This document shows, piece by piece, positions 1 to 64,000 of a DNA stretch of 64,000 nt. The notes under the pieces are model-generated. The model was not told the origin of the DNA. It ran no database searches and saw nothing but the letters and a program-made list of their open reading frames with translations. Every line of letters begins with the position of its first letter. Positions within the stretch are counted from its first letter, which is position 1. Both the position numbers and the translations under genes were made by a program. Origin of the DNA: an uncultured delta proteobacterium (GTDB taxonomy: Bacteria > Desulfobacterota > Desulfobulbia > Desulfobulbales > Desulfurivibrionaceae). The DNA is taken from the NCBI GenBank assembly GCA_903869265.1, contig CAIPYE010000004.1, positions 62,001 to 126,000 of the forward strand, in the 5' to 3' direction.

Positions 1-1
1 G

Positions 2-808
2 GCCAACCCGACCCAGGTCCATCAGGTGCTGGTCAATCTCTGCACCAATGCGGCCCATGCCATGGAGGAGAAGGGCGGCCGACTGGAGATCAGCCTCCAG
101 CGTGTCGAGATGGGGCCGGAGCACACCGCAGCGCTGGTCGGCTTGGCGCCGGGAGTCTATGTCCGCTTGCAGGTGGCTGACACCGGCCACGGCATGGACA
201 GCGAGACAAGCGCGCGGATATTCGAACCCTACTTCACCACCAAAAAACAGGGGAAGGGCTCCGGTCTCGGCCTTGCGGTGGTGCACGGGATCATCAAGAA
301 ATGCGGCGGCGAGATCGCGGTACAGAGCGAGGTCGGCCAGGGCACGGTGATCTCGGCCTTTTTTCCCCTGGCCTTGACAGAGATCATTGAGGAAAAAATC
401 GAATCCGGCGCCCTGCCCCAAGGCAACGAGCGCATCCTATTGGTGGACGACGAACCCATGATCGTTGACTTTACCAAACGTGCCTTGGAATACCTTGGCT
501 ACCAGGTAACCGCCACCAGTAGCAGCATGAAGGCGCTGGCCCTGTTCCGCGCTGCCCCCGAGGCCTTTGATTTGGTTATCACCGACCAGACCATGCCCGA
601 GATGCTGGGGACGGAGCTTGCCAAGGCGATTGTGGAATTGAAACCGCAAACCCCGGTGATTCTCTGCACCGGCCACAGCTCCAAGGTCTCGCCGGAAAGC
701 GCCGGGGCTTTCCGGGTGAAGGAATTCGCCATGAAACCGCTGAGCATATCGACGCTGGCCGTGTTGGTGCGGAAGGCCTTGGTGGGGAAAACCACAGGCC
801 AACAATGA
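2..808 (+). CDS. Hybrid sensor histidine kinase, C-terminal part (start outside window)
   Basis: Only the C-terminal ~268 residues are in the window. The reading frame is open to the left edge, so the true start lies upstream. The first ~130 residues are a HATPase_c domain: N-box (LVNLCTNAAHAMEE), G1 box (DTGHGMD) and G2 box (GKGSGLGLAVVHG). They are followed by a receiver domain with the acidic pair DDE, the phospho-acceptor Asp in LVITDQTMPE and the conserved Lys in AMKPL. This is a membrane or cytosolic phosphorelay kinase with an attached REC domain. It closely resembles the C-terminal half of the complete hybrid kinase at 11924-13951, with near-identical runs in both domains, so the two are probably paralogues. 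The signal sensed cannot be told from this part. Confidence 0.9.
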   Translation, partial: ANPTQVHQVLVNLCTNAAHAMEEKGGRLEISLQRVEMGPEHTAALVGLAPGVYVRLQVADTGHGMDSETSARIFEPYFTTKKQGKGSGLGLAVVHGIIKKCGGEIAVQSEVGQGTVISAFFPLALTEIIEEKIESGALPQGNERILLVDDEPMIVDFTKRALEYLGYQVTATSSSMKALALFRAAPEAFDLVITDQTMPEMLGTELAKAIVELKPQTPVILCTGHSSKVSPESAGAFRVKEFAMKPLSISTLAVLVRKALVGKTTGQQ

Positions 809-838
809 AGGAAGGCGCCTCTTCTGGGGCGTTATTGC

Positions 839-866
839 AAAAAAAGTCCCTGTCCGGAGACAGGGG
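839..866 (-). terminator. Rho-independent terminator of the secreted repeat protein gene
   Basis: On the minus strand a 7-bp stem (CCCTGTC / GACAGGG, 848-854 with 859-865, loop of 4) is followed by seven T residues (839-845). It lies 29 nt past the stop of the gene at 895-1302. Confidence 0.8.
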
Positions 867-894
867 CTGGTCAAGCGATATCCTCAACTATCGA

Positions 895-1302
895 CTAGGG
901 GTTTACAACATACCAGACATCCTTCACCCCTTGTCCGGTGGTATCCCCAGGGTTCTTGTCCCCGACAAAATAGTACAGGGGCATGCCCTTGTAGGTCGTC
1001 TGTTTCTGGCCATCGGCGCGGGTGATGGTTGCAAAATCCTCGGCCTTTAGGCCATCCTTGGCAGCCACGGCCTCACGGAAATAGAGGGGCCATTTTGCCA
1101 CGCAATCTCCCTCGCAGGCGCTCTTGCCGGGGCTGTCCTTCTTGAAAGAATACAGGGTCATGCCCTTTGTATCGACCAGGAAGCTGCCGATCCCTTCCTT
1201 CTGCGAGACCTTGACCGCATGATGATCAGCCAGACAAACTGTCGCGGTCAGCAACAGTCCCGCCAAAAACGCCACGGTGAACATGCTGGTAATGCTCTTC
1301 AT
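895..1302 (-). CDS. Secreted repeat protein of unknown function (Lipoprotein_15 / COG4315 type)
   Basis: A 135-residue protein with an N-terminal signal peptide (MKSITSMFTVAFLAGLLLTA, cleaved near ACA/LADHH). The mature part has two copies of the short repeat typical of the PF03640 family, each built around G-M-x-L-Y and W (GMTLYSFKKD...WPLY and GMPLYYFVGD...VWYVV). One Cys pair (CEGDC) sits in the first repeat. The start was set at the ATG at 1302, which has a GAGGGG ribosome site 6 nt upstream; the open frame extends 19 codons further without such a site. The family is widespread and periplasmic or secreted, but its biochemical role is unknown. It is monocistronic with its own terminator. 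Confidence 0.8.
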   Translation of the reverse strand: MKSITSMFTVAFLAGLLLTATVCLADHHAVKVSQKEGIGSFLVDTKGMTLYSFKKDSPGKSACEGDCVAKWPLYFREAVAAKDGLKAEDFATITRADGQKQTTYKGMPLYYFVGDKNPGDTTGQGVKDVWYVVNP

Positions 1303-1448
1303 ATGTATCCCCTCCTCTGTGTAGGAAAATGAAAACACCTTTCTTTTGAAGTGTAGCAAGCTGGCGACAAAGGTGTCAAGAATGGATTCTCAGAGTCTCA
1401 TTAACCCTGGCATCTTAGGGCCACGCTGTTTTTTGCCGTGCGCTCTTA

Positions 1449-1484
1449 ATTCCGCGCCGAGCCAAGGTTGGTTCGGCGCGGAAT
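1449..1484. repeat. Long perfect palindrome downstream of the cytochrome gene
   Basis: A 12-bp perfect inverted repeat (1449-1460 with 1473-1484, ATTCCGCGCCGA / TCGGCGCGGAAT) whose loop can itself pair (GCCAA / TTGGT). It begins 22 nt past the stop codon of the cytochrome gene. No T-tract follows on either strand, so it is not a standard intrinsic terminator. It may stop transcription without a U-run or protect the mRNA 3' end. Confidence 0.7.
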
Positions 1485-1506
1485 AGCGGTCTGACAACCA
1501 TGGCGG

Positions 1507-2796
1507 CTATTTCACCGTGACGCGTTTGGTGCTCTCGTGGAAGAGGAACTTGCCCTTGCCCACTTCCAGCGTGGCCAGTTCACCGCCGGCCGGCAGATAC
1601 CATAGGCTCACGACCACGTCCAACTCCTTGGCCGTGACGTTGCGGACCTTCTTGCCGTCTTGCTCGATATCCTCATAGGGGAAATTGATTTCCATGGTCT
1701 CGGTCCGAGTTTGTCCAGGCTGCAAGGCGGTATCCCGCAGCATGCCGGATTTGCGGTGCGGCCCGTAGACCATCTTGTCGCCCCTGCCCTTGGCCGGGGA
1801 TTGGGGCATGTAGATTTTTTGTTGGTTGAACACTTCCTTGCCGTCTTCGGTTTTCGCGGTCACATCCAGGACCAGCCGGTTGGGAGACGGTCAGCCATCC
1901 GGGACGCGGTGGCCCGCATGACTGGTCATTTTTACCGTCAACACTGCGGTCGGCACCGAGTCGCCCACCTTGGGCAGGAAATAATAGCCGCGCGCATCAA
2001 CGTCAACCGTGACGGCGCTCTTGGCCACCGCCGGGTCACGATATGCGGGCATGAGATGGCCGAGGCCGTCCTTTTTTATGTGGCAATCCTGACAGGTCTC
2101 ACTGCCGCCTGAGGGCACATAGGCGTGGAGATAGCTGCCGTAGAGGGTGGCGCACTGGGTCGGCTCCGCCAGCTCGAAATTCGGGCCAAGACCGTGGCAT
2201 TGGCCGCACATGATCGATTCCGGCAGGGTGGCGCTCTTTTTGAGTTTTTTGAACTTGGTGTCCGGATGGTCGCCGTCCTTGCTTCCATAGACTGCGTTCG
2301 GGTCGATTTCGCCGTCGGTCCACTTGTGGATCAGAGCTTTCTGATTGTGGCAGATCAGGCAGTTGATGCCGACCTTGGCCAGTTGTTTTTTGGCCTTCTC
2401 GTCGCCCGCCGCGCCATCGATGGCTGCCTGGGCGATCTCCTTGGCCACCGCATCGGTGGCGTCCTTCAGTTGGGGCAGGTGGCACTTGGCACAGATCATC
2501 ATGTGCTCCACGGTGAGATCCTTGACCTCCTTTGCCCCGGAATAGGTGTACTCCTTGAGCAGCCCGTCCTTGATCGTGCTGGCGATGGTTGCCATGGTTC
2601 GGGGAGAACCGATCAGGGACGTGGCATGGAAGGATTTTTCCCACTCCGTAAAGACCTTGGCGTGGCATTCCTTGCACGAGGTCACATCATACATCTTTGC
2701 CAGTTCATCAATGGAATTCGCCTTTTTCCCGGCGGCATTGGCCGCAGGGGGCAGCAGGACGATTGCCGCTGCCAATCCGACTCGTAGCAGCTTCAT
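1507..2796 (-). CDS. Periplasmic or extracellular multihaem cytochrome c, in-frame TGA (candidate selenocysteine)
   Basis: Read through one in-frame TGA (1891-1893), this encodes 429 residues. It starts with a signal peptide (MKLLRVGLAAAIVLLPPAANA) and carries five CXXCH haem c motifs: CKECH, CAKCH, CLICH, CGQCH and CQDCH. The C-terminal ~190 residues lack haem motifs and look beta-rich. The TGA lies in GHRVPDG-[TGA]-PSPNRLVLDV. Codons before and after it are in the same frame and both sides look like normal coding sequence, so this is not a frameshift. The options are selenocysteine, a Cys codon (TGC/TGT) mutated to TGA, or a sequencing error. The ATG at 2796 was chosen because it has a GAGGAG site and begins the signal peptide. 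A role in electron transfer outside the inner membrane follows from the haem motifs. Confidence 0.75.
1841..1893 (-). promoter_or_regulatory. Possible SECIS-like hairpin just after the in-frame TGA
   Basis: Directly after the UGA the message reads CCGUCU, which is perfectly complementary to AGACGG 38 nt further on (1885-1890 with 1841-1846). Inside lies a bulged hairpin (1866-1883): CCA/UGG and ACC/GGU stems around a GGCU loop. Bacterial SECIS elements are hairpins just downstream of UGA with a G at the start of the apical loop. This one fits loosely; its loop is about 13 nt from the UGA, slightly closer than usual. This is an inference from pairing by eye. Confidence 0.35.
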
Positions 2797-2806
2797 GGGC
2801 CTCTCC

Positions 2807-2851
2807 TCATCTGATTTTTTCTCTTTGCAACAGTTCCGCTCCTTGACGCAC
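2807..2851 (-). CDS. Possible 14-residue leader peptide upstream of the cytochrome gene
   Basis: A GTG-started mini-ORF (MRQGAELLQREKIR) has a strong AAAGGAGG ribosome site about 10 nt upstream, better than that of the cytochrome itself. Its TGA stop overlaps the GAGGAG site of the cytochrome (TGAGGAG). That geometry would allow translational coupling. It is too short to exclude chance. Confidence 0.3.
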   Translation of the reverse strand: MRQGAELLQREKIR

Positions 2852-3234
2852 GGTATCGTCACCTCCTTTTTTTGCTCTTTATGGGAAACGGAAGACGTTG
2901 CCCTTCATAACAACAACAGGATCGTGGTTTGTCGAAAGGATCAACAGCAGGGTCGGTGGCGGCGACGCTTCAAGCCTGCCGGTTCGTTCGGGTATAGAAG
3001 CCAAGGCCAGCAAGCATCCGTGAGTCTCGGGACATGCCAGGCCAAGAAGCAATGCTGCTATGGGGGGAGATGATGGCGCTCGGAATACGGTTGCGCCCTT
3101 TTCTTTTATTATGCTGAAAATGTATACCTTTTCAAGGAGAAAGACGAGAATCGTTGCGGCGCCTGGTCTGGCGGACAGACTCGGCATCCGGAAGGATCGC
3201 CTGAAGGGGAGGGGTGGGATTTAAGGGCGTCTGA
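2852..3234. other. Non-coding stretch: promoter and long leader of the cytochrome gene
   Basis: No convincing gene. The minus-strand open frame across 2879-3187 has no ribosome site, overlaps the promoter and has biased composition. The stretch would be transcribed as a ~300-nt leader from the promoter at 3106-3135. I compared it by eye with c-di-GMP and cobalamin riboswitch consensus sequences and found no full match. Confidence 0.5.
3106..3135 (-). promoter_or_regulatory. Candidate sigma-70 promoter for the cytochrome gene
   Basis: The minus strand has TTGAAA (3130-3135), an 18-bp spacer and TAATAA (3106-3111). A start near 3098 would give a 5' leader of roughly 300 nt before the cytochrome ATG. 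Confidence 0.45.
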
Positions 3235-3420
3235 CTACCCAAAATCCTCGCTGGTGGAGCGGACGGCACCTTCCCAAGCGACAATTGCCTGCTTACGGAC
3301 CTGGCCCCAGCGATAATCGTCCCGTAGCAGTCGGGCCCGCGGCAAATCTTCTTGAAGCGCTGCCAACTCTGCGTGACCGCTGCCCAGGCGAAGCGGATGT
3401 TTTCTGCTCACAGCATTCAT
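3235..3420 (-). CDS. Doubtful short ORF or gene remnant after terC
   Basis: A 61-residue open frame that I do not recognise. Its ATG lacks a ribosome site, and the frame stays open upstream into the end of terC. The C-terminal half (LPRARLLRDDYRWGQVRKQA) looks protein-like, so it may be the remains of a longer gene rather than a functional one. Confidence 0.2.
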   Translation of the reverse strand: MNAVSRKHPLRLGSGHAELAALQEDLPRARLLRDDYRWGQVRKQAIVAWEGAVRSTSEDFG

Positions 3421-3458
3421 AGGCGCCAGACAGGACGATATCCATGTCAGCCTGTCAG

Positions 3459-4166
3459 TTATGATACCTGTCCGGCAGCAACCTTCTTGCGGTTGTGCTC
3501 GTAGCGCATCTGTAGGATTTCCACCAGAAGGGCGAAGCCCATGGGCAGGTAGATATAGCCCTTGGGCACATGCTTGTGCAGCCCCTCCATGAAGATGGTC
3601 ACCCCGATGGTGACCAGAAAGGAAAGGGCGAGGATCTTGATGGCCGGATGCTGGAGGATAAATTCGCCGATGGGCTTGGCAAAAAAGAGGATGGCCACGA
3701 AGGAGACCACCACCGAGGCGATGATGATCCAGGCCTGGTCGGTGAGGCCGATGGCGGTGATCACCGAGTCGATGGAAAAGACGATGTCCAAGAGGACGAT
3801 CTGGCCGATAACCGCACCAAAGCCGCCCATGATCATGTTGGGTCCGGCGCCTTCCTCCTTGGCCTCCACCGTGTGGTGAATCTCCTTCGCCGCTTTATAA
3901 AGCAGGAACAACCCGCCGGAGATCAGGATCAAGTCCCGGACGGAAAAATCGAGCAGGACGGGGTTGGTGAGGTTGGCCAGGCTGAGCAGGGCGATCAGCA
4001 TACCGATCCGGGCGATAAGGGCAAAGGCGAGCCCGGCCAGGCGGGCGTTGTGGCGTTTTTCTGCGGGCAACCGGCCGACAAAGATCGCGATGACCAGGAT
4101 GTTGTCGACCCCCAGGACCAGTTCCAGTCCGACCAGCAGGGCGAGTAGCGCCAGTGCGTCTCCCAT
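3459..4166 (-). CDS. TerC family integral membrane protein
   Basis: A 235-residue protein with about seven hydrophobic segments and the family's acidic membrane motifs: LELVLGVDNILVIAI near residue 14 and its internal repeat IVLLDIVFSIDSVITA near residue 125. These Asp/Glu residues are thought to bind metal ions. TerC-family members act in metal export (Mn in several bacteria) or, in tellurite-resistance operons, in stress tolerance. No ter genes are nearby, so metal homeostasis is the more likely role. It lies 28 nt downstream of the aminotransferase gene on the same strand and may be cotranscribed with it. Confidence 0.85.
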   Translation of the reverse strand: MGDALALLALLVGLELVLGVDNILVIAIFVGRLPAEKRHNARLAGLAFALIARIGMLIALLSLANLTNPVLLDFSVRDLILISGGLFLLYKAAKEIHHTVEAKEEGAGPNMIMGGFGAVIGQIVLLDIVFSIDSVITAIGLTDQAWIIIASVVVSFVAILFFAKPIGEFILQHPAIKILALSFLVTIGVTIFMEGLHKHVPKGYIYLPMGFALLVEILQMRYEHNRKKVAAGQVS

Positions 4167-4194
4167 GTGTACAACCTCGGTGTGATGTGTTTGG

Positions 4195-5373
4195 TTATGC
4201 CAGAGCCTTGGCTTTGGCCAAGGCCTTTTTAAAGCCCTCGGCGGAGCGGCTGATCACCGCATCCTCCACGCAGAAGGCGAGCCGGAAATAGCCCTCCATG
4301 CCGAAGCCCCTGCCCGGCACGCCCAAGATTTTTTGCTCGGCCAGCAGCCCGACAAACTGGGCGTCATCAACGATGGGCGATTTGGGGAACATGTAGAAAG
4401 CGCCCTTGGGCGGGATAAACTCGTAGCCGGCCTCGCTCAGCACCTTGCAAAACAGCTCGCGGCGGCGTCCATAGACGGTGCAGTCCACCGTGACCCCTTG
4501 TAGCTCTGCCACCACCCGTTGCATCAGGGCTGGGGCATTGACAAAGCCCAAAATCCGGTTGGCCAGGGTCATGGCCCCGAGCAATTGGGGTTTGCCCTCG
4601 ATCTCCGGATGCACGGCGATGTAGCCGATGCGCTCGCCGGGCAGGGAAAGATCTTTGGAGTAGGAAGACACGATGAGGCTGTTGCGGTAGGCACCAAAGA
4701 TGCTGGGCACCATGTGGCCGTCGTAGAGGATCTTGCGGTAGGGTTCGTCGCTGATGAGGTAGACGGTCTGCGGGGCCTTGGCCAGAATCGCCCCGAGGTC
4801 GGCAAGCTCTACGGCCGAATAGATTTGGCCGGTGGGGTTGTTGGGGCTGTTGATAATGATCGCCTTGGTCTTTGGGTTGACGGCCGCCTCGATGGCTGCC
4901 AGATCCAGGCTGAAATCCGGGGCGGTGTTGACGATCTTCGTTACGCCGCCGTGGTTGTCCACATAGAAGTTGTATTCGACAAAGAAGGGGGCGAGGATGA
5001 TCACCTCGTCGCCCGGATCAAGCAACGCCTTCATCACCACGTTGATACCCCCGGCCGCACCCACGGTCATGAGGATGTCGTTTTGGTCCAGGGCCAACCC
5101 CTGTTCGGCTCCGATCTGTTTCGCCACCGCCTCCCGGACAAAGGGGTAGCCGTTGTTGGCCATGTAGCCGTGGCTGCCAGGGGTTTCTGCGGCAATAACC
5201 TTGCGCACCGCCTCTTGATACTGGGTGGGTGGCGGCAGGTCGGGGTTGCCAAGACTGAAGTCGCAGACCTGGTCCGCGCCGTACTGGGCCTTGAGCCTGG
5301 TGCCTTCTTCAAACATTTTGCGGATCCAGGAGGAGCGTTCCGCAAAACCGAGCATTTTTTGGGAGATGGCCAT
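4195..5373 (-). CDS. Pyridoxal-phosphate aminotransferase, class I/II (AspC-like)
   Basis: A 392-residue fold-type I aminotransferase. Family landmarks are visible: NNPTG at 178-182, SDEPY at 208-212 (PLP ring Asp) and the Schiff-base Lys240 in SSYSKD. Length is normal. The start has a GAGGA site 8 nt upstream. The amino-acid substrate cannot be told by eye; aspartate or an aromatic or branched amino acid are all possible. It follows a tandem-ACT protein by 15 nt, which suggests an operon in which the ACT protein senses an amino acid. Confidence 0.85.
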   Translation of the reverse strand: MAISQKMLGFAERSSWIRKMFEEGTRLKAQYGADQVCDFSLGNPDLPPPTQYQEAVRKVIAAETPGSHGYMANNGYPFVREAVAKQIGAEQGLALDQNDILMTVGAAGGINVVMKALLDPGDEVIILAPFFVEYNFYVDNHGGVTKIVNTAPDFSLDLAAIEAAVNPKTKAIIINSPNNPTGQIYSAVELADLGAILAKAPQTVYLISDEPYRKILYDGHMVPSIFGAYRNSLIVSSYSKDLSLPGERIGYIAVHPEIEGKPQLLGAMTLANRILGFVNAPALMQRVVAELQGVTVDCTVYGRRRELFCKVLSEAGYEFIPPKGAFYMFPKSPIVDDAQFVGLLAEQKILGVPGRGFGMEGYFRLAFCVEDAVISRSAEGFKKALAKAKALA

Positions 5374-5388
5374 GGGGTTTCCTCTTGC

Positions 5389-5820
5389 TTACAGGGAGTG
5401 GACCTCGTCATCGCTCAACAACCGGCAACCCGCTTTTTTAAAAACAGCCTCCGCCGCGTCCTGATCGTCGAAACGGAACAAAAGCATGCCGGATTCGCCG
5501 CTCTTCTTGGAGAAGGCGTACATGTATTCCACGTTGCGCCCGCCTTTGGCGGCCATCTGGAGGATGCAGTCCAAAGCGCCGGGCTTGTCCGGCACCTCCA
5601 CGGCCAGCACCTCGGTGAGGCCCACGCTGAAACCGTTTTCCGTCAGAACCTGCTGGGCCTTGGTGGTGTCGTTGACCACCAGGCGGAGGATGCCGGAATC
5701 AGCGGTGTCCGCCAGCGAAAGAGCCCGAATGTTGATGGCGTTTTCCGCCAGGGTACGGCTGACATCGGCCAGCCGATTCGATTTTTTTTCCAGGAAGATC
5801 TCAAGCTGCTTTACCTTCAT
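5389..5820 (-). CDS. Tandem ACT-domain amino-acid-sensing protein
   Basis: A 143-residue protein made of two ACT domains (about 1-68 and 69-143), each starting with the beta strand and turn pattern (VKQLEIFLEKKSNRLADVSR; LAVEVPDKPGALDCIL). There is no catalytic domain. ACT pairs bind amino acids and usually regulate enzymes of amino-acid metabolism. It lies 15 nt upstream of the aminotransferase gene, so it is probably the first gene of that transcript. The ligand is unknown. Confidence 0.85.
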   Translation of the reverse strand: MKVKQLEIFLEKKSNRLADVSRTLAENAINIRALSLADTADSGILRLVVNDTTKAQQVLTENGFSVGLTEVLAVEVPDKPGALDCILQMAAKGGRNVEYMYAFSKKSGESGMLLFRFDDQDAAEAVFKKAGCRLLSDDEVHSL

Positions 5821-5980
5821 GCCGTGCCCTCTTGCAGATGTTGCGGTGTTAACTGTCCAGCCTGTCTTTCGGTTTCGGCTGGATGGTTACGTCACAGTTA
5901 TTGATGACACCTATGTGCCTCCCGCAAAAAAGGTGTTTCTAACACGGGGGGAAAGAATTTGTAAAGGGTGAAAAAACACC

Positions 5981-7330
5981 CTATCCCTGCTGAAAGGTGA
6001 GCCAGCGGCTCTGGGCCGAGGAGGAGAGAACGCCCACCGGGTCGACATAGTCGTAGACCCGGGGCTGTTTGCCGTGGGCTGGGCGCAAGATCCGGCCCAC
6101 CACTTGGAGGAGGCGGCCGGTGAACTTGATCGGCGTGGTGAGCAAGAGGGTGGTAAGGTCCGGGCAGTCGAAGCCCTCGCCGATGAGCTGCACCGTGGAG
6201 ATCAGCACCTTGACCTCGCCCTGGCGGATGGAGTCTACCAAGGCGTTGCGTTGCTCGGCCGGGAGTTTGCCGGTGAGCACCGCGCTTGGGCAGTCGTGTT
6301 TTTCAAGCATGGCGGCAAGCGTCTCGCAGTGCTTGACCCGGTCGCTGACCACCAGGATGGTGCCAGGGGAGGTAGAGTATTCCTTGAGGATGTCGGCGAC
6401 AATGAGCTGGTTTCTCGCGGCGTTACCGCAGAGTGCCTTCATCAGGGCCTGGTAGTTGCCCCGGTACACATAGCGAAACTCCGTGGCCCGCTGCAGATAT
6501 TCCGGTTTGAGCACGGCGCCGCTTTCGTGCAGGTCGTGGCTTTCCACCTTGAAGGCCCGGTCGCCGAGGGACATGTAGATAAGTTTGGTGAGCCCATCCC
6601 GGCGGAAGGCCGTGGCGGAGAGGCCCAGCAGGTACCGGCAGTCAAAGGCAGAGACCACCTCGGTGAAGAGCGAGGCCGGCACCCGGTGGCATTCGTCCAC
6701 GCAGAGCTGGCCGAAATGGGCGGGCAGCTCGTCCAGCCGGTTGCGGGCCGAGTTGACAATGGCGATGGTGATTGGGGCCAGGGAGAAGTGGCCGTCGCCG
6801 ATCAACCCTGCTTCCACACCGAGAAAGGTTCTCGCCCGTTCCGCCCATTGGTAGAGCAGCTCCTTGGTGTGGACCAGCACCAGGGTGGGCTGGCAACGTT
6901 TGGCGATCACCGCCAGGGCGATCACCGTCTTGCCCGAGCCGGTGCCTGCCTCCAACACCCCGAAGTCGTGGCGTATGATGGCGGTAATGGCTTCCTCCTG
7001 ATAAGGCCGCAGCTCACCGAGGAAGCGAAAATCCACCGGGGCAACGCTCTGCCGCTGGTCGATGATCTTTGGATCCTGGCGCATGAATTTTCGGGCCAGG
7101 AGGATGGCGTGGTTGGCGTAGCCTCGGGGAAAGGTGAGGGTGTCGTGGTGCTCCGCGAAAAAATAGAGGTGGGGTTTGAGCTTCTTGCCCATCCAGCGGC
7201 TGTATTTTTTGGCCTCGAGGTATTCGGGGTTGTCGATGGTCAGCTGCTGCTTGAGCGCCTCGGTCAGGGTGGCTGAGGCGCCGCGCAGGCAGGCTTGCGA
7301 GCCGACGGTGAGGGTAAAGGGCTGGGTCAT
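5981..7330 (-). CDS. Superfamily II DNA/RNA helicase (XPB/Ssl2-like)
   Basis: A 449-residue SF2 helicase. The N-terminal ~90 residues are a small accessory region, followed by RecA-like domain 1 with Walker A (LEAGTGSGKT, ~130-139) and the DECH box (CVDECHR), a SAT motif (GLSATAFRRDG), and domain 2 with STVQLIGEGFD and the arginine-finger motif VVGRILRP. It resembles the XPB/type III restriction helicase group and acts as an ATP-dependent DNA translocase or helicase, possibly in repair. Its ATG overlaps the stop of slyX (ATGA), so it is translated with slyX and the nitroreductase upstream. Confidence 0.85.
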   Translation of the reverse strand: MTQPFTLTVGSQACLRGASATLTEALKQQLTIDNPEYLEAKKYSRWMGKKLKPHLYFFAEHHDTLTFPRGYANHAILLARKFMRQDPKIIDQRQSVAPVDFRFLGELRPYQEEAITAIIRHDFGVLEAGTGSGKTVIALAVIAKRCQPTLVLVHTKELLYQWAERARTFLGVEAGLIGDGHFSLAPITIAIVNSARNRLDELPAHFGQLCVDECHRVPASLFTEVVSAFDCRYLLGLSATAFRRDGLTKLIYMSLGDRAFKVESHDLHESGAVLKPEYLQRATEFRYVYRGNYQALMKALCGNAARNQLIVADILKEYSTSPGTILVVSDRVKHCETLAAMLEKHDCPSAVLTGKLPAEQRNALVDSIRQGEVKVLISTVQLIGEGFDCPDLTTLLLTTPIKFTGRLLQVVGRILRPAHGKQPRVYDYVDPVGVLSSSAQSRWLTFQQG

Positions 7331-7506
7331 GGGCGGTCTGCGTCACGGGGGGCAAGGGTTTCGGCCAGCAGATTGGTCAGGCGCATGCATTCCTTTTCCA
7401 GCCTGTCGAGTTGGGCCTGTTGACTGATCAGTGCGCTGTTCAGCTCTTCCAGGGCGATTTCCTGAAAGGCCAACCGGGTTTCCAGTTCGATGATTCGGTG
7501 TTCCAT
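7327..7506 (-). CDS. slyX: SlyX family protein
   Basis: A 59-residue protein beginning MEHRIIELETRLAFQE and ending in a short basic/acidic tail. The whole length is a heptad-patterned coiled coil, as in SlyX. The gene was recovered by reading the gap between the nitroreductase and helicase genes. It is preceded by GGACACCCC rather than a clear Shine-Dalgarno site. Its TGA overlaps the helicase ATG (ATGA). The function of SlyX is not firmly established. Confidence 0.75.
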   Translation of the reverse strand: MEHRIIELETRLAFQEIALEELNSALISQQAQLDRLEKECMRLTNLLAETLAPRDADRP

Positions 7507-7523
7507 GGGGTGTCCTTTGCTGC

Positions 7524-8441
7524 TTATCCTGAGAAATATCTGGGCGTTATCGGTTTCCTGCCGGTGAACCGTTGGTATACTTCGGCCGGATAGCCCAGGG
7601 CAATGACGGCATGGATACCCTCGTCAGCGGGAATACCGAGAGTCCGTTGGATTTTCGGGGCTTTGGCCATGGCCGCCACGGCAAAGCCGATCAGGCAGGA
7701 GCCCAGCCCCAGGGTGTGGGCAGCGAGCAGAATATTCTGGGTGGCCAGTAGCCCGTCTTCCTTTGGGCAGCTGGCGCCGGGGTGTGAGCCGACGATGATG
7801 GCGGCGGGTGCGCCGTGGAACAGGCGGTCGCACCCCATCTCCTTCCATTCCCGCAGCCCCTGGGCAATGCTGTGGTGGTAACGGTGATAATAATTGGCCA
7901 GGGCAGGTCTGCCAATCAGGCTGAGGAAATTACGCAACAAGGGGTTGGCCGCCTGCCGGTTGAGTCTGGCAAAGTAGGCCCCAACCAGATTGCCCAGGGT
8001 CTCGACTGCGGACCGTTGCGGCAGGATGGTGAAGGTCCAGCCCTGGCTGTTGGTGCCGGAGGGGGCGCATGTGCCGATGCGGACCAGGTCTTCCAGTAGT
8101 TTCGGGCTCGGGGCGCGGTTTGTGTAGCTGCGGCAGGAGCGCCGCGAGAGCATGAGACGGACCAGTTGGGGGGTGTCTCCCTGTCCAGGGGGCAGGTAGC
8201 GGTTGTCCGCGCCGAAGGTCTGGAACAAGGGGTCGTGTGCAAGGCCAGGCACGGTGATGGCCTCGGCTGGGCAGACGGCGCGGCAATGTCCGCAGGCCAT
8301 GCAGCGATCCCCGCTGACTATGGCTTTGCCGTGCAGCAGCGACAGAGTTTGGTCCGGGCACACCGCAAGGCAGAGACCGCAGCCGGTGCATTTTTCCTGG
8401 TCGATGGTTGGGCCGTGCGGCCGGGGGTGCTGGTCTGTCAT
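7524..8441 (-). CDS. Nitroreductase family protein with N-terminal 2x[4Fe-4S] ferredoxin domain
   Basis: A 305-residue fusion. Residues ~12-68 hold two CX2CX2CX3C[P] motifs (CTGCGLCLAVCP and CMACGHCRAVCP) for two 4Fe-4S clusters. From ~95 on is an FMN-dependent nitroreductase domain starting at the RRSCRSY segment and including CAPSGTNSQGW and LGLGSCLIGF. The ferredoxin part would feed electrons to the FMN, so it is probably a ferredoxin-linked flavin reductase, as is common in anaerobes. The substrate is unknown. It is the first gene of an apparent operon with slyX (17 nt downstream) and the helicase. Confidence 0.9.
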   Translation of the reverse strand: MTDQHPRPHGPTIDQEKCTGCGLCLAVCPDQTLSLLHGKAIVSGDRCMACGHCRAVCPAEAITVPGLAHDPLFQTFGADNRYLPPGQGDTPQLVRLMLSRRSCRSYTNRAPSPKLLEDLVRIGTCAPSGTNSQGWTFTILPQRSAVETLGNLVGAYFARLNRQAANPLLRNFLSLIGRPALANYYHRYHHSIAQGLREWKEMGCDRLFHGAPAAIIVGSHPGASCPKEDGLLATQNILLAAHTLGLGSCLIGFAVAAMAKAPKIQRTLGIPADEGIHAVIALGYPAEVYQRFTGRKPITPRYFSG

Positions 8442-8569
8442 GATTGTCCATCATGCCCTGCTTTGCAAAAAAAGAAAAGGGGTCGCATAAAACTTGACGA
8501 AAAGAACGGGGACGCATAGTTTCAGGATAAGTTGGCATTGAGCAACAGAAACAACATCACGGAGGAAAC

Positions 8570-9784
8570 ATGTACTTCTGGCAAGGGCTTTTCCTGTATC
8601 TGGCGCCGGGTGGCCTGCTGCTGGCCGCGGCGTTGGCCTCCTTGCAGCACGACGGTCTGGCCCAATGGCTGTTCGGGATCACCTGGCTCTTGCCGCCCGC
8701 CCTGGGGCTTGTCGCGGTTTTTCTGGGCTGGCGTTTCAACCGCAGTCGTCTGCTTTTCGGGGTGCTGGTGGTGCTTCTGGCCGATTTGCTGCTGCGGCGG
8801 TATGGCGGGGTTGCCCAGATCGATCAGCTCCTGGCCAGGTATGTGTTCCATATGGGTCTGCTGGCGCTGCCGCTCAACCTGCTCCTCTTTTCCTTCTGGC
8901 GGGAACGGGGCATTGTCACCGGTCAGGGGTTGCGCCGGTTTGCCTTCATCCTTTTTCAGCCGCTTCTGCTGGCGGCGCTTTTTGGGGTGCGTGGTCCACT
9001 CATCGTGCGACAGCTGGAGGGTATGACTGTTCATCTGCCCCTGGTCGGCAGCCTGCCCGCTCCGGCTCTTGTCGTTTGCGCTCTGGCCGGACTGGTCCTG
9101 CTTGTTCGTTTTCGACGCAACAGCGACCTGTTGGAGCATGGTTTTTTTTGGGCCATGCTCTGTTCGCTTCTTGCCCTGTTGGCCGCAAATCCAGCACGAC
9201 AGGCCTTTCTTTTCAGCCTGGCCGGACTGATCCTCATCGTCTCCGCCATCGAGGCGGCCCATCGGATGGCTTTCCGGGATGAGTTGACCACTTTGCCCGC
9301 CCGGAGGGCCTTGAACGAGGCCCTGCTCAAGCTGGGCAATACCTATACCGTGGCCATGGTGGACATCGATTTTTTCAAGAAATTCAACGACCGCTATGGC
9401 CATGACGTAGGCGATCAGGTGCTGGCCATGGTGGCCACCCTGTTGGGCAGGGTGGGCGGGGGTGGACGTCCTTTTCGCTATGGCGGCGAGGAGTTCACCA
9501 TCCTTTTTCCGGGCAAGGAGCTGAAAGAGGCCCAGCCCCATCTGGAGGCATTGCGTGAGGCTGTGGCTGAGGCCGGATTCAAGGTCCGAAGCGCGGGGCG
9601 GGCCGGCAAGAGTTCGGACAACAGGCAGAAGGGCGGTGGCTCCGCAAAGAAGGTCTCGCTCACCATCAGCATCGGCATGGCCCAGCGCGACACAACCAGG
9701 AAAACCCCCCAGGCCGTGATCAAGGCGGCGGACCAGGCCCTGTACCGGGCCAAGGAAGGCGGGCGCAACCGGGTAGCTGATTGA
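8570..9784 (+). CDS. Membrane-bound diguanylate cyclase (GGDEF)
   Basis: A 404-residue protein: about seven membrane segments in the first ~225 residues, then a GGDEF domain (~240-404) with DELTTLPARR, metal-binding DIDFFKKFND and the active loop RYGGEEF. GGEEF is a functional variant. No RxxD inhibitory site is seen five residues before the loop. A low-complexity insert (GKSSDNRQKGGGSAKK) sits before the last strand. It should make c-di-GMP from GTP. The start ATG has a GGAGG site 6 nt upstream. An HD-GYP protein at 46293-47732 could be an opposing hydrolase, though not adjacent. Confidence 0.9.
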   Translation: MYFWQGLFLYLAPGGLLLAAALASLQHDGLAQWLFGITWLLPPALGLVAVFLGWRFNRSRLLFGVLVVLLADLLLRRYGGVAQIDQLLARYVFHMGLLALPLNLLLFSFWRERGIVTGQGLRRFAFILFQPLLLAALFGVRGPLIVRQLEGMTVHLPLVGSLPAPALVVCALAGLVLLVRFRRNSDLLEHGFFWAMLCSLLALLAANPARQAFLFSLAGLILIVSAIEAAHRMAFRDELTTLPARRALNEALLKLGNTYTVAMVDIDFFKKFNDRYGHDVGDQVLAMVATLLGRVGGGGRPFRYGGEEFTILFPGKELKEAQPHLEALREAVAEAGFKVRSAGRAGKSSDNRQKGGGSAKKVSLTISIGMAQRDTTRKTPQAVIKAADQALYRAKEGGRNRVAD

Positions 9785-9827
9785 CGTCTTTTCTGTATAA
9801 CCCATTTATGTCACTATATTTCTTCGT

Positions 9828-9857
9828 TTGACTTCGTAAAGGATTCGGCTCTATAAT
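9828..9857 (+). promoter_or_regulatory. Candidate sigma-70 promoter of the signalling operon
   Basis: TTGACT (9828-9833), an 18-bp spacer and a perfect TATAAT (9852-9857), placed 26 nt before the kinase start codon. Confidence 0.6.
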
Positions 9858-9883
9858 TGACCTACCTTTGCATGGAGGAAGCT

Positions 9884-11431
9884 ATGGGGTCAGGCTCACA
9901 GGGTTTCGCGTCACAAACAAGGGGCCACTATTGGAAGATATCCATGGTGGCGCTGGGTGTTACCTGCGCTGTGGGCATTGGGCTGTACCGGCTTGCCCAC
10001 TTTTATGTGCTCAATGAGGCGGAAAGAAACATCGAGGCCGTGCTCCTCGCCCAAAAAGGCATTCATCGCTATATCTCGGAAGTCATGCATCCCACTTTTT
10101 TTAAACTGAAAGCAAAAGGCTTGGTCTCCGAGGAGTTCTATGCTCCGGAAATCCTCTCCTCGTCGTTCATCGTCAGAAACGAGCACAAGGCATACAATGA
10201 GGAGCGCAAGGCTGCGGGTCTTGATGCGGTGTACTACAAGATGGCGGCCATCAACCCGCGCAATCCGGTAAACAAGGCGGACGCCCTGGAAGAAAAGCTG
10301 ATCAGGATGTTCAATGAAAATAGGGAGGTCAAGAAATACCGGGAGGTGGTCCGGATCGATGGCAAGGACTATCTCTATGTCGCCTTGCCATTTCTGGTCA
10401 ACCAGGAGAAATGCCTGAAATGCCACGGAGACAGGCAGGAAGCGCCCCTCGGTCTCCAGGCGCTCTATCCGGGGTTGGGCGGTTTTAACGAGAAGGTCGG
10501 CCAGATCCGGGCGATCGAGTCGATCCGGGCTCCCATGGAACGCCAGTATTTTCTCCTCTATATCGTTGTTGCCTCTGCCTTCGCGGGTTTGGTGGTGCTG
10601 GCTGGGTTGCTGCTTTTCGCCACCCGGCTCAGGGATATGGTACGGGAGCGGACCCAGGAGCTTGAGCAGGAGGTCGCCGAGCGCCGCAGGGCAGAGGAGG
10701 AGGTGCGCAAGGCCAACGAAGAACTCGAAGAGAGGGTGGAGGAGCGCACCGTCCAGATCGCTACGGCCAACAAGGAACTCGACTCCTTTGCCTATTCGGT
10801 TTCCCACGATCTGCGGGCGCCTCTGCGCGGCATCGATGGTTTCAGTCAGGCCCTGCTGGAGGATTACGGCGAACGGCTTGACGATACGGCAAAAGACTAC
10901 ATCAGCCGGGTGCGGGCAGGATGCCTGCGGATGGGCGATCTGATCGATGACATGTTGCAGCTTTCCCGCATGTCCCGGGGCGAGATCCACCGGCAGGAGG
11001 TCGATCTCAGCGGTATGGCAGGGGAGATTGCCGAGGAGCTTCAGCGCTCGGCGCCTCAGCGGCGGGTTGTCTTCGAGATCACTCCCGGTATAACGGTCTT
11101 CGGGGATGCCAATTTGTTGCGGGCGGTGCTGGATAATCTGCTGGGCAATGCCTGGAAATTCACCTCAAAAACCGCAGAGGCGCGGATTATCTTTGGCCGC
11201 CAGGAAGAGGGCGGCAAGGATGTTTTGTTTGTCCGGGATAACGGGGCCGGTTTTGATATGGCCTATGCCGACAAGCTGTTTGGGACCTTCCAGCGCCTGC
11301 ATTCTATTCAGGAATTTGAAGGGACCGGCATCGGCTTGGCTACGGTGCAAAGGATCATCCACCGCCATGGCGGCAGCATCCGGGCCGAGGGATCGGTGGG
11401 ACGTGGGGCAACTTTTTATTTCTCAGTGTGA
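9884..11431 (+). CDS. Sensor histidine kinase with DUF3365 (haem-binding) input domain
   Basis: A 515-residue membrane kinase. A first membrane segment (~20-40) is followed by a periplasmic DUF3365 (Tll0287-like) domain with the haem c motif CLKCHGD near residue 175. Then come a second membrane segment (~218-240), a coiled coil, HisKA with the phospho-acceptor His in SVSHDLRAPLRG, and HATPase_c (N box LDNLLGNAWKF, G boxes DNGAGFD and GTGIGLATV). The input domain suggests redox or ligand sensing through a covalent haem. The ATG at 9884 was chosen because GGAGGA lies 4 nt upstream; an earlier in-frame start lacks a site and overlaps the promoter. The next gene starts only ~50 nt after. Confidence 0.88.
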   Translation: MGSGSQGFASQTRGHYWKISMVALGVTCAVGIGLYRLAHFYVLNEAERNIEAVLLAQKGIHRYISEVMHPTFFKLKAKGLVSEEFYAPEILSSSFIVRNEHKAYNEERKAAGLDAVYYKMAAINPRNPVNKADALEEKLIRMFNENREVKKYREVVRIDGKDYLYVALPFLVNQEKCLKCHGDRQEAPLGLQALYPGLGGFNEKVGQIRAIESIRAPMERQYFLLYIVVASAFAGLVVLAGLLLFATRLRDMVRERTQELEQEVAERRRAEEEVRKANEELEERVEERTVQIATANKELDSFAYSVSHDLRAPLRGIDGFSQALLEDYGERLDDTAKDYISRVRAGCLRMGDLIDDMLQLSRMSRGEIHRQEVDLSGMAGEIAEELQRSAPQRRVVFEITPGITVFGDANLLRAVLDNLLGNAWKFTSKTAEARIIFGRQEEGGKDVLFVRDNGAGFDMAYADKLFGTFQRLHSIQEFEGTGIGLATVQRIIHRHGGSIRAEGSVGRGATFYFSV

Positions 11432-11484
11432 TATTCAAAGATGGCTTTGGCTTGCAAAGGGAACAACACAGCATGAGGAAGAAC

Positions 11485-11919
11485 ATGATTCTGTTGGTAG
11501 AAGACAATCCGGATGACGAGGCCCTGACTCTTCGTGCTTTACAAAAGCATAACATCTTAAACGAGGTGGTGGTGGCCAGGGATGGAGCTGAGGCCCTGGA
11601 TTTTCTTTATGGGACGGGGGCGTATGCAGGGCGTGATTTGGATGTCATGCCTGAGGTCGTTCTGCTCGATCTTAACCTGCCCAAGATAAACGGTCTGGAG
11701 GTGTTGGGAAATATCAGGGCAAACGCAAAGACCCGGTTGTTGCCCGTGGTCATCCTCACGACCTCCAACGAGGAACAGGACAAGCTTAAAAGTTATACGC
11801 TGGGCGCCAATAGTTTCATCCGTAAGCCCGTTGATTTTCAGCAGTTCAGCGAGGCGATCCGACAGCTGGGCGTCTATTGGCTGCTGCTGAATCAGGCGCC
11901 TCCAGCGGTGAAGGGATAA
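11485..11919 (+). CDS. Single-domain response regulator (Rcp1-like)
   Basis: A 144-residue REC-only protein with the acidic cluster EDNPDDE, phospho-acceptor Asp in VVLLDLNLP, Thr in ILTTSN and Lys in FIRKPVDF. The insert after ALDFLYG and the ILTTSNEEQD motif are typical of Rcp1-type partners of phytochrome-like kinases. The start at 11485 has GAGGAA 6 nt upstream; ATG 11473 is an alternative. It sits between the DUF3365 kinase and a hybrid kinase and probably takes phosphate from the former. Confidence 0.85.
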   Translation: MILLVEDNPDDEALTLRALQKHNILNEVVVARDGAEALDFLYGTGAYAGRDLDVMPEVVLLDLNLPKINGLEVLGNIRANAKTRLLPVVILTTSNEEQDKLKSYTLGANSFIRKPVDFQQFSEAIRQLGVYWLLLNQAPPAVKG

Positions 11920-11923
11920 AGCC

Positions 11924-13951
11924 ATGGGTGATAGCCTGCGCGTTCTACTGGTGGAAGACTCCGAGGATGACGCGGCGTTGGTGGTGCGTGCGCTTCGCAA
12001 GGGCGGTTTTGAACCAAGCTATGAGCGGGTGGACACTGCTGCCGCCATGGCGGACTGTCTTGCCAGGCAGGAGTGGGACCTGATCCTCTCCGACTATTCC
12101 ATGCCGCAGTTCAATGGGCTGGCAGCTCTGGAACTCATGCAGGCAAAGGGGCTTGATTTGCCTTTTATCCTGGTTTCCGGCGCGGTGGGCGAAGAACTCG
12201 CCGTGGAAATCATGCGGGTCGGGGCCTGTGACTATGTGATGAAGGACAAGCTGGTGCGACTGGCCCCCGCCGTTGTTCGGGGATTGCGGGAGGTAGCAAA
12301 CAAAAAGGCGCGGCAGCAGGCGGACAGGGCCATCGACGCTCTGGTGCGGGGGATGGTCGGCACCACGGGGGCGGAGTGTTTTGATCGGGTCATCGAGGGC
12401 TTATGCGCTTGGCTTGGCGCAGACTATGGCCTCGTTGGCACCCTGGTCGATGGCACGGTGCAGACCCTTTCTTTCTACGGGCATGGAAAGAAGCAGGAAA
12501 ACTTCAGCTATCCCCTGGCTGGGACGCCCTGCGAGGGGATTGTCCGTGAGGGCTACAAGAGCTATGCCAAGGATCTCCGGCGTATTTTTCCCGAAGACAA
12601 GGATCTTGTTGTGATGGGTGTGGAAAGCTGTGTGGGCATCTTGTTGCGGGATGCACAGCAGAAACCGCTGGGGGTGCTCAATATCTTTTCCACCCGGGAG
12701 ATGCTGCCGACGGTAAGGCTTCCGGAAATCATGGAGATCGTGGCGGTCAAGGCGGCGGCCGAGATCGAGCGTTTTCGGGAAGAGGAAGAACGACGCGCGC
12801 TTGAGGCGCAGCTCCGGCAGGCCCAGAAGATGGAAGCCATCGGCACCCTGGCCGGGGGGATTGCCCACGATTTCAACAATATCCTGGCCGCGATCTTGGG
12901 CTATACCGAACTGGCTAAACAGCAAATGATTCCGGAAAGCGATCCGGACCACTGTCTTGGTGAGGTGTTGAAGGCGACCTACCGGGCAAAGGAGTTGGTG
13001 CAACAGATCCTGGCCTTCAGCCGCAAGGGCGAGCAGGAAATGCAGCCCATGCGCATCCAATCCGTGGTCAAGGAGGCGCTCAAACTGCTGCGGGCCTCCC
13101 TCCCTGCGAGCATTGACATCCAGCAGCGGATCGACCCCGATTGTCGACCAATCCTGGCCGATCCGACCCGGATCCACCAGATTATTCTGAACCTCTGCAC
13201 CAATGCCTCCCATGCCATGGAGGCAAAAGGGGGCACCCTGAGCGTGCTTCTGGAAAATACCACCTTGGGGGAAGAGGAGGCGCAGGCCCAAGGTCTGGCT
13301 GCAAGGGACTATGTTTTGCTGGTGGTGAGCGATGATGGGCATGGCATGGGAAAAGAGGTGATGGATCACATCTTTGAGCCGTATTTTACCACCAAGGAGC
13401 AGGGCAAGGGCGCGGGCATGGGGCTTGCCATCGTGCATGGCCTGGTACAGGGATCCGGCGGCAAGATTTTCGTGGCAAGTACAATCGGCCAGGGTACGAC
13501 TTTCAGGATTTTCTTCCCCCAGGCGCTGAACAAGGCTGAGGAAGAAGCCCCCCACCAACGTGCGGGTTCCGCAACGCTGGGCAACGAGCGTATTTTTGTC
13601 ATTGATGATGAACAGGCCATTGTGGCCATGGAGAAACTTGCCTTGGAACGGCTTGGCTACCAGGTGCAGCTCTTTGCCGACAGCGAGGAGGCGCTTGCCG
13701 CGTTCCGCGCCGATCCCCAGGGTTGTGATCTGGTTATCACCGACCAGACCATGCCCCATCTTTCCGGCATGGATTTGGCCAAGGCATTTTTGGCGATCCG
13801 TCCGGATCTGCCCATCATTCTCTGCACCGGCTACAGCTCCCAGGCATCGGAAGAGGATGCCACCAAAAACGGGATTCGCCGCTTTATCATGAAGCCGGTG
13901 AACATTGCCGAACTGGCCGCTGCCATCCGGGAGATTCTGGGTCAACATTAG
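11924..13951 (+). CDS. Hybrid sensor kinase: REC-GAF-HisKA-HATPase-REC
   Basis: A 675-residue soluble protein. It has an N-terminal receiver domain (1-~125, Asp in LILSDYSMP), a GAF-like domain (~150-285), HisKA with GGIAHDFNNILAAI, HATPase_c (LNLCTNASHAMEAKG; DDGHGMG; GKGAGMGLAIVHG) and a C-terminal receiver domain (~555-675, Asp in LVITDQTMP, Lys in IMKPVN). No membrane segment is seen. The gene starts 4 nt after the Rcp1-like regulator and completes a three-gene phosphorelay. Its C-terminal half matches the truncated kinase at 2-808. Confidence 0.9.
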   Translation: MGDSLRVLLVEDSEDDAALVVRALRKGGFEPSYERVDTAAAMADCLARQEWDLILSDYSMPQFNGLAALELMQAKGLDLPFILVSGAVGEELAVEIMRVGACDYVMKDKLVRLAPAVVRGLREVANKKARQQADRAIDALVRGMVGTTGAECFDRVIEGLCAWLGADYGLVGTLVDGTVQTLSFYGHGKKQENFSYPLAGTPCEGIVREGYKSYAKDLRRIFPEDKDLVVMGVESCVGILLRDAQQKPLGVLNIFSTREMLPTVRLPEIMEIVAVKAAAEIERFREEEERRALEAQLRQAQKMEAIGTLAGGIAHDFNNILAAILGYTELAKQQMIPESDPDHCLGEVLKATYRAKELVQQILAFSRKGEQEMQPMRIQSVVKEALKLLRASLPASIDIQQRIDPDCRPILADPTRIHQIILNLCTNASHAMEAKGGTLSVLLENTTLGEEEAQAQGLAARDYVLLVVSDDGHGMGKEVMDHIFEPYFTTKEQGKGAGMGLAIVHGLVQGSGGKIFVASTIGQGTTFRIFFPQALNKAEEEAPHQRAGSATLGNERIFVIDDEQAIVAMEKLALERLGYQVQLFADSEEALAAFRADPQGCDLVITDQTMPHLSGMDLAKAFLAIRPDLPIILCTGYSSQASEEDATKNGIRRFIMKPVNIAELAAAIREILGQH

Positions 13952-14068
13952 AAATTTCCGTAGTTCCCTCCCCATTTTTTTCAAAGTGAAGATTTCCCCA
14001 CTCTGTGCTATCCTTGCGCCTGAAATCATGCCCTGAAATTCTTTTGCCAATATTAAGGAGTTGCCCCA

Positions 14069-15754
14069 ATGAGCGTTGAGCCCAATAAAATCATCTATTC
14101 CATGATCCGTGTCGCCAAGTTTTACGACAAGAAGCCGATCTTGAAGGATATCAGCCTTTCTTATTTCTACGGGGCCAAGATCGGGGTCTTGGGCATGAAC
14201 GGCTCGGGCAAATCGTCGCTGTTGCGCATCCTGGCCGGGGTGGACAAGGAGTTCAACGGCGAAACCCACATCTCCCCTGGGTTGACCGTGGGCTATCTGG
14301 AGCAGGAGCCGCTGCTTGATGAGGGCAGGAGTGTGATCGAGATCGTGCGCGAAGGGGCGCAGGAGGCGGTGGATCTGCTGGCCGAGTTCGAGGAGATCAA
14401 TAACAAGTTCGGTGAGCCCATGGACGATGATGCCATGGACAAGCTCATCGCCCGACAGGGTGCGGTGCAGGAGAAACTCGACACCCTGGACGCCTGGGAT
14501 CTGGATGCTCGGCTCGACATGGCCATGGACGCCCTGCGCTGCCCGCCGGGGGAGACCCCGGTGAATGTCCTCTCCGGCGGCGAGAAACGGCGGGTGGCTT
14601 TGTGCCGGTTGCTTTTGAAAAAGCCCGACATCCTGCTGCTGGACGAGCCCACCAACCATCTGGACGCCGAGACCGTTTCCTGGCTGGAGCAGCATCTGCA
14701 GCGCTACGAAGGCACGGTCATCGCCGTGACCCATGACCGTTACTTCCTCGACAACGTGGCGGGCTGGATTCTGGAGCTGGACCGGGGCCAGGGCATCCCC
14801 TGGAAGGGGAACTACTCCTCGTGGCTGGAACAGAAGGAAAAGCGGCTGGCCAACGAGGAAAAGGAAGAGTCCAAGCGACGCAAGACCTTGCAGCACGAAT
14901 TGGAATGGATCCGTATGAGCCCCAAGGGCAGGCATGCCAAGTCCAAGGCCAGAATCAGTGCTTATGAAGATTTGCTGAGCAAGGAGGCGGAAAAGCGGAC
15001 CCAGGATCTGGAGATCTACATCCCGCCCGGACCGCGGCTGGGCAAGATAGTCATCGAGGCCGAGGGGATCAGCAAATCCTTTGGCGACCGGCTACTCTTT
15101 GAAAATCTCACCTTCTCCCTGCCCCCCGGCGGCATTGTCGGTGTGATCGGCCCCAACGGCGCGGGCAAGACCACGCTGTTTAGGCTGATCACCGGCCAGG
15201 ACACACCCGACTCCGGCACCATCCGCCTGGGCGAGGCGGTGAAGCTTGCCTATGTGGATCAGTCCCGCGATGTGCTGGATCCGGAACAGACGATCTGGCA
15301 GGCCATCTCCGAGGGACAGGAAACCATCACCATGGGCGACCGCGAGGTGAATTCACGGGCCTATGTGGGCAGGTTCAATTTCTCCGGCACGGACCAGCAG
15401 AAAAAGGTGGGGCTCCTTTCCGGCGGCCAGCGCAACCGGGTGCATCTGGCCCGGATGCTCAAGGAAGGGGCCAACGTCATCCTGCTGGACGAGCCCACCA
15501 ACGATCTGGACGTCAGCGCCCTGCGCGCCCTGGAAGAGGCGTTGGAGAACTTCGGCGGCTGCGCCGTGGTCATCAGCCATGACCGTTGGTTTCTCGACCG
15601 CATCGCCACCCACATGCTCGCATTTGAGGGGGACTCCCAGGTGGTCTGGTTCGATGGGAACTACTCCGAATACGAGGCCGACCGCAAGGCGAGGCTGGGA
15701 GATGCCGCAGACCAGCCCCATCGGATCAAGTACCGCCACCTGACCCGCGCCTGA
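14069..15754 (+). CDS. ettA: Energy-dependent translational throttle protein, ABC-F ATPase
   Basis: A 561-residue ABC-F protein with two ATPase domains. Walker A motifs are GMNGSGKSS (~48) and GPNGAGKTT (~358); signatures are LSGGEKRRVAL and LSGGQRNRVHLA; Walker B motifs are LLLDEPTNHLD and ILLDEPTNDLD. The region between is the linker (P-site tRNA interaction motif). There is no membrane domain. EttA binds the ribosomal E site and restrains the first elongation step when ADP is high. Length and start (IIYSMIRVAKFYDKKPILKD) match the EttA subgroup. AAGGAG precedes the ATG. A terminator follows. Confidence 0.92.
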   Translation: MSVEPNKIIYSMIRVAKFYDKKPILKDISLSYFYGAKIGVLGMNGSGKSSLLRILAGVDKEFNGETHISPGLTVGYLEQEPLLDEGRSVIEIVREGAQEAVDLLAEFEEINNKFGEPMDDDAMDKLIARQGAVQEKLDTLDAWDLDARLDMAMDALRCPPGETPVNVLSGGEKRRVALCRLLLKKPDILLLDEPTNHLDAETVSWLEQHLQRYEGTVIAVTHDRYFLDNVAGWILELDRGQGIPWKGNYSSWLEQKEKRLANEEKEESKRRKTLQHELEWIRMSPKGRHAKSKARISAYEDLLSKEAEKRTQDLEIYIPPGPRLGKIVIEAEGISKSFGDRLLFENLTFSLPPGGIVGVIGPNGAGKTTLFRLITGQDTPDSGTIRLGEAVKLAYVDQSRDVLDPEQTIWQAISEGQETITMGDREVNSRAYVGRFNFSGTDQQKKVGLLSGGQRNRVHLARMLKEGANVILLDEPTNDLDVSALRALEEALENFGGCAVVISHDRWFLDRIATHMLAFEGDSQVVWFDGNYSEYEADRKARLGDAADQPHRIKYRHLTRA

Positions 15755-15782
15755 TCGCGGGGTTTCTCCAAAGATGCAAGAA

Positions 15783-15819
15783 CCTGGCTGCCAAATCACA
15801 GATAGCCAGGCTCTTTTTT
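15783..15819 (+). terminator. Terminator of ettA
   Basis: Stem CCTGGCT / AGCCAGG (15783-15789 with 15804-15810) followed by CTC and six T residues at 15814-15819. Confidence 0.7.
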
Positions 15820-15836
15820 GTTTTCGGCATTTGGAA

Positions 15837-15875
15837 CCTGTGCATCCTTTGAGGGGGCCCCAAAGGATGCGCAGG
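15837..15875. repeat. 15-bp palindrome without T-tract downstream of ettA
   Basis: Inverted repeat 15837-15851 / 15861-15875 (CCTGTGCATCCTTTG against CAAAGGATGCGCAGG) with one G-U pair and a 9-nt loop AGGGGGCCC. It sits just past the ettA terminator. Confidence 0.65.
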
Positions 15876-16005
15876 GGTTACGGTGTGATAGGCATATCTG
15901 CTTGAATCATTTGAGAAAAAATGTAAAAGAAAGAGCGTTCTCTCTGTTTTTTTCGTATAGTGTAACCGGGTAGTGTGATAGCGCCATTCTCTGGGGGGAG
16001 AACGG

Positions 16006-17415
16006 ATGCATTCAAACGGTTCATCAACGAACTTTCTCCGCCGTCTTCTGGTGCTTGGCACCATCAGAAAAAAGACCCTCGCCATTCTCGCCGCCACCTT
16101 TCTTTCTTCCTTCCTGCTTCTCCACGCTGTTTCCCAATATGTTCTCCTGCAAAGCTTTAAAGATTTGGAAATCCACACGGCCAGGCATTGTCTGACCGAG
16201 ATCGGCAAGGAGCTTGGCGCGGGCCTGGAGGTGCTGGATACCCTTAACCGTGACTGGGCCTGGTGGGACGATGCTGTTTCCTTTGTCGCCAAGCCAACCC
16301 CTGAATTCATTGCCACAAACCTCACCGATGAAACCTTTGTCAGTTCGAAATTGGACCTGATTGGTTTTTTTGCCCCGGATGGCGTCCCGGTCTGTTTGAT
16401 CAATTATGACCGCCAGCGGGGGGAGAAGGTCCGGGTTTCAGAGGAGCTGCTGGATTTTTTCAAAACCCACCCGGAGTTGATCCGGCATGCGGATGCGGAA
16501 AGTGTGCGCAAGGGGATCGTGATTTTTCCCCAGGGGGTGATGCTTTTTGTCTCGCGGCCTATTCTCACCAGCACCCGCCAGGGACCGGTGCAGGGAGCGC
16601 TGGTTTTTGGCCGCGCTCTTGACGCCGGGGAAATAGCGCGGATCGCCCAGGGCGAAGATATTTTTCTCAATGTCGCCACCCTGGCGGAGGCCAAGGAAAA
16701 CCCGCGGCAACTGGAGGTTATCAAGAAAATCCAGGACTCCGGGGACAAGATGGCCACTTTTGCCAAAGGGGCAAACATGGCCGGGGCCCTGCTGGTGGAT
16801 GACCTTTTCGGCAAGCCGGCCCTGCTCATGGAGGCGACTCTGCAACGGAGCATTTATGCGCGGGGGCAGCGGGCAATTTCTGTGCTGGGCTGGCTCTTTT
16901 TTGGGGTCAGCGGTCTGATCTGTCTGGTGATGATGCTCCTGCTTGATAGGTTGGTGGTCGGGCCGGTGGTGGTGTTGAGCAATGCGGTTTCCCGGATCGG
17001 AGAAGAGGCGGATGCCGAAGGCAGGGTAGGGGTTGAAGGTCCGGTGGAAATCAAGCGGTTGGCAACCTCCATCAACACCATGCTGGCAGGGTTGGCGCGT
17101 GCCAACCAGTTGCTGGCTGGAAAGAATGTGCTGCTGGCTGAGGAGATCGTCGAGCGCAAAGAGTTGGAGCAGGAACGGGAAGGGCTGATCGTCCAACTGC
17201 AAGAGGCCTTGGCCCAGGTGAGAACCCTAAGCGGTTTTCTGCCGATCTGCGCCTCCTGCAAGAAAATCCGGGATGACACCGGATATTGGAAACAGATCGA
17301 GGCCTACCTCAGCGACCATGCGGATGTGACCTTCAGCCATGGGATCTGCCCGGATTGCGCGCAGAGGCTCTATGGCGATTTTATCGATGTGGATGAGGCG
17401 CTGAAGAAAAAGTGA
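16006..17415 (+). CDS. Membrane signalling protein with CHASE4 and HAMP domains and an uncharacterised Cys-rich C-terminal module
   Basis: A 469-residue protein: membrane segment at ~25-45, periplasmic CHASE4 domain (~50-270, with the hallmark DWAWWDDAVSFV), second membrane segment (~288-310), HAMP (~312-365), a coiled coil, then a C-terminal ~60-residue module LPICASCKKIRDDTGYW...GICPDCAQRLY with two CXXC pairs. No kinase, GGDEF, HD or methyl-accepting domain is present. The last module recurs at the ends of many deltaproteobacterial sensors. The CXXC pairs may bind zinc. The stop is directly next to the convergent folA stop. Confidence 0.8.
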   Translation: MHSNGSSTNFLRRLLVLGTIRKKTLAILAATFLSSFLLLHAVSQYVLLQSFKDLEIHTARHCLTEIGKELGAGLEVLDTLNRDWAWWDDAVSFVAKPTPEFIATNLTDETFVSSKLDLIGFFAPDGVPVCLINYDRQRGEKVRVSEELLDFFKTHPELIRHADAESVRKGIVIFPQGVMLFVSRPILTSTRQGPVQGALVFGRALDAGEIARIAQGEDIFLNVATLAEAKENPRQLEVIKKIQDSGDKMATFAKGANMAGALLVDDLFGKPALLMEATLQRSIYARGQRAISVLGWLFFGVSGLICLVMMLLLDRLVVGPVVVLSNAVSRIGEEADAEGRVGVEGPVEIKRLATSINTMLAGLARANQLLAGKNVLLAEEIVERKELEQEREGLIVQLQEALAQVRTLSGFLPICASCKKIRDDTGYWKQIEAYLSDHADVTFSHGICPDCAQRLYGDFIDVDEALKKK

Positions 17416-17889
17416 TCAGGGGCGGGAGAAAACAGTGAAGGTGTAAGGCTCCGTCCCTTCCTCACGTTCCGCCGAGATTTCACGGAATTGCCTGGGGTCA
17501 AAGTCGGGAAAAAGAATGTCTCCCTCCACTTCCCGGTCAAGCGTGGTGAGAAAGATGGATTCGGCCAGGGGGAGGGCTTCTCGGTAAATCTCGCCGCCTC
17601 CGGCAATGAATATCGTTTCATCTTTGGGGCAGAGGGCGATGGCGTCGGACAGGCTTGGGGTTACCAGGCAGCCCTCAACCTGGTAGTTTCGGTTGCGGCT
17701 GATGATTATGGTTTTCCGGCCAGGCAGGGCGCGGCCGATGGACTCGAAGGTTTTTCTCCCCATGATCAGGGTGTGGCCCATGGTTATACCCTTGAAGCGT
17801 TGCTGCTCGCCGGGAATGTGCCAGGGGATGGTGTTGTTCCTGCCGATTACCCGATTTTTGGCCATGGCGGCAATGAGGATGATCTTCAT
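17416..17889 (-). CDS. folA: Dihydrofolate reductase
   Basis: A 157-residue DHFR reducing dihydrofolate to tetrahydrofolate with NADPH. Visible landmarks are the N-terminal IAAMAKNRVIGRNNTIPWHIPGE (Met20-loop region with W), MGRKTFESIG (NADPH site) and IFIAGGGEIYREALP. Length is typical. It is the last gene of a minus-strand run behind uup (21 nt) and a DEAD-box helicase. It abuts the convergent CHASE4 gene, with the two stops forming TGATCA. Confidence 0.93.
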   Translation of the reverse strand: MKIILIAAMAKNRVIGRNNTIPWHIPGEQQRFKGITMGHTLIMGRKTFESIGRALPGRKTIIISRNRNYQVEGCLVTPSLSDAIALCPKDETIFIAGGGEIYREALPLAESIFLTTLDREVEGDILFPDFDPRQFREISAEREEGTEPYTFTVFSRP

Positions 17890-17910
17890 CGGCGTGGTTT
17901 GCGCACGGAT

Positions 17911-19812
17911 TTAAGCCTCGCCGGTCTTAACCGCCTCAAGCGCTTCCCAACGTCCATAGGTTTTTTGCAGCTCCTGCTCAAGTTCTGCCAACCGTTTTTG
18001 GGTCCGGGGGATGGTGGAGCTGTCCTTCTGGTACAGGGTCGGATCACCCAACTGCCAGTGCAGCTGCTCTTTCTCCTTTTCCATATCCTCAAGCCGCTGG
18101 GGCAGACCCTCAAGCTCCCGTTCTTCCTTGTAGGAGAGCTTCCGGTGCGCACTCTTTTTGGGTGGTTCTTTTTTGCTGCTTTTCTCGGACTTGGCGACCG
18201 GTGATGGGGCCGGGGCCTGGGGCCGCTGCAAGAGCCAGTCATCGTAGCCGCCTGCGTACTCCTCCACCCTCCCTCCGCCCTCAAAAACCAGGGTGGAGGT
18301 GACCACATTGTTCAAGAAGGCCCGGTCATGGCTGACCAGCAGCAGGGTTCCCTCGAAATCCAGCAGCAACTCTTCCAGTAACTCCAGAGTTTCCACGTCG
18401 AGATCGTTGGTGGGCTCGTCCATCACCAGCACGTTGAAAGGCTGGGTGAACAGCTTGGCCAGAAGGAGCCGGTTCTTTTCCCCACCGGAGAGAACGCGCA
18501 CCGGCGAACGGGTCCGGTCCGGGGCAAAGAGGAAATCCTGCAGGTAGCTGATGATATGGCGGGGCAGCCCGTTGATCATCACAGTGTCACCGCCGTCGGT
18601 CACGTTGTCGGCCACGGTCTTTTCCGGGTCGAGCTGTTCCCGGTTCTGGTCGAAATAGCAGGACTCAATGCGGGTGCCCAGGGTGATGGTGCCTTCCGAG
18701 GGCTCAAGCTGGCCCAAGAGAAGCTTGAGCAGGGTGGACTTGCCAACCCCGTTGGGACCGATGATCCCCACCTTGTCCCCGCGCATGATGGTGGCGGAGA
18801 GATTCTTGATGATGGGGACGTTGTCGTAATAAAACGAGACATTCTTGAGCGAGGCCACCAGCTTGCCGGAGCGCTCGGCGTCCTGCATCTGGATGCGGGC
18901 TTTGCCGGTCTGGGTTCGGCGTTCGGAACGTTCCTTGCGCAGGTCGATTAGCGCCCGGACTCTGCCTTCGTTGCGGGTGCGGCGGGCTTTGATCCCCTGG
19001 CGGATCCAGGTTTCTTCCTGGGCCAGCTTCTTGTCAAATTTATGGCTCTGGCTCGCTTCAGCCTCCAGGGCGTCCTGTTTGCGCTGGAGATAGGTGGCAA
19101 AGTTGCCGGGCCAGCTGGTGAGCCGTCCCCGGTCCAGCTCCACGATCCGGGTGGCGATCTTCTGGAGCAGCATGCGGTCATGGGTGACAAAGAGCAGGGT
19201 GGAGGAAAAGCCTAGGAGAAACTCTTCCAGCCAGTTGATGGCCTCGATGTCCAGATGGTTGGTGGGCTCGTCCAGCAGCAGCAGATCGGGCTCGCTGACC
19301 AGGGCCCGGGCCAGCAGCACCCTGCGTTTGAGCCCGCCGGAAAGGGTGGTGAACTCCTGGTCGGTTGGGAGTTGCAGCCGGGAAAGGACCGTGTCCACCC
19401 GCTGCTGGGCCTGCCAGCCGTCCGCGGCATCCAAGGCATGCTGGGCATCTTCCAGTTCGGCCAGGACCGCCTCGGAGTGGTCGGTCTGGAGCAGGTGGCT
19501 CACCGCGTGGTAGCGGGCAAGCAGGGCGAACATTTCGCCCAACCCTGCGGCCACCACCTCGTAGACGGTCCCGTTTAAGGTAGCCGGAACTTCCTGGGTG
19601 AGCCGGGCCACGCGCAGCCCTTTTTGCCGGGTGATCTCTCCGCGGTCCGGCTCGAGTTCTCCGGACAGGATCTTCATGAGCGATGATTTGCCTTCGCCGT
19701 TACGGCCCACCAGACAGACCCGTTCGCCGGGTTCAATCTGCAAATCGATGCCGTTGAGCAGGGGCAAACCGCCAAAACTTAAGCCGATATCCTTTAAGGT
19801 AATCGTGGCCAT
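17911..19812 (-). CDS. uup: ABC-F ATPase Uup
   Basis: A 633-residue duplicated ABC-F protein: Walker A GRNGEGKSS and GPNGVGKST, signatures LSGGLKRRVLLA and LSGGEKNRLLLA, Walker B LLLDEPTNHLD and LVMDEPTNDLD, and a C-terminal coiled coil (~550-633) typical of Uup. Uup acts on ribosomes or branched DNA intermediates and suppresses precise transposon excision in E. coli. The start at 19812 (MATITLKDIG) lies 4 nt past the helicase stop (TGATCCTATG), implying translational coupling. The open frame extends upstream over the helicase gene but that part is non-native. Confidence 0.9.
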   Translation of the reverse strand: MATITLKDIGLSFGGLPLLNGIDLQIEPGERVCLVGRNGEGKSSLMKILSGELEPDRGEITRQKGLRVARLTQEVPATLNGTVYEVVAAGLGEMFALLARYHAVSHLLQTDHSEAVLAELEDAQHALDAADGWQAQQRVDTVLSRLQLPTDQEFTTLSGGLKRRVLLARALVSEPDLLLLDEPTNHLDIEAINWLEEFLLGFSSTLLFVTHDRMLLQKIATRIVELDRGRLTSWPGNFATYLQRKQDALEAEASQSHKFDKKLAQEETWIRQGIKARRTRNEGRVRALIDLRKERSERRTQTGKARIQMQDAERSGKLVASLKNVSFYYDNVPIIKNLSATIMRGDKVGIIGPNGVGKSTLLKLLLGQLEPSEGTITLGTRIESCYFDQNREQLDPEKTVADNVTDGGDTVMINGLPRHIISYLQDFLFAPDRTRSPVRVLSGGEKNRLLLAKLFTQPFNVLVMDEPTNDLDVETLELLEELLLDFEGTLLLVSHDRAFLNNVVTSTLVFEGGGRVEEYAGGYDDWLLQRPQAPAPSPVAKSEKSSKKEPPKKSAHRKLSYKEERELEGLPQRLEDMEKEKEQLHWQLGDPTLYQKDSSTIPRTQKRLAELEQELQKTYGRWEALEAVKTGEA

Positions 19813-19816
19813 AGGA

Positions 19817-21364
19817 TCAGCGTGAGGTCTTGGGTCTCGGCGGGCTCTGTCGGCTTGAAGGCGGCCTTCTTCCGCCGGGGCGGGGCCTGCTGCCACTGGG
19901 CCGGCTGCGGGGTGCGGCTGATGGGTCTCTTTTAACCGCGGGCCGAGAAGGGGGCGGGGTTGAAAGCCAGTCCGGATCGGGTTGGATACAGGGCAGCTTG
20001 GCACCGATGAATTCTTCGATGTCGGGCAGCTGGAAGGAATCGGACTCGTCGGCAAAGCTCACCGAGGTGCCAAGGGCGCCAGCCCGGCCGGTCCTCCCGA
20101 TGCGGTGCACATAATCCTCAGGGTCATGGGGCAAGGTATAGTTGACAACATGGCTCACCCCGTCCACATGGATTCCCCGTCCGGCCACATCGGTGGCCAC
20201 CAGCACCCGGATCTTTCCGCCCCGGAAGTTTTCCAGGGTCTTGGTGCGGGTGTGCTGGGGGATGTCGCCGGAGAGGATGGCGCACTGGATGTCGTAGCGG
20301 GCCAGTTTTTCGGCGAGGTGGCGGGTTTCGTCCTTGCGGTTGCAGAAGATCATCACCCGCTCCAGGTTCTGCCGGATGATGATGTTGTAGAGCAGGGCGA
20401 ATTTCTCCTTGCTGCTGACCAGGTAGACCAGCTGTTCCACGGTATCCGTCACTATCTGATCCGGCTCGATCTCCACCGTCACCGGGTTCGTGGTCCACTG
20501 GGAGGCGAGACTGATGACCTGCGGGGTCAGGGTGGCGGAGAAAAGCAGGGTCTGGCGTTTGTCCTTGTTGGGGGTGGAGTGCACTATCTGGCGGACATCC
20601 GGGATAAAGCCCATGTCCAGCATGCGGTCCGCCTCGTCGATGACGAGAATCTCCACCTGATCGAGGTGGACATACTGCTGGCGCTTGAAATCAAGCAACC
20701 GGCCCGGTGTGGCCACCACGATGTCAACCTGCTGGGTGGTGACCTGGCGTTGTTGTTTCTGGTAGTCCATGCCGCCCAGAATCGCCACCGTGGTGACGTT
20801 GCAGTGCTTGGTAAGTTCGCGGGCGTCCTCGACAATCTGGAGAACCAGCTCGCGGGTCGGGGCCAGGATCAGGGCGCGGGGTGAGCCGTGCCGCCGTTTG
20901 CCAGGGGGTGCGGTGCGCAGCAAGCGGGTGAAGATGGTGGCCAGGAAGGCGGCGGTCTTGCCGGTGCCGGTCTGGGCCTTGCCGGTGGCGTCCTTGCCGG
21001 TCAGGGTGTGGGGCAGGATTTGGGCCTGGATGGGGGTGCAGTAGGAAAAGCCCAGGTCGGAGATGGCATGCATGATCTCGCTGGGCAGGTCAAGGTCGTG
21101 GAAGCGCGTTTTGCCCTCGACCTTGGGAACCAAAAACTGAGAGGCATCCCAGGGCGGGGTCGGATCGTCCTCGGGAAGACCTCCCGCTTGCGAGCGGATA
21201 TTTTCCGGGATATGGGGAGGCTTGGGCTCTTTCTTTTTGCCCCGGCGCGGAGAGGTTGAGCGTTGCATCTCTTGCGGGGCGACGGCAGGGGAGATGCTTC
21301 TTGCCCGGCCGGTGATGATTTTTTTCAGTTTGTCACGGAAGCGATTGATGATTTTTCTTACCAA
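19817..21364 (-). CDS. DEAD-box ATP-dependent RNA helicase (RhlB/RhlE group)
   Basis: A 515-residue RNA helicase. A basic N-terminal extension (~1-80) precedes the Q motif ([11 protein letters not shown]...CTPIQ), Walker A ([11 protein letters not shown]), [13 protein letters not shown] box ([10 protein letters not shown]), [21 protein letters not shown] and [11 protein letters not shown] low-complexity Pro/Arg/Ser tail ends the protein and may bind RNA. It unwinds structured RNA in decay or ribosome assembly. The start codon is TTG (21362-21364) with GAGAGG just upstream. It is the first gene of the helicase-uup-folA run. Confidence 0.88.
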
Positions 21365-21540
21365 AATATCCTCTCAGTGGAGATGATGCATTATGACGGA
21401 GTTGCGGATGGTTGCCAGGAGACCATGGCATATTTGGGGAGAATGCAAAATGTTTTTCCGCAGGGAACCTTCGAGAAAAATATGCCGGTCCAGACCGCTT
21501 GAGAAGCTTTTTCGGGCAGGAGCAGGATGAGCGGTCATGG

Positions 21541-21581
21541 AAAAAGGCGGGCAGGCGAACACGTTGGCTCAGTGGTTCGCC
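21541..21581 (-). terminator. Weak terminator downstream of tRNA-Lys
   Basis: On the minus strand, stem GGCGAAC / GTTCGCC (21575-21581 with 21554-21560) followed 8 nt later by five T residues (21541-21545). Confidence 0.35.
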
Positions 21582-21601
21582 GTGGGTTTCATGAGAAAAG
21601 A

Positions 21602-21677
21602 TGGTGGGCCGTCGGGGGCTCGAACCCCAAACCTAGTGATTAAGAGTCACTTGCTCTACCAGTTGAGCTAACGGCCC
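21602..21677 (-). tRNA. tRNA-Lys (anticodon CUU)
   Basis: Complete cloverleaf on the minus strand: acceptor GGGCCGT / ACGGCCC, D stem GCTC/GAGC, anticodon stem AGTGA/TCACT with loop CTCTTAA (anticodon CTT), T arm with GGTTCGAGCCC, discriminator A and an encoded CCA (21602-21604). It reads the AAG lysine codon. Confidence 0.93.
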
Positions 21678-21907
21678 TTCTCTTTATGTCGTGGCAAGAT
21701 ATACACCTTCCGTTTTGCCTTGTCAACTATGTTGCGTCAACTTATTCCGCAATATTTGGGGGGAATACCAGGCTGATTTTTTTGACTGTAACCCAGCCTG
21801 GCAGGTGCAAAAGAGGAGGGCTTCAGGTATAGTGGCTGGATTCGGGTAAAATATTTTTCCCGGCGTGCGCCGGAGATATGGCAGAGTCAAGGCAAAGGAG
21901 AAAATCC

Positions 21908-23098
<1,191 letters not shown>

Positions 23099-23141
23099 GC
23101 GGTTCCGCTGGTTTTGACGATATGGCGGACGGGAATTTGCA

Positions 23142-23627
23142 ATGAAGAGTATCGACACCGCCCTTCATGGGGCGATGCGGGCTGAGGCCCAGAAAACAGT
23201 CCGGCGCCGGGTGCACCACTGTCTGCATGAGAGTCTGGATGATCCGGTGCAGCGGCTGGTGGTGGTTATGGAGCCCGGAACCTATATCCGGCCCCACCGT
23301 CATAGGCAGCCGGCAAAGTGGGAACTTTTCTTCTGTCTGGCCGGCAGCGCTGCGGTGCTGCTTTTTGATGCGGCGGGCCAGCTAACGGACAAGATTGCTT
23401 TTGGCGCCGGCGGGTCGCGTTATGGGGTGGAGATTCCGGCCGGAGTGTGGCACACCCTGATCATCCAAGAGCCTGGCACCCTGCTGGTGGAGATTAAGCC
23501 CGGGCCTTATGCGCCGCTGCCCGAAGAGGATTTTGCCCCCTGGGCTCCGGCGGAAAGCGAGGCCGCTGCAACAGGATTTGAGGCGGCCCTGCATGATTTG
23601 TCTGTCGGCGTGGCGGTTACGCTATAA
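23142..23627 (+). CDS. WbuC family cupin metalloprotein
   Basis: A 161-residue single-domain cupin. The metal-binding motif is visible: PHRHRQPAKWELFFCLAG (HxH and Glu) and a later His in GVWHTLI. WbuC-type cupins occur in polysaccharide clusters, but none is here; instead the gene lies between the two polyamine genes, 43 nt after the first and 14 nt before nspC. A role tied to polyamine synthesis is therefore possible but unproven. Substrate and metal are unknown. Confidence 0.8.
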   Translation: MKSIDTALHGAMRAEAQKTVRRRVHHCLHESLDDPVQRLVVVMEPGTYIRPHRHRQPAKWELFFCLAGSAAVLLFDAAGQLTDKIAFGAGGSRYGVEIPAGVWHTLIIQEPGTLLVEIKPGPYAPLPEEDFAPWAPAESEAAATGFEAALHDLSVGVAVTL

Positions 23628-23641
23628 TTCCGGAAGAGAAA

Positions 23642-24802
23642 ATGAGCCACAAGGTAATCAATATCGGCTGTGACATAAGTCAGGTGCCAACCCCCAGCTA
23701 CGTTTGCGACCGGGCCAGCCTGGCCCGCAATCTCGCCACCCTCGACCAGGTTCAGCAGCGTACCGGCTGTCGGGTTCTCCTGGCCCTCAAGGGGTTTGCC
23801 ATGTTCAGCCTTTTCGGCCAGATCCGCGAGGTGCTGCATGGTGCTTCGGCCAGCTCTCTGTCGGAAGCGCGGCTGGCGGCGGAGGAGTTTTGCAAGGAGG
23901 TGCATGTCTACGCCCCGGCCTACGGAGAGGAGGAGTTCGCTGAAATCCTCGGTTGCGCCGATCATCTGGTCTTCAACTCTTTCCGTCAGTGGCAGCAGTT
24001 CAAGGAGCGGGTAGCCGGGGCAGGCAAGAAGATCTCCTGCGGCATCCGGGTCAATCCGCAGTACTCCGAGGTGGGCGTGGATCTTTACAACCCCTGCGGC
24101 CGCTTCTCGCGCCTCGGCGTGGTGCGCGACCAGTTTAAGCCCGAGCTGCTGGAGGGCATCGAGGGGCTGCATTTTCATGCCCTCTGCGAGCAGGATGCCG
24201 ATGCCCTGGAGCACACGGTTGGTGCCTTTGAGGAGAAATTCGGCGAGTTTCTTTCCGGCATGCACTGGGTCAATTTCGGGGGCGGCCACCACATTACCCG
24301 GGAGGGGTACGATCTCGACCGCCTCTGCGCCACCGTCAGTCGGATTCAGGAGAAATATGGGGTGCAGGTTTATCTGGAGCCGGGCGAGGCCATCGGTCTC
24401 AATATCGGGGTGCTGGTGACCCGGGTCATGGATATTGTGGAAAACGAGATGCACACCGCCATCCTCGACACCTCGGCCACGGCCCACATGCCCGATGTTC
24501 TGGAGATGCCCTACCGACCGGTGCTCTTCGGCGCAGGCGAGCCCGGCGAGTTTGCCCACACCTACCGGTTGGGCGGCCTCTCCTGCCTGGCCGGCGACGT
24601 GATCGGCGATTATTCCTTTCCCGAGCCGCTCGCCATCGGCCAGCGGCTGGTGTTCGGCGACATGGCCCATTACACCATGGTCAAGACCACCACCTTCAAC
24701 GGGGTGCGGCTGCCCAGCATCGTGGTCTGCGATTCGCGCACCGGCGAGAGCAAGGTGGTGCGTTCATTCGGCTACGAGGATTATAAATCCCGGCTTTCCT
24801 AG
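23642..24802 (+). CDS. nspC: Carboxynorspermidine decarboxylase
   Basis: A 386-residue PLP enzyme of the alanine-racemase fold (fold type III), close to diaminopimelate and ornithine decarboxylases. PLP Lys is in LLALKGFAMF (~50); the glycine-rich phosphate loop is WVNFGGGHH; EPGEAIGLN carries a PLP-contacting segment. It decarboxylates carboxy(nor)spermidine to (nor)spermidine, completing the pathway started by the gene at 21908. GGAAGAG precedes the ATG. Its stop overlaps the convergent hydrolase stop in the palindrome CTAG. Confidence 0.92.
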   Translation: MSHKVINIGCDISQVPTPSYVCDRASLARNLATLDQVQQRTGCRVLLALKGFAMFSLFGQIREVLHGASASSLSEARLAAEEFCKEVHVYAPAYGEEEFAEILGCADHLVFNSFRQWQQFKERVAGAGKKISCGIRVNPQYSEVGVDLYNPCGRFSRLGVVRDQFKPELLEGIEGLHFHALCEQDADALEHTVGAFEEKFGEFLSGMHWVNFGGGHHITREGYDLDRLCATVSRIQEKYGVQVYLEPGEAIGLNIGVLVTRVMDIVENEMHTAILDTSATAHMPDVLEMPYRPVLFGAGEPGEFAHTYRLGGLSCLAGDVIGDYSFPEPLAIGQRLVFGDMAHYTMVKTTTFNGVRLPSIVVCDSRTGESKVVRSFGYEDYKSRLS

Positions 24803-27273
24803 TTTGTTTCCTTTTTCGTCTGCGGTCGTTCTTCTTCCTGGCCCTGAGGTGCCGGGGTGATATGGAACAGTCGGTAGCCGTCTCCTTCCAGAATGAGTCT
24901 GTTCAGTCTCTGTTGTCCAGTCCCGGCGTCGTCGGAAAGCAGCTCTTTCACCGCCGCCGCCCCTTCCCTGAGAAGCCAGTCTGCCCGCACGCTCACCAAC
25001 GCCGGCTCCGTGTGTTCATTCATTAAAGAGAGGAGCCAGCCGTCCGTGGTCCGGCGCAGGTCGGCAAGGACATAAGCACTCCCCGGTCCCGTAAGTTCGA
25101 TCCGGGGCTGCATCTTGAAAAAATTCTTGTAGATCGCGGTCAGCCAGGTGGTGCGGGTGTCCCAGGCAAAGGTGGGCGCACCGCCTGGGCTGTTCAGCAG
25201 GATGGCCGGTCCAACGAAGTCGCCCAAGGCAAAGGTGTTGATGGCGGTACGCGCCAGGGGATGCTCCTTGGTAACCAGGGCCGCGCCCAGGCGCAGGGTG
25301 GATTCGGTTTCGATCCAGGCCTGGGCTGTGCCTCCCGAAGCCGGGCGCACCCCCTGCCAGTATTTCCAGGTTCGGATTGTTTTTGTCTGGGTCTGGCCCA
25401 GGATTCCAGCCGGTTCGGGGTTGAGAAGCATGGGGGCGTATCCGGAGCTCCAGTCAGCCCCCGGTCTGGTGCCGCTTTCCCAGGCGGGCCGAGCCTGACT
25501 CACGTCCAGCCCGAAGACCCTGGCCATGGCCGCAGTCCAGCTGGGGTTGTCCTGGTGATTGGTGTCGAATTGGCCAGGCAGGTCGAGATTGGCGTGGATG
25601 TGCATACCGTGGTCGAGCAAGTTGGTCAGGGCGCCAAGATCATCCGACCGCATCTGGTAATTTCTGGGCAGAAGCAGGCTTTTTTGTCCGGCTTTTATCT
25701 CCGTGTTGCCCAGGGCGGCAAGGGAGCGGCTTACGAGTTTCGGCCTGAATCCCAGGCGGCGCAGGCCTCCCCAGAGGGAGGCCGTTTCCTCGTTGGTCTT
25801 ATTCCAGCTCAGGTCAATCTCCTTTGGCCAGTAGACGAGGATATCCGGTTCCGGTGGTTGTGAACCGACAAGGAGACGGGTCAAGGGCAACTCGTCCATG
25901 CGCTGGAACATGTTCCGCACCGCTTCGTACACCTTGGGCTTGGGTTGCCGTTCCTGGTCCACCACCCCGAAGCCCGTTTCCCGTGGGTAGGGCGTGGCGA
26001 GGAAGCCGTTGCGGTCGCTCCAGTGGAAGAGGTGCACGCCCATGGCCCCGGAGAGCATACCTTCCCAGGTGGAACCGACGATGGCCTCAGTCTGGCGTCC
26101 AGCCGCGCCGGGGAATAAGGTTTCCGTGGAGCTGTGTCCGGTTTCCGTGATCAGCACCGGGATGTCCAGCAGGTCGCGGAATTTGGCGATGCCAAAATCC
26201 AGGGAGCGCAGTTCGTGCCCTGCCAGGGCCCAGGCGTAGAGGTTGAGGGACATGAAATCCAAGGGCGCGCCTGCCGCCCGGCAGCGCTCGGTGATGGTCA
26301 GCGGATCCTCGCCGGTGTAATTTGGGTCCAGGCCGTTGAAGATGCCGGCCACGATGGAATAGGAGATAAGCTGGTTGGGCGCAGCGGTTTTCGCCGCCTT
26401 GGCGCCAACGGCCAAAAAGTCGGCGATGGTGCGTTTGCGCCACTGGATGAGGTCGTGGTAGCCGGAGTTGCGGATGGCTTCATGATCGGCCCGGTCTTCC
26501 GGGTAGGTCCGGGCCATGGGCACTTCGGCAAAGCTCTGGAAATCGGTGCCCCAGGCATTGTTGAGCCTCTCGATGCTTCCCCCGTAGGTTTGAGCCAAAA
26601 AGGCCCGGTAGGAGGGGAGGCTGACCTGGTCGTCGTAGCCGACCTGGCTTTTGATCGGGCCATTCTCCCAGAGATCGTAGAAGGCGAATTCGTTGCCGAG
26701 AATCCAGCCGCCGATGGCCGGGCTTGCCTTGTAGCGGTCACAGACCGCACCGATGAAGCGGGCAAAGGATTCCTTGGCCTGGGGGTGGCTGTAGTTCAGC
26801 AGGGGGCTGGGGCCGCTTACGGTGCGGGCCATGGCCTCTGGGTAATGGGCGGCAAACCAGGAGGGTGGGTACTGGTAGCCGATGAGGACGAAGAGTTTGA
26901 GTCCCAGGGCTTCAGCCTTCTTGACCAGGTGGTCGGCCTGGTCCCAGCGGAAGACCCCTTCTGCTGGCTCCACGCTTTCCCAAACCAGTTCCACCCGCAG
27001 GGAGTTGGCATGGGCCTGTTGCATACCCTCCAGGTCATAGTCCACCTCGGCCAGGGTTTGGGTGGCAAAAACCGGCGGGTTCCAAACCTGATAGGCGAAG
27101 CCGTGGGGGATGAAGGGTTCCTGGCGGTCGGGGTCCCAGAAATACCCTTGTTGAATGGTCAGAGCGGCAGAGGACACGCACGGAGTAAGGCAGAGGATAA
27201 GTAGTGCGGCTGTTATGAAAAAGGCGTGAAGCTTTTTGGATGCGCGGGAAGAAGGAGTCTGTGTCAGCAGCAT
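24799..27273 (-). CDS. Secreted glycoside hydrolase, beta-galactosidase-like (GH42-like layout)
   Basis: An 824-residue protein. Residues ~10-36 form a signal peptide ending CVSSAALT. A TIM barrel spans ~40-450 with candidate acid/base Glu in GWILGNEFAFYD and nucleophile Glu in VLITETGHSS. A Rossmann-like domain (~480-650) and a C-terminal beta domain follow, as in GH42 enzymes. It probably acts on a beta-linked sugar in the periplasm or outside; the substrate is unknown. The start at 27273 is the first Met in front of the signal peptide; the ribosome site is weak (AAGGGG, 12 nt upstream). No sugar transporter or regulator is adjacent. Confidence 0.75.
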   Translation of the reverse strand: MLLTQTPSSRASKKLHAFFITAALLILCLTPCVSSAALTIQQGYFWDPDRQEPFIPHGFAYQVWNPPVFATQTLAEVDYDLEGMQQAHANSLRVELVWESVEPAEGVFRWDQADHLVKKAEALGLKLFVLIGYQYPPSWFAAHYPEAMARTVSGPSPLLNYSHPQAKESFARFIGAVCDRYKASPAIGGWILGNEFAFYDLWENGPIKSQVGYDDQVSLPSYRAFLAQTYGGSIERLNNAWGTDFQSFAEVPMARTYPEDRADHEAIRNSGYHDLIQWRKRTIADFLAVGAKAAKTAAPNQLISYSIVAGIFNGLDPNYTGEDPLTITERCRAAGAPLDFMSLNLYAWALAGHELRSLDFGIAKFRDLLDIPVLITETGHSSTETLFPGAAGRQTEAIVGSTWEGMLSGAMGVHLFHWSDRNGFLATPYPRETGFGVVDQERQPKPKVYEAVRNMFQRMDELPLTRLLVGSQPPEPDILVYWPKEIDLSWNKTNEETASLWGGLRRLGFRPKLVSRSLAALGNTEIKAGQKSLLLPRNYQMRSDDLGALTNLLDHGMHIHANLDLPGQFDTNHQDNPSWTAAMARVFGLDVSQARPAWESGTRPGADWSSGYAPMLLNPEPAGILGQTQTKTIRTWKYWQGVRPASGGTAQAWIETESTLRLGAALVTKEHPLARTAINTFALGDFVGPAILLNSPGGAPTFAWDTRTTWLTAIYKNFFKMQPRIELTGPGSAYVLADLRRTTDGWLLSLMNEHTEPALVSVRADWLLREGAAAVKELLSDDAGTGQQRLNRLILEGDGYRLFHITPAPQGQEEERPQTKKETN

Positions 27274-27591
27274 GAAAAAGATGCCCCTTGGAAAAATGAT
27301 GGATATGGATTGATATTCAGGACATTGTATCATCACCGGGATGCGGCTGCCCGGTGAATTTTGTCCGGTCACCGTCCTGGAGGCAAGGGTTGCCTCATTG
27401 CCGCTGTTTATCCAGGCAGACAAACATCTTGACGCCCTACGTTTTCAAAATATGATGCTATGATCATTCATGGGATTTTCCGCATGCCGTTTTGCACGAC
27501 AGATTAAAGAGAAAAAATGAGTTCCCGAGGTTGTCTTCTCGCCGGTGTTCTGTGGCCGGAGGACACCAACACGGAAAATGGAGGCAGTACG
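27274..27591. other. Divergent intergenic region between hydrolase genes
   Basis: No gene seen. It must hold promoters for both divergent neighbours. On the plus strand TTGACG near 27430 with ATGATG 17 nt later is a weak candidate promoter for the lactonase-like gene. No clear operator repeat was found. Confidence 0.4.
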
Positions 27592-28332
27592 ATGACGTTT
27601 AAAATCCATCCCATTGTTATGGGAACCAAGGTGTTTGACAAGGGCATGATGACCTATCAATACGGCCATGGCACGCCCTACACCATTCCAATCTATAGTT
27701 GGTATCTTGAGGGGGGCGATAAAAAGATTCTCGTGGATACCGGGGAGATGAAGCCGATCCAGTCAGAGGATCGTGAAAAGGCCATCGGCGGCAAGATATA
27801 TACCTTCGAGGAGGGATTGGCCAAGTGGGGGCTGCAGCCCGAGGATATTGACATCGTGATCCATACCCATCTGCATGCCGATCATTGTGAGAATGATTAC
27901 AAATGTGTGAATGCCAAATTCTATGTGCATGAGAAGGAGCTGGAAACGATCCACAACTACCATCCCCTGGATTTCCGTTATGTGGAGGATTACATCTACG
28001 AGATTGAACAGAACGGCCAGATAGTCGCCTTGTCGGGTGATGGTGAGATCGTGCCGGGCGTGCGGGTCATGCATACGCCCGCCCATACGCCCGGCGGGAT
28101 GTCCGTGTTTGTCGAGACGGAGAGGGGAACGGCGGCGATTACAGGGTTTTGTGTGATCAGACAGAACTTTGAACCCCCACAGGAGATCCGGGCCATGGAA
28201 ATGGAAGTGATTCCTCCCGGAACCCATGTCAACAGCTATGAGGCGTATGATATTCTGCTTCGGGTGCGTGATATGGCCGAGATCGTCATCCCGCTGCATG
28301 AGCCCGAATATGCAACGGTGGATACCATTTAA
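27592..28332 (+). CDS. Metallo-beta-lactamase fold hydrolase, N-acyl homoserine lactonase-like
   Basis: A 246-residue single-domain enzyme with the dizinc motif HTHLHADHCEND (HxHxDH, ~93-104), a further His in HTPAHTPGG and a terminal PLHEPEY His. The size and arrangement resemble AttM/AiiA-type lactonases, which open homoserine lactones. Related enzymes also hydrolyse other lactones or esters, so the substrate is uncertain. The ATG at 27592 has GGAGG 7 nt upstream and was chosen over an in-frame start 25 codons earlier. It is monocistronic. Confidence 0.75.
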   Translation: MTFKIHPIVMGTKVFDKGMMTYQYGHGTPYTIPIYSWYLEGGDKKILVDTGEMKPIQSEDREKAIGGKIYTFEEGLAKWGLQPEDIDIVIHTHLHADHCENDYKCVNAKFYVHEKELETIHNYHPLDFRYVEDYIYEIEQNGQIVALSGDGEIVPGVRVMHTPAHTPGGMSVFVETERGTAAITGFCVIRQNFEPPQEIRAMEMEVIPPGTHVNSYEAYDILLRVRDMAEIVIPLHEPEYATVDTI

Positions 28333-28335
28333 GAT

Positions 28336-28379
28336 AATAGGGGGCAGAATTTCTGATGCCAGAAATTCTGCCCCCTATT
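28336..28379. terminator. 19-bp perfect palindrome between convergent genes (probable bidirectional terminator)
   Basis: The perfect 19-bp stem (28336-28354 with 28361-28379) has a 6-nt loop GATGCC and lies 3 nt past the lactonase-like stop and 12 nt past the convergent amtB stop. There is no T-run on either strand, so if it terminates it does so without one. Confidence 0.5.
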
Positions 28380-28391
28380 GAACGGACTTGC

Positions 28392-29717
28392 TCAGCGATC
28401 AGTCATCCCGTAACCTGATTCGCCATGGAGGGACATGTCCAAGCCCTCGATCTCGCCCTGCTGGTCGATCCTGAAGCCAACGGTTTTTTCCACCACCACA
28501 CAGATGAGAAAGGTGGCGGATGCGGCCAGGACAATGGTTACGCCCATACCCAGAAGCTGAACCTGAAGCTGGTCAATAGCGGTCCAGGCCCGTCCGGCTG
28601 CGGCACTGGCCTTGGCCATCCAGGAGTCTCGGATGAAAAAAGAAAGCAGGAGCACGCCGAGGCCGCTACCCACCCCGTGGATGCCGAAGCAGTCCAGGGA
28701 GTCGTCGTAGCCCAGGCGCATCTTCATGACCAGGGCGAAGTAGCAAAGTATTGAAGAGGCTGCACCCAGGGTAAGAGCCCCCATGGGTTGCACCACCCCG
28801 GCGGCCGGAGTGATCACCACCAGGCCGGCGAGAATCCCGGAGACAAAACCCAGGGAGGTGGCCTTTTTAAAGACGAGGGCTTCGATGATCAGCCAGGTGA
28901 GGGCCCCGCTTGCCGCAGAGATCTGGGTCATGGTCAGGGCGCGGGCGGTTTCCAGGCCGCTCTGCACGGTGGAACCGGCGTTGAACCCGTACCAGCCCAC
29001 CCAGAGAAGGCCTGCGCCCATCATGGTCATGACCAGATTGTTTGGATGCATGGCGGTTTTCGGATAATCACGGCGCGGGCCGAGGAACAGGGCGGCGACC
29101 AGGGCACTGATGCCGGCGGAAACATGGATAACCAACCCGCCGGCCAGATCGATAACCCCCTTGGCGCCGGCGTTGAACAGCCAGCCGTCCGGGGCCCAAA
29201 CCCAGTGGCACAGCGGGCTGTAAACAAAAAGGAACCAGAGGATGATAAAGAGGATGTAGCCGCGGAAATAGACCCGTTCGGCGATGGCGCCGCTGATCAA
29301 GGCCGGGGTGATGATGGCGAATTTTCCCTGAAACATGGCCAGGATATATTCGGGCACGCCGTTGACGATCGTGTCATCGATTCCCTTGAGCATGAAGTAG
29401 TCCGGGTTCCAGCCGATGATCCCGCCAAAAATGCTTTTGCCAAAGGTGAGGCTGTAGCCGCAGACCACCCAGAGTACGCCGATCACCGCCATGGAGACAA
29501 AGCTGTGCATCATGGTGCCCAGGACGTTCTTGCTGCGGACCAAGCCGCCGTAAAACATGGCCAGGCCGGGTACCATCAATAATACCAGAGCCGTGGAAAC
29601 CAGCATCCAGGCCGTGGTGCCGCTGTCTACGCATTGGCTGTCGGCAGCCAGGGCAAGGCCGGGGAGAAGGGCAAGGCCAAGGCCGGTGCAGGGTATGGCG
29701 AGAAAACGGTGCCGCAT
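28392..29717 (-). CDS. amtB: Ammonium transporter AmtB
   Basis: A 441-residue Amt channel: cleavable signal peptide (ending ALAADS), eleven membrane segments, the family signatures MFYGGLVRSKN and GSTVQSGLETA, and pore His residues in the HVSAGISA and FGIHGVGSG segments. It conducts ammonia across the inner membrane. The ATG has AAGGAG upstream. No glnK is adjacent, unlike in many bacteria. A good sigma-54 promoter lies ~45 nt before the start, so nitrogen limitation probably induces it. Confidence 0.95.
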   Translation of the reverse strand: MRHRFLAIPCTGLGLALLPGLALAADSQCVDSGTTAWMLVSTALVLLMVPGLAMFYGGLVRSKNVLGTMMHSFVSMAVIGVLWVVCGYSLTFGKSIFGGIIGWNPDYFMLKGIDDTIVNGVPEYILAMFQGKFAIITPALISGAIAERVYFRGYILFIILWFLFVYSPLCHWVWAPDGWLFNAGAKGVIDLAGGLVIHVSAGISALVAALFLGPRRDYPKTAMHPNNLVMTMMGAGLLWVGWYGFNAGSTVQSGLETARALTMTQISAASGALTWLIIEALVFKKATSLGFVSGILAGLVVITPAAGVVQPMGALTLGAASSILCYFALVMKMRLGYDDSLDCFGIHGVGSGLGVLLLSFFIRDSWMAKASAAAGRAWTAIDQLQVQLLGMGVTIVLAASATFLICVVVEKTVGFRIDQQGEIEGLDMSLHGESGYGMTDR

Positions 29718-29770
29718 GGTATCTCCTTAAGCGTTCCGGATTGATGTGGTGTGGTGGACCTCTTGGCGAT

Positions 29771-29787
29771 TTGCGAGAATCGTGCCA
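29771..29787 (-). promoter_or_regulatory. Sigma-54 (RpoN) promoter of amtB
   Basis: The minus strand reads TGGCACG-ATTC-TCGCA, with GG at -24 and GC at -12 separated by 10 nt. It differs from the consensus (TGGCACG N4 TTGCA) at one position. Expected start is near 29761. No NtrC site was identified. Confidence 0.75.
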
Positions 29788-30106
29788 CGGTCAATACATT
29801 AATTTTCTTGTTGAATCTGTGACGTTTTCTTCTGTTCTTGTCTGATGCGTCCAGCTGTAGTTCATGGACAAATATGTAAAATGCAAGTTAATATATAACA
29901 TATTTGTAGCAGTTTTTTGTGGGTGTCTGGGTAGGGTGCGGAAAGGCGCACCCAATGGAAATATTGGGTCTGGCGCTGGTATTTTTTAGGGGTTGACCAG
30001 AAGGGTCAAATTATGCGATACCCATGCATTGAGCAGCATGTGTCAACCGAGGGGCGTTCGAGGGGAATTGCCCGAGGATTTCACAGGCAGAAGGAGGGGG
30101 TGGGAG
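29788..30106. other. Intergenic stretch with three short hairpins
   Basis: No gene. Hairpin 1: GGGTGCG / CGCACCC (29934-29940 with 29947-29953). Hairpin 2: CCCAAT / ATTGGG (starting 29951, sharing CCC with hairpin 1, so the two exclude each other). Hairpin 3: TTGACC / GGTCAA (29993-29998 with 30004-30009). A run of six T follows hairpin 2 at a distance of ~15 nt. It could be a leader or small RNA ahead of the 58-residue gene. Confidence 0.4.
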
Positions 30107-30283
30107 ATGCGTAGATTCGTGGTAAAGTTCAAGGTCGGGGGGTCTGAACTCTGGCGGAGTGCCGCAATCGAAAAAACAACGGTTGATGCCCAGAATGTGG
30201 CCATGGCCATGTACGAGTTTCATCGGAAACACGCGCAGGCCAGTCAGAAAATGACCGTTACCGAGGTGTATGAAGAGGGATAG
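30107..30283 (+). CDS. Small conserved-looking protein of unknown function
   Basis: A 58-residue protein starting MRRFVVKFKVGGSELWRSA, with a mixed alpha/beta pattern and no signal peptide, Cys or membrane segment. The ATG has GGAGG ~10 nt upstream. It is followed by a strong terminator. I do not recognise a family. It stands alone between amtB and the glutamate synthase genes. Confidence 0.55.
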   Translation: MRRFVVKFKVGGSELWRSAAIEKTTVDAQNVAMAMYEFHRKHAQASQKMTVTEVYEEG

Positions 30284-30317
30284 GGGCAGATTCTCGTAGC
30301 TTATATTATTGATGGGT

Positions 30318-30354
30318 AAAAAAAGAGGGGCGGCTGGTGCCACCCCTCTTTTTT
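30318..30354. terminator. Bidirectional intrinsic terminator
   Basis: An A-run and T-run flank stem GAGGGG / CCCCTC around 30325-30348 (AAAAAAGAGGGG...CCCCTCTTTTTT). It terminates the 58-residue gene on the plus strand and could also act on the minus strand. Confidence 0.8.
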
Positions 30355-30492
30355 ATGCGAAGGGACTTTGGTGTCGTTTGTTGGTCTTGCCCCTTCCCTT
30401 GGGAGGGAGGGGAATACTCCCATTTTTTTGTTTCAATGCTGAATGTTGCAAACAGTTCTGGCCGGATGACTGGCTGGCCCAATCGTGAAACC

Positions 30493-30524
30493 AAAAAAAA
30501 GCCCCGGCTGAAAAGCCGGGGCTT
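30493..30524 (-). terminator. Terminator of the glutamate synthase operon
   Basis: Minus-strand stem AAGCCCCGGCT / AGCCGGGGCTT (30514-30524 with 30499-30509, loop TTTC) followed by eight T residues (30493-30500). Confidence 0.85.
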
Positions 30525-30551
30525 TGGTGTTGCATTGCAGAGGTCAGCAAA

Positions 30552-32888
30552 TTAGAAGGGCCGCATCACCCAGATACCGCAGGGGCAGGTGTCGCTGCAA
30601 AAGCCGCAGGCGATGCACTTGTCCGGGTCCGAGACATAGCGGTAGTTCTTGCCATCCAGTTTTTCTCTGGAGATGGCCTGAGTCGGACAGATGGTCTCGC
30701 AGAGGTGGCAGTCGCGGCAGGTGCCGCAGCTCATGCAGCGTTCCGCCTCTGCCGCCTCGGAGGAACCTGAGCACGGCTCCGGGGTGTAGTGGGCCGCGGT
30801 CAGGCTGGCCTGGGGGATGAGCTGTAGGCTGAAATCCTTCCACTCCTCCCCCTTGAATCCTGCCAGGATGGCTTCTGCGGTTTTCTTGCCGGCGCCCAGG
30901 GCGTTGGTGGCAAGTCCTGGCCGCTCCACATCGCCGATGGCCGAGATCTTCGGATCGCTGGTGCGTCCTGCACCATCGCACTTGATCCAGCCTGCGCCGC
31001 CCACGGTGATGACCTCAACGGTATCCGGCAGGAACTTCAAGGCCGGGACATCGCCGATGGAGATGATCACGGTTTGGGCCGGGATGAGCTGGCCTGCCGC
31101 GTCGATGAGCCCCTCGGCGGTGACTTCCTTGGTCTGCACCGGCCACTGGAATTTGGCGCCCAGTGCTTCGGCCGCAGCCTTTTCCTTGCCGAATGCCAGG
31201 GGCTTTTGGATATCCACCAGGGTGACCTGCTGGGCTCCCAGCCGGTACGCCTCGCAGGCCACATCGCAACCCACGTTGCCAGCGCCGATGATCACCACCT
31301 GCTTGCCGACCTTCATCGGCTTGGCACTTTTCGCGCTTTTCAGGAAGTCCAGGGCGGGAACGACCCGCTCATGGCCGGGGAAAGGGATGGTGCGCGGCTG
31401 GTGGGTGCCGACGGCCACGATGACATGGTCGTATTTTTTCTTCAGCTCGGCGAACTTTTCCTTGGTCATGGCCACACCGAAGTTGGCCTTGATATTGGAC
31501 ATGGAGAGGAAGCGTTGAATTTCAGAATCCCAGATGGCCTTGGGCAGCCGTTCCCAGGGGATAACCTGGGCCAGCTTGCCGCCGAGTTGCTGGTCGCGCT
31601 CGAAGATATGCGCTTCGACCCCAGCCTTGGCCAGCTGCCAGGCCGCGTTCATGCCGGCCGGGCCGCCGCCGATGATGGCGACCTTTTTGCCCAGCGATTT
31701 GGCGGGCTTGGGAGCCTTGGCATCGCGGGAGGCGCGGCCCAGCATCTGGACGTCGATCTTCTCGTCCACCAGCTGCCTCGAGCAGTTCTGCATGCAGAGG
31801 TTCGGGCAAACATAGCCGCAGACCGAGGCGGGCAGGGGGGTGTAATCGAGCAACATCTTGTAGGCCTCATCCCCCTTGCCTTCGCGGAACAGCCGCAACC
31901 GGTCGATGGTGGGGATGTGGACCGGGCAGTAGTAGGCGCAGGGCGCGGCCTTGTCGCGGTTGGCCCAGAAGGGCTGCCGCCGCCGCAAGTCTCCGGTCTC
32001 GATCATGCCGATGGGACTGCGGTCCAGCCCTGGGGCCAGATCGCGGATGGGGTCGCCGCCGCCAAAGCCCGGGTTCCAGATCTTGTGCTTGAACTCGGCC
32101 ATGGGCATGGGGCCTGAAAACATCAGGGCCCGATCCTGGGGCGGGATGGAGATCAGCATCATCCATTCCTTGCGGACGGAGAGCTTCTTGAGCAGCCGGG
32201 TGCGGCCGATCTTTTTCAGGTAGGCGGGCATCCGCTCCATGAGCCAGGCCCACTGGGCATCGTCCGGCAGTACGGCCATGACGCTCTTCTTGTCATAGGA
32301 GCCGTCGTTTTTGCCCCGGTAGAAGAGCCAGCCGCCGACCATGCCGACGCAGGGCCGGTAGCCCAGGATGTTCTTGGGATTCTTGGCTTCGATACCGCAG
32401 ATGACCCCGATGCCGCCGCAGTTGAACTCGGCAAAGGTGTCGCCCACCGAACCCAAGACCCACAGCTCCGGGCGCTGGTGTTCCGGGTTCCATTTGGTCA
32501 TGGTCAGGCCGCGGGCGCCGATGGAGCCGCCGATGTAGACCTTGCCTTCGGCCATGGCGTTGCAGGCCCCGTTGGTGGCGTCGCCCTTGACGGTGATCTC
32601 CGCGCCGATGTTGAGGTAACCCACGTCATCGGAGGCAGGTCCGTCGCAGACGATGGTGGTGCCGGGCATGCCCATGCAGCCGAGGCGCTGGCCGCAGGGG
32701 CCGCTGATCTCGATTTCCACCTTTTTGCCGCCGTTTTTCAACCGGCCGCCCACATTGTGCTGGCCGTAGGTTTCCAGTTTCAAGCGGCTGGATTTGGCAA
32801 AGGCCTTCTGGACCAACTCTTCGAAGTTCTTGGAGCTGATCCGCTGGCCATTGGCATCAAGCCCTTTTACGACAATTACTTTGCTCAC
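30552..32888 (-). CDS. Glutamate synthase subunit: GXGXG domain fused to GltD-like oxidoreductase and ferredoxin
   Basis: A 778-residue fusion. Residues ~1-210 are the glutamate synthase alpha-subunit C-terminal (GXGXG beta-helix) domain. From ~320 on is the GltD-type part with a Fe-S Cys cluster (CAYYCPVHIP...CGYVCPNLCMQNC), an FAD-binding GGGPAGMNAA and an NAD(P)-binding GAGNVGCD. The last ~70 residues hold two 4Fe-4S motifs (CMSCGTCRDCHLCETICP and CIACGFCSDTCPCG). It passes electrons from NAD(P)H or ferredoxin to the FMN subunit encoded upstream. It follows the FMN-domain gene after a 144-nt structured gap and ends in a strong terminator. Confidence 0.9.
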   Translation of the reverse strand: MSKVIVVKGLDANGQRISSKNFEELVQKAFAKSSRLKLETYGQHNVGGRLKNGGKKVEIEISGPCGQRLGCMGMPGTTIVCDGPASDDVGYLNIGAEITVKGDATNGACNAMAEGKVYIGGSIGARGLTMTKWNPEHQRPELWVLGSVGDTFAEFNCGGIGVICGIEAKNPKNILGYRPCVGMVGGWLFYRGKNDGSYDKKSVMAVLPDDAQWAWLMERMPAYLKKIGRTRLLKKLSVRKEWMMLISIPPQDRALMFSGPMPMAEFKHKIWNPGFGGGDPIRDLAPGLDRSPIGMIETGDLRRRQPFWANRDKAAPCAYYCPVHIPTIDRLRLFREGKGDEAYKMLLDYTPLPASVCGYVCPNLCMQNCSRQLVDEKIDVQMLGRASRDAKAPKPAKSLGKKVAIIGGGPAGMNAAWQLAKAGVEAHIFERDQQLGGKLAQVIPWERLPKAIWDSEIQRFLSMSNIKANFGVAMTKEKFAELKKKYDHVIVAVGTHQPRTIPFPGHERVVPALDFLKSAKSAKPMKVGKQVVIIGAGNVGCDVACEAYRLGAQQVTLVDIQKPLAFGKEKAAAEALGAKFQWPVQTKEVTAEGLIDAAGQLIPAQTVIISIGDVPALKFLPDTVEVITVGGAGWIKCDGAGRTSDPKISAIGDVERPGLATNALGAGKKTAEAILAGFKGEEWKDFSLQLIPQASLTAAHYTPEPCSGSSEAAEAERCMSCGTCRDCHLCETICPTQAISREKLDGKNYRYVSDPDKCIACGFCSDTCPCGIWVMRPF

Positions 32889-32908
32889 AGCGTGCTCCTT
32901 CTTTAGGG

Positions 32909-33001
32909 GCCGTTACGAAATAACGATCGTTGTTAATAGCCGTATAAACGGCGATGCTACAGAGGTTATTTCGTTACGGCGCCTTATGCCGTTCACGGCA
33001 T
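32909..33001 (-). repeat. Nested inverted repeats between two glutamate synthase genes
   Basis: A perfect 16-bp inverted repeat (32909-32924 with 32965-32980, GCCGTTACGAAATAAC against GTTATTTCGTTACGGC) encloses a small hairpin GCCG-TATAAA-CGGC. Beside it is a second hairpin ATGCCG-TTCA-CGGCAT (32986-33001). All lie in the gap between the FMN and GXGXG/GltD genes, so they would be in the mRNA. No T-tract follows. Confidence 0.65.
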
Positions 33002-33032
33002 CTCAATATTTTATAGTTATTTTAAACGACGG

Positions 33033-34673
33033 CTAACAGACGTATCTGATATTTAAACGTTCGGCTACATCCTTGTCATCGATACCCAGGGCGTCGGACA
33101 TGCCGATGGGCAGGCTCTGGGAGCGGCCCAGGGGCGCCATGATCTTCTTCATCTCGGTGCGGATGGACATGAATGTCTCTGCCACGCGCTGGGCGACCTG
33201 ATCCGGGTCGAGACGGCGGTAGAGCTTGGGGTTTTGGCTGGTGATGCCCTTGGGACAGAGGCCGATGTTGCAAACGTTGCAGCGATTGCTTTCCGTGCCG
33301 AGACAGCCTGCCGCTGATTGCATGATGAATTTGCCCATGTGGACGCCGGAAGCACCCAGCATGATCAGGGCCATGCCGTTCTGGGTAACATTGCCGTTCT
33401 TGCCCACCCCGCCTGCGGCGAAGATGGGAATTTCGTTCTGTTTGCCTTGGGCGCAGAGGTCGAGGTAGCACTCGCGAACGTTGGCAGCAATGGGATGGCC
33501 GGTGGCGTCCATGCTGATGTTGTAGGCAGCACCCGTGCCGCCGTCGATGCCGTCGATCATCAAAGCGCCGGCATAGGGATTGCGCACCAAGTTGTTCAAG
33601 ACCGACTTGGCCGAGGTGGAGCCGGAGATCTTCGGATAGACCGGAACCCGGAAGTTCCAGGCCATGGACATGGTCTGGATCATCTTCATCACCGACTCCT
33701 CAATGGAGTAAAGGGTCTGGTGCACGGGCGGGGAGGGCAGATCCACGCCTTCGGGCACTCCGCGCAGACGGGCGATGAGCTTACTGACTTTGAACCACAT
33801 CAACAAGCCGCCGTCGCCGGGCTTGGCGCCCTGACCGTATTTGATCTCGATGGCCGCCGGATCGCACTGCATCTCGGGAATGGCCCGGATGATCTCGTCC
33901 CAGCCAAAATAGCCGGACGCGATCTGGAGGATGATGTATTTGAGAAACGGGCTGCGCAAAACCCAGGGCGGGCAACCGCCCTCGCCGGTGGCCATGACCA
34001 CGGGAATGCCCAAAACCTCGTTGCAATAGGCCACGCCCTGCAGGAGACCCAGCCACATGTTGGGCGAGAGCGCGCCAAAGGACATGGAGCCGATGACAAA
34101 GGGGAAGATCTCCCGCACCGGCGGAATCCATTCCCCGGCCAGCTTGCGCCGGACATATTCTTCCGGCGGCAGCACCCGGCCGAGCAAGGTATTGCAGGAA
34201 AATTCATGACGGCCCGCATCCAGAGCCGGGTCGGTGAGCATGGAGATCCGGTCGAAGATGATCCGGTCTAATAAGCTCGCGCCTGGCACGTTGCGGCGAC
34301 CGCCCCGTTTGGCCGGTTCGCCCAGCTGGTTGTTGACGAAACGGAATCGGTCGCGGCCGGGGTTTTGCACCGGCTGGATTGCCTCGTTGGGGCAGACCAG
34401 GGAGCAGGAACCGCAGCCGATGCAGCGTTTGCCAATCTCGGTGGACTGGCGGATGCCGACAAAGGTCTTGTACGCGCTGCCCCGTTCTGTGGCGGAAAGC
34501 ACCAGATGGGGCATGCGCTTGCGCATGTAGGCCAGCTTCAGGGTGCTTACCGGACATACCGCCGCGCATTGGCCGCACAGGGTGCAGCGCTCTTCGTTGT
34601 GCTCAATGATCCAAGGCAGATCGTTGGGGGTCAGGCTGCTTGGTGTATTGGTAATTGATCGAACTGAGACCAT
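33033..34673 (-). CDS. Glutamate synthase central FMN-binding domain protein with ferredoxin domain
   Basis: A 546-residue protein. The N-terminal ~110 residues hold two 4Fe-4S motifs (CTLCGQCAAVCP, CIGCGSCSLVCP). The rest is the FMN-binding TIM barrel of glutamate synthase (GSMSFGALS; KYGQGAKPGDGG; GIDGGTGAA) with the 3Fe-4S Cys set in CNVCNIGLCPKG. It is the site where 2-oxoglutarate and ammonia give glutamate. This is the archaeal-type arrangement with separate subunits. The start overlaps the glutaminase-domain gene upstream by 43 nt. Confidence 0.92.
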   Translation of the reverse strand: MVSVRSITNTPSSLTPNDLPWIIEHNEERCTLCGQCAAVCPVSTLKLAYMRKRMPHLVLSATERGSAYKTFVGIRQSTEIGKRCIGCGSCSLVCPNEAIQPVQNPGRDRFRFVNNQLGEPAKRGGRRNVPGASLLDRIIFDRISMLTDPALDAGRHEFSCNTLLGRVLPPEEYVRRKLAGEWIPPVREIFPFVIGSMSFGALSPNMWLGLLQGVAYCNEVLGIPVVMATGEGGCPPWVLRSPFLKYIILQIASGYFGWDEIIRAIPEMQCDPAAIEIKYGQGAKPGDGGLLMWFKVSKLIARLRGVPEGVDLPSPPVHQTLYSIEESVMKMIQTMSMAWNFRVPVYPKISGSTSAKSVLNNLVRNPYAGALMIDGIDGGTGAAYNISMDATGHPIAANVRECYLDLCAQGKQNEIPIFAAGGVGKNGNVTQNGMALIMLGASGVHMGKFIMQSAAGCLGTESNRCNVCNIGLCPKGITSQNPKLYRRLDPDQVAQRVAETFMSIRTEMKKIMAPLGRSQSLPIGMSDALGIDDKDVAERLNIRYVC

Positions 34674-35773
34674 ATCTGCAACTCCTGTCTGTCTGGAGGA
34701 ATAATAACGGTGTGTTCCCGCATGGGCTGGAAATCCTTGGAGCGATCCCGGTCGGGGATCATGGCGTCAACGCCGCACATTTCGGAAGCGATGGCCCACT
34801 CGCCGGGCTTGCCGCCCACGGTAGCGGGGCGCATCTTCTTGGCGTCCATGACCAGCATGGAGGTTTCATCGGGCAGGGTGCCGATCACCGCGTTGGGTCC
34901 GTCGATGATCAGACGGCGGCAGGCGTCCCGCAGGCCGCGGAGAAAATCGCCCTGGGGATGAATGGCCAGTTCTTCGTTTTTGAGCGGAGTGATCACATGC
35001 TTGTAGGCTTCAAGCGGCAGCTTGAGCTGCTTGGTCACATAGTGGAGGATATGGGCAAAGACCTCGGAGTCGGACTGGTAGCCGATGTAGCCGGGATAGG
35101 CCCGGCCGGTGAGCCAGTCTTTGATGGGGATGAATGCGGTGTTTTCGCCGTTGGTCATGGTGGCCACGCCCTGGATGAAAAAGGGATGGCAGGCATAGAG
35201 GTTGATGCCGTAGTTGGTGTTCTGGCGGCCCTGGGCCATACAGATCCGGCTGGTGATCCGACCGGAGTCCAGGCCGAGAGCGAGGCCGATGTCAAGGGGC
35301 CAGCCCACTTCCTTGATCATGACCACGTCGGGCCACAGGGAAAAGGCGGTGAGATCGTTGCCGTGGGCCTCGCCATCGGCGCGCAGGGCAAGGCGGTTCA
35401 GCATCAGTTCGTGTTCGACCTGCTGGACGGAGAGCTTGCCCCAGGCCGCGGGTTTCTTGTACACCCGGAGGACATATTTGTGTCGATCCTGGGCTTCGAT
35501 CATCTCTTTTTTTACGTCATACTCGTGATCGTACTTGAGAGTGAATCCAGCCTTATCCATAATATGGTCGAGACGGACCAGCGCCGTTTCGCTGTGGGCG
35601 ATGCCCGAAAGAATCGGGTCTGCGGCGTTGTATTTGTAATCCGCAAATTTAAGCCCCCGCAGCAGCAGACCGAGGCCGCTGCCGTCATACCCTTCCTGCA
35701 TGGCCTCCATGGCCTGCAGAACCGAGAAGGGAGAGAAAGGCTCACTTGCGGTTTTCATGGCTAACCGGCACAT
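34631..35773 (-). CDS. Glutamate synthase glutamine amidotransferase (class II) subunit
   Basis: A 380-residue Ntn-type glutaminase. The sequence begins MCRLA, so Met removal would expose the catalytic Cys2; GYDGSGLGLLLRG and a late GYQSDSEVFAHIL segment are typical of the family. It frees ammonia from glutamine for the FMN subunit. It is the first gene of the three-gene operon. A strong -35 (TTGACA, minus strand 35957-35962) and a -10-like TAATGC (35934-35939) lie upstream. Confidence 0.88.
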   Translation of the reverse strand: MCRLAMKTASEPFSPFSVLQAMEAMQEGYDGSGLGLLLRGLKFADYKYNAADPILSGIAHSETALVRLDHIMDKAGFTLKYDHEYDVKKEMIEAQDRHKYVLRVYKKPAAWGKLSVQQVEHELMLNRLALRADGEAHGNDLTAFSLWPDVVMIKEVGWPLDIGLALGLDSGRITSRICMAQGRQNTNYGINLYACHPFFIQGVATMTNGENTAFIPIKDWLTGRAYPGYIGYQSDSEVFAHILHYVTKQLKLPLEAYKHVITPLKNEELAIHPQGDFLRGLRDACRRLIIDGPNAVIGTLPDETSMLVMDAKKMRPATVGGKPGEWAIASEMCGVDAMIPDRDRSKDFQPMREHTVIIPPDRQELQIWSQFDQLPIHQAA

Positions 35774-35933
35774 GTGTCACTCCTTTGCATAATAAATGAT
35801 GGCTTCATAAATAAGCGAAGGTACAGCCAGTGTTCTTGCGCTTATTGAAAAATTATGCGCCTGTGAAGCAGGGTGAAAAGTCATGATTATAACGAGAAAT
35901 TTCAGCCGTACAAGGCGAATTTAGCGACTCACT

Positions 35934-35962
35934 GCATTACACCACAATAATTGGATTGTCAA
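35934..35962 (-). promoter_or_regulatory. Candidate promoter of the glutamate synthase operon
   Basis: Minus strand TTGACA (35957-35962), 17-bp spacer, TAATGC (35934-35939). The long leader (~150 nt) is unexplained. Confidence 0.5.
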
Positions 35963-35985
35963 GGGGGGAAACCGGCCATTTTCCC

Positions 35986-36014
35986 TTGACAAAAAAAGAC
36001 AAAAGGAATAATCA
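35986..36014 (+). promoter_or_regulatory. Candidate promoter of the rnf operon
   Basis: TTGACA (35986-35991), 17-bp spacer, TAATCA (36009-36014) as a weak -10. Confidence 0.45.
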
Positions 36015-36136
36015 AAATCCTCCCGGCGCGGCATGCATCGCGTGTTGTCGCTGAAAAACCTGTTGTTTGAAATTCGGATTAAATTCGGCATGTTGCGCGC
36101 AGCGCTGTGTGCAGAGAACCCCGTGAAGAATGTGAC

Positions 36137-37456
36137 ATGGTATCCTTACTGACCTTCCCCAAAGGTGGTGTGCATCCGCCTGCATCAAAGGGCCTGACCG
36201 AGAACCTCGTTATTGAGGTAATGCCGGTGCCCGACGAGCTTGAGATTATTCTTGGCCAGCATATCGGCGCACCCTGCACCCCCACGGTGGCTCCCAAGGA
36301 TGCAGTACAAGAAGGTCAGGTCATCGGCGAGGTGACCAAGGGGCTCGGGGTTCCCCTCCATGCCCCGGTTGCCGGGACCATCAAAACCCTTGGCATGTCC
36401 GGCCACCCCATGCGCGTCAGCGCACCCTCCATCACCATCCAGACCAACAAGGAAGTGCCTCCCGCGCAGTATTCCCGCTGCGACTGGCAGAAACTCAGCA
36501 AGGAAGAGTTGCTGGCCAAGGTACACGGGGCCGGAATCATCGGCATCGGCGGCGCGGGCTTTCCTTCCCATGTCAAGCTCTCTCCTCCGCCGGACAACCC
36601 GGTGGATACCCTGATCCTCAACGGCGCCGAATGCGAGCCGTACATCACCGCAGACCATCGTCAGATGTTGGAAAATTCCAAGGAGATTGTCGAGGGCGCC
36701 TTGGTGATCCTCAAGATTCTCGGCATCAAGAAGTGTTTCATCGGCATCGAGAACAACAAGCCCGACGCCATCAAGGCCATGACCGAGGCGGCGGCGGCTG
36801 CTTCCACCCGGGAATACACCCTTGTCGTTCAGCCCCTGCAGGTCAAGTACCCGCAGGGGTCGGAAAAACAGCTCATCCAGGCCATCACCGGGCGTAAGGT
36901 TCCGGGTTTTGCCCTGCCATCGGCCGTGGGCGTGGTGGTTCATAATGTGAGCACCGCCAAGGCTATTTACGATGCGGTGGTACTCACCAAGCCCCTGTAC
37001 GAAAAGGTGATGACCATCTCGGGCAAGGGGATCAGGCGGCCTGCCAACCTGCTGGTTAAGGTGGGCACCAAGGTCAGTGACATCGTCGAGTATCTGGGCG
37101 GGGTAACGCCGGAGTTGTCCAAGATCGTCATGGGCGGCCCGATGATGGGCTTTGCCGTTTCGAGCCTTGACATCCCGGTGACCAAGACCACCTCGTCGGT
37201 GCTGTTTCTAGCCGCAGACGAGATCGACACCACCCCCCACTCCCAGTGCATCCGCTGCGGCTGGTGTTTGGAGGCCTGTCCCATGGGGCTTGAACCCAAG
37301 GAGATCGCTTTGTATGTCGAGGCGGGCCGTCCGCAGGATACCGGGCAATTCGGGGTGTTCGAGTGCTTCGAATGCGGCTGCTGCGCCTATGTCTGCCCGG
37401 CAAAACGCCCCTTGGTCCAGTTTGTCCGGCTGGCCAAGATGAAGGCCAAGCGTTGA
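36137..37456 (+). CDS. rnfC: Rnf complex subunit RnfC
   Basis: A 439-residue peripheral subunit of the ion-pumping ferredoxin:NAD oxidoreductase. The N-terminal barrel-sandwich (FPKGGVHPPASKG) is followed by the NADH/FMN-binding Rossmann region (GIGGAGFPSHVK; NGAECEPYITAD) and two 4Fe-4S motifs near the C-terminus (CIRCGWCLEACP, CFECGCCAYVCP). It is the likely NAD-binding site. The ATG at 36137 is preferred because it gives the family N-terminus; a GTG ten codons upstream is possible and neither has a good ribosome site. It is the first gene of rnfCDGEAB. Confidence 0.93.
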   Translation: MVSLLTFPKGGVHPPASKGLTENLVIEVMPVPDELEIILGQHIGAPCTPTVAPKDAVQEGQVIGEVTKGLGVPLHAPVAGTIKTLGMSGHPMRVSAPSITIQTNKEVPPAQYSRCDWQKLSKEELLAKVHGAGIIGIGGAGFPSHVKLSPPPDNPVDTLILNGAECEPYITADHRQMLENSKEIVEGALVILKILGIKKCFIGIENNKPDAIKAMTEAAAAASTREYTLVVQPLQVKYPQGSEKQLIQAITGRKVPGFALPSAVGVVVHNVSTAKAIYDAVVLTKPLYEKVMTISGKGIRRPANLLVKVGTKVSDIVEYLGGVTPELSKIVMGGPMMGFAVSSLDIPVTKTTSSVLFLAADEIDTTPHSQCIRCGWCLEACPMGLEPKEIALYVEAGRPQDTGQFGVFECFECGCCAYVCPAKRPLVQFVRLAKMKAKR

Positions 37457-37486
37457 TCTTTCAGAACGTAACCAAGGAGAACGGCC

Positions 37487-38542
37487 ATTAACGAACACGC
37501 TTCAGAAAACCAGCTACCCAACACGCCACAGGGGTTGTGGAAGGTTTCCGTTTCCCCCCACGTGAAGAGCGGCGAGTCGGTTGAAAAAATCATGTGGACC
37601 GTGGTGGCCTGCCTGGTGCCGCCCCTGGTTCTTTCCATATTTATCTTCGGCATCCAGACCCTGATCATCACCGCAGTCAGCGTGGCGAGCTGCGTGGCGG
37701 TTGAGGCTGCGACCCAGAAGGCCCTGGGCCGCAGAGTCACCATCGGCGACGGCAGTGCGGTGATCACCGGCATGCTCATCGCCTTTGTCATTCCGCCCGG
37801 CGTGTCGCCGCTGCTCCCTGTGCTGGGGGCGGTCATGGCCATCGTCATCGGCAAGCATCTGCTGGGCGGGATCGGCTATAACATTTTCAATCCGGCTCTG
37901 CTGGCCCGAGCTTTTCTTTTGGCGACCTTCCCGGTGGCCATGACCTCGGCCTGGTTGCCGCCGCTTTCCGATATGGCGATCTTCTCCTACCTGGGCACCC
38001 CCATCGACGCCATTGCCACGGCCACCCCGCTGGCAGTGCTCAAGACCCAGGGGCTTGGGGCCTTTACTGATCAATTCGGCGTGGGAGCCAATCTCTACAC
38101 CAATTTTTTCCTCGGCTGGCGGCCCGGTTCCATCGGCGAGACTTCCGGCCTGCTCATCGTGCTGGGCGGGCTGTATTTGCTCTATCGCGGCTACATTACC
38201 TGGCATATCCCGGTGACGGTTATCACCACCATCGGGCTGCTTTCCTGGTGTTTTGGCAGTGAGGGGTTGTTTTCCGGCGATCCGCTGTTGGCCGTGCTTT
38301 CCGGCGGCGCCTTGCTGGGCGCTTTTTTCATGGCTAACGACTATGTCACCTGCCCGACCAACAAGACCTCCCAGCTTATCTACGGGGTCGGGGTGGGGGC
38401 GCTCACCGTGCTCATTCGTCTCAAAGGCGGCTACCCCGAGGGGATTTGTTACGCCATTCTGCTCATGAACCCGCTGAGCCCGGTGCTGGACGGATTTTTC
38501 AAGCCCAAGCGTTTTGCGCCTCTTCAAGGAGGTGCAAAATGA
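37487..38542 (+). CDS. rnfD: Rnf complex subunit RnfD, apparent ATT start codon
   Basis: A ~351-residue membrane protein with nine or ten hydrophobic segments, the conserved SPHVKSGES near the N-terminus and the FMN-attachment-type threonine region (DAIATATPLA). It lies 30 nt after rnfC. A strong AAGGAG (37474-37479) sits 7 nt before an ATT, which opens the frame NEHASENQLPNTPQGLWKVS. No ATG is in range; the next start-like codon, TTG at 37535, would have only a crowded GGGG upstream. AUU is a known but rare start (infC). The 3' end overlaps rnfG (ATGA). Confidence 0.85.
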   Translation: MNEHASENQLPNTPQGLWKVSVSPHVKSGESVEKIMWTVVACLVPPLVLSIFIFGIQTLIITAVSVASCVAVEAATQKALGRRVTIGDGSAVITGMLIAFVIPPGVSPLLPVLGAVMAIVIGKHLLGGIGYNIFNPALLARAFLLATFPVAMTSAWLPPLSDMAIFSYLGTPIDAIATATPLAVLKTQGLGAFTDQFGVGANLYTNFFLGWRPGSIGETSGLLIVLGGLYLLYRGYITWHIPVTVITTIGLLSWCFGSEGLFSGDPLLAVLSGGALLGAFFMANDYVTCPTNKTSQLIYGVGVGALTVLIRLKGGYPEGICYAILLMNPLSPVLDGFFKPKRFAPLQGGAK

Positions 38543-39438
38543 AGAATATCCTCACCATCATCTTCAGGTTGACAGTGGCTTGCCTGCTGGCCGGGCTGGT
38601 CATGGGCGTTGCCTTCGTCGCCACCAACAAGGCGAAAAAACACAATATCCATGTCAACGAGCAGAAGGTGATGCTCAGCCTCCTGGGCTACTCGGCAAAG
38701 AACCCGGCCCCGGAAAGTGTGGCCATGCATGAGGTCTACCGCTATCTTGTCGGCGAAGGCGAGGATTTGGCCATGGGCTATCTCCTGCCCCTGCGGGACG
38801 GGTCGTTTTCCTTCGTGACCATTGATCTGACAGGCGGTTTCGTGGCCCAGACCCCCGTGACGATTTCAACGGAAAAGGCAGCCGAGACGGACGAGCGCAC
38901 CCAAGCCATTGGGGCCGCCATCGGCGTAGATAAGGCCCTTCGTTATGCCGACCAGACCATCGTGGTCACCAATGACGGCAAGCGAATGGCCTATCTTTTG
39001 CCCGGCAGGTTTTCCGGCTTCAAGACCTTCATCAGCGCGATCCTGGCCCTGGACCAGAATTTTACCATCCTGGGGCTTGAGATCATGGAGCACGAGGAAG
39101 ACCCTGGTCTGGGCGGCGAAATCGTCCAGGACTATTTCAAGAACCAGTTCAAGGGCAAGCCTTTGGAAACGGTGAAGAAGCTGGAAGTCGTGAAAACGCC
39201 CCTGCCGGAGGAATACCTCAAGGCCTTGGAGGCGGAGAAGCGCGGGCAGATGGGGGCGGAAGAGGTGGCCCGCATTGAGGGGCAGTATAAGGATAACGAT
39301 ATCTATGCCCTCACCGGCGCGACCATTTCAAGCCGCTCGGTGACCAACGGGGTCAAGGGGATGGTGAAGAAATTTGCTTATCGCTTGGCAATTTTGGACC
39401 GGGTTCTGGTCGAACAACATATCGCGACGCCTTTTTAG
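38539..39438 (+). CDS. rnfG: Rnf complex subunit RnfG (covalent FMN)
   Basis: A 299-residue protein with one N-terminal membrane segment (~8-28) and an FMN-binding domain facing the periplasm. The flavinylation motif S/TGAT appears as YALTGATISSRSV near the C-terminus, with Thr the expected FMN site. Its length is somewhat above the usual ~210-220, with an additional segment in the middle. The ATG at 38539 follows AAGGAGG and overlaps the rnfD stop. ApbE encoded downstream should attach the FMN. Confidence 0.92.
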   Translation: MKNILTIIFRLTVACLLAGLVMGVAFVATNKAKKHNIHVNEQKVMLSLLGYSAKNPAPESVAMHEVYRYLVGEGEDLAMGYLLPLRDGSFSFVTIDLTGGFVAQTPVTISTEKAAETDERTQAIGAAIGVDKALRYADQTIVVTNDGKRMAYLLPGRFSGFKTFISAILALDQNFTILGLEIMEHEEDPGLGGEIVQDYFKNQFKGKPLETVKKLEVVKTPLPEEYLKALEAEKRGQMGAEEVARIEGQYKDNDIYALTGATISSRSVTNGVKGMVKKFAYRLAILDRVLVEQHIATPF

Positions 39439-39450
39439 GAGAATCTGACA

Positions 39451-40065
39451 GTGGCGACAGACAAAACAAATTTGCAACTGGTGGTCAACGGGATACTGAA
39501 CGAGAATCCCATCTTCCGGCTCGTGCTTTCCATGTGTCCGGCGGTGGGGATCAGCACCACGGTGATGAACGGCTTCATGCTGGGGACTGCCGTGCTCTTT
39601 GTTCAGGTCTGTTCGAGCTGCACCATTTCCCTGTTCAAGAACGTCATCCACCCCCGGATTCGGATTCCAACCTACACTCTGACCATCGCCACCTGGGTAA
39701 CGGTGATCGACATGGTCCTGGCCGCTTATCTGCCCGAGGCCTACGCCAAGATGGGCATCTTCATCAAGCTCATCGTCGCCTTTGCCATCATCACCATGCG
39801 TCTGGAGATGTTCGCCAGCAAGGAGAGCGTCAACGCCTCGTTTTGGGACGGCATCGGCATGGGGCTTGGTTTCATGTTGGGGATGGTGGCCCTCGGCTTT
39901 GTCCGGGAACTGCTGGGCATGGGCACCCTCCTGGGTTATGATGTGCTGGGCTTTAAGCCGCTTCTCTTTTTTGTACTGCCCTTGGCTGGATTCTTCTGCG
40001 TCGGCCTGATGATGGCCTTTTTCAACTATATCGAGATTGTCTACAAGCGAGCCAAGCGGGCCTGA
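39451..40065 (+). CDS. rnfE: Rnf complex subunit RnfE
   Basis: A 204-residue integral membrane protein with six hydrophobic segments, homologous to NqrD and RnfA. It carries the paired-Cys region (VQVCSSCTIS) that helps ligate the intramembrane Fe-S cluster shared with RnfA. The start is GTG with AGGAG 8 nt upstream. It lies 12 nt after rnfG. Confidence 0.92.
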   Translation: MATDKTNLQLVVNGILNENPIFRLVLSMCPAVGISTTVMNGFMLGTAVLFVQVCSSCTISLFKNVIHPRIRIPTYTLTIATWVTVIDMVLAAYLPEAYAKMGIFIKLIVAFAIITMRLEMFASKESVNASFWDGIGMGLGFMLGMVALGFVRELLGMGTLLGYDVLGFKPLLFFVLPLAGFFCVGLMMAFFNYIEIVYKRAKRA

Positions 40066-40068
40066 ACC

Positions 40069-41016
40069 ATGAACAACCATACTCTCAGACGGATATTGTT
40101 TTGCATCGTTCTTGTCCTGGCCCTGCCGCTGCTGGCGCAGGCCCAGGAATTGATTGCCGGAAAGTCTTTCGGCAAGGCGAAAAACGAGATCGTCGTGACC
40201 TTTGCTACTGCCGTGGACCGGGCTGTTGTTGAAAACCCGGCCAACTACCGGGTCTACGAGGAGCAAGATCCAGACATCCGGCTTGCGCTGGAAAGCGTGG
40301 TTCTGGCCGAGGACGGGAAAACCGCCACCCTGACCTTTACGGAGCCGCTCAACGCCAAGCTGCCCCATGTGGTCTCTGTCAGCGGCCTTGCCGAAGGCGG
40401 GGGTGCAGCGACCTTTAAGGTGATGAAACCCTATATCGGCTATCTGTTTTCCATTTTGGTCGGGGCGCTCCTTATCAACAACTTCGTTTTCACCAAGTAT
40501 CTCGGCCTCTGTGTCTTTTTCGGCACCTCCAAGCGCAAGGACACGGCCAAGGGCATGGGGATCACCTTCACACTGGTCATGGTGGTCAGCGCCATCATGA
40601 GCTGGTTTTTTTACCAGTTTATCCTCAAGCCCTATGGGTTGAATTTCTTGCAGATCGTGGTTTTCATCGGCCTGGTTTCCCTCACCGTGCAGGCGGTGGA
40701 CACGGTGCTGCGCAAGGTGAATCCGGCGCTGTTCAACGCCTTTGGCGTGTATCTGGTGCTGGTTATTGCCAACTGCGTGATCATCGCGGTGCCGCTGATC
40801 CTGGCTGACAATGAATACAATTTTCTTGAATCCTTCATGCTTGCCCTGGGGGCAGGCGGCGGCTTCCTTTTGGCCCTGTACCTGATGAGTTCGGTGCGGG
40901 AGCGGATGGAACTGGCCAATATTCCGACGACCTTCAAGGGCGTGCCCATCGCCTTTATTGTTGCCGGACAGTTTGCCCTGGCGTTTCTGGGATTTTCCGG
41001 GCTGACTCTTTTCTAG
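40069..41016 (+). CDS. rnfA: RnfA with an extra N-terminal signal peptide and beta-sandwich domain
   Basis: A 315-residue protein. Residues ~115-315 are a normal RnfA with six membrane segments (LFSILVGALLINNFVFTKYLG; CVFFGTSKR). Before it is an added part: a signal peptide (MNNHTLRRILFCIVLVLALP...AQAQE) and a ~90-residue beta-rich domain resembling SbsA-type Ig-like domains (IVVTFATAVDRAVVENPANYRV; TATLTFTEPLN). RnfA in most bacteria is ~193 residues and lacks this. The extra domain would lie in the periplasm. The frame is continuous and no internal start has a ribosome site. It follows rnfE by 3 nt. Confidence 0.9.
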   Translation: MNNHTLRRILFCIVLVLALPLLAQAQELIAGKSFGKAKNEIVVTFATAVDRAVVENPANYRVYEEQDPDIRLALESVVLAEDGKTATLTFTEPLNAKLPHVVSVSGLAEGGGAATFKVMKPYIGYLFSILVGALLINNFVFTKYLGLCVFFGTSKRKDTAKGMGITFTLVMVVSAIMSWFFYQFILKPYGLNFLQIVVFIGLVSLTVQAVDTVLRKVNPALFNAFGVYLVLVIANCVIIAVPLILADNEYNFLESFMLALGAGGGFLLALYLMSSVRERMELANIPTTFKGVPIAFIVAGQFALAFLGFSGLTLF

Positions 41017-41041
41017 TGGTTTACATGGGATAGGTGTGGAA

Positions 41042-41914
41042 ATGGATCCAGCATTAGTAAAACTCGCCCTTGGGGGCATTGCTCTCCTGGGCTGCATCGG
41101 CCTTTTTTTCGGTATCGGCCTTGCCCTTGCGGCGCATCGGTTCGCCGTTGAGGCCAACCCCCTGATCGAAGAGGTCCTGGAGTCCCTGGCCGGCGCCCAG
41201 TGTGGTGGCTGCGGGTATCCGGGCTGCGAGGGTTATGCCATCGCGGTGGTGACCAACCCCGAGGTGCCGCCCAATCTCTGCTTTCCAGGCAAGGAAAAGG
41301 TGGCCGAGCGGGTGGCCCAGCTCACCGGCAAGAAGATGACCGCAGTGGAGGACATGATCGCCCTGGTTCGTTGTTCCCGCAAGGAAGGCAGGGTCAGCCA
41401 CAAGCATGAGTACATCGGTTTTGCCTCCTGCACCGCAGCCAACCTCGGCTTCGGCGGACCCTCGGCCTGCAACTATTCCTGTATCGGTCTTGGCGAATGC
41501 GCCCAAAGCTGCCCCTTTGACGCCATCACCATGGTGGACAGCTTTCCGGTGGTGAACCCCGACAAGTGCGTGGCTTGCGGCACCTGCGTCCGGGCCTGCC
41601 CCAAAAAGGTTATCGAGCTGATGAGCCTTAAGGCCAGGGTGTATGTGCCGTGCAGCACCAAGGATCTGGGCAAGAATGTCACAAAGGTCTGCGAAGTGGG
41701 TTGTATCTCCTGCAAGATGTGTGTGAAAAAATGCCCGGCTGAAGCCGTTGCCTATGTGGACGGTCTGATCAAGGTCGACCATCCGAAATGCATTGCCTAT
41801 GGTCCGGACTGCCAGGAGATTTGTGTGGAAAAATGCCCCCGCAATATCATGCGGAAATATGCAGGCAGAGCAGCCATTTCTCGGCAGGCCGATGGCCTGA
41901 AGATGGCATCCTAG
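41042..41914 (+). CDS. rnfB: Rnf complex subunit RnfB (ferredoxin-type)
   Basis: A 290-residue protein: one N-terminal membrane segment (~7-28), the 4Fe-4S domain CGGCGYPGCEGYA with a later Cys (~45-75), then ferredoxin repeats (CIGLGECAQSCPFDA, CVACGTCVRACPK, CISCKMCVKKCP, and a final CIAYGPDCQEICVEKCP set). It takes electrons from reduced ferredoxin. ATG 41042 with AGGTG upstream is preferred; GTG at 41036 is in frame. It is the last rnf gene, 20 nt before apbE. Confidence 0.93.
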   Translation: MDPALVKLALGGIALLGCIGLFFGIGLALAAHRFAVEANPLIEEVLESLAGAQCGGCGYPGCEGYAIAVVTNPEVPPNLCFPGKEKVAERVAQLTGKKMTAVEDMIALVRCSRKEGRVSHKHEYIGFASCTAANLGFGGPSACNYSCIGLGECAQSCPFDAITMVDSFPVVNPDKCVACGTCVRACPKKVIELMSLKARVYVPCSTKDLGKNVTKVCEVGCISCKMCVKKCPAEAVAYVDGLIKVDHPKCIAYGPDCQEICVEKCPRNIMRKYAGRAAISRQADGLKMAS

Positions 41915-41934
41915 AGAGAGAAAAGAGGAAAAAA

Positions 41935-42987
41935 ATGAAGACGAAGTCAATCATGCCGCATCTGTGCGATGAGAAGAGAAGATCCTTTTTGAAGCTTTCC
42001 GGTCTGCTTGGCCTTGGCGCGGCAGGCGCGGCCCTGTTGCCCACGCCCCAGGCGGAGGCGGTGCTCTTTGGCCCCAAGGAATATAAGGTTTCAGAGACCA
42101 GGCTGTCCATGGGTTCTTTTCTGTCCATCACTGCCATTCATCCTTCGCGGGACGAGGCGCAGCATGCCATTGGCTTGGCCTGGGAAGAAGTCGATCGGCT
42201 GTGCAAACTGCTCAGCCGTCACGACCCCTCCACCCCGCTTTCCCATCTGAACCGGACCGGCACTCTGCCCCAGGGTCAGATGGAAGTGGTTGAGGTGGTG
42301 GCCCGTTCGTTATACCATCACAAGCAGACCGGCGGGGCCTTTGATATCACGGTTCAACCCGTACTCGACCTGTACGAAGAACGATTCGCTGCCGGGCGCA
42401 AGCCCTCCGACGCGGAGATCACTGCGTTGCTGCCCCGGGTTGGCTCGGAGCATATCCGTTTCGCCAATGGCGGGGTTTCCTTTGCCAAGGAGGGGATGAG
42501 CATCACCCTTGACGCCCTCGCACCGGGTTACATCGTTGACCGGGTTTCCGAGCTTCTCACCCGCAGAGGTGTGCCCAACCATCTTATCAATTGCAGCGGC
42601 GATATTCGTACCAGCGGCACGGCGGCAAAGGGCAAGCCCTGGACCGTGGCTATCCAGGACCCGGCGAAACACAAGGATTATCCCGAGGTCGTCAGCATGG
42701 GCACCGGTGCCATTTGCACCTCTGGCGATTACGAAGCCTTTTATGACAAGGAAAAGATTTTCCATCACATCGTCAACGCCCGCACCGGTCATTCCCCGGT
42801 GCAGTCCACCAGCGTGACGGTCAAGGGGCAGTCAGTGATGGATGCCGATGCTTTGTCCACCGCACTTTTTGTCATGAAGCCCGCAGACGGGCTTGCCTTT
42901 GTCGACAGTCGGCCTGGTCTCGAATGTTTTTTGATTGACCATGCTGGGGGGACCAAGAAATCAGCAGGCTGGAACAAGCTCGCCTGA
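41935..42987 (+). CDS. apbE: FAD:protein FMN transferase ApbE
   Basis: A 350-residue ApbE with a Tat-type signal (RRSFLKLSGLLGLGAAGAALLP; twin Arg at ~13-14). Landmarks are TRLSMGSFLSI, NCSGDIRTSG and the late metal/active region GHSPVQSTSVTVKGQSVMDADALSTA. It transfers FMN from FAD to threonine in RnfG and RnfD, in the periplasm. The ATG at 41935 follows AGAGGAAAAAA. It closes the rnf operon with a terminator 30 nt after the stop. Confidence 0.92.
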   Translation: MKTKSIMPHLCDEKRRSFLKLSGLLGLGAAGAALLPTPQAEAVLFGPKEYKVSETRLSMGSFLSITAIHPSRDEAQHAIGLAWEEVDRLCKLLSRHDPSTPLSHLNRTGTLPQGQMEVVEVVARSLYHHKQTGGAFDITVQPVLDLYEERFAAGRKPSDAEITALLPRVGSEHIRFANGGVSFAKEGMSITLDALAPGYIVDRVSELLTRRGVPNHLINCSGDIRTSGTAAKGKPWTVAIQDPAKHKDYPEVVSMGTGAICTSGDYEAFYDKEKIFHHIVNARTGHSPVQSTSVTVKGQSVMDADALSTALFVMKPADGLAFVDSRPGLECFLIDHAGGTKKSAGWNKLA

Positions 42988-43016
42988 TTGTTGCGGCGAC
43001 AGAATGCAGGTGAGAA

Positions 43017-43042
43017 AAGAGGCCTTGCGGCCTCTTTTTTTT
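43017..43042 (+). terminator. Terminator of the rnf-apbE operon
   Basis: Stem GAGGCC-TTGC-GGCCTC (43019-43034) followed by eight or more T residues to 43042. It lies directly upstream of the DUF3786 ribosome site. Confidence 0.8.
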
Positions 43043-43059
43043 GTGGGAGAATGCAAACC

Positions 43060-43878
43060 ATGTCCGAGATAAAAAATCCCCTGGAGATATATGCGGCCTT
43101 GGCGAAAACAAACTGCGGCCAGTGCGGGGTGCCTGCGTGCATGGCTTTTGCCGCCGCAGTGCTGCAGGGGCAAAAGCAATTGGTCGCCTGTCCGTATCTG
43201 GACCCTGCGGTCTGCGGGCAACTGAGCCAGAGAATTGTCCGACGCCGATCCCTGGAAGACGATCATCAGCAGGCCATCCAAACGCTACAGCGGGAGGTGG
43301 CAGGGCTTGATTTTTCTCTTGTCGCGCCACGGCTCGGGGCGCGGCTGGTGGAGGGGAATCTGGCGATCAACTGCCTGGGCAAGGATTTTCTCATCACCCC
43401 GTCAGGCCAAATGGTTTCCGACTGCCATCTCAACCACTGGATTTATGTCCCTCTGCTGCATTATTGTCTCCTGTGTAAAGGCAAGAAGCCGCAAGGCGAG
43501 TGGGTGCCCTATGCCACCTTGCCAGGCGCTGCCGAATGGAGCCAGTATTTTAGCCACCGCTGCGAAGAACCCTTGCGCCAGCTGGCCGACGCCCACCGCG
43601 ACCTCGTTTTTGAGCTGCTTCATCTGTTCGGGGCCAAGCCCGTGACCCTGTCCGGCGGCGCGGACCATTCCCTCGTGATATTGCCTCTGCCTAAGGTGCC
43701 TTTCCTGATTAACTACTGGGAGCCGGAAGAGGGATTTGCTTCGAAATTGAATATCCTGCTCGACCGCTCGGCGGCGGAGAATATAAACGCCCAAGCCATC
43801 AACCTGCTTGCCCGTGGCATCATTGAGATGTTTCGCCAACTCATCCTCCGGCACAGCCGCGACGGCAAGCTCTTCTGA
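43060..43878 (+). CDS. DUF3786 protein with N-terminal 4Fe-4S domain
   Basis: A 272-residue soluble protein. Residues ~1-60 form a PF04060-type Fe-S domain (NCGQCGVPACMAFAAAV and a later ACPYLDP Cys). The rest is DUF3786, of unknown function. Such proteins occur in strict anaerobes and corrinoid-protein settings, but no corrinoid gene is adjacent. It sits just after the rnf terminator, so it could be read through or have its own promoter. ATG 43060 was chosen; 43051 is also possible but lies too close to GGGAG. An unusual palindrome begins at its stop. Confidence 0.75.
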   Translation: MSEIKNPLEIYAALAKTNCGQCGVPACMAFAAAVLQGQKQLVACPYLDPAVCGQLSQRIVRRRSLEDDHQQAIQTLQREVAGLDFSLVAPRLGARLVEGNLAINCLGKDFLITPSGQMVSDCHLNHWIYVPLLHYCLLCKGKKPQGEWVPYATLPGAAEWSQYFSHRCEEPLRQLADAHRDLVFELLHLFGAKPVTLSGGADHSLVILPLPKVPFLINYWEPEEGFASKLNILLDRSAAENINAQAINLLARGIIEMFRQLILRHSRDGKLF

Positions 43879-43987
43879 GTAAACGGCCACATGGCACCGC
43901 ATCTGCCGCGTCATCGGCCTGCTCGTGTGCGATAGCACACTTCGCAGGCCTCTTCCTTGCATCTGCGGCCCCCTGTGGTCGTTTACT
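43878..43987. repeat. 110-bp nested imperfect palindrome
   Basis: The whole gap segment folds into one long stem-loop: outer 13-bp arms GTAAACGGCCACA (43879-43891) and TGTGGTCGTTTAC (43974-43986) with one G-U pair, a middle helix from 43898-43907 and 43960-43969, then GGCCTGC / GCAGGCC (43916-43922 with 43944-43950), and a tip GTGTGC / GCACAC (43925-43930 with 43935-43940). No T-run follows. It may be a structured RNA, a repeat-type element or a mobile MITE-like unit. Confidence 0.75.
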
Positions 43988-44021
43988 TTGGGGCTTACCC
44001 GTTATTAGTTAGAGACTGCAC

Positions 44022-44903
44022 ATGGTAATCCGTTCCCGCATAGCTCCCACCCCCAGCGGCCTGCTCCATCTGGGCAATGCGGTCAATTTTATCCTCACCT
44101 GGCTCATGGTGCGTAAGGCGGGCGGTGTGCTGCGGCTGCGCATTGACGATGCCGATTGCCTTCGGACCCGGCCCGAGTATCTTGAGGATATCTTCCGGCA
44201 ACTTGACTGGCTTAGAATTGCTTGGGACGAAGGACCGATGGGGCCGGATGATTTTCGTCGCCGGTTTTCTCAGCGGCTTCGGCTTGAGCGGTATCGCGCA
44301 TTCATGGACGAGTTGGGCCGGTTGGGACATCTCTATCCCTGCGGCTGCTCGCGCAGCAAGATCAAAAGCCTTGCGTCGGATGGGGTGTATCCGGGGTTCT
44401 GTCGAGATCGCGCCGCCGCACCGGAGCCAGGGGAAGCGCAACGGGTGCGGGTTCCGGAGGGGAGTCTGTTCCGGGTGGAAGGGCAGGAGGTGGCGCTTTG
44501 CAAGGCCATGGGGGATTTTGTCCTCTGGCGCAAGGAGGATCTGCCTGCCTACCAGTTGGTCAGCCTGGTGGATGACATCGATGACCGGATCACCCTCATT
44601 GTCCGCGGGCTGGATTTGTTGCCCTCAACCGCGGCCCAGCTTTTTCTCGCAGGGTTGCATGGCGACAATCTTTTTGCGGAAACAACCTTTGTGCACCATC
44701 CCCTGGTGCAGGGCGAAGATGGCCGGAAGCTCTCCAAATCGGATGGTGCCTTGTCTTTGGCTGCTCTGCGCGAGAGGGGGTCTTCTCCGACCGTGGTATA
44801 TCAGGCCGTGGCACGGCAGGTGGGGGTTGATGCGGACGGGATCGAAACCCTTGATGATCTGCTTTTTAGGTATTGCTCCATTTTCCCTGGCGACTCGATC
44901 TGA
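44022..44903 (+). CDS. gluQ: Glutamyl-Q tRNA(Asp) synthetase
   Basis: A 293-residue short GluRS paralogue lacking the anticodon-binding domain. It has the HIGH-like APTPSGLLHLGN, the zinc site (CGCSRSKI...YPGFC, CXC-Y-C pattern) and the KMSKS-like RKLSKSD. It attaches glutamate to queuosine in tRNA-Asp. No Shine-Dalgarno site is seen before the ATG. The 3' end overlaps the convergent aat gene by ~38 nt. Confidence 0.9.
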   Translation: MVIRSRIAPTPSGLLHLGNAVNFILTWLMVRKAGGVLRLRIDDADCLRTRPEYLEDIFRQLDWLRIAWDEGPMGPDDFRRRFSQRLRLERYRAFMDELGRLGHLYPCGCSRSKIKSLASDGVYPGFCRDRAAAPEPGEAQRVRVPEGSLFRVEGQEVALCKAMGDFVLWRKEDLPAYQLVSLVDDIDDRITLIVRGLDLLPSTAAQLFLAGLHGDNLFAETTFVHHPLVQGEDGRKLSKSDGALSLAALRERGSSPTVVYQAVARQVGVDADGIETLDDLLFRYCSIFPGDSI

Positions 44904-45549
44904 CCATCGCCTGGGCCAACCGGGTGGAAAACTCCGCCCCGGAAATCTCCCTGGCCCCCAGTCGCTGCAGATGGCCGGTGGCCACCTGGCAATCGATCAA
45001 CTCGAACTCCCAGGCTTTCAGGCGCTCGACCAGCCCGGCCAGGGCCACCTTTGAGCTGTCTGGCACCAGGCTGAACATGGACTCCCCAAAAAATACCGCG
45101 CCCAGCGCCACCCCGTACAGACCGCCGACCAGTTCCCCATTCTGCCAGCACTCCACCGAATGGGCATAGCCTAAGTCGTGCAGTTGGCAGTAAGCCCCGA
45201 TCATGGCCTCGTCCAGCCAGGTGCCTTGGCCCACCTTGCGGCGGGTTTGGCCGCACGCCTTGATAACCCGCGCAAAATCTGTATCAAAGGTGAGGCAAAA
45301 CACCTGTTGCCGGATGGTGCGGGCCAACCGTTTTGCCAGATGGAATTCTTCGGGAATCAGGATAAGACGAGGGTCCGGCGACCACCAGAGAATCGGCTCG
45401 CCAGGGGAATACCAGGGGAAGATGCCGTGCTCATATGCCAGCAGCAGGCGTGGCACGGAGAGATCGCCGCCCACCGCCAGTAGGCCGTCTTCCCTGGCCA
45501 GGGCCGGAGGCGGGAAGAGCAGGTGGTCGCTTAATTGGAAAACAGGCAT
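44866..45549 (-). CDS. aat: Leucyl/phenylalanyl-tRNA-protein transferase
   Basis: A 227-residue L/F-transferase of the N-degron pathway. It moves Leu or Phe from tRNA to the N-terminal Arg or Lys of proteins, marking them for ClpAP. Signatures are FPPPALAREDGLLAVGGDLS, YEHGIFPWY, WWSPDPRLIL and FGESMFS. Length is normal. It converges on gluQ with overlapping 3' ends. Confidence 0.92.
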   Translation of the reverse strand: MPVFQLSDHLLFPPPALAREDGLLAVGGDLSVPRLLLAYEHGIFPWYSPGEPILWWSPDPRLILIPEEFHLAKRLARTIRQQVFCLTFDTDFARVIKACGQTRRKVGQGTWLDEAMIGAYCQLHDLGYAHSVECWQNGELVGGLYGVALGAVFFGESMFSLVPDSSKVALAGLVERLKAWEFELIDCQVATGHLQRLGAREISGAEFSTRLAQAMVRSSRQGKWSNT

Positions 45550-45630
45550 GGCGATGGGTAACAGTGAAGAAAAGAGAAGAGCGGAAACCGCGGGTCGACA
45601 GGCTCACCGCGAACGGCTGGAAAAACGTAC

Positions 45631-46260
45631 TCAGGCGATGCGGTGAATCCTGGGGATCTCGTGGATGCCGGTGGTGCAAACGTTGAGATCCTTGAGGATG
45701 CCGTCGCTCACTCGGTAAATCCAGCCGTGCACCGCCAGTTCCTGCCCTGCTTTCCAGGCGTTCTGTACCATGGTCGTATGGCAGACGTTGGCCACCTGTT
45801 CAACCACGTTCAATTCGCAGAGCAGGTCGAGCTTTCCCTTTTCGCTGGGTTGGGCGTCGATCTCTTTTTGGTGAAATCGGTAGACATCCTTGATATGCCT
45901 GAGCCAGTTGTCGATGAGGCCATGCTCGCTATTTTCCAGGGCGGCGGTGATGCCGCCGCAATCGTAGTGGCCGCAGACAATGATGTGTTTGACCTTGAGC
46001 ACGTCCACCGCATACTGGATCACCGAAAGGCAGTTGAGGTCGGTATGGACCACCACATTGGCGATGTTGCGGTGCACGAAGATTTCGCCCGGCAGCATGT
46101 TGACGATTTCGTTGGCTGGCACCCGGCTGTCGGCACAGCCGATCCAGAGGTACTCGGGCCGCTGCTGACTGGAGAGTTTGCTGAAGAAATCGGGGTCAGC
46201 TTTTTTGATCTTGGCTGCCCAGTTCTTGTTGTTGTCGAAAAGATGCTTGAGAATCTGCAT
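45631..46260 (-). CDS. Beta-class carbonic anhydrase
   Basis: A 209-residue beta carbonic anhydrase converting CO2 and bicarbonate. Zinc ligands are Cys42, His98 and Cys101, and the catalytic pair is Asp44/Arg46 (CADSRVP; CGHYDCGG). No signal peptide. It lies 32 nt downstream of the HD-GYP gene on the same strand and could be cotranscribed with it. Confidence 0.92.
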   Translation of the reverse strand: MQILKHLFDNNKNWAAKIKKADPDFFSKLSSQQRPEYLWIGCADSRVPANEIVNMLPGEIFVHRNIANVVVHTDLNCLSVIQYAVDVLKVKHIIVCGHYDCGGITAALENSEHGLIDNWLRHIKDVYRFHQKEIDAQPSEKGKLDLLCELNVVEQVANVCHTTMVQNAWKAGQELAVHGWIYRVSDGILKDLNVCTTGIHEIPRIHRIA

Positions 46261-46292
46261 GGGTTTCCTTGCTTATTGTCCGCCGGACGGGG

Positions 46293-47732
46293 TCAATTCC
46301 GGTTGGCGTCCAGGGCGAATTCCTTCAGTTCGATCAGAAACTGGTTTAAATTATGGATGTCGTCGTATCTGAGCCCCATGTTGATGTCGGCCAGCTCCTC
46401 TTTGCTCAGTTCCGCACGCAGAGCGGAGATAAAGGCGAGGACCATCTCGCGGTCGTACAGGCTGTCGATGCCGTCGCACAGCGTCCTGAGAGCTGCTTCC
46501 ACCGGTAGGGCGTCCCGGTAGGGACGTTTTGAGGTGAGCGCGTCGAAAACATCCGCCACCGCGATGATTCGGCCGAACAGGGAGATGTTCGCGCCTGCCA
46601 GACCATTGGGATAGCCGCTGCCGTCCATCCGTTCGTGGTGCTGGGTCGCGCCTTCGAGGATGTGGGTCGGCAGCTTGATGGGTTGGAGGATCTTGTCGGT
46701 GAAGACCGGGTGTTTCTGGATAAGGCAGAACTCTTCGTGGGTAAGTTTGCCGGGCTTGCCCAGGATCAGTTCGGAGATGCCGATCTTGCCCAGGTCATGC
46801 ATGTACCCGGCGATTTCCAGGTCGTTGATCTGCTGGTTGCCGAGTCCAAGCTGTCCGCCAATGGTCATGGCATACTTGGCCACCCGGAAGGAGTGACCGT
46901 GGGTGTAAGGGTCCTTGGCGTCAATGGCGGCGGCCAAGGCTTTGACCGTGTTCAGGTAGAGATCCTGGAGGCTGTCGTACAACCGCAGGGTTTCAAAGGT
47001 CGGAGAAATGATGTTTTCGATAATGGCGACCAGCTGTTTTTCGGAGGCGGAAAAAGCCCGGTGGCCGGAGGCGCGGATAAAGACTATCTGGCCGCTCTGG
47101 CAGTCTTTTTCCTTGATCGGCGAGTAGAGCAGCGAGGCGCCGTCCTCGCGGGTGCAGATGATGGTGCTGCCTGCCGCCTTCTGCTTCAGACAGATGCTGT
47201 TCCGAGTCGAGTTCACTTCCTCGTCGGTCATTCGGTGGGTGACGCGGATTTCCTCGTCCCACCTCCCTTTGGTGTGGATAAATCCTTGATCCGCCTTGAT
47301 CGCTTGGAAGATTTCATCCAGGATGATCTGGTAGCATTTCTTCAGGTCATCGATGCCGATGATTTTCTTGGCCACCTTGAACAGGAAGTTGAGCTGGCTG
47401 GAGAGTTGCAGCATCTCCTCGGTGATTTCCCTCAGTTCCGTTTCCCGCAGCAGCTGGCTGTTCAGGGAGGCCAGGCAATAGAGGATGTGCGGTTCGGCCT
47501 GGTTAAGAAGGGCCTGGTTTGGCGCGGCGCAGACAATGGAGCCGATGTCGGAGGAAAAACTAAAAGGGTATGTGCGGCTGACCGAAGTGTCACACCCCTC
47601 GCTCCCGCGGCTGGCAATGGCAAGGCCTTCGCTGTCGAGCACGGTGATTGCGAGATCAAGCGTCTCGGCCAGATAGTCGATGGATTGATCCAAAAAAGCA
47701 GTATCGAACAGGTAGTCCCGAATAGAGGCCAT
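46293..47732 (-). CDS. GAF and HD-GYP domain protein, c-di-GMP phosphodiesterase
   Basis: A 479-residue protein. The N-terminal ~110 residues are a degenerate sensory region, followed by a GAF domain (~125-270) and an HD-GYP domain (~280-450) with HSFRVAKYA, MHDLGKIGI, the HHERMDGSGYP signature and VADVFDALTSKRPY. All expected metal ligands appear present, so it probably hydrolyses c-di-GMP. No membrane segment. The CheY-like gene upstream ends 5 nt before it, suggesting a functional pair. Confidence 0.9.
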   Translation of the reverse strand: MASIRDYLFDTAFLDQSIDYLAETLDLAITVLDSEGLAIASRGSEGCDTSVSRTYPFSFSSDIGSIVCAAPNQALLNQAEPHILYCLASLNSQLLRETELREITEEMLQLSSQLNFLFKVAKKIIGIDDLKKCYQIILDEIFQAIKADQGFIHTKGRWDEEIRVTHRMTDEEVNSTRNSICLKQKAAGSTIICTREDGASLLYSPIKEKDCQSGQIVFIRASGHRAFSASEKQLVAIIENIISPTFETLRLYDSLQDLYLNTVKALAAAIDAKDPYTHGHSFRVAKYAMTIGGQLGLGNQQINDLEIAGYMHDLGKIGISELILGKPGKLTHEEFCLIQKHPVFTDKILQPIKLPTHILEGATQHHERMDGSGYPNGLAGANISLFGRIIAVADVFDALTSKRPYRDALPVEAALRTLCDGIDSLYDREMVLAFISALRAELSKEELADINMGLRYDDIHNLNQFLIELKEFALDANRN

Positions 47733-47737
47733 GGCGG

Positions 47738-48109
47738 TCAGTCTGTCCCGATAATGTCGCGGATGGCCTGGTTGAGCTCTTCCTTGCAGATCGGTTTGTT
47801 CAGGAAACCAATGCAGCCCGCTTCCCTGGCCTGCTGAATGTTTTCTTCGCTTCCCAAGGCGGTGAAGAATGCCACCGGAATATGGGCGGTGTGTGGATCG
47901 GCCTTGATGCGCCAGGTTGCCTCGAAGCCATTCATCACCGGCATTTCGATGTCCATGATAATCATGTCCGGTCGGATATCTGCGGCCAGTTCGTATCCAA
48001 GGAGGCCGTTTTCCGCAGTGATGGCCCGGTGCCCCAGTTGCTGAACAAGCTGGCTGACGATACGCCGGATCATGACGGAGTCATCGACTATGAGGATGGT
48101 TTTTAGCAT
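47738..48109 (-). CDS. CheY-like single-domain response regulator
   Basis: A 123-residue REC domain with DDS (metal-binding acidic pair), phospho-acceptor Asp in MIIMDIEMP, Thr in FFTALGSEEN and Lys in FLNKPICKEE. No output domain. It is 5 nt upstream of the HD-GYP gene, so it may regulate that protein or share its signal. Confidence 0.9.
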   Translation of the reverse strand: MLKTILIVDDSVMIRRIVSQLVQQLGHRAITAENGLLGYELAADIRPDMIIMDIEMPVMNGFEATWRIKADPHTAHIPVAFFTALGSEENIQQAREAGCIGFLNKPICKEELNQAIRDIIGTD

Positions 48110-48264
48110 GGAGCCTTGTTCGCAACGTGTAAGGGTAACAATGTGGTACGGAGGAGACTAAGTAGGCAATATACTCCGAAAGGAAGGGGAAGGCAAAAAA
48201 ATATCGGAAATCTTTCCCTGTCGCCATGTCCAGGAAACCCCTTGCGAGTCCGTGGGCGAGCGGC

Positions 48265-49575
48265 CTATTTTTTCTTGGTCCGGATGGCCACGGAATTGGC
48301 GTGGGCGGTGAGGCCCTCCAGTTTGGCGAGCAGCTGGATGTGCGCGCTGTCCGCCTGGAGGGCCTCCGGGGAATAGGCGATCAGGCTGGATTTCTTGATG
48401 AAGGTCTCCACCCCCAGGGCCGAGGAGAAGCGGGCCGTGCCCATGGTCGGCAGCACGTGGTTGGGGCCGGCCAGGTAATCCCCGGTTGATTCAGGGGTGT
48501 AGCGGCCGAGGAAAATCGCCCCGGCATGGCGGACCCGGGTCAGCCAGAGAAAGGGCTCCCGCACCATCAGCTCCAGATGCTCGGCGGCAACCTGGTTGGC
48601 CAGGAGGATGGCCTCGTCCAAGTCCTTGGCCACCAGGATCACCCCGCGTTCGCTCAAGGATTTTTGGGCAATTTCGGCACGGGAGAGCTTGGCCAGCTGT
48701 TTTTTAAGTTCCACCACGATCTGTGCGGCCAGCTCTTCGCTGGTGGTGATGCACATGGCCAATGCCAGGGGGTCGTGTTCGGCCTGGGCCAGCATGTCGG
48801 CGGCGATGAAAGAGGGCTCTCCGGTTTCATCGGCGATGATCAGCACCTCGCTGGGTCCAGCGATCATGTCGATGCGCACCCGGCCGGAAACCTGGCGCTT
48901 GGCCTCGGTCACGTACTGGTTGCCGGGGCCGACGATCACGTCCACCGGGGCGATGGTCTTGGTGCCGTAGGCCAGGGCCGCAATGGCCCAGGCGCTGCCC
49001 GCCTTGTAGATTTCGGTGATCCCGATCTCCTGGGCCGCCACCAGCAGGGCGGGATTGACTTTGCCGTTTTTGTCCGGCGGGGTCATCATCACCCGCCGCT
49101 CAACCCCGGCGATGGCCGCGGGGATGCCGTTCATCAGCACCGAGGAAACCAGGGGGGTCTTGCCGCCTTGGCCGCCCGGCACATAGAGCCCGGCGGAATC
49201 CACCGGATGCACGATCCGGCCGGTGATGGCGCCGTCTTCCCGCGTCACCATCCAGGACTGCTCCTTTTCCCGCTCGTGAAAGGTGTAGATGCGCTCGATG
49301 GCGATCTCCAGAGCGTCGAGGAAATCATCTTCCACCGAGACCATGGCCTCGTGCAGTTCTTCATCGCTTACCCGGAGCTGTTTGACGCTCATCTTCGGCG
49401 CGTCGAACTTGCGGATGTATTCGATCAGAGCCTCGTCGCCGCGCTGGCGGATGTCGGTGATGATGGAGGTCACGGTCTGCTGGCAGGCAGGGTCGGCCAA
49501 CTGAAAACGGTCGCGCAATCCGGCCAGGATTTTTTTGCCTTTGGCAGAGCTGGTGGTAACGGGGGTGATGATCAT
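48265..49575 (-). CDS. hisD: Histidinol dehydrogenase
   Basis: A 436-residue zinc enzyme for the last two steps of histidine synthesis (histidinol to histidine via histidinal, NAD-linked). Signatures are [35 protein letters not shown] and AEHLELM near the catalytic His. Length is normal. No other his gene is in the window. The gap of 155 nt to cheY makes cotranscription uncertain. Confidence 0.93.
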
Positions 49576-49904
49576 GGTGTGCCTCTATTGTTTAGCGGAA
49601 AGCCACAGGTGGAGACTGCTGCCTGCAACGCCCCGTCGCATTTCTGAATGTGGGCGATTGTTTCGTTACAATCAATACCGTTTGCGGTGAGCCTGTCGAA
49701 CCGTAATTGCCTTGCAGCTGCGGGCCTTCGACAGGCTCAGGCCGAACGGCGTCACAGGAGCTATTCTCTCTATACCAGCGTTTACAGGGGAAGAAAAGCC
49801 CTCTTCGCGTAATGGGCCAAGATTTGCAACGGTGGTTGGCATTGCAAAGAGGCAGGGCAGCGGATACTTTGGCAGGTGAAAATGATTTTTTTTGCGAGGG
49901 CATC
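49576..49904. other. Divergent intergenic region carrying a REP-like repeat
   Basis: No gene. It holds the inverted repeat listed at 49689-49738. Minus-strand translation across it gives the PEPVEG pattern typical of this repeat family, which creates a false ORF. Promoters for hisD and the MFS gene should lie here, but none was clear. Confidence 0.5.
49689..49738. repeat. REP-like inverted repeat (GAGCCTGTCGAA / TTCGACAGGCTC)
   Basis: Two 12-bp arms (49689-49700 and 49727-49738) in inverted orientation, with the downstream part continuing AGGCCGAACGG. This matches the widespread extragenic palindromic family CTTCGACAGGCTCAGG. One copy only was seen here. Confidence 0.75.
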
Positions 49905-51284
49905 ATGTTGCGTTCCTATCTCACGGCGGTGCGGGAGCTTCCCAGGCCGCCCCGTCTTTTTCTGATCTTTACGGCGGTCAACGTCTTTTCCTGGCAATGC
50001 ATTGCCGGACCGGCGCTGGTCCTCTTTGCCCGCGCCCTCAATATGCCCCCGGCCTGGGTGGGATTGCTGCTTTCTTTTCTCCCCATCTCCATGCTGGTGG
50101 TGGTGTTCACCGTGCCGCTCGTTGAGTGGCTTGGCCCCCGGAAGCTGCTGCTGTGGACCTGGCTTGCCAGAAATGTCCTCTCCCTGTCGGTTTTTCTGCT
50201 GCCCTGGGCGGTAAGCCGCTGGGGTGAGGCTGGCGGTTGGCAGGTGCTTTTGTTCGCCACCCTGGCCTTTTCCCTCATCCGGGCCGTGGGCGTGGGTGCT
50301 TGGTATCCGTGGCTGCACGAGATCGTTCCCAGGCGGCTCCTCGGCTCCTACCTCGCCATCGAAGCGGCCATGAGCCAGGTGATCATCATCGCCCTTGCCC
50401 TGGCCATGGCCCTGGTCCTCGGCCTGGGGCAGGGACTTGGTCGCTTCTTTCTCCTCTATGGGATGGGCATTGGCGCAGGATTGTGGAGCGTGCAACTTAT
50501 CAGAAAGATTCCGGGTGGGGAGAGCGGCGTAGTGGAGGTTGTGGCCTCTGGTCGGCGGCCAGCCCTGCGCGAGGCGCTGGCGGATCGTGAGTACCGCCGC
50601 TTTTTCATCCTTGCCATGCTGGGCACCGGTTCGGTCATGTGGCTCAATGCCGCTTCGGTGATGTATCTGCGCGACATGCTCTTCTATTCCGAGACCAGGA
50701 TCATGCTTCTTCTTGCCGCAGGCGGGATCGGGGTGGCCTGTACCGTGCATTTCTGGGGCAGGGCCGCCGACCGTTTTGGCAGCGTCCCGGCCATGATCCA
50801 GCTTCTGGGTGCGCATGCGCTGCTGGCTTTTTGCTGGTGGGGGCTGCTGCCGGGCGGTAGGATGACCGGGCTGCTGGCGGTGGTGGTCATCGTTTTCACC
50901 ACGATTTTCAATGGTGCTTTCACCATGGTCAGCGCCAGCGGCATGCTTTGCCGGGTGCGGGACGAGGGAAGGGTGGCCTACACCAGCCTTTGGATTCTCG
51001 GGGTTTCCACTGCCAACGGTCTACCGCCGATCCTGGCGGGGCTACTCATCGACTATTTGGGGATGGCCGGTTTCCGCCTCTGTTTTTTCATCGCCGGATG
51101 CGTCGGCCTGGCCGCGGCCGGCCTCATGTTCGGACTGTCTGCGGAGGAGGGCAAGCCGCCCCTGCTCGAGCTGCGGCATCTGATCCAGCCGAGCCAGCCG
51201 TTGCGGTCGTTGGCACGGGTTTTTTGGATTACCTTGGGGTTTGGGGAGAAGAAGAGTGGGGGCGAGGCCGGGGATGGTCGGTGA
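49905..51284 (+). CDS. Major facilitator superfamily transporter
   Basis: A 459-residue protein with about twelve membrane segments and the usual central loop (~200-230), plus a short basic cytoplasmic tail. MFS-like motif remnants include VEWLGPRKLL after segment 2 and GRAADRFGSVP in the second half. Substrate unknown. The ATG at 49905 has GAGGGC upstream; the open frame extends 66 codons further back through the REP-like repeat, which is not credible coding. Confidence 0.75.
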   Translation: MLRSYLTAVRELPRPPRLFLIFTAVNVFSWQCIAGPALVLFARALNMPPAWVGLLLSFLPISMLVVVFTVPLVEWLGPRKLLLWTWLARNVLSLSVFLLPWAVSRWGEAGGWQVLLFATLAFSLIRAVGVGAWYPWLHEIVPRRLLGSYLAIEAAMSQVIIIALALAMALVLGLGQGLGRFFLLYGMGIGAGLWSVQLIRKIPGGESGVVEVVASGRRPALREALADREYRRFFILAMLGTGSVMWLNAASVMYLRDMLFYSETRIMLLLAAGGIGVACTVHFWGRAADRFGSVPAMIQLLGAHALLAFCWWGLLPGGRMTGLLAVVVIVFTTIFNGAFTMVSASGMLCRVRDEGRVAYTSLWILGVSTANGLPPILAGLLIDYLGMAGFRLCFFIAGCVGLAAAGLMFGLSAEEGKPPLLELRHLIQPSQPLRSLARVFWITLGFGEKKSGGEAGDGR

Positions 51285-51295
51285 AGGCTAGTTTC

Positions 51296-51622
51296 TCAAT
51301 TCTCTAAAAGCCGACGCTGTAACAGAGCCTGCATGTCGCGGCGGCCATCGGCAATCAGTAAAACATAGACGGCTGTGTCCAGAACTCTATAGATCATCCG
51401 GTATGGTTTGAAGGAAATCTCGCGGTATTCGCGAATCCCCAGGTGCAGCAGTTCCTGCGGGTAGGCTCCGCGTTCTGGAGATTCGGCCAGGCTGGTGAAC
51501 GTTTTTTCGAGCTGCTTCAGGACGTAATCCGCCTTTCCCGGCGTGTCGTGCCGGGAGATGTAGTCGTACAACTCGTCCAAGTCGTGGACTGCGTCATCGG
51601 TCAAGTAAACCGGATGTGGCAT
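51296..51622 (-). CDS. Type II toxin, RelE/ParE family
   Basis: A 108-residue RelE/ParE-fold protein (MPHPVYLTDDAVHDLDELYDYI; central REYREISFKPYRMIYRVLD; C-terminal LIADGRRDMQALLQRRLL). It is probably an mRNA interferase or gyrase poison neutralised by the neighbouring antitoxin. Its start overlaps the antitoxin stop (TGATG), the usual coupling in such pairs. Confidence 0.88.
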   Translation of the reverse strand: MPHPVYLTDDAVHDLDELYDYISRHDTPGKADYVLKQLEKTFTSLAESPERGAYPQELLHLGIREYREISFKPYRMIYRVLDTAVYVLLIADGRRDMQALLQRRLLEN

Positions 51623-51897
51623 CAGCGATTTTTCCGGTGTGCGCGCAGGCGTTTGAGTACCTCTACAGCGGGCTGGACCTTGCCTTCTTCGATCTGGCGG
51701 TTGCCGAGAGCCAGGATTTTCAGGAGCGCCATGGCTTCCTGGGTTTGCTCGTAGCTGGCAATGTCCTGCACGACAACCTTGGCTTCGCCGTTCTGGGTGA
51801 TAACCAGTGGCTGCCGCTGCTCGCCCAGAGTGCGAACAATTTCAGCGGCGTGGGCTTTGAGATAGCTGATTGGCTTGATCTGGCTGGATAATTTCAT
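51622..51897 (-). CDS. Type II antitoxin, Phd/YefM family
   Basis: A 91-residue antitoxin beginning with the conserved IKPISYLKAHAAEIVRTL, followed by QPLVITQNGEAKVVVQDIASYE, as in Phd/YefM DNA-binding antitoxins. The C-terminal part would bind the toxin. It lies upstream of the toxin and probably represses the pair by binding its own promoter. Confidence 0.88.
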   Translation of the reverse strand: MKLSSQIKPISYLKAHAAEIVRTLGEQRQPLVITQNGEAKVVVQDIASYEQTQEAMALLKILALGNRQIEEGKVQPAVEVLKRLRAHRKNR

Positions 51898-52007
51898 GCG
51901 CCACCTTTATGGGTTTAGTAAGACTAAATATAGTCTTTAAACAGGTCGATTGTCAAGGGCGACGGAGGTCATGGTGAGCGAGGGGGATTTTTCGGATGCT
52001 TGCGCGA

Positions 52008-52319
52008 CTAAAACAACTTCTGCTGCCCGATAACCCCTGGGAGCCGTTGGGGAGACTTTATTCGCAGCACCTTGTTGACATTTGTCCTGCCGGTCACGAC
52101 CTCAATATCACGCACCGAAACCGCAAACTCCTCGGCCAGGAAGCGCACCATATAGTCGGTCGCCTTTCCGTCCCGCGGCACAGCCTTGACGCTGACGCAG
52201 AGTTGATGCCCCTTTACCTTGCCGATACCATCTTTCTTGGCGTTGGGAGTGCCGAGGATATTGAGGACCAGAACATCGCCTTCCCAGGTATAAAATGGCC
52301 TTTCCGTCATCCCGCTCAT
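52008..52319 (-). CDS. DUF167 (YggU-type) family protein
   Basis: A 103-residue protein with the DUF167 pattern (LNILGTPNAKKDGI; LCVSVKAVPRDGKA; VTGRTNVNKVLRI). Function unknown. The start at 52319 overlaps the stop of the aldo/keto reductase (ATGA); an ATG three codons later (52310) is also possible. It is the second gene of a two-gene unit. Confidence 0.8.
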   Translation of the reverse strand: MSGMTERPFYTWEGDVLVLNILGTPNAKKDGIGKVKGHQLCVSVKAVPRDGKATDYMVRFLAEEFAVSVRDIEVVTGRTNVNKVLRIKSPQRLPGVIGQQKLF

Positions 52320-53335
52320 CCCATCGGGTACAAAATCTCTTGATTGACGCTGTCGCATTCTTTCAGGAGTTCTGGTGACAGGACCGTTTCCGAGGCTCTG
52401 AGGGTATCGTCCAGTTGCGAAGGATGCGTTGCCCCAACGATGGTGCTGGGAACAAAATCAAAACTGAGCGTCCAGGCCGCCGCCAGGGTTGCCGGAGCAA
52501 GCCCATGCTTTATGGCGATGGCAGCATATTTTTGTGCCGCGGCTATGGATCGCTCCCCGGCAAATCGCCCAGCCTGCGCTCGCATCCGCGGATCAGGATT
52601 GCTCAGGTAATCCCCGAAGCGAAAGCCGTCCCACTGCCGGTCGGGCTTGTACTTGCCGCTCAATACTCCCCCTGCCAACGGCGAAAAGGGGAGCAACCCG
52701 ACCTGCTCTTTTTTGCAGACGATGGCAATCTCATCCAGGAAGCGCCGGTTGAGCATGGAAAAGTTGTTCTGGATGCTCTCAAATCGCTTGAAGCCCCGAT
52801 AGCGGCTGGTATCCAAGGCCTTGGTCAACCCGTAGGCGTTCTCGTTCGAGGTTCCGATATAGCGCACCTTCCCGCTGCGGACGAGCTGATCAAGCGCTTC
52901 AAGGCTCTCTTCGATGGGAACCACGGTGTCGGGCCAGTGGATCTGATAGAGATCGAGGTAGTCGGTCTTGAGCCGCCGTAGGCTCCCTTCGACGGCGGTG
53001 GTGATATGAAAGGCATCGATGGCCGTGAGCCCATGCCGCACCGGGGGGACGAACCAGCCATTGGCCGCCCCTGCGACCTTCGTGGCAAGGATAATTGAAT
53101 CCCTGGGCTTACCCGCCAGCCACTCCCCAAAGATCTCTTCCGTGACCCCATACGTTTCTGCGGTTGGCGGAACGGGATACACTTCAGCCGTATCGTAAAA
53201 GTTGACGCCATTGGCATAGGCCTTATCAAGGATTTCAAACGATATTTTTTTATCGCATTTTTTCCCGAAGGTCATGGTCCCCATGCAGATGTTGGAGACT
53301 CGCAGGCCGCTTTTTCCGATGTAGTTGTATTTCAT
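52316..53335 (-). CDS. Aldo/keto reductase
   Basis: A 339-residue NADPH-dependent TIM-barrel oxidoreductase of the AKR superfamily. Visible are GTMTFGKKC, catalytic Asp/Tyr in NFYDTAEVYP, the catalytic Lys in ILATKVAG, the YQIHWPD motif and the NADPH-binding STIVGATHPSQLDD. Substrate unknown. It resembles the Tas/potassium-channel beta-subunit group. No clear ribosome site. Confidence 0.88.
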   Translation of the reverse strand: MKYNYIGKSGLRVSNICMGTMTFGKKCDKKISFEILDKAYANGVNFYDTAEVYPVPPTAETYGVTEEIFGEWLAGKPRDSIILATKVAGAANGWFVPPVRHGLTAIDAFHITTAVEGSLRRLKTDYLDLYQIHWPDTVVPIEESLEALDQLVRSGKVRYIGTSNENAYGLTKALDTSRYRGFKRFESIQNNFSMLNRRFLDEIAIVCKKEQVGLLPFSPLAGGVLSGKYKPDRQWDGFRFGDYLSNPDPRMRAQAGRFAGERSIAAAQKYAAIAIKHGLAPATLAAAWTLSFDFVPSTIVGATHPSQLDDTLRASETVLSPELLKECDSVNQEILYPMG

Positions 53336-53492
53336 AGAGGTGATCGTAATTTTTTGTATTTAAGGCCGAGACAAGGCCCGGAAAATGTCCAACGCCTTAT
53401 CCAAGATATCACAATTTCGTGGTTGCTCAATGCAGTTTATCCAATGAGAGGCTGATACCGCGTGAACAGCAAGAAGCCCCCATATTTCACCA

Positions 53493-54524
53493 CTAAACCA
53501 CGAACAACTTGGGGCAATCTTTGCATATACTCGGCAACCGTTTGTCATAAAACGATTTGCGAAAATCTCTGTATTCCTTGCCCCGCCAAATATCCCCAAT
53601 AGAAGCATCACCAATGTTTCCAAAAGTCAGACGCCGATATTGGCGATCTCCATTGAAACATACTTGAGTTTCTTGTGATATCGGCAGGTTGGTAAAAACA
53701 CATGGCGATACCATTCCGTCAGAAGAGACAAACAACGAGCGGTGAATGTTCTCACTGCACATTGTCCCGGATTCTCCAGGGCCATGGAGTCGATAGTGAA
53801 ATGCCAAACCGTATTGCTCAACCTCGGCCTTCACTGCATCCAGTCGTGCTCGAAGCACTTTATATTCCTCTGCAGTCGAGGAGATAATGGTTTCGCCTTC
53901 AAGCTCTTTACACGGCACAAAGTCCAAGGTGCTCACAACAACTTGGTTCACCGCCAACCTTTTGAAAAAAGAAGGAAACCGCTCAATATCGTCAAGTCTG
54001 GAGCGCAAAAGCATAAAGGCGATATGGACTGCCGGCAGTTCTTTCCCCAATTTTTTCTTAGTCTCGTGCAGAATGTGAATCGCCCGCAATATTGTGTCCA
54101 AGCTCGTTCCCCGGCGTAACGCATCATTTTTTTCATCAATGCCCGCAAGAGAAAAAGCCAACACATCAATACCGGACTCCACCAACTGGTAAATAATCCT
54201 CTCATCCAGCAACATTCCATTTGTCGTCGTTCCGACCTTGCAGCCAGCTTCCTTTGCGATCTGGACCATTGTCATCAGATCGGGATTAAGAAACGGTTCT
54301 CCCCACCCTTGGAGAAAAACCATTTTGCTCCTGGTAAAGGCCAATGCCAGACGCTCAAAAGCCTCTAGCGACAAATTTCGATTCAGCCAGGCATCCCGAT
54401 AAACTGTCCGAGGGCAATAGAGGCATGTTGCATTGCAAGATGAAGTTACCTCCACCTGAATCCAATCTAAGGATGGCGATAAAAAAGGGCTAAACCATTT
54501 TCTGAGCAATAGGCTCTCCCGCAT
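53493..54524 (-). CDS. Radical SAM protein with C-terminal SPASM-like Cys set
   Basis: A 343-residue enzyme. The radical SAM motif CNATCLYC is at ~33-40, with LQGWGEPFLNPDL as the GGE motif. The C-terminal part has MCSENIHRS, SPCVFTNLP and CKDCPKLF, which can hold a second 4Fe-4S cluster. It resembles SPASM enzymes that modify peptides or carry out redox chemistry, but the substrate is unknown and no small precursor gene is evident. The listed ATG lies inside the attC core (GTTATGC); a TTG at 54507-54509 with GGGAG upstream is a good alternative. Base composition is visibly more AT-rich than the rest of the window, suggesting transfer. Confidence 0.75.
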   Translation of the reverse strand: MRESLLLRKWFSPFLSPSLDWIQVEVTSSCNATCLYCPRTVYRDAWLNRNLSLEAFERLALAFTRSKMVFLQGWGEPFLNPDLMTMVQIAKEAGCKVGTTTNGMLLDERIIYQLVESGIDVLAFSLAGIDEKNDALRRGTSLDTILRAIHILHETKKKLGKELPAVHIAFMLLRSRLDDIERFPSFFKRLAVNQVVVSTLDFVPCKELEGETIISSTAEEYKVLRARLDAVKAEVEQYGLAFHYRLHGPGESGTMCSENIHRSLFVSSDGMVSPCVFTNLPISQETQVCFNGDRQYRRLTFGNIGDASIGDIWRGKEYRDFRKSFYDKRLPSICKDCPKLFVV

Positions 54525-54611
54525 AACGTTTGAGTTAACAGGTCGCCCAACGTCCTGTCCGCGATTAGCGCCATTGGGCCTCTAGCGGTCCTGTTGAACG
54601 ATTGGTTATGT
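54521..54611 (-). other. Integron attC recombination site (probable)
   Basis: On the minus strand the site runs ACATAAC (54605-54611) ... GTTATGC (54521-54527), matching the R''/R' core pattern. The L arms CCTGTTGAAC (54590-54599) and GTTAACAGG (54534-54542) pair with one extrahelical base (G on the plus strand at 54596), a hallmark of attC. Inner pairing CCCAA / TTGGG forms the variable terminal structure. Length of 91 bp is in the usual range. No integrase gene or second clear site is in the window. Confidence 0.65.
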
Positions 54612-54621
54612 CTTTTCTTAT

Positions 54622-55071
54622 TTATTGCCTACTAAATAATTCAGGATTCAACCCATCTAGGCTTCCCTCAATCCCGCGATTAAGTTCCAGCATAATGTCA
54701 AGTTCACTAGACCGGTCCGCAGGGTCAATCCGAACAAAGTATTGATTTGCAAAGAAGGGAAGGGGAACGCGTTTGGGTGCCGGGCCAATGATGGTCATGA
54801 TCGTGTCTTCCGGCACTATGCTTTGAAATGCCACTTCGGGACTCGAAAATCGTACCGCTGTTAAAGATCCAACCGCCATCTGTCGGTTGAGTTGTCGATT
54901 GTTAAGGTCGCGATATAGACCACTCAAATACACTGGTCCGATGATTTTGTATCGATCCCCAGTCTGTAGTTCTTCGTTTGCGGAACTTGGATCGCAGAAA
55001 ATGCCACCAATCACAGTGAATAGCGTGAACATGATAGTGACGCGCACTATTACAAAATTGAGCTTACTCAC
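54622..55071 (-). CDS. Secreted or membrane-anchored hypothetical protein, probable integron cassette gene
   Basis: A 149-residue protein with a signal-like N-terminus (VTIMFTLFTVIGGIF) and a mature part (residue ~30 on) that I do not recognise. It contains mixed beta segments and no Cys apart from one near the cleavage site (GIFCDPSS), which might be a lipobox (IGGIFC). It is immediately followed on the minus strand by the attC-like site, which is the expected layout of a gene cassette. AT-rich like its neighbour. Function unknown. Confidence 0.55.
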   Translation of the reverse strand: MSKLNFVIVRVTIMFTLFTVIGGIFCDPSSANEELQTGDRYKIIGPVYLSGLYRDLNNRQLNRQMAVGSLTAVRFSSPEVAFQSIVPEDTIMTIIGPAPKRVPLPFFANQYFVRIDPADRSSELDIMLELNRGIEGSLDGLNPELFSRQ

Positions 55072-55198
55072 TGGAGATGTGCTCTCATTTGGCGGTCCGT
55101 TGACCTATATTTATTTTGGACGGAACATATCTATTATCGAACTAGCTCGAGTTGTTTTTTACTGCTCAATTTCTGGCCCTTGAACTGATTTGTGCAGG

Positions 55199-56977
55199 CT
55201 ATTTCCTTGCCGAACCGGACTCCTCGTCAAACACCGGGCATTTCCGCTCGGACGTGTAATTGGTGTATATCTTGTCGTTGTAATCCTTGTGACAGGGCAG
55301 GCATTGCCCAACCCGCAGGATGCGGGCCAGTTCATTCTTGCTGAAGGGGCGCAGGTCGGGCCGGGCGCTTTTTTGCAGCGGTTTGCCGTTGATGTCCACG
55401 TAGCCGTCCAGCGGCGGGGTCGGGCCTGCCTGGGTTTGCAACCCCTGATCTACGCCGTTGAACCGCCACTGCCCTTTTTCCTTCCAGGCCGTGCCCTCGC
55501 CCAAGCCCACGGTTTTGGTGGAAGTGTGGCAGTCAACGCAGGTGCGGCCCGCCTTTTGGGTGGTGTGCGGGCTGAGGGCCGCCATGGTCAGTGAGTTGAA
55601 GGAGCCTGCTGGTTTTCCCTGTTTGTCGATCAGGGTGACGATGTCCTGGCAGCCGGGGGTGACGGTGACGATCTTGTCCTTCCAGATGGCCAGCATGGGT
55701 TTTTCGAAACGGAGATAGGAGCGGCCCTCTTCCCACCAGCCTGCGGTTTCCTTGCCGGTCAGCTTGTCGAGATGGGTTTCCCGCATGTCCCGCTTGGCGT
55801 GGCAGCCGTAGCATTGGGGTATCCAGCTGGAGTGACAGGATTCGCAGCCCATGCGCTTGTGGCCAGGGTAGTCGCAGACCCCGGCCTTGGGCGGGTTGAG
55901 GGGATGCTTTTTGCCGGTGAGCTTGCCAATGAGGAGATATTTCCCCTCCGGGGTCTGTTCCAGGTTGTTGAGCTGCTTTTTCTTGCGGGTGAGGCCGGGC
56001 TTGCCGTCCTTGGGATCCACATGGCAGAGGGCGCAGGAGATCTCCAGGGATTGCTCGTAATGGGCGTAATTGGTGCCGTCGCCCATGATCTCGTCGCGGG
56101 TATGGCAGTCGATGCAGGCCATGCCTTTCTGGTGGTGGATGTCCGGGGCCAGATCGAGATAGAAGCGGTCGCCGGGCAGCTCTTTTTTCGAGGGGGTGCC
56201 GTGTTCGTAAGGGGTGCCGTAGCTTTCCCCTTCGTAGACCCCGATAAACGAGGTGCCCACCCGACCGCTCCGGTTATGGCAGCGGATGCAGTTTTCCATG
56301 GGCACTTTTTTGTTGATGAGCGGGTGCGGCTTTTTCTTGACCTGGCCGAACTGGAAAAAGGTGTCCCAGGGTCTGGTTGCGGTGGGGGCCTGGGGCCTGA
56401 CGTAATGGCAGGCAGTGCAGCCGCCGCCCTTCTCGCCGAAGAACCCTTCCATGTCGCCTTTTTGCTTCCAGAGATGGCAGGTGGCGCAAAGTTTCCGGTA
56501 GTAGTCGATGGCCAGCGAACTCTTGCCGGTTTTGTTCAGCTCCTCCACGGAGAAATCGCCGTGTTGGTTCGGGGCCTCGCCCCAGTAGTGGAGCAGGGTG
56601 GCGAGAATCCCCCGGTTGGTGGCCATGAGCGAGTTTTTCACCTTCTTGACATCTTGGGCGTGGCACCCCTCGACCCCGCAGGTTTTTTCCACCACCCGCA
56701 GGTCGCCGGGATTCTTGACGATGCCCTTGTGGGCTGCAATCTTCTCGATGGCCAGCGGGTCGCCGAGATGGCAGGCGGAGCAGCCCAACACCTCGCGGCC
56801 ATGGGATGGGTCGAGCTTTTCGTCCTTGTGGCAGGAGAGGCACATCTCCACCTGGCCGTTGGTCAACTGGTAGAGCTTGTCCGGCCTCTTGGTCAGGTTC
56901 TCGCGGATCACCAGGGCCAGCACCACCAGAAGCAGGCCGAGAATGGTCCAGCGTGGGGAAAGGGAGGGGCGCTTCAT
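55199..56977 (-). CDS. Periplasmic multihaem cytochrome c with twelve haem motifs
   Basis: A 592-residue cytochrome with an N-terminal membrane anchor or signal (WTILGLLLVVLALVI, ~10-25). Eleven CXXCH motifs are spread over ~45-575 (CLSCH, CSACH, CATCH, CTACH, CIRCH, CIDCH, CALCH, CESCH, CYGCH, CVDCH, CLPCH). One more Cys-His site has a longer spacing, CGVEGCH (CX4CH), giving a possible twelve haems. It should move electrons across the periplasm. I do not recognise the exact subfamily. Its ATG overlaps the nadE stop (ATGA). Confidence 0.85.
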   Translation of the reverse strand: MKRPSLSPRWTILGLLLVVLALVIRENLTKRPDKLYQLTNGQVEMCLSCHKDEKLDPSHGREVLGCSACHLGDPLAIEKIAAHKGIVKNPGDLRVVEKTCGVEGCHAQDVKKVKNSLMATNRGILATLLHYWGEAPNQHGDFSVEELNKTGKSSLAIDYYRKLCATCHLWKQKGDMEGFFGEKGGGCTACHYVRPQAPTATRPWDTFFQFGQVKKKPHPLINKKVPMENCIRCHNRSGRVGTSFIGVYEGESYGTPYEHGTPSKKELPGDRFYLDLAPDIHHQKGMACIDCHTRDEIMGDGTNYAHYEQSLEISCALCHVDPKDGKPGLTRKKKQLNNLEQTPEGKYLLIGKLTGKKHPLNPPKAGVCDYPGHKRMGCESCHSSWIPQCYGCHAKRDMRETHLDKLTGKETAGWWEEGRSYLRFEKPMLAIWKDKIVTVTPGCQDIVTLIDKQGKPAGSFNSLTMAALSPHTTQKAGRTCVDCHTSTKTVGLGEGTAWKEKGQWRFNGVDQGLQTQAGPTPPLDGYVDINGKPLQKSARPDLRPFSKNELARILRVGQCLPCHKDYNDKIYTNYTSERKCPVFDEESGSARK

Positions 56978-58659
56978 GGCAGGACGGTTTCCCGATAGCC
57001 CTCGGCGGTGGGGTAGCGGCGGCCCTGGCCAAAGGCTTTGGTTGTAACCTTGAGGCCGAGGGGGGCCTGTTTGCGTTTGTATTCGTTGGTGCGGATGCGG
57101 CGGACCACATCCTCTACCATTGGCCGGGCAAAGCCCATTTCCACGATCTCCTTGATGGAGCGGTGCTCTTCGAGATAGGCGGCAAGGATCGCGTCCAGCA
57201 CCGGGTAGGGCGGCAGGTCGTCCTCATCCTTCTGGCCGGGGGCCAGTTCGGCGCTGGGGGGTTTGTCTATGGTGCGAAGGGGGATGATCTCGCGGTCCTT
57301 ATTGAGATACCGGCACAGGGCGTAGACCAGTTGCTTGGGCACATCGGAGATCACGGCCAGGCCGCCGCTCATGTCGCCGTACAGGGTGCAATAGCCCACG
57401 GCGTTTTCGCTCTTGTTGCCGGTGGAAAGCAGCAGCCTCCCCTGCTTGTTGGCGATGGCCATGAGCAAATTGCCCCGGATGCGGGCTTGGATGTTCTGCT
57501 CGGTGACATCAGGCTTTGCTCCGGCAAAAACGGGAGCCAGGGTGGCAAGAAAGGTCTTGAAAAGATCGGTGATGGGCAGGACGGTAAAGCCGATGCCCAG
57601 GTTTTTGGCTACCTGTTCGGCATCTTCCAGGCTTTCCGGGGAGGAATAGGGCGAGGGCAGGCCGACCCCCAGCACGTTTTCCGGCCCCAGGGCGCGGGCG
57701 GCGATGGCTGCGGTCAGGGCCGAATCCACCCCGCCGGACAGACCGATGACTGCCTTGCTGAAACCGCACTTGGTTACATAGTCGCGGGTGCCAAGGATCA
57801 GGGCCTTGCAGACCTCACCGGTCTCCTGTTCCGGGTCGGCGTTTGCGTTGTGAATCTCTCCCTGCCAGGTGTCGGTGTCCACCACCACCATGTCTTCGGT
57901 AAACCGGGTGGTCCGAGCCACAACCACGCCGCTTTTATCGAGGGCCACGCTGTCGCCGTCAAAGATCAGGGAATCCTGGCCGCCCACCTGGTTGACATAG
58001 ATGAGCGGCAGGTGGTGGCGCTGGCAGAGGTTGGCAAAGATTTTTTGTCGAACAGCGCCCTTGCCCAGGTTGAAGGGCGAGGCTGCCAGGTTGATCAGCA
58101 GATCCACCGGGCCATCGGCCTTGGCCAGCATACCGTCCACCGGGTTGGTGGCATAGCGGGGATGGGGAAAGATGCTTTTGTCATTCCAGATATCCTCGCA
58201 GATGGTGAGGCCCAGGTGCAACCCCTGGTAGCGGAAGGTTTTGCTGCCGAGGCCCGGCTCGAAATAGCGGGCCTCGTCGAAGATATCATAGGTGGGGAGC
58301 AGCTGTTTGTGGGCGGTGAATAGCACCTCGCCGTCGGCAAAGAGCACACCGCTGCTGTGCAGGGGCTTGCCCATGGGGCCTGGGTTGCGGGTGACCAGAC
58401 CGCAGACCACCGCGATGCCGATATTGCTGGCCTGTGCCATCAGCCGGACAAAGGCGTGGTCCTGATCGGCGAGAAATGCGGGGCGTTCCAACAGATCCTG
58501 GGGCGGGTAGCCGCTGATGGCAAGCTCCGGCAAGATGGCCAGTTGGCAGCCCGCAGCCTTGGCTTTTTCCAGCCAGCCGGTGATGCGGGCGAGGTTCCCG
58601 GCAAAGTCGCCGATAACCGGATTGTATTGGATGAGGGCGATTTTCATGGTCGCTATCAT
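56974..58659 (-). CDS. nadE: NAD+ synthetase, glutamine-hydrolysing
   Basis: A 561-residue two-domain enzyme. The N-terminal nitrilase-like glutaminase (~1-265) has Glu in LPELAISGYPPQ and the catalytic Cys in LTICEDIWND. The C-terminal ammonia-dependent NAD synthetase (~270-561) has the ATP loop LSGGVDSALT. It makes NAD+ from deamido-NAD, ATP and glutamine. GGGAG precedes the ATG at 58659. Its stop overlaps the cytochrome start downstream, so the two are translated together. Confidence 0.93.
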   Translation of the reverse strand: MIATMKIALIQYNPVIGDFAGNLARITGWLEKAKAAGCQLAILPELAISGYPPQDLLERPAFLADQDHAFVRLMAQASNIGIAVVCGLVTRNPGPMGKPLHSSGVLFADGEVLFTAHKQLLPTYDIFDEARYFEPGLGSKTFRYQGLHLGLTICEDIWNDKSIFPHPRYATNPVDGMLAKADGPVDLLINLAASPFNLGKGAVRQKIFANLCQRHHLPLIYVNQVGGQDSLIFDGDSVALDKSGVVVARTTRFTEDMVVVDTDTWQGEIHNANADPEQETGEVCKALILGTRDYVTKCGFSKAVIGLSGGVDSALTAAIAARALGPENVLGVGLPSPYSSPESLEDAEQVAKNLGIGFTVLPITDLFKTFLATLAPVFAGAKPDVTEQNIQARIRGNLLMAIANKQGRLLLSTGNKSENAVGYCTLYGDMSGGLAVISDVPKQLVYALCRYLNKDREIIPLRTIDKPPSAELAPGQKDEDDLPPYPVLDAILAAYLEEHRSIKEIVEMGFARPMVEDVVRRIRTNEYKRKQAPLGLKVTTKAFGQGRRYPTAEGYRETVLP

Positions 58660-58840
58660 AGCATACTCCCAGTGGAAAGGGGATGGAAAAAGGTCCGGCC
58701 AGCCGGGCTTTGCCGTGCATCATTTTGCTTGCCAAGAAGCGGTGTAACAGGCTAATTTGACTGAAACGCATTGCCGCCCGCCGTAGACAATCCTTGCCGA
58801 CTGCCATTTCCGGCTGCCGCTTTCCCAATCAGGAGCCCCC

Positions 58841-60160
58841 TTGAAAAAATACTTTGTTGTCGACACCAATGTTCTTTTGCACAACGCCGATTCCATCATC
58901 GCTTTTGCCGACAATATCGTGGTGTTGCCCATGTCGGTCATCGAGGAGTTGGACAAGTTCAAGAGCCATACCGACGAGCTTGGTCGCAATGCCCGGCATG
59001 TGATCCGTCAGCTTGACGCGCTGCGCCAGAAGGGGAAGTTGAGCGAAGGAGTACCCATGGAGGGCGGGGGCACCCTGATGATCTACATGGAAAAGGGCCA
59101 ATGCGTCGACACGGGCTTGGACATGCATGTGGCGGATAACCGGATTCTGGCCGTGGCCTTCACCCTTCTGCAAAAAGGGGAAAAGGTCATCTTCGTTTCC
59201 AAGGACATCAATGCCCGGCTCAAGGCCGACGCCTTGGGCATCGAGGTGATGGATTTCGAGAAACAGAAGGTCAACATCGACGAGTTGTATCGGGGCCAGC
59301 GGGAACTGCTGGTGCCAGCCAGCGTGATCAACGAATTTTACCAGAAGAAACAGGTGGCCAGCGAAGGACTCAAGCTGATGCCCAACGAGTTTGTTCTCCT
59401 GCGGGACGAGGCGGACGAAAAACACACCGCTCTGACCCGCGCCCTGGGCACTGAAATGCTGGGCCCCCTGCACGAGGAGTACGAAACGGTCTGGAACATT
59501 CGTTCGCGGAGTAAAGAGCAGCGCATGGCCTTTGAGCTGCTGATGGACCCGACCATCCAGCTGGTGACCCTGGTGGGGCAGGCTGGCACCGGAAAAACCC
59601 TGCTGGCCCTGGCTGCGGCTCTGGAATGCGTGATCAGCCTCAAACGTTACGATCGGATTCTTGTCTCCCGGCCCATCATCCCCATGGGCAAGGACCTGGG
59701 CTACATGCCCGGCGACAAGGATGAGAAGCTGGCCCACTGGATGCAGCCCATCTTCGACAACCTCACCTATCTGATGGCCGACGGCAGCAGGCGCAAGGAG
59801 CACGAAACCGACGAATCGGCCAAGCAGAAGGTGGATAAGCTTATGCAGGGTCATGTGGTGGAACTGGAGGCATTGACCTATATCCGGGGCCGCTCCATCC
59901 CCAAGCAGTTCGTCATCGTGGACGAGGCTCAGAATCTGACCCCCCACGAGGTGAAAACCATTATCAGCCGGTCCGGAGAAGGCACCAAGATGGTGCTCAC
60001 CGGCGACCCCGACCAGATCGACAACCCCTATCTTGACAGCAGCAGCAACGGCTTGACCTATGCGGTGGAACGGCTGAAAGCGCAGAAGATTCACGGGCAC
60101 ATCACCCTGCTCAAAAGCGAGCGGAGCGAGTTGGCCGCCGTAGCGGCTGATTTTCTCTAA
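58841..60160 (+). CDS. PIN domain and PhoH-type ATPase fusion
   Basis: A 439-residue protein. Residues ~1-145 are a PIN nuclease domain (VVDTNVLLHNADSII; later acidic residues in MHVADNRILAVA). Residues ~220-439 are a PhoH ATPase with Walker A (VGQAGTGKTLLALA) and Walker B (FVIVDEAQNLTPHEV). PIN-PhoH proteins are RNA helicase/nucleases. The start codon is TTG (58841) with AGGAG upstream. It is monocistronic. Confidence 0.9.
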   Translation: MKKYFVVDTNVLLHNADSIIAFADNIVVLPMSVIEELDKFKSHTDELGRNARHVIRQLDALRQKGKLSEGVPMEGGGTLMIYMEKGQCVDTGLDMHVADNRILAVAFTLLQKGEKVIFVSKDINARLKADALGIEVMDFEKQKVNIDELYRGQRELLVPASVINEFYQKKQVASEGLKLMPNEFVLLRDEADEKHTALTRALGTEMLGPLHEEYETVWNIRSRSKEQRMAFELLMDPTIQLVTLVGQAGTGKTLLALAAALECVISLKRYDRILVSRPIIPMGKDLGYMPGDKDEKLAHWMQPIFDNLTYLMADGSRRKEHETDESAKQKVDKLMQGHVVELEALTYIRGRSIPKQFVIVDEAQNLTPHEVKTIISRSGEGTKMVLTGDPDQIDNPYLDSSSNGLTYAVERLKAQKIHGHITLLKSERSELAAVAADFL

Positions 60161-60241
60161 TAGACTTGTTCTTTTATTGACTTTGGGTATATTGTCCCAA
60201 CGTGCTGGTTGTTACTGTATTCAACGTTGCGAGGTCCAACC

Positions 60242-61327
60242 GTGGAATTTGAACCAAAATGGATAGCCTGGGAGATTACCAGACGTTGCAATCTCAAGTG
60301 TGTGCATTGTCGTTCCTCTTCCGGGCTTGAAGCAAAGGGACACCCTGATTTTACCCTGGATGAGGCCAAGCGGGTGCTCGACGATATCGCCTCCTACGCC
60401 AAGCCGGTGGTGGTGCTTTCCGGGGGCGAACCCCTGTTGCGACCCGATGTGTTTGAGATCGCCCAATATGGAACCGATCTGGGGTTGCGGATGTGTCTGG
60501 CCACCAACGGCACCCTGGTGACCCAGGAAATCTGCACCAAGATCAAGGGAGCCGGGATCAAAATGGTATCGCTCAGCCTGGATGGAGCCAGCGCTGCGGT
60601 GCATGACGATTTCCGCTGCCAGCCCGGCGCCTTTGCCGGAACCCTCAACGCGGCCAAGCTCTTTAAGGAAAACAACATCTCCTTTTTGATCAACTCCTCC
60701 TTCACCAAGCGCAACCAGGAGGAGATCCCCAAGATCTACCACCTGGCCAAGGAGCTGGGGGCCACGGCCTGGTACATGTTCATGATCGTGCCCACCGGCC
60801 GGGGCGAAGACATCATGGACGAACTCATCGCCCCGGAGGACTACGAGAAGCTACTGGTCTGGCATTACGAGATGGAAAAGGGGGAAAAGGACATCCTGGT
60901 CCGGCCCACCTGCGCCCCGAATTACTACCGGGTTGTGCTCCAGCAGGCCAAGGAAAAGGGCGATGACTATGAACGGCGGACCCTGCAGTTTTCCACCGGC
61001 GGCTCCAAGGGCTGCCTGGCCGGGCAGCTTATCTCCCTGATCGATGTGGACGGCAATGTGCTGCCGTGCAGCTATTTTCCCATGGCTGCAGGCAATATCC
61101 GCGAGAAATCCTTCAAGGATATTTGGGAAAAATCGGAGCTTTTCCACGATCTGCGCAATTTCAAGGCCTACAAGGGCCGTTGCGGCTCCTGCGAGTATGT
61201 CAATGTCTGCGGGGGGTGCCGGGCCAGGGCCTACGCCGTTACCGGCGACTACATGGCGGAGGAGCCGTACTGCACCTATGTGCCCATGAAGATGAGAAAT
61301 CAGGAGTCAGGAGACAGGAAGCAATGA
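60242..61327 (+). CDS. Radical SAM/SPASM protein, AhbD-like (haem synthesis)
   Basis: A 361-residue enzyme with the radical SAM motif CNLKCVHC (residues ~17-24), [12 protein letters not shown], and a C-terminal Cys set ([26 protein letters not shown]) for auxiliary 4Fe-4S clusters. The [15 protein letters not shown] start resembles AhbC/AhbD/NirJ. AhbD decarboxylates iron-coproporphyrin III to haem b in sulfate reducers. Context (hemE directly after, hemH nearby) supports a haem role, but AhbC and AhbD are not separable by eye. GTG at 60242 with GAGG upstream was chosen. Its stop overlaps hemE (ATGA). Confidence 0.75.
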
Positions 61328-62361
61328 ACGATACCTTTTTGAAAGCCTGCCGCGGAGAAGCGGTTGAGTATACTCCGGTGTGGCTCATGCGTCAGGCTGG
61401 CCGCTATCTACCCGAGTACCACGCGGTCCGCAGCAAATACAGCTTTCTGGAGATGTGCAAGACCCCGGAGGCCGCAGCGGAAGTGACCATCCAGCCCGTG
61501 GATATCCTGGGGGTGGATGCAGCGATCCTTTTTTCCGATATCCTGGTGCCGCTGGAAAAAATGGGTGCGCCCCTGGAGTTCCATGAGAAGCGGGGGCCGG
61601 TTTTTCTTGAGCCGATCCGGGACCGGGCCGGGATGGAGAAGCTGCATGTGCCCGATCCCGAGGCGGAACTGGGCTATGTCATGGAAACCATCCGCATCCT
61701 GCGCCGGGAGCTTGCAGGCCGAGTGCCGCTCATCGGTTTTTCCGGAGCGCCCTTCACCCTGGCCACCTATCTTATTGAGGGTGGCTCTTCAAAGGGCTTC
61801 TATTTGACCAAGAAGATGATGTACACCGACCCGGAGCTGTATGCTGATCTGCTGAACAAGATCACCGATTGCACCATCGAGTATCTCAAGGCCCAGGCAG
61901 CAGCCGGAGCCCAGGCCTTGCAGATTTTTGATTCCTGGGTCGGCGTGCTGGCGCCCTGTGATTTTGCCGAGTTCGCGCTGCCGTATGTGAAGCGGATCAT
62001 CGCGGCCCTTAAGGCGAGCGGCGTGACAGTGCCGCTCATCTATTTTGCCAACAACGGCGCCACCTTGCTCTCCCAGTCCCTTGAAAGCGGGGCCGACGTG
62101 CTGGGCCTTGACTGGCGCCTGCCCCTGGACGAGGCGGTGAAGGTGGTCGGCCAGAAGGTGTCCCTCCAGGGCAACATGGACCCCATCGCCCTGCTGCTGC
62201 CGCCGGCGAAGATGGAAAGGCTGATCCAGGATATCCTCGATCAGGCCAAGGGTGCGCGGGGCCATATCTTCAACCTGGGCCATGGCATCGTCCCGGAGAT
62301 CCCGCCGGAGCAGGCGAAGTTCTTTGTTGAGGCGGTGCACCGGCTCAGCAAAAAAGGCTAA
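61324..62361 (+). CDS. hemE: Uroporphyrinogen decarboxylase
   Basis: A 345-residue enzyme converting uroporphyrinogen III to coproporphyrinogen III. Signatures are [60 protein letters not shown] and [14 protein letters not shown]. Length is normal. The ATG at 61324 overlaps the end of the radical SAM gene. It is followed within 5 nt by the HD-domain gene. Confidence 0.95.
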
Positions 62362-62365
62362 TCGG

Positions 62366-62938
62366 GTGATTCCCTCCATTGCCCAGTGTTTCCGGCTCAT
62401 GGAGCAGTATGCGATGCTGCCCAATATCCGGGAGCATTCCGTGATGGTCGGCCGGGTGGCCAGGCTCATCGGGCAGGGGTTGGCGCGGGCTGGCCGGAAT
62501 CTTTCCCAAGAGCTTATTGTGACCGGCGCACTGCTGCACGATATCGCCAAGACCGCCAGCCTTGATACGGAACTGCGCCACGACGAGTTGGGCCGGGAAA
62601 TCTGCCTGCGGCATGGGTTTGACGAGCTGGCCGAAATCGTGGCCGAGCATGTTGTCCTGAAAAACGGGTTGCCGGATCGTTGCATGGAAAAAGAAATCGT
62701 CTACTACGCGGACAAACGGGTGCTCCACGATGAGATCGTCACCCTTGAGGAGCGGCTCGACTACATCATCCACCGCTACGGTAACGGGGACGAGGGACTC
62801 CACGCCAGAATCCGCAAAAACTTCGCCCAGGCCCATGCCATTGAAGAGCTGCTTTTTGGCGAGCTTGATTTTTCCCCGGAGGAGCTTGGGGAACGGTTGA
62901 ACAGGGATGGGTTTCTGTTGGAGGCCTTTGGGGCATGA
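62366..62938 (+). CDS. HD-domain phosphohydrolase-like protein
   Basis: A 190-residue protein with an HD domain: His in REHSVMVGRVARL, HD in LLHDIAKTAS, and later YYADKRVLHDEIV. It begins with GTG (62366), 4 nt after hemE, and overlaps hemH (ATGA). Its substrate is unknown; it may hydrolyse a nucleotide or other phosphate. Its place inside the haem operon suggests a shared need rather than a defined step. Confidence 0.8.
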   Translation: MIPSIAQCFRLMEQYAMLPNIREHSVMVGRVARLIGQGLARAGRNLSQELIVTGALLHDIAKTASLDTELRHDELGREICLRHGFDELAEIVAEHVVLKNGLPDRCMEKEIVYYADKRVLHDEIVTLEERLDYIIHRYGNGDEGLHARIRKNFAQAHAIEELLFGELDFSPEELGERLNRDGFLLEAFGA

Positions 62939-63903
62939 GCGAAACCGTGGGCGTCATTCTTCTCAATCTCGGCGGGCCTGAAACCCTTGCCGATGTTGAA
63001 CCCTTTCTGGTCAATCTCTTTTCCGACCGCGAGATCATTCGGCTTTCCCCCTTCCCATTTCTGCAAAAATTCATTGCCAAAAGGATCGCGGCCAAGCGGT
63101 CGCCGAAAAGCCGGGAGGCCTATCGCCTCATAGGCGGTGGTTCGCCTCTGGCGCGGATCACCGGGGAGCAGGCGAAAGCGCTGCAAGCGGCCTTGCTCGT
63201 TGAGGGGTGCTTCGTGGTGCGGATGGCCATGCGCTACTGGCACCCTGGCGCGGAAGAAGCCCTGGCGGAATTTGCCCAGGCCGGGATTCGCCGGATTGTG
63301 GCCCTGACCCTTTACCCCCATTATTCCCGCGCCACCACCGGTTCATCCCTGGATGAGCTTCGTAAGGCTATCGCCGCATCGGGGCATGGTTTCGAGCTTG
63401 CCGAGGTCCGGGAATGGCCGGAGCAGCCGGAATATGTCGCCTGTTTGGCGCAGAATATTCGGGAAGGGATGGCGAGATTTAGTGGCGAACCGGTGCAGCT
63501 GGTTTACAGTGCACACAGCCTGCCGATTTCTTTTATCAAGGAAGGCGATCCCTATCTGGATCAGATCAAGCAGACCATCGCTGCCGTGGAAAAGATTACC
63601 GGTATGGCCGGGGAATTGTGCTTCCAGAGTCGCAGCGGTCCGGTGGAGTGGCTTTCCCCTTCCACCCCGGAGATGCTGGAGCGGCTGGCAGCCGAGGGTT
63701 GCCGGAATATTCTCATGATGCCCATCAGCTTTGTCTCCGACCACGTGGAGACCTTGTATGAGATCGACATCCAATACCGGGAATTGGCGGCGTCCTTAGG
63801 GATACGACTTGAACGCACCGCGTCCCTTAACTCCGGCCTGGACTTCATCCGTGGGCTGCGTGCGCTTGTCTCTGATTCCTGTCGGCAAAGAGGTTGGCTG
63901 TAA
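62935..63903 (+). CDS. hemH: Ferrochelatase
   Basis: A 322-residue enzyme inserting Fe2+ into protoporphyrin IX or coproporphyrin III. Signatures are LLNLGGPETLADVEPFL, the catalytic His in VYSAHSLPISF, CFQSRSGPVEWLSPST and the acidic FVSDHVETLYEID. Length is normal. No CXXC Fe-S motif is seen at the C-terminus. The substrate (protoporphyrin or coproporphyrin) cannot be told from the sequence by eye. It is the last gene of the haem run. Confidence 0.93.
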   Translation: MSETVGVILLNLGGPETLADVEPFLVNLFSDREIIRLSPFPFLQKFIAKRIAAKRSPKSREAYRLIGGGSPLARITGEQAKALQAALLVEGCFVVRMAMRYWHPGAEEALAEFAQAGIRRIVALTLYPHYSRATTGSSLDELRKAIAASGHGFELAEVREWPEQPEYVACLAQNIREGMARFSGEPVQLVYSAHSLPISFIKEGDPYLDQIKQTIAAVEKITGMAGELCFQSRSGPVEWLSPSTPEMLERLAAEGCRNILMMPISFVSDHVETLYEIDIQYRELAASLGIRLERTASLNSGLDFIRGLRALVSDSCRQRGWL

Positions 63904-63930
63904 TTGACTGTTCAGACGGGGCAGCAGTGA

Positions 63931-64000
63931 TCAGCTAGAGCCCATGTAACGGCGCATCCGGATGTTCATCAAGAGGCCGAGACCTGCCAGGTTGGTAAGC
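63931..64000 (-). CDS. RodA/FtsW/SpoVE-type protein, C-terminal end (rest outside window)
   Basis: Only the last 22 residues are present (LTNLAGLGLLMNIRMRRYMGSS, stop TGA at 63931-63933). The hydrophobic segment followed by a basic end fits the last membrane helix of SEDS-family glycosyltransferases such as RodA or FtsW. The piece is too short to be sure. It is convergent with hemH. Confidence 0.45.
   Translation of the reverse strand, partial: LTNLAGLGLLMNIRMRRYMGSS

Follow-up and report, generated by a model that had tools for sequence, protein, structure and literature searches.

A stand-alone extKL-type gene from an uncultured Desulfurivibrionaceae bacterium encodes a pentahaem cytochrome c with an in-frame TGA that is almost certainly read as selenocysteine

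In a 64,000-nucleotide stretch of DNA from an uncultured delta proteobacterium of the Desulfurivibrionaceae (hereafter the window), we found a multihaem cytochrome c gene with an in-frame TGA. The gene is a genuine selenoprotein gene of the already known ExtKL/MccSep family, and not the founder of a new family. Comparison with homologous genes leaves little doubt that the TGA encodes selenocysteine (Sec), and we are highly confident in predicting that the product is a Sec-containing pentahaem cytochrome of this family. ExtKL-type selenoproteins were first proposed in 2007 from a stop-codon screen (PMC1914089), were discussed in the 2018 paper on ExtI (PMC5877670), and appear in a 2026 review of prokaryotic selenoproteins (PMC13188914).

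The gene lies on the minus strand, which was absent from the description in the first-pass annotation, and encodes 429 residues with the TGA taken as U, ending in TAG (Table 1). As that annotation had it, the sequences on either side of the TGA, the only one inside the frame, belong to a single reading frame, with GHRVPDG directly before it and PSPNRLVLDV directly after. The signal peptide and the five haem motifs that it placed ahead of the TGA are also there: the CXXCH motifs start at residues 41, 102, 146, 197 and 235, and the residues ahead of the first of them, MKLLRVGLAAAIVLLPPAANAA, look like a signal peptide by eye. Its count of 128 codons after the TGA needs a small correction, as the coding sequence is indeed continuous but consists of 127 sense codons, the 128th being the stop. 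Comparison with five close relatives gave dN/dS values of 0.11–0.18 before the TGA and 0.13–0.24 after it; purifying selection acts on both sides. The frame is thus far beyond chance, since one family is matched end to end, the TGA codon is shared by 53 homologues, and dN/dS is low on both sides.

The family assignment comes from the NCBIfam profile NF040886 ("multiheme c-type cytochrome (seleno)protein ExtKL"), which has a curated cut-off of 250 bits. The product scored 538.4 bits (9.1e-162), twice the cut-off and over the whole protein, with residues 18–428 of 429 aligned to profile positions 25–422 of 423. The features of the family are found here as well, namely five CXXCH motifs, a C-terminal non-haem domain and a TGA after GHxxPDG.

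Table 1. Positions of the extKL-type gene, its parts and two further genes in the window
Feature	Position	Strand	Basis or remark
extKL-type gene, pentahaem c-type cytochrome selenoprotein	1507..2796	-	NF040886 match; 12-sequence alignment, 70–92% identity
Start ATG; stop TAG of the extKL-type gene	2796-2794; 1509-1507	-	
In-frame TGA, codon 302 (predicted U302)	1891..1893 (1893-1891)	-	Column of Sec325 in PDB 9wt8
SECIS-like hairpin	1856..1875	-	Frozen synonymous codons, folding against recodings, covariation
Stretch with five CXXCH haem c motifs	2080..2676	-	Window coordinates derived from motif residues
C-terminal beta-sandwich domain, about residues 262–429, with predicted Sec302 in the loop after GHRVPDG	1510..2013	-	Model strands
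Predicted N-terminal signal peptide, residues 1–22	2731..2796	-	By eye
Ribosome binding site GAGGAG, 6 nt before ATG	2803..2808	-	Read from sequence
Small secreted protein, like the C-terminal part of SCO0930 family lipoproteins	895-1302	-	120 bits, cut-off 275
ExtM-like multihaem cytochrome, 592 residues	55199-56977	-	308 bits, cut-off 800

Alignment of the homologues, which the first-pass annotation had put forward as a check, showed Sec or Cys exactly at the site in question. The codon is TGA in 53 genes (the window copy included) and TGT, for Cys, in four. The homologues represent numerous families of the phylum as well as Nitrospirota, and stem from independent assemblies. In the tree the Cys copies do not group together, which requires at least three changes between Sec and Cys, although two of these copies are long branches.

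The same annotation had suggested a search of the genome for selA, selB, selC and selD, and indeed all of them are present, tRNA-Sec included. The scores were 615 bits for selA, 370 bits for selB, 379 bits for selD and 72.5 bits for tRNA-Sec, which carries the anticodon UCA (TCA), each over its curated cut-off. The selD gene (L029, genome C14:1869-2792, minus strand) contains one in-frame TGA near its N-terminus, in the context VKAAG-TGA-AAKLSPGDL, and from this sequence the selenophosphate synthetase SelD of the genome itself looks like a selenoprotein. ExtKL and selA co-occur in 44 of 44 genomes, yet this is weak evidence, because selA is found in 359 of the 395 genomes of the phylum anyway.

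A potential hairpin with the core GGUC-CUGGAUGU-GACC lies inside the coding sequence, with 17 nt between the UGA and the core stem, and we take its position and G-containing loop to fit bacterial SECIS elements. Among the 53 Sec genes, codons for the same amino acid were identical at a level of 0.78–1.00 at codons +6 to +11 after the TGA, compared with 0.24–0.62 elsewhere in the examined stretch. We also compared the folding of the native RNAs with that of recodings in which the protein was held constant and codons were drawn from the gene's own usage, and obtained a mean z of -2.1 for the 53 Sec genes and values about 0 (-0.45 to +0.73) for the four Cys genes. Across 50 distinct sequences, 90.7% of cells were paired and three of the six pairs had changes on both sides; only 0 to 2 of 500 shuffles did as well on each measure, but these shuffles ignore relatedness, so the frozen synonymous codons are the stronger evidence. 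The hairpin of the window copy alone folds unremarkably (z -1.2); the constraint is visible only by comparison across species. An Rfam scan of the window at curated thresholds returned one tRNA only, and no SECIS. Frozen synonymous codons, compensatory changes and absence from the Cys homologues are together the signature of a SECIS element, and we predict that the hairpin serves as one. Selenocysteine, which the first-pass annotation had offered as the best explanation of the TGA, is thus supported by the Sec machinery, the Sec and Cys homologues, the SECIS-like hairpin and a homologue in the PDB with a U325A mutant. None of the three grounds for refutation that the annotation had set speaks against it, the one on a wrong base being judged from the independent assemblies.

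An AlphaFold model of the protein has the strands of the beta domain, with many blocks at pLDDT 83–91, and a loop around residue 302 under 50; built on 12 sequences only, it is poor in the haem region. We propose that the product is an ExtKL/MccSep-family pentahaem cytochrome c located in the periplasm, in which UGA codon 302 would be decoded by SelB and tRNA-Sec, directed by the downstream intragenic hairpin. The selenol would then sit in the motif GHRVPDG-U at the junction of the haem domain and the beta domain. The five haems may relay electrons to it from periplasmic or membrane carriers, and the selenol could act as both nucleophile and redox centre in reducing a chalcogen-type substrate. 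Our best guess for that substrate is selenite or tellurite, by analogy with the ext operon of Geobacter sulfurreducens, and we hold this guess to be evenly poised between right and wrong. In that organism, deletion of extI impairs the reduction of both compounds, and on preliminary data ExtKL was called the candidate selenoprotein for this reduction (PMC5877670).

The extKL gene stands alone here and is not part of an extHIJKLMNOPQS operon. Its neighbours in the window are a lipoprotein-like gene, a gene for a TerC/YkoY-like membrane protein and an aminotransferase gene. The SCO0930-like gene lies directly downstream, and a partial match to such a protein also follows ExtKL in L011 and L092 (same genome region). 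A search for ExtI across the genome found none; the same search gave matches in 17 of 43 ExtKL-bearing genomes, 10 of them over the cut-off. The best ExtM-like protein of the genome is a distant match (Table 1) and no bona fide ExtM. Its gene adjoins an NAD+ synthase gene, with a radical SAM maturase-like gene about 0.7 kb away, and this locus is not a true ext operon. In another genome (G152), the same method recovered nearly a complete ext operon, with ExtH, ExtI, ExtM, ExtN, a Rieske protein, ExtP (below the cut-off), ExtQ and ExtS around ExtKL.

It is conceivable, though we lean against it, that the protein is a selenoprotein but that the stand-alone copies in the genus serve a periplasmic redox reaction other than selenite or tellurite reduction. 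The protein might, for example, act on another chalcogen or sulfur species or protect against peroxide, and its Sec would then be the catalyst or a haem ligand. The lack of ExtI and of a true ExtM in this genome would fit such a role, as would the low share of ExtKL-bearing genomes with ExtI over the cut-off and the presence in several genomes of two or more ExtKL copies that belong to separate clades. Furthermore, Fe(III) oxide reduction by G. sulfurreducens is unaffected by deletion of extHIJKL (PMC5877670). On the other side, the operon partners could be non-homologous.

The relationships of the gene bear on its history. In a comparison of loci L014–L019 with L090–L091, the window copy is approximately 70% identical to copies from Nitrospirota, whereas its identity to copies from the family to which the organism belongs is only about 40% (39% to G002 and 42% to G004), a pattern that suggests horizontal transfer or ancient paralogues. 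A search of a plasmid collection gave no match. More tentatively, and rather doubtfully, a stand-alone lineage made up of Desulfobulbales-like and Nitrospirota copies at about 70% identity might have left the ext pathway for selenite and tellurite, its Sec–haem pair being used in another periplasmic redox reaction. Two loci (L095 and L098, in genomes G053 and G228) hold tandem ExtKL paralogues, one copy of which reads GH-PDS-ISSN or VSSN and has neither Sec nor Cys. At a third locus (L097, G311 C11), a Cys-type copy has an in-frame TAA within the family match, and a Sec copy is present elsewhere in G311; L097 is perhaps a decaying gene.

Returning to the TGA itself, we consider it very improbable that the locus consists of two genes, extK and extL, translated in succession, with translation ending at the TGA and starting anew for the C-terminal part. 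Such a view goes back to the Geobacter locus, first annotated as GSU2937 and GSU2936, and to the 2007 study, which found neither a SECIS nor a non-Sec homologue and left "a highly conserved operon" possible (Fujita 2007; PMC1914089). However, the Cys homologues form one continuous protein, no stop other than TGA occurs at the site within the homologue set, a SECIS-like hairpin is present, and the PDB entries of the family are a single chain with Sec325, plus the U325A mutant. The chance is practically negligible that a Cys or other sense codon was changed by one base, through a sequencing error or a recent nonsense mutation that left a misread or a pseudogene: TGA is one base away from TGT and TGC, and four homologues do have TGT at the site, but this reading, which the first-pass annotation had named as its other simple explanation, is already refuted by conservation of the TGA among the 53 homologues, whose occurrence in dozens of species excludes a mutation private to this genome and whose independent assemblies rule out a misread base private to this one, while dN/dS is still low after the TGA and the hairpin is present and conserved.

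With the TGA read as selenocysteine, as we prefer, the protein would couple a selenocysteine to five haems, which is an uncommon kind of redox centre, and the locus adds a clear ExtKL member outside an ext operon. The comparative data also supply what the 2007 paper lacked, namely a predicted SECIS element, revealed by the near-invariance of synonymous codons, and Cys homologues interspersed with the Sec genes. A gene caller that takes the TGA as a stop reports this gene as two, a spuriously short cytochrome and an orphan.

Among solved structures, the product matched PDB entries 9wt8, 9wta and 9wtb, "Multiheme cytochrome c selenoprotein (MccSep)", with an E value of about 1e-137; entries 9wt9 and 9wtc are its U325A mutant. 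This homologue was crystallised both in the Sec325 form (9wt8) and in the mutant form (9wt9). The alignment covers residues 23–428 and places Sec325 of MccSep in the same column as predicted U302. The two proteins are not close copies, though, as MccSep has PTPNR after its Sec, like many other homologues, whereas the window copy has PSPNR (compared by eye). Our literature search found no paper describing MccSep. The ExtKL protein of G. sulfurreducens (GSU2937-GSU2936) likewise has five haem motifs and a single Sec codon, which separates its haem part from its C-terminal part (PMC5877670, PMC1914089), but its gene sits in extHIJKLMNOPQS, in contrast to the solitary window gene in a genome without ExtI. 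Lastly, the best fold match of our model was the pentahaem cytochrome c552 of Thermochromatium tepidum (PDB 5ze8). This protein resembles ExtKL in its five haems and in a similar motif, HAMPTG-A, that runs into a beta stretch, but it has Ala in place of the Sec of ExtKL. The similar plan is a hint that ExtKL arose when an older cytochrome fold acquired Sec, but both the profile match between the two (E 0.0044) and the model are weak, so that their kinship is suggestive.
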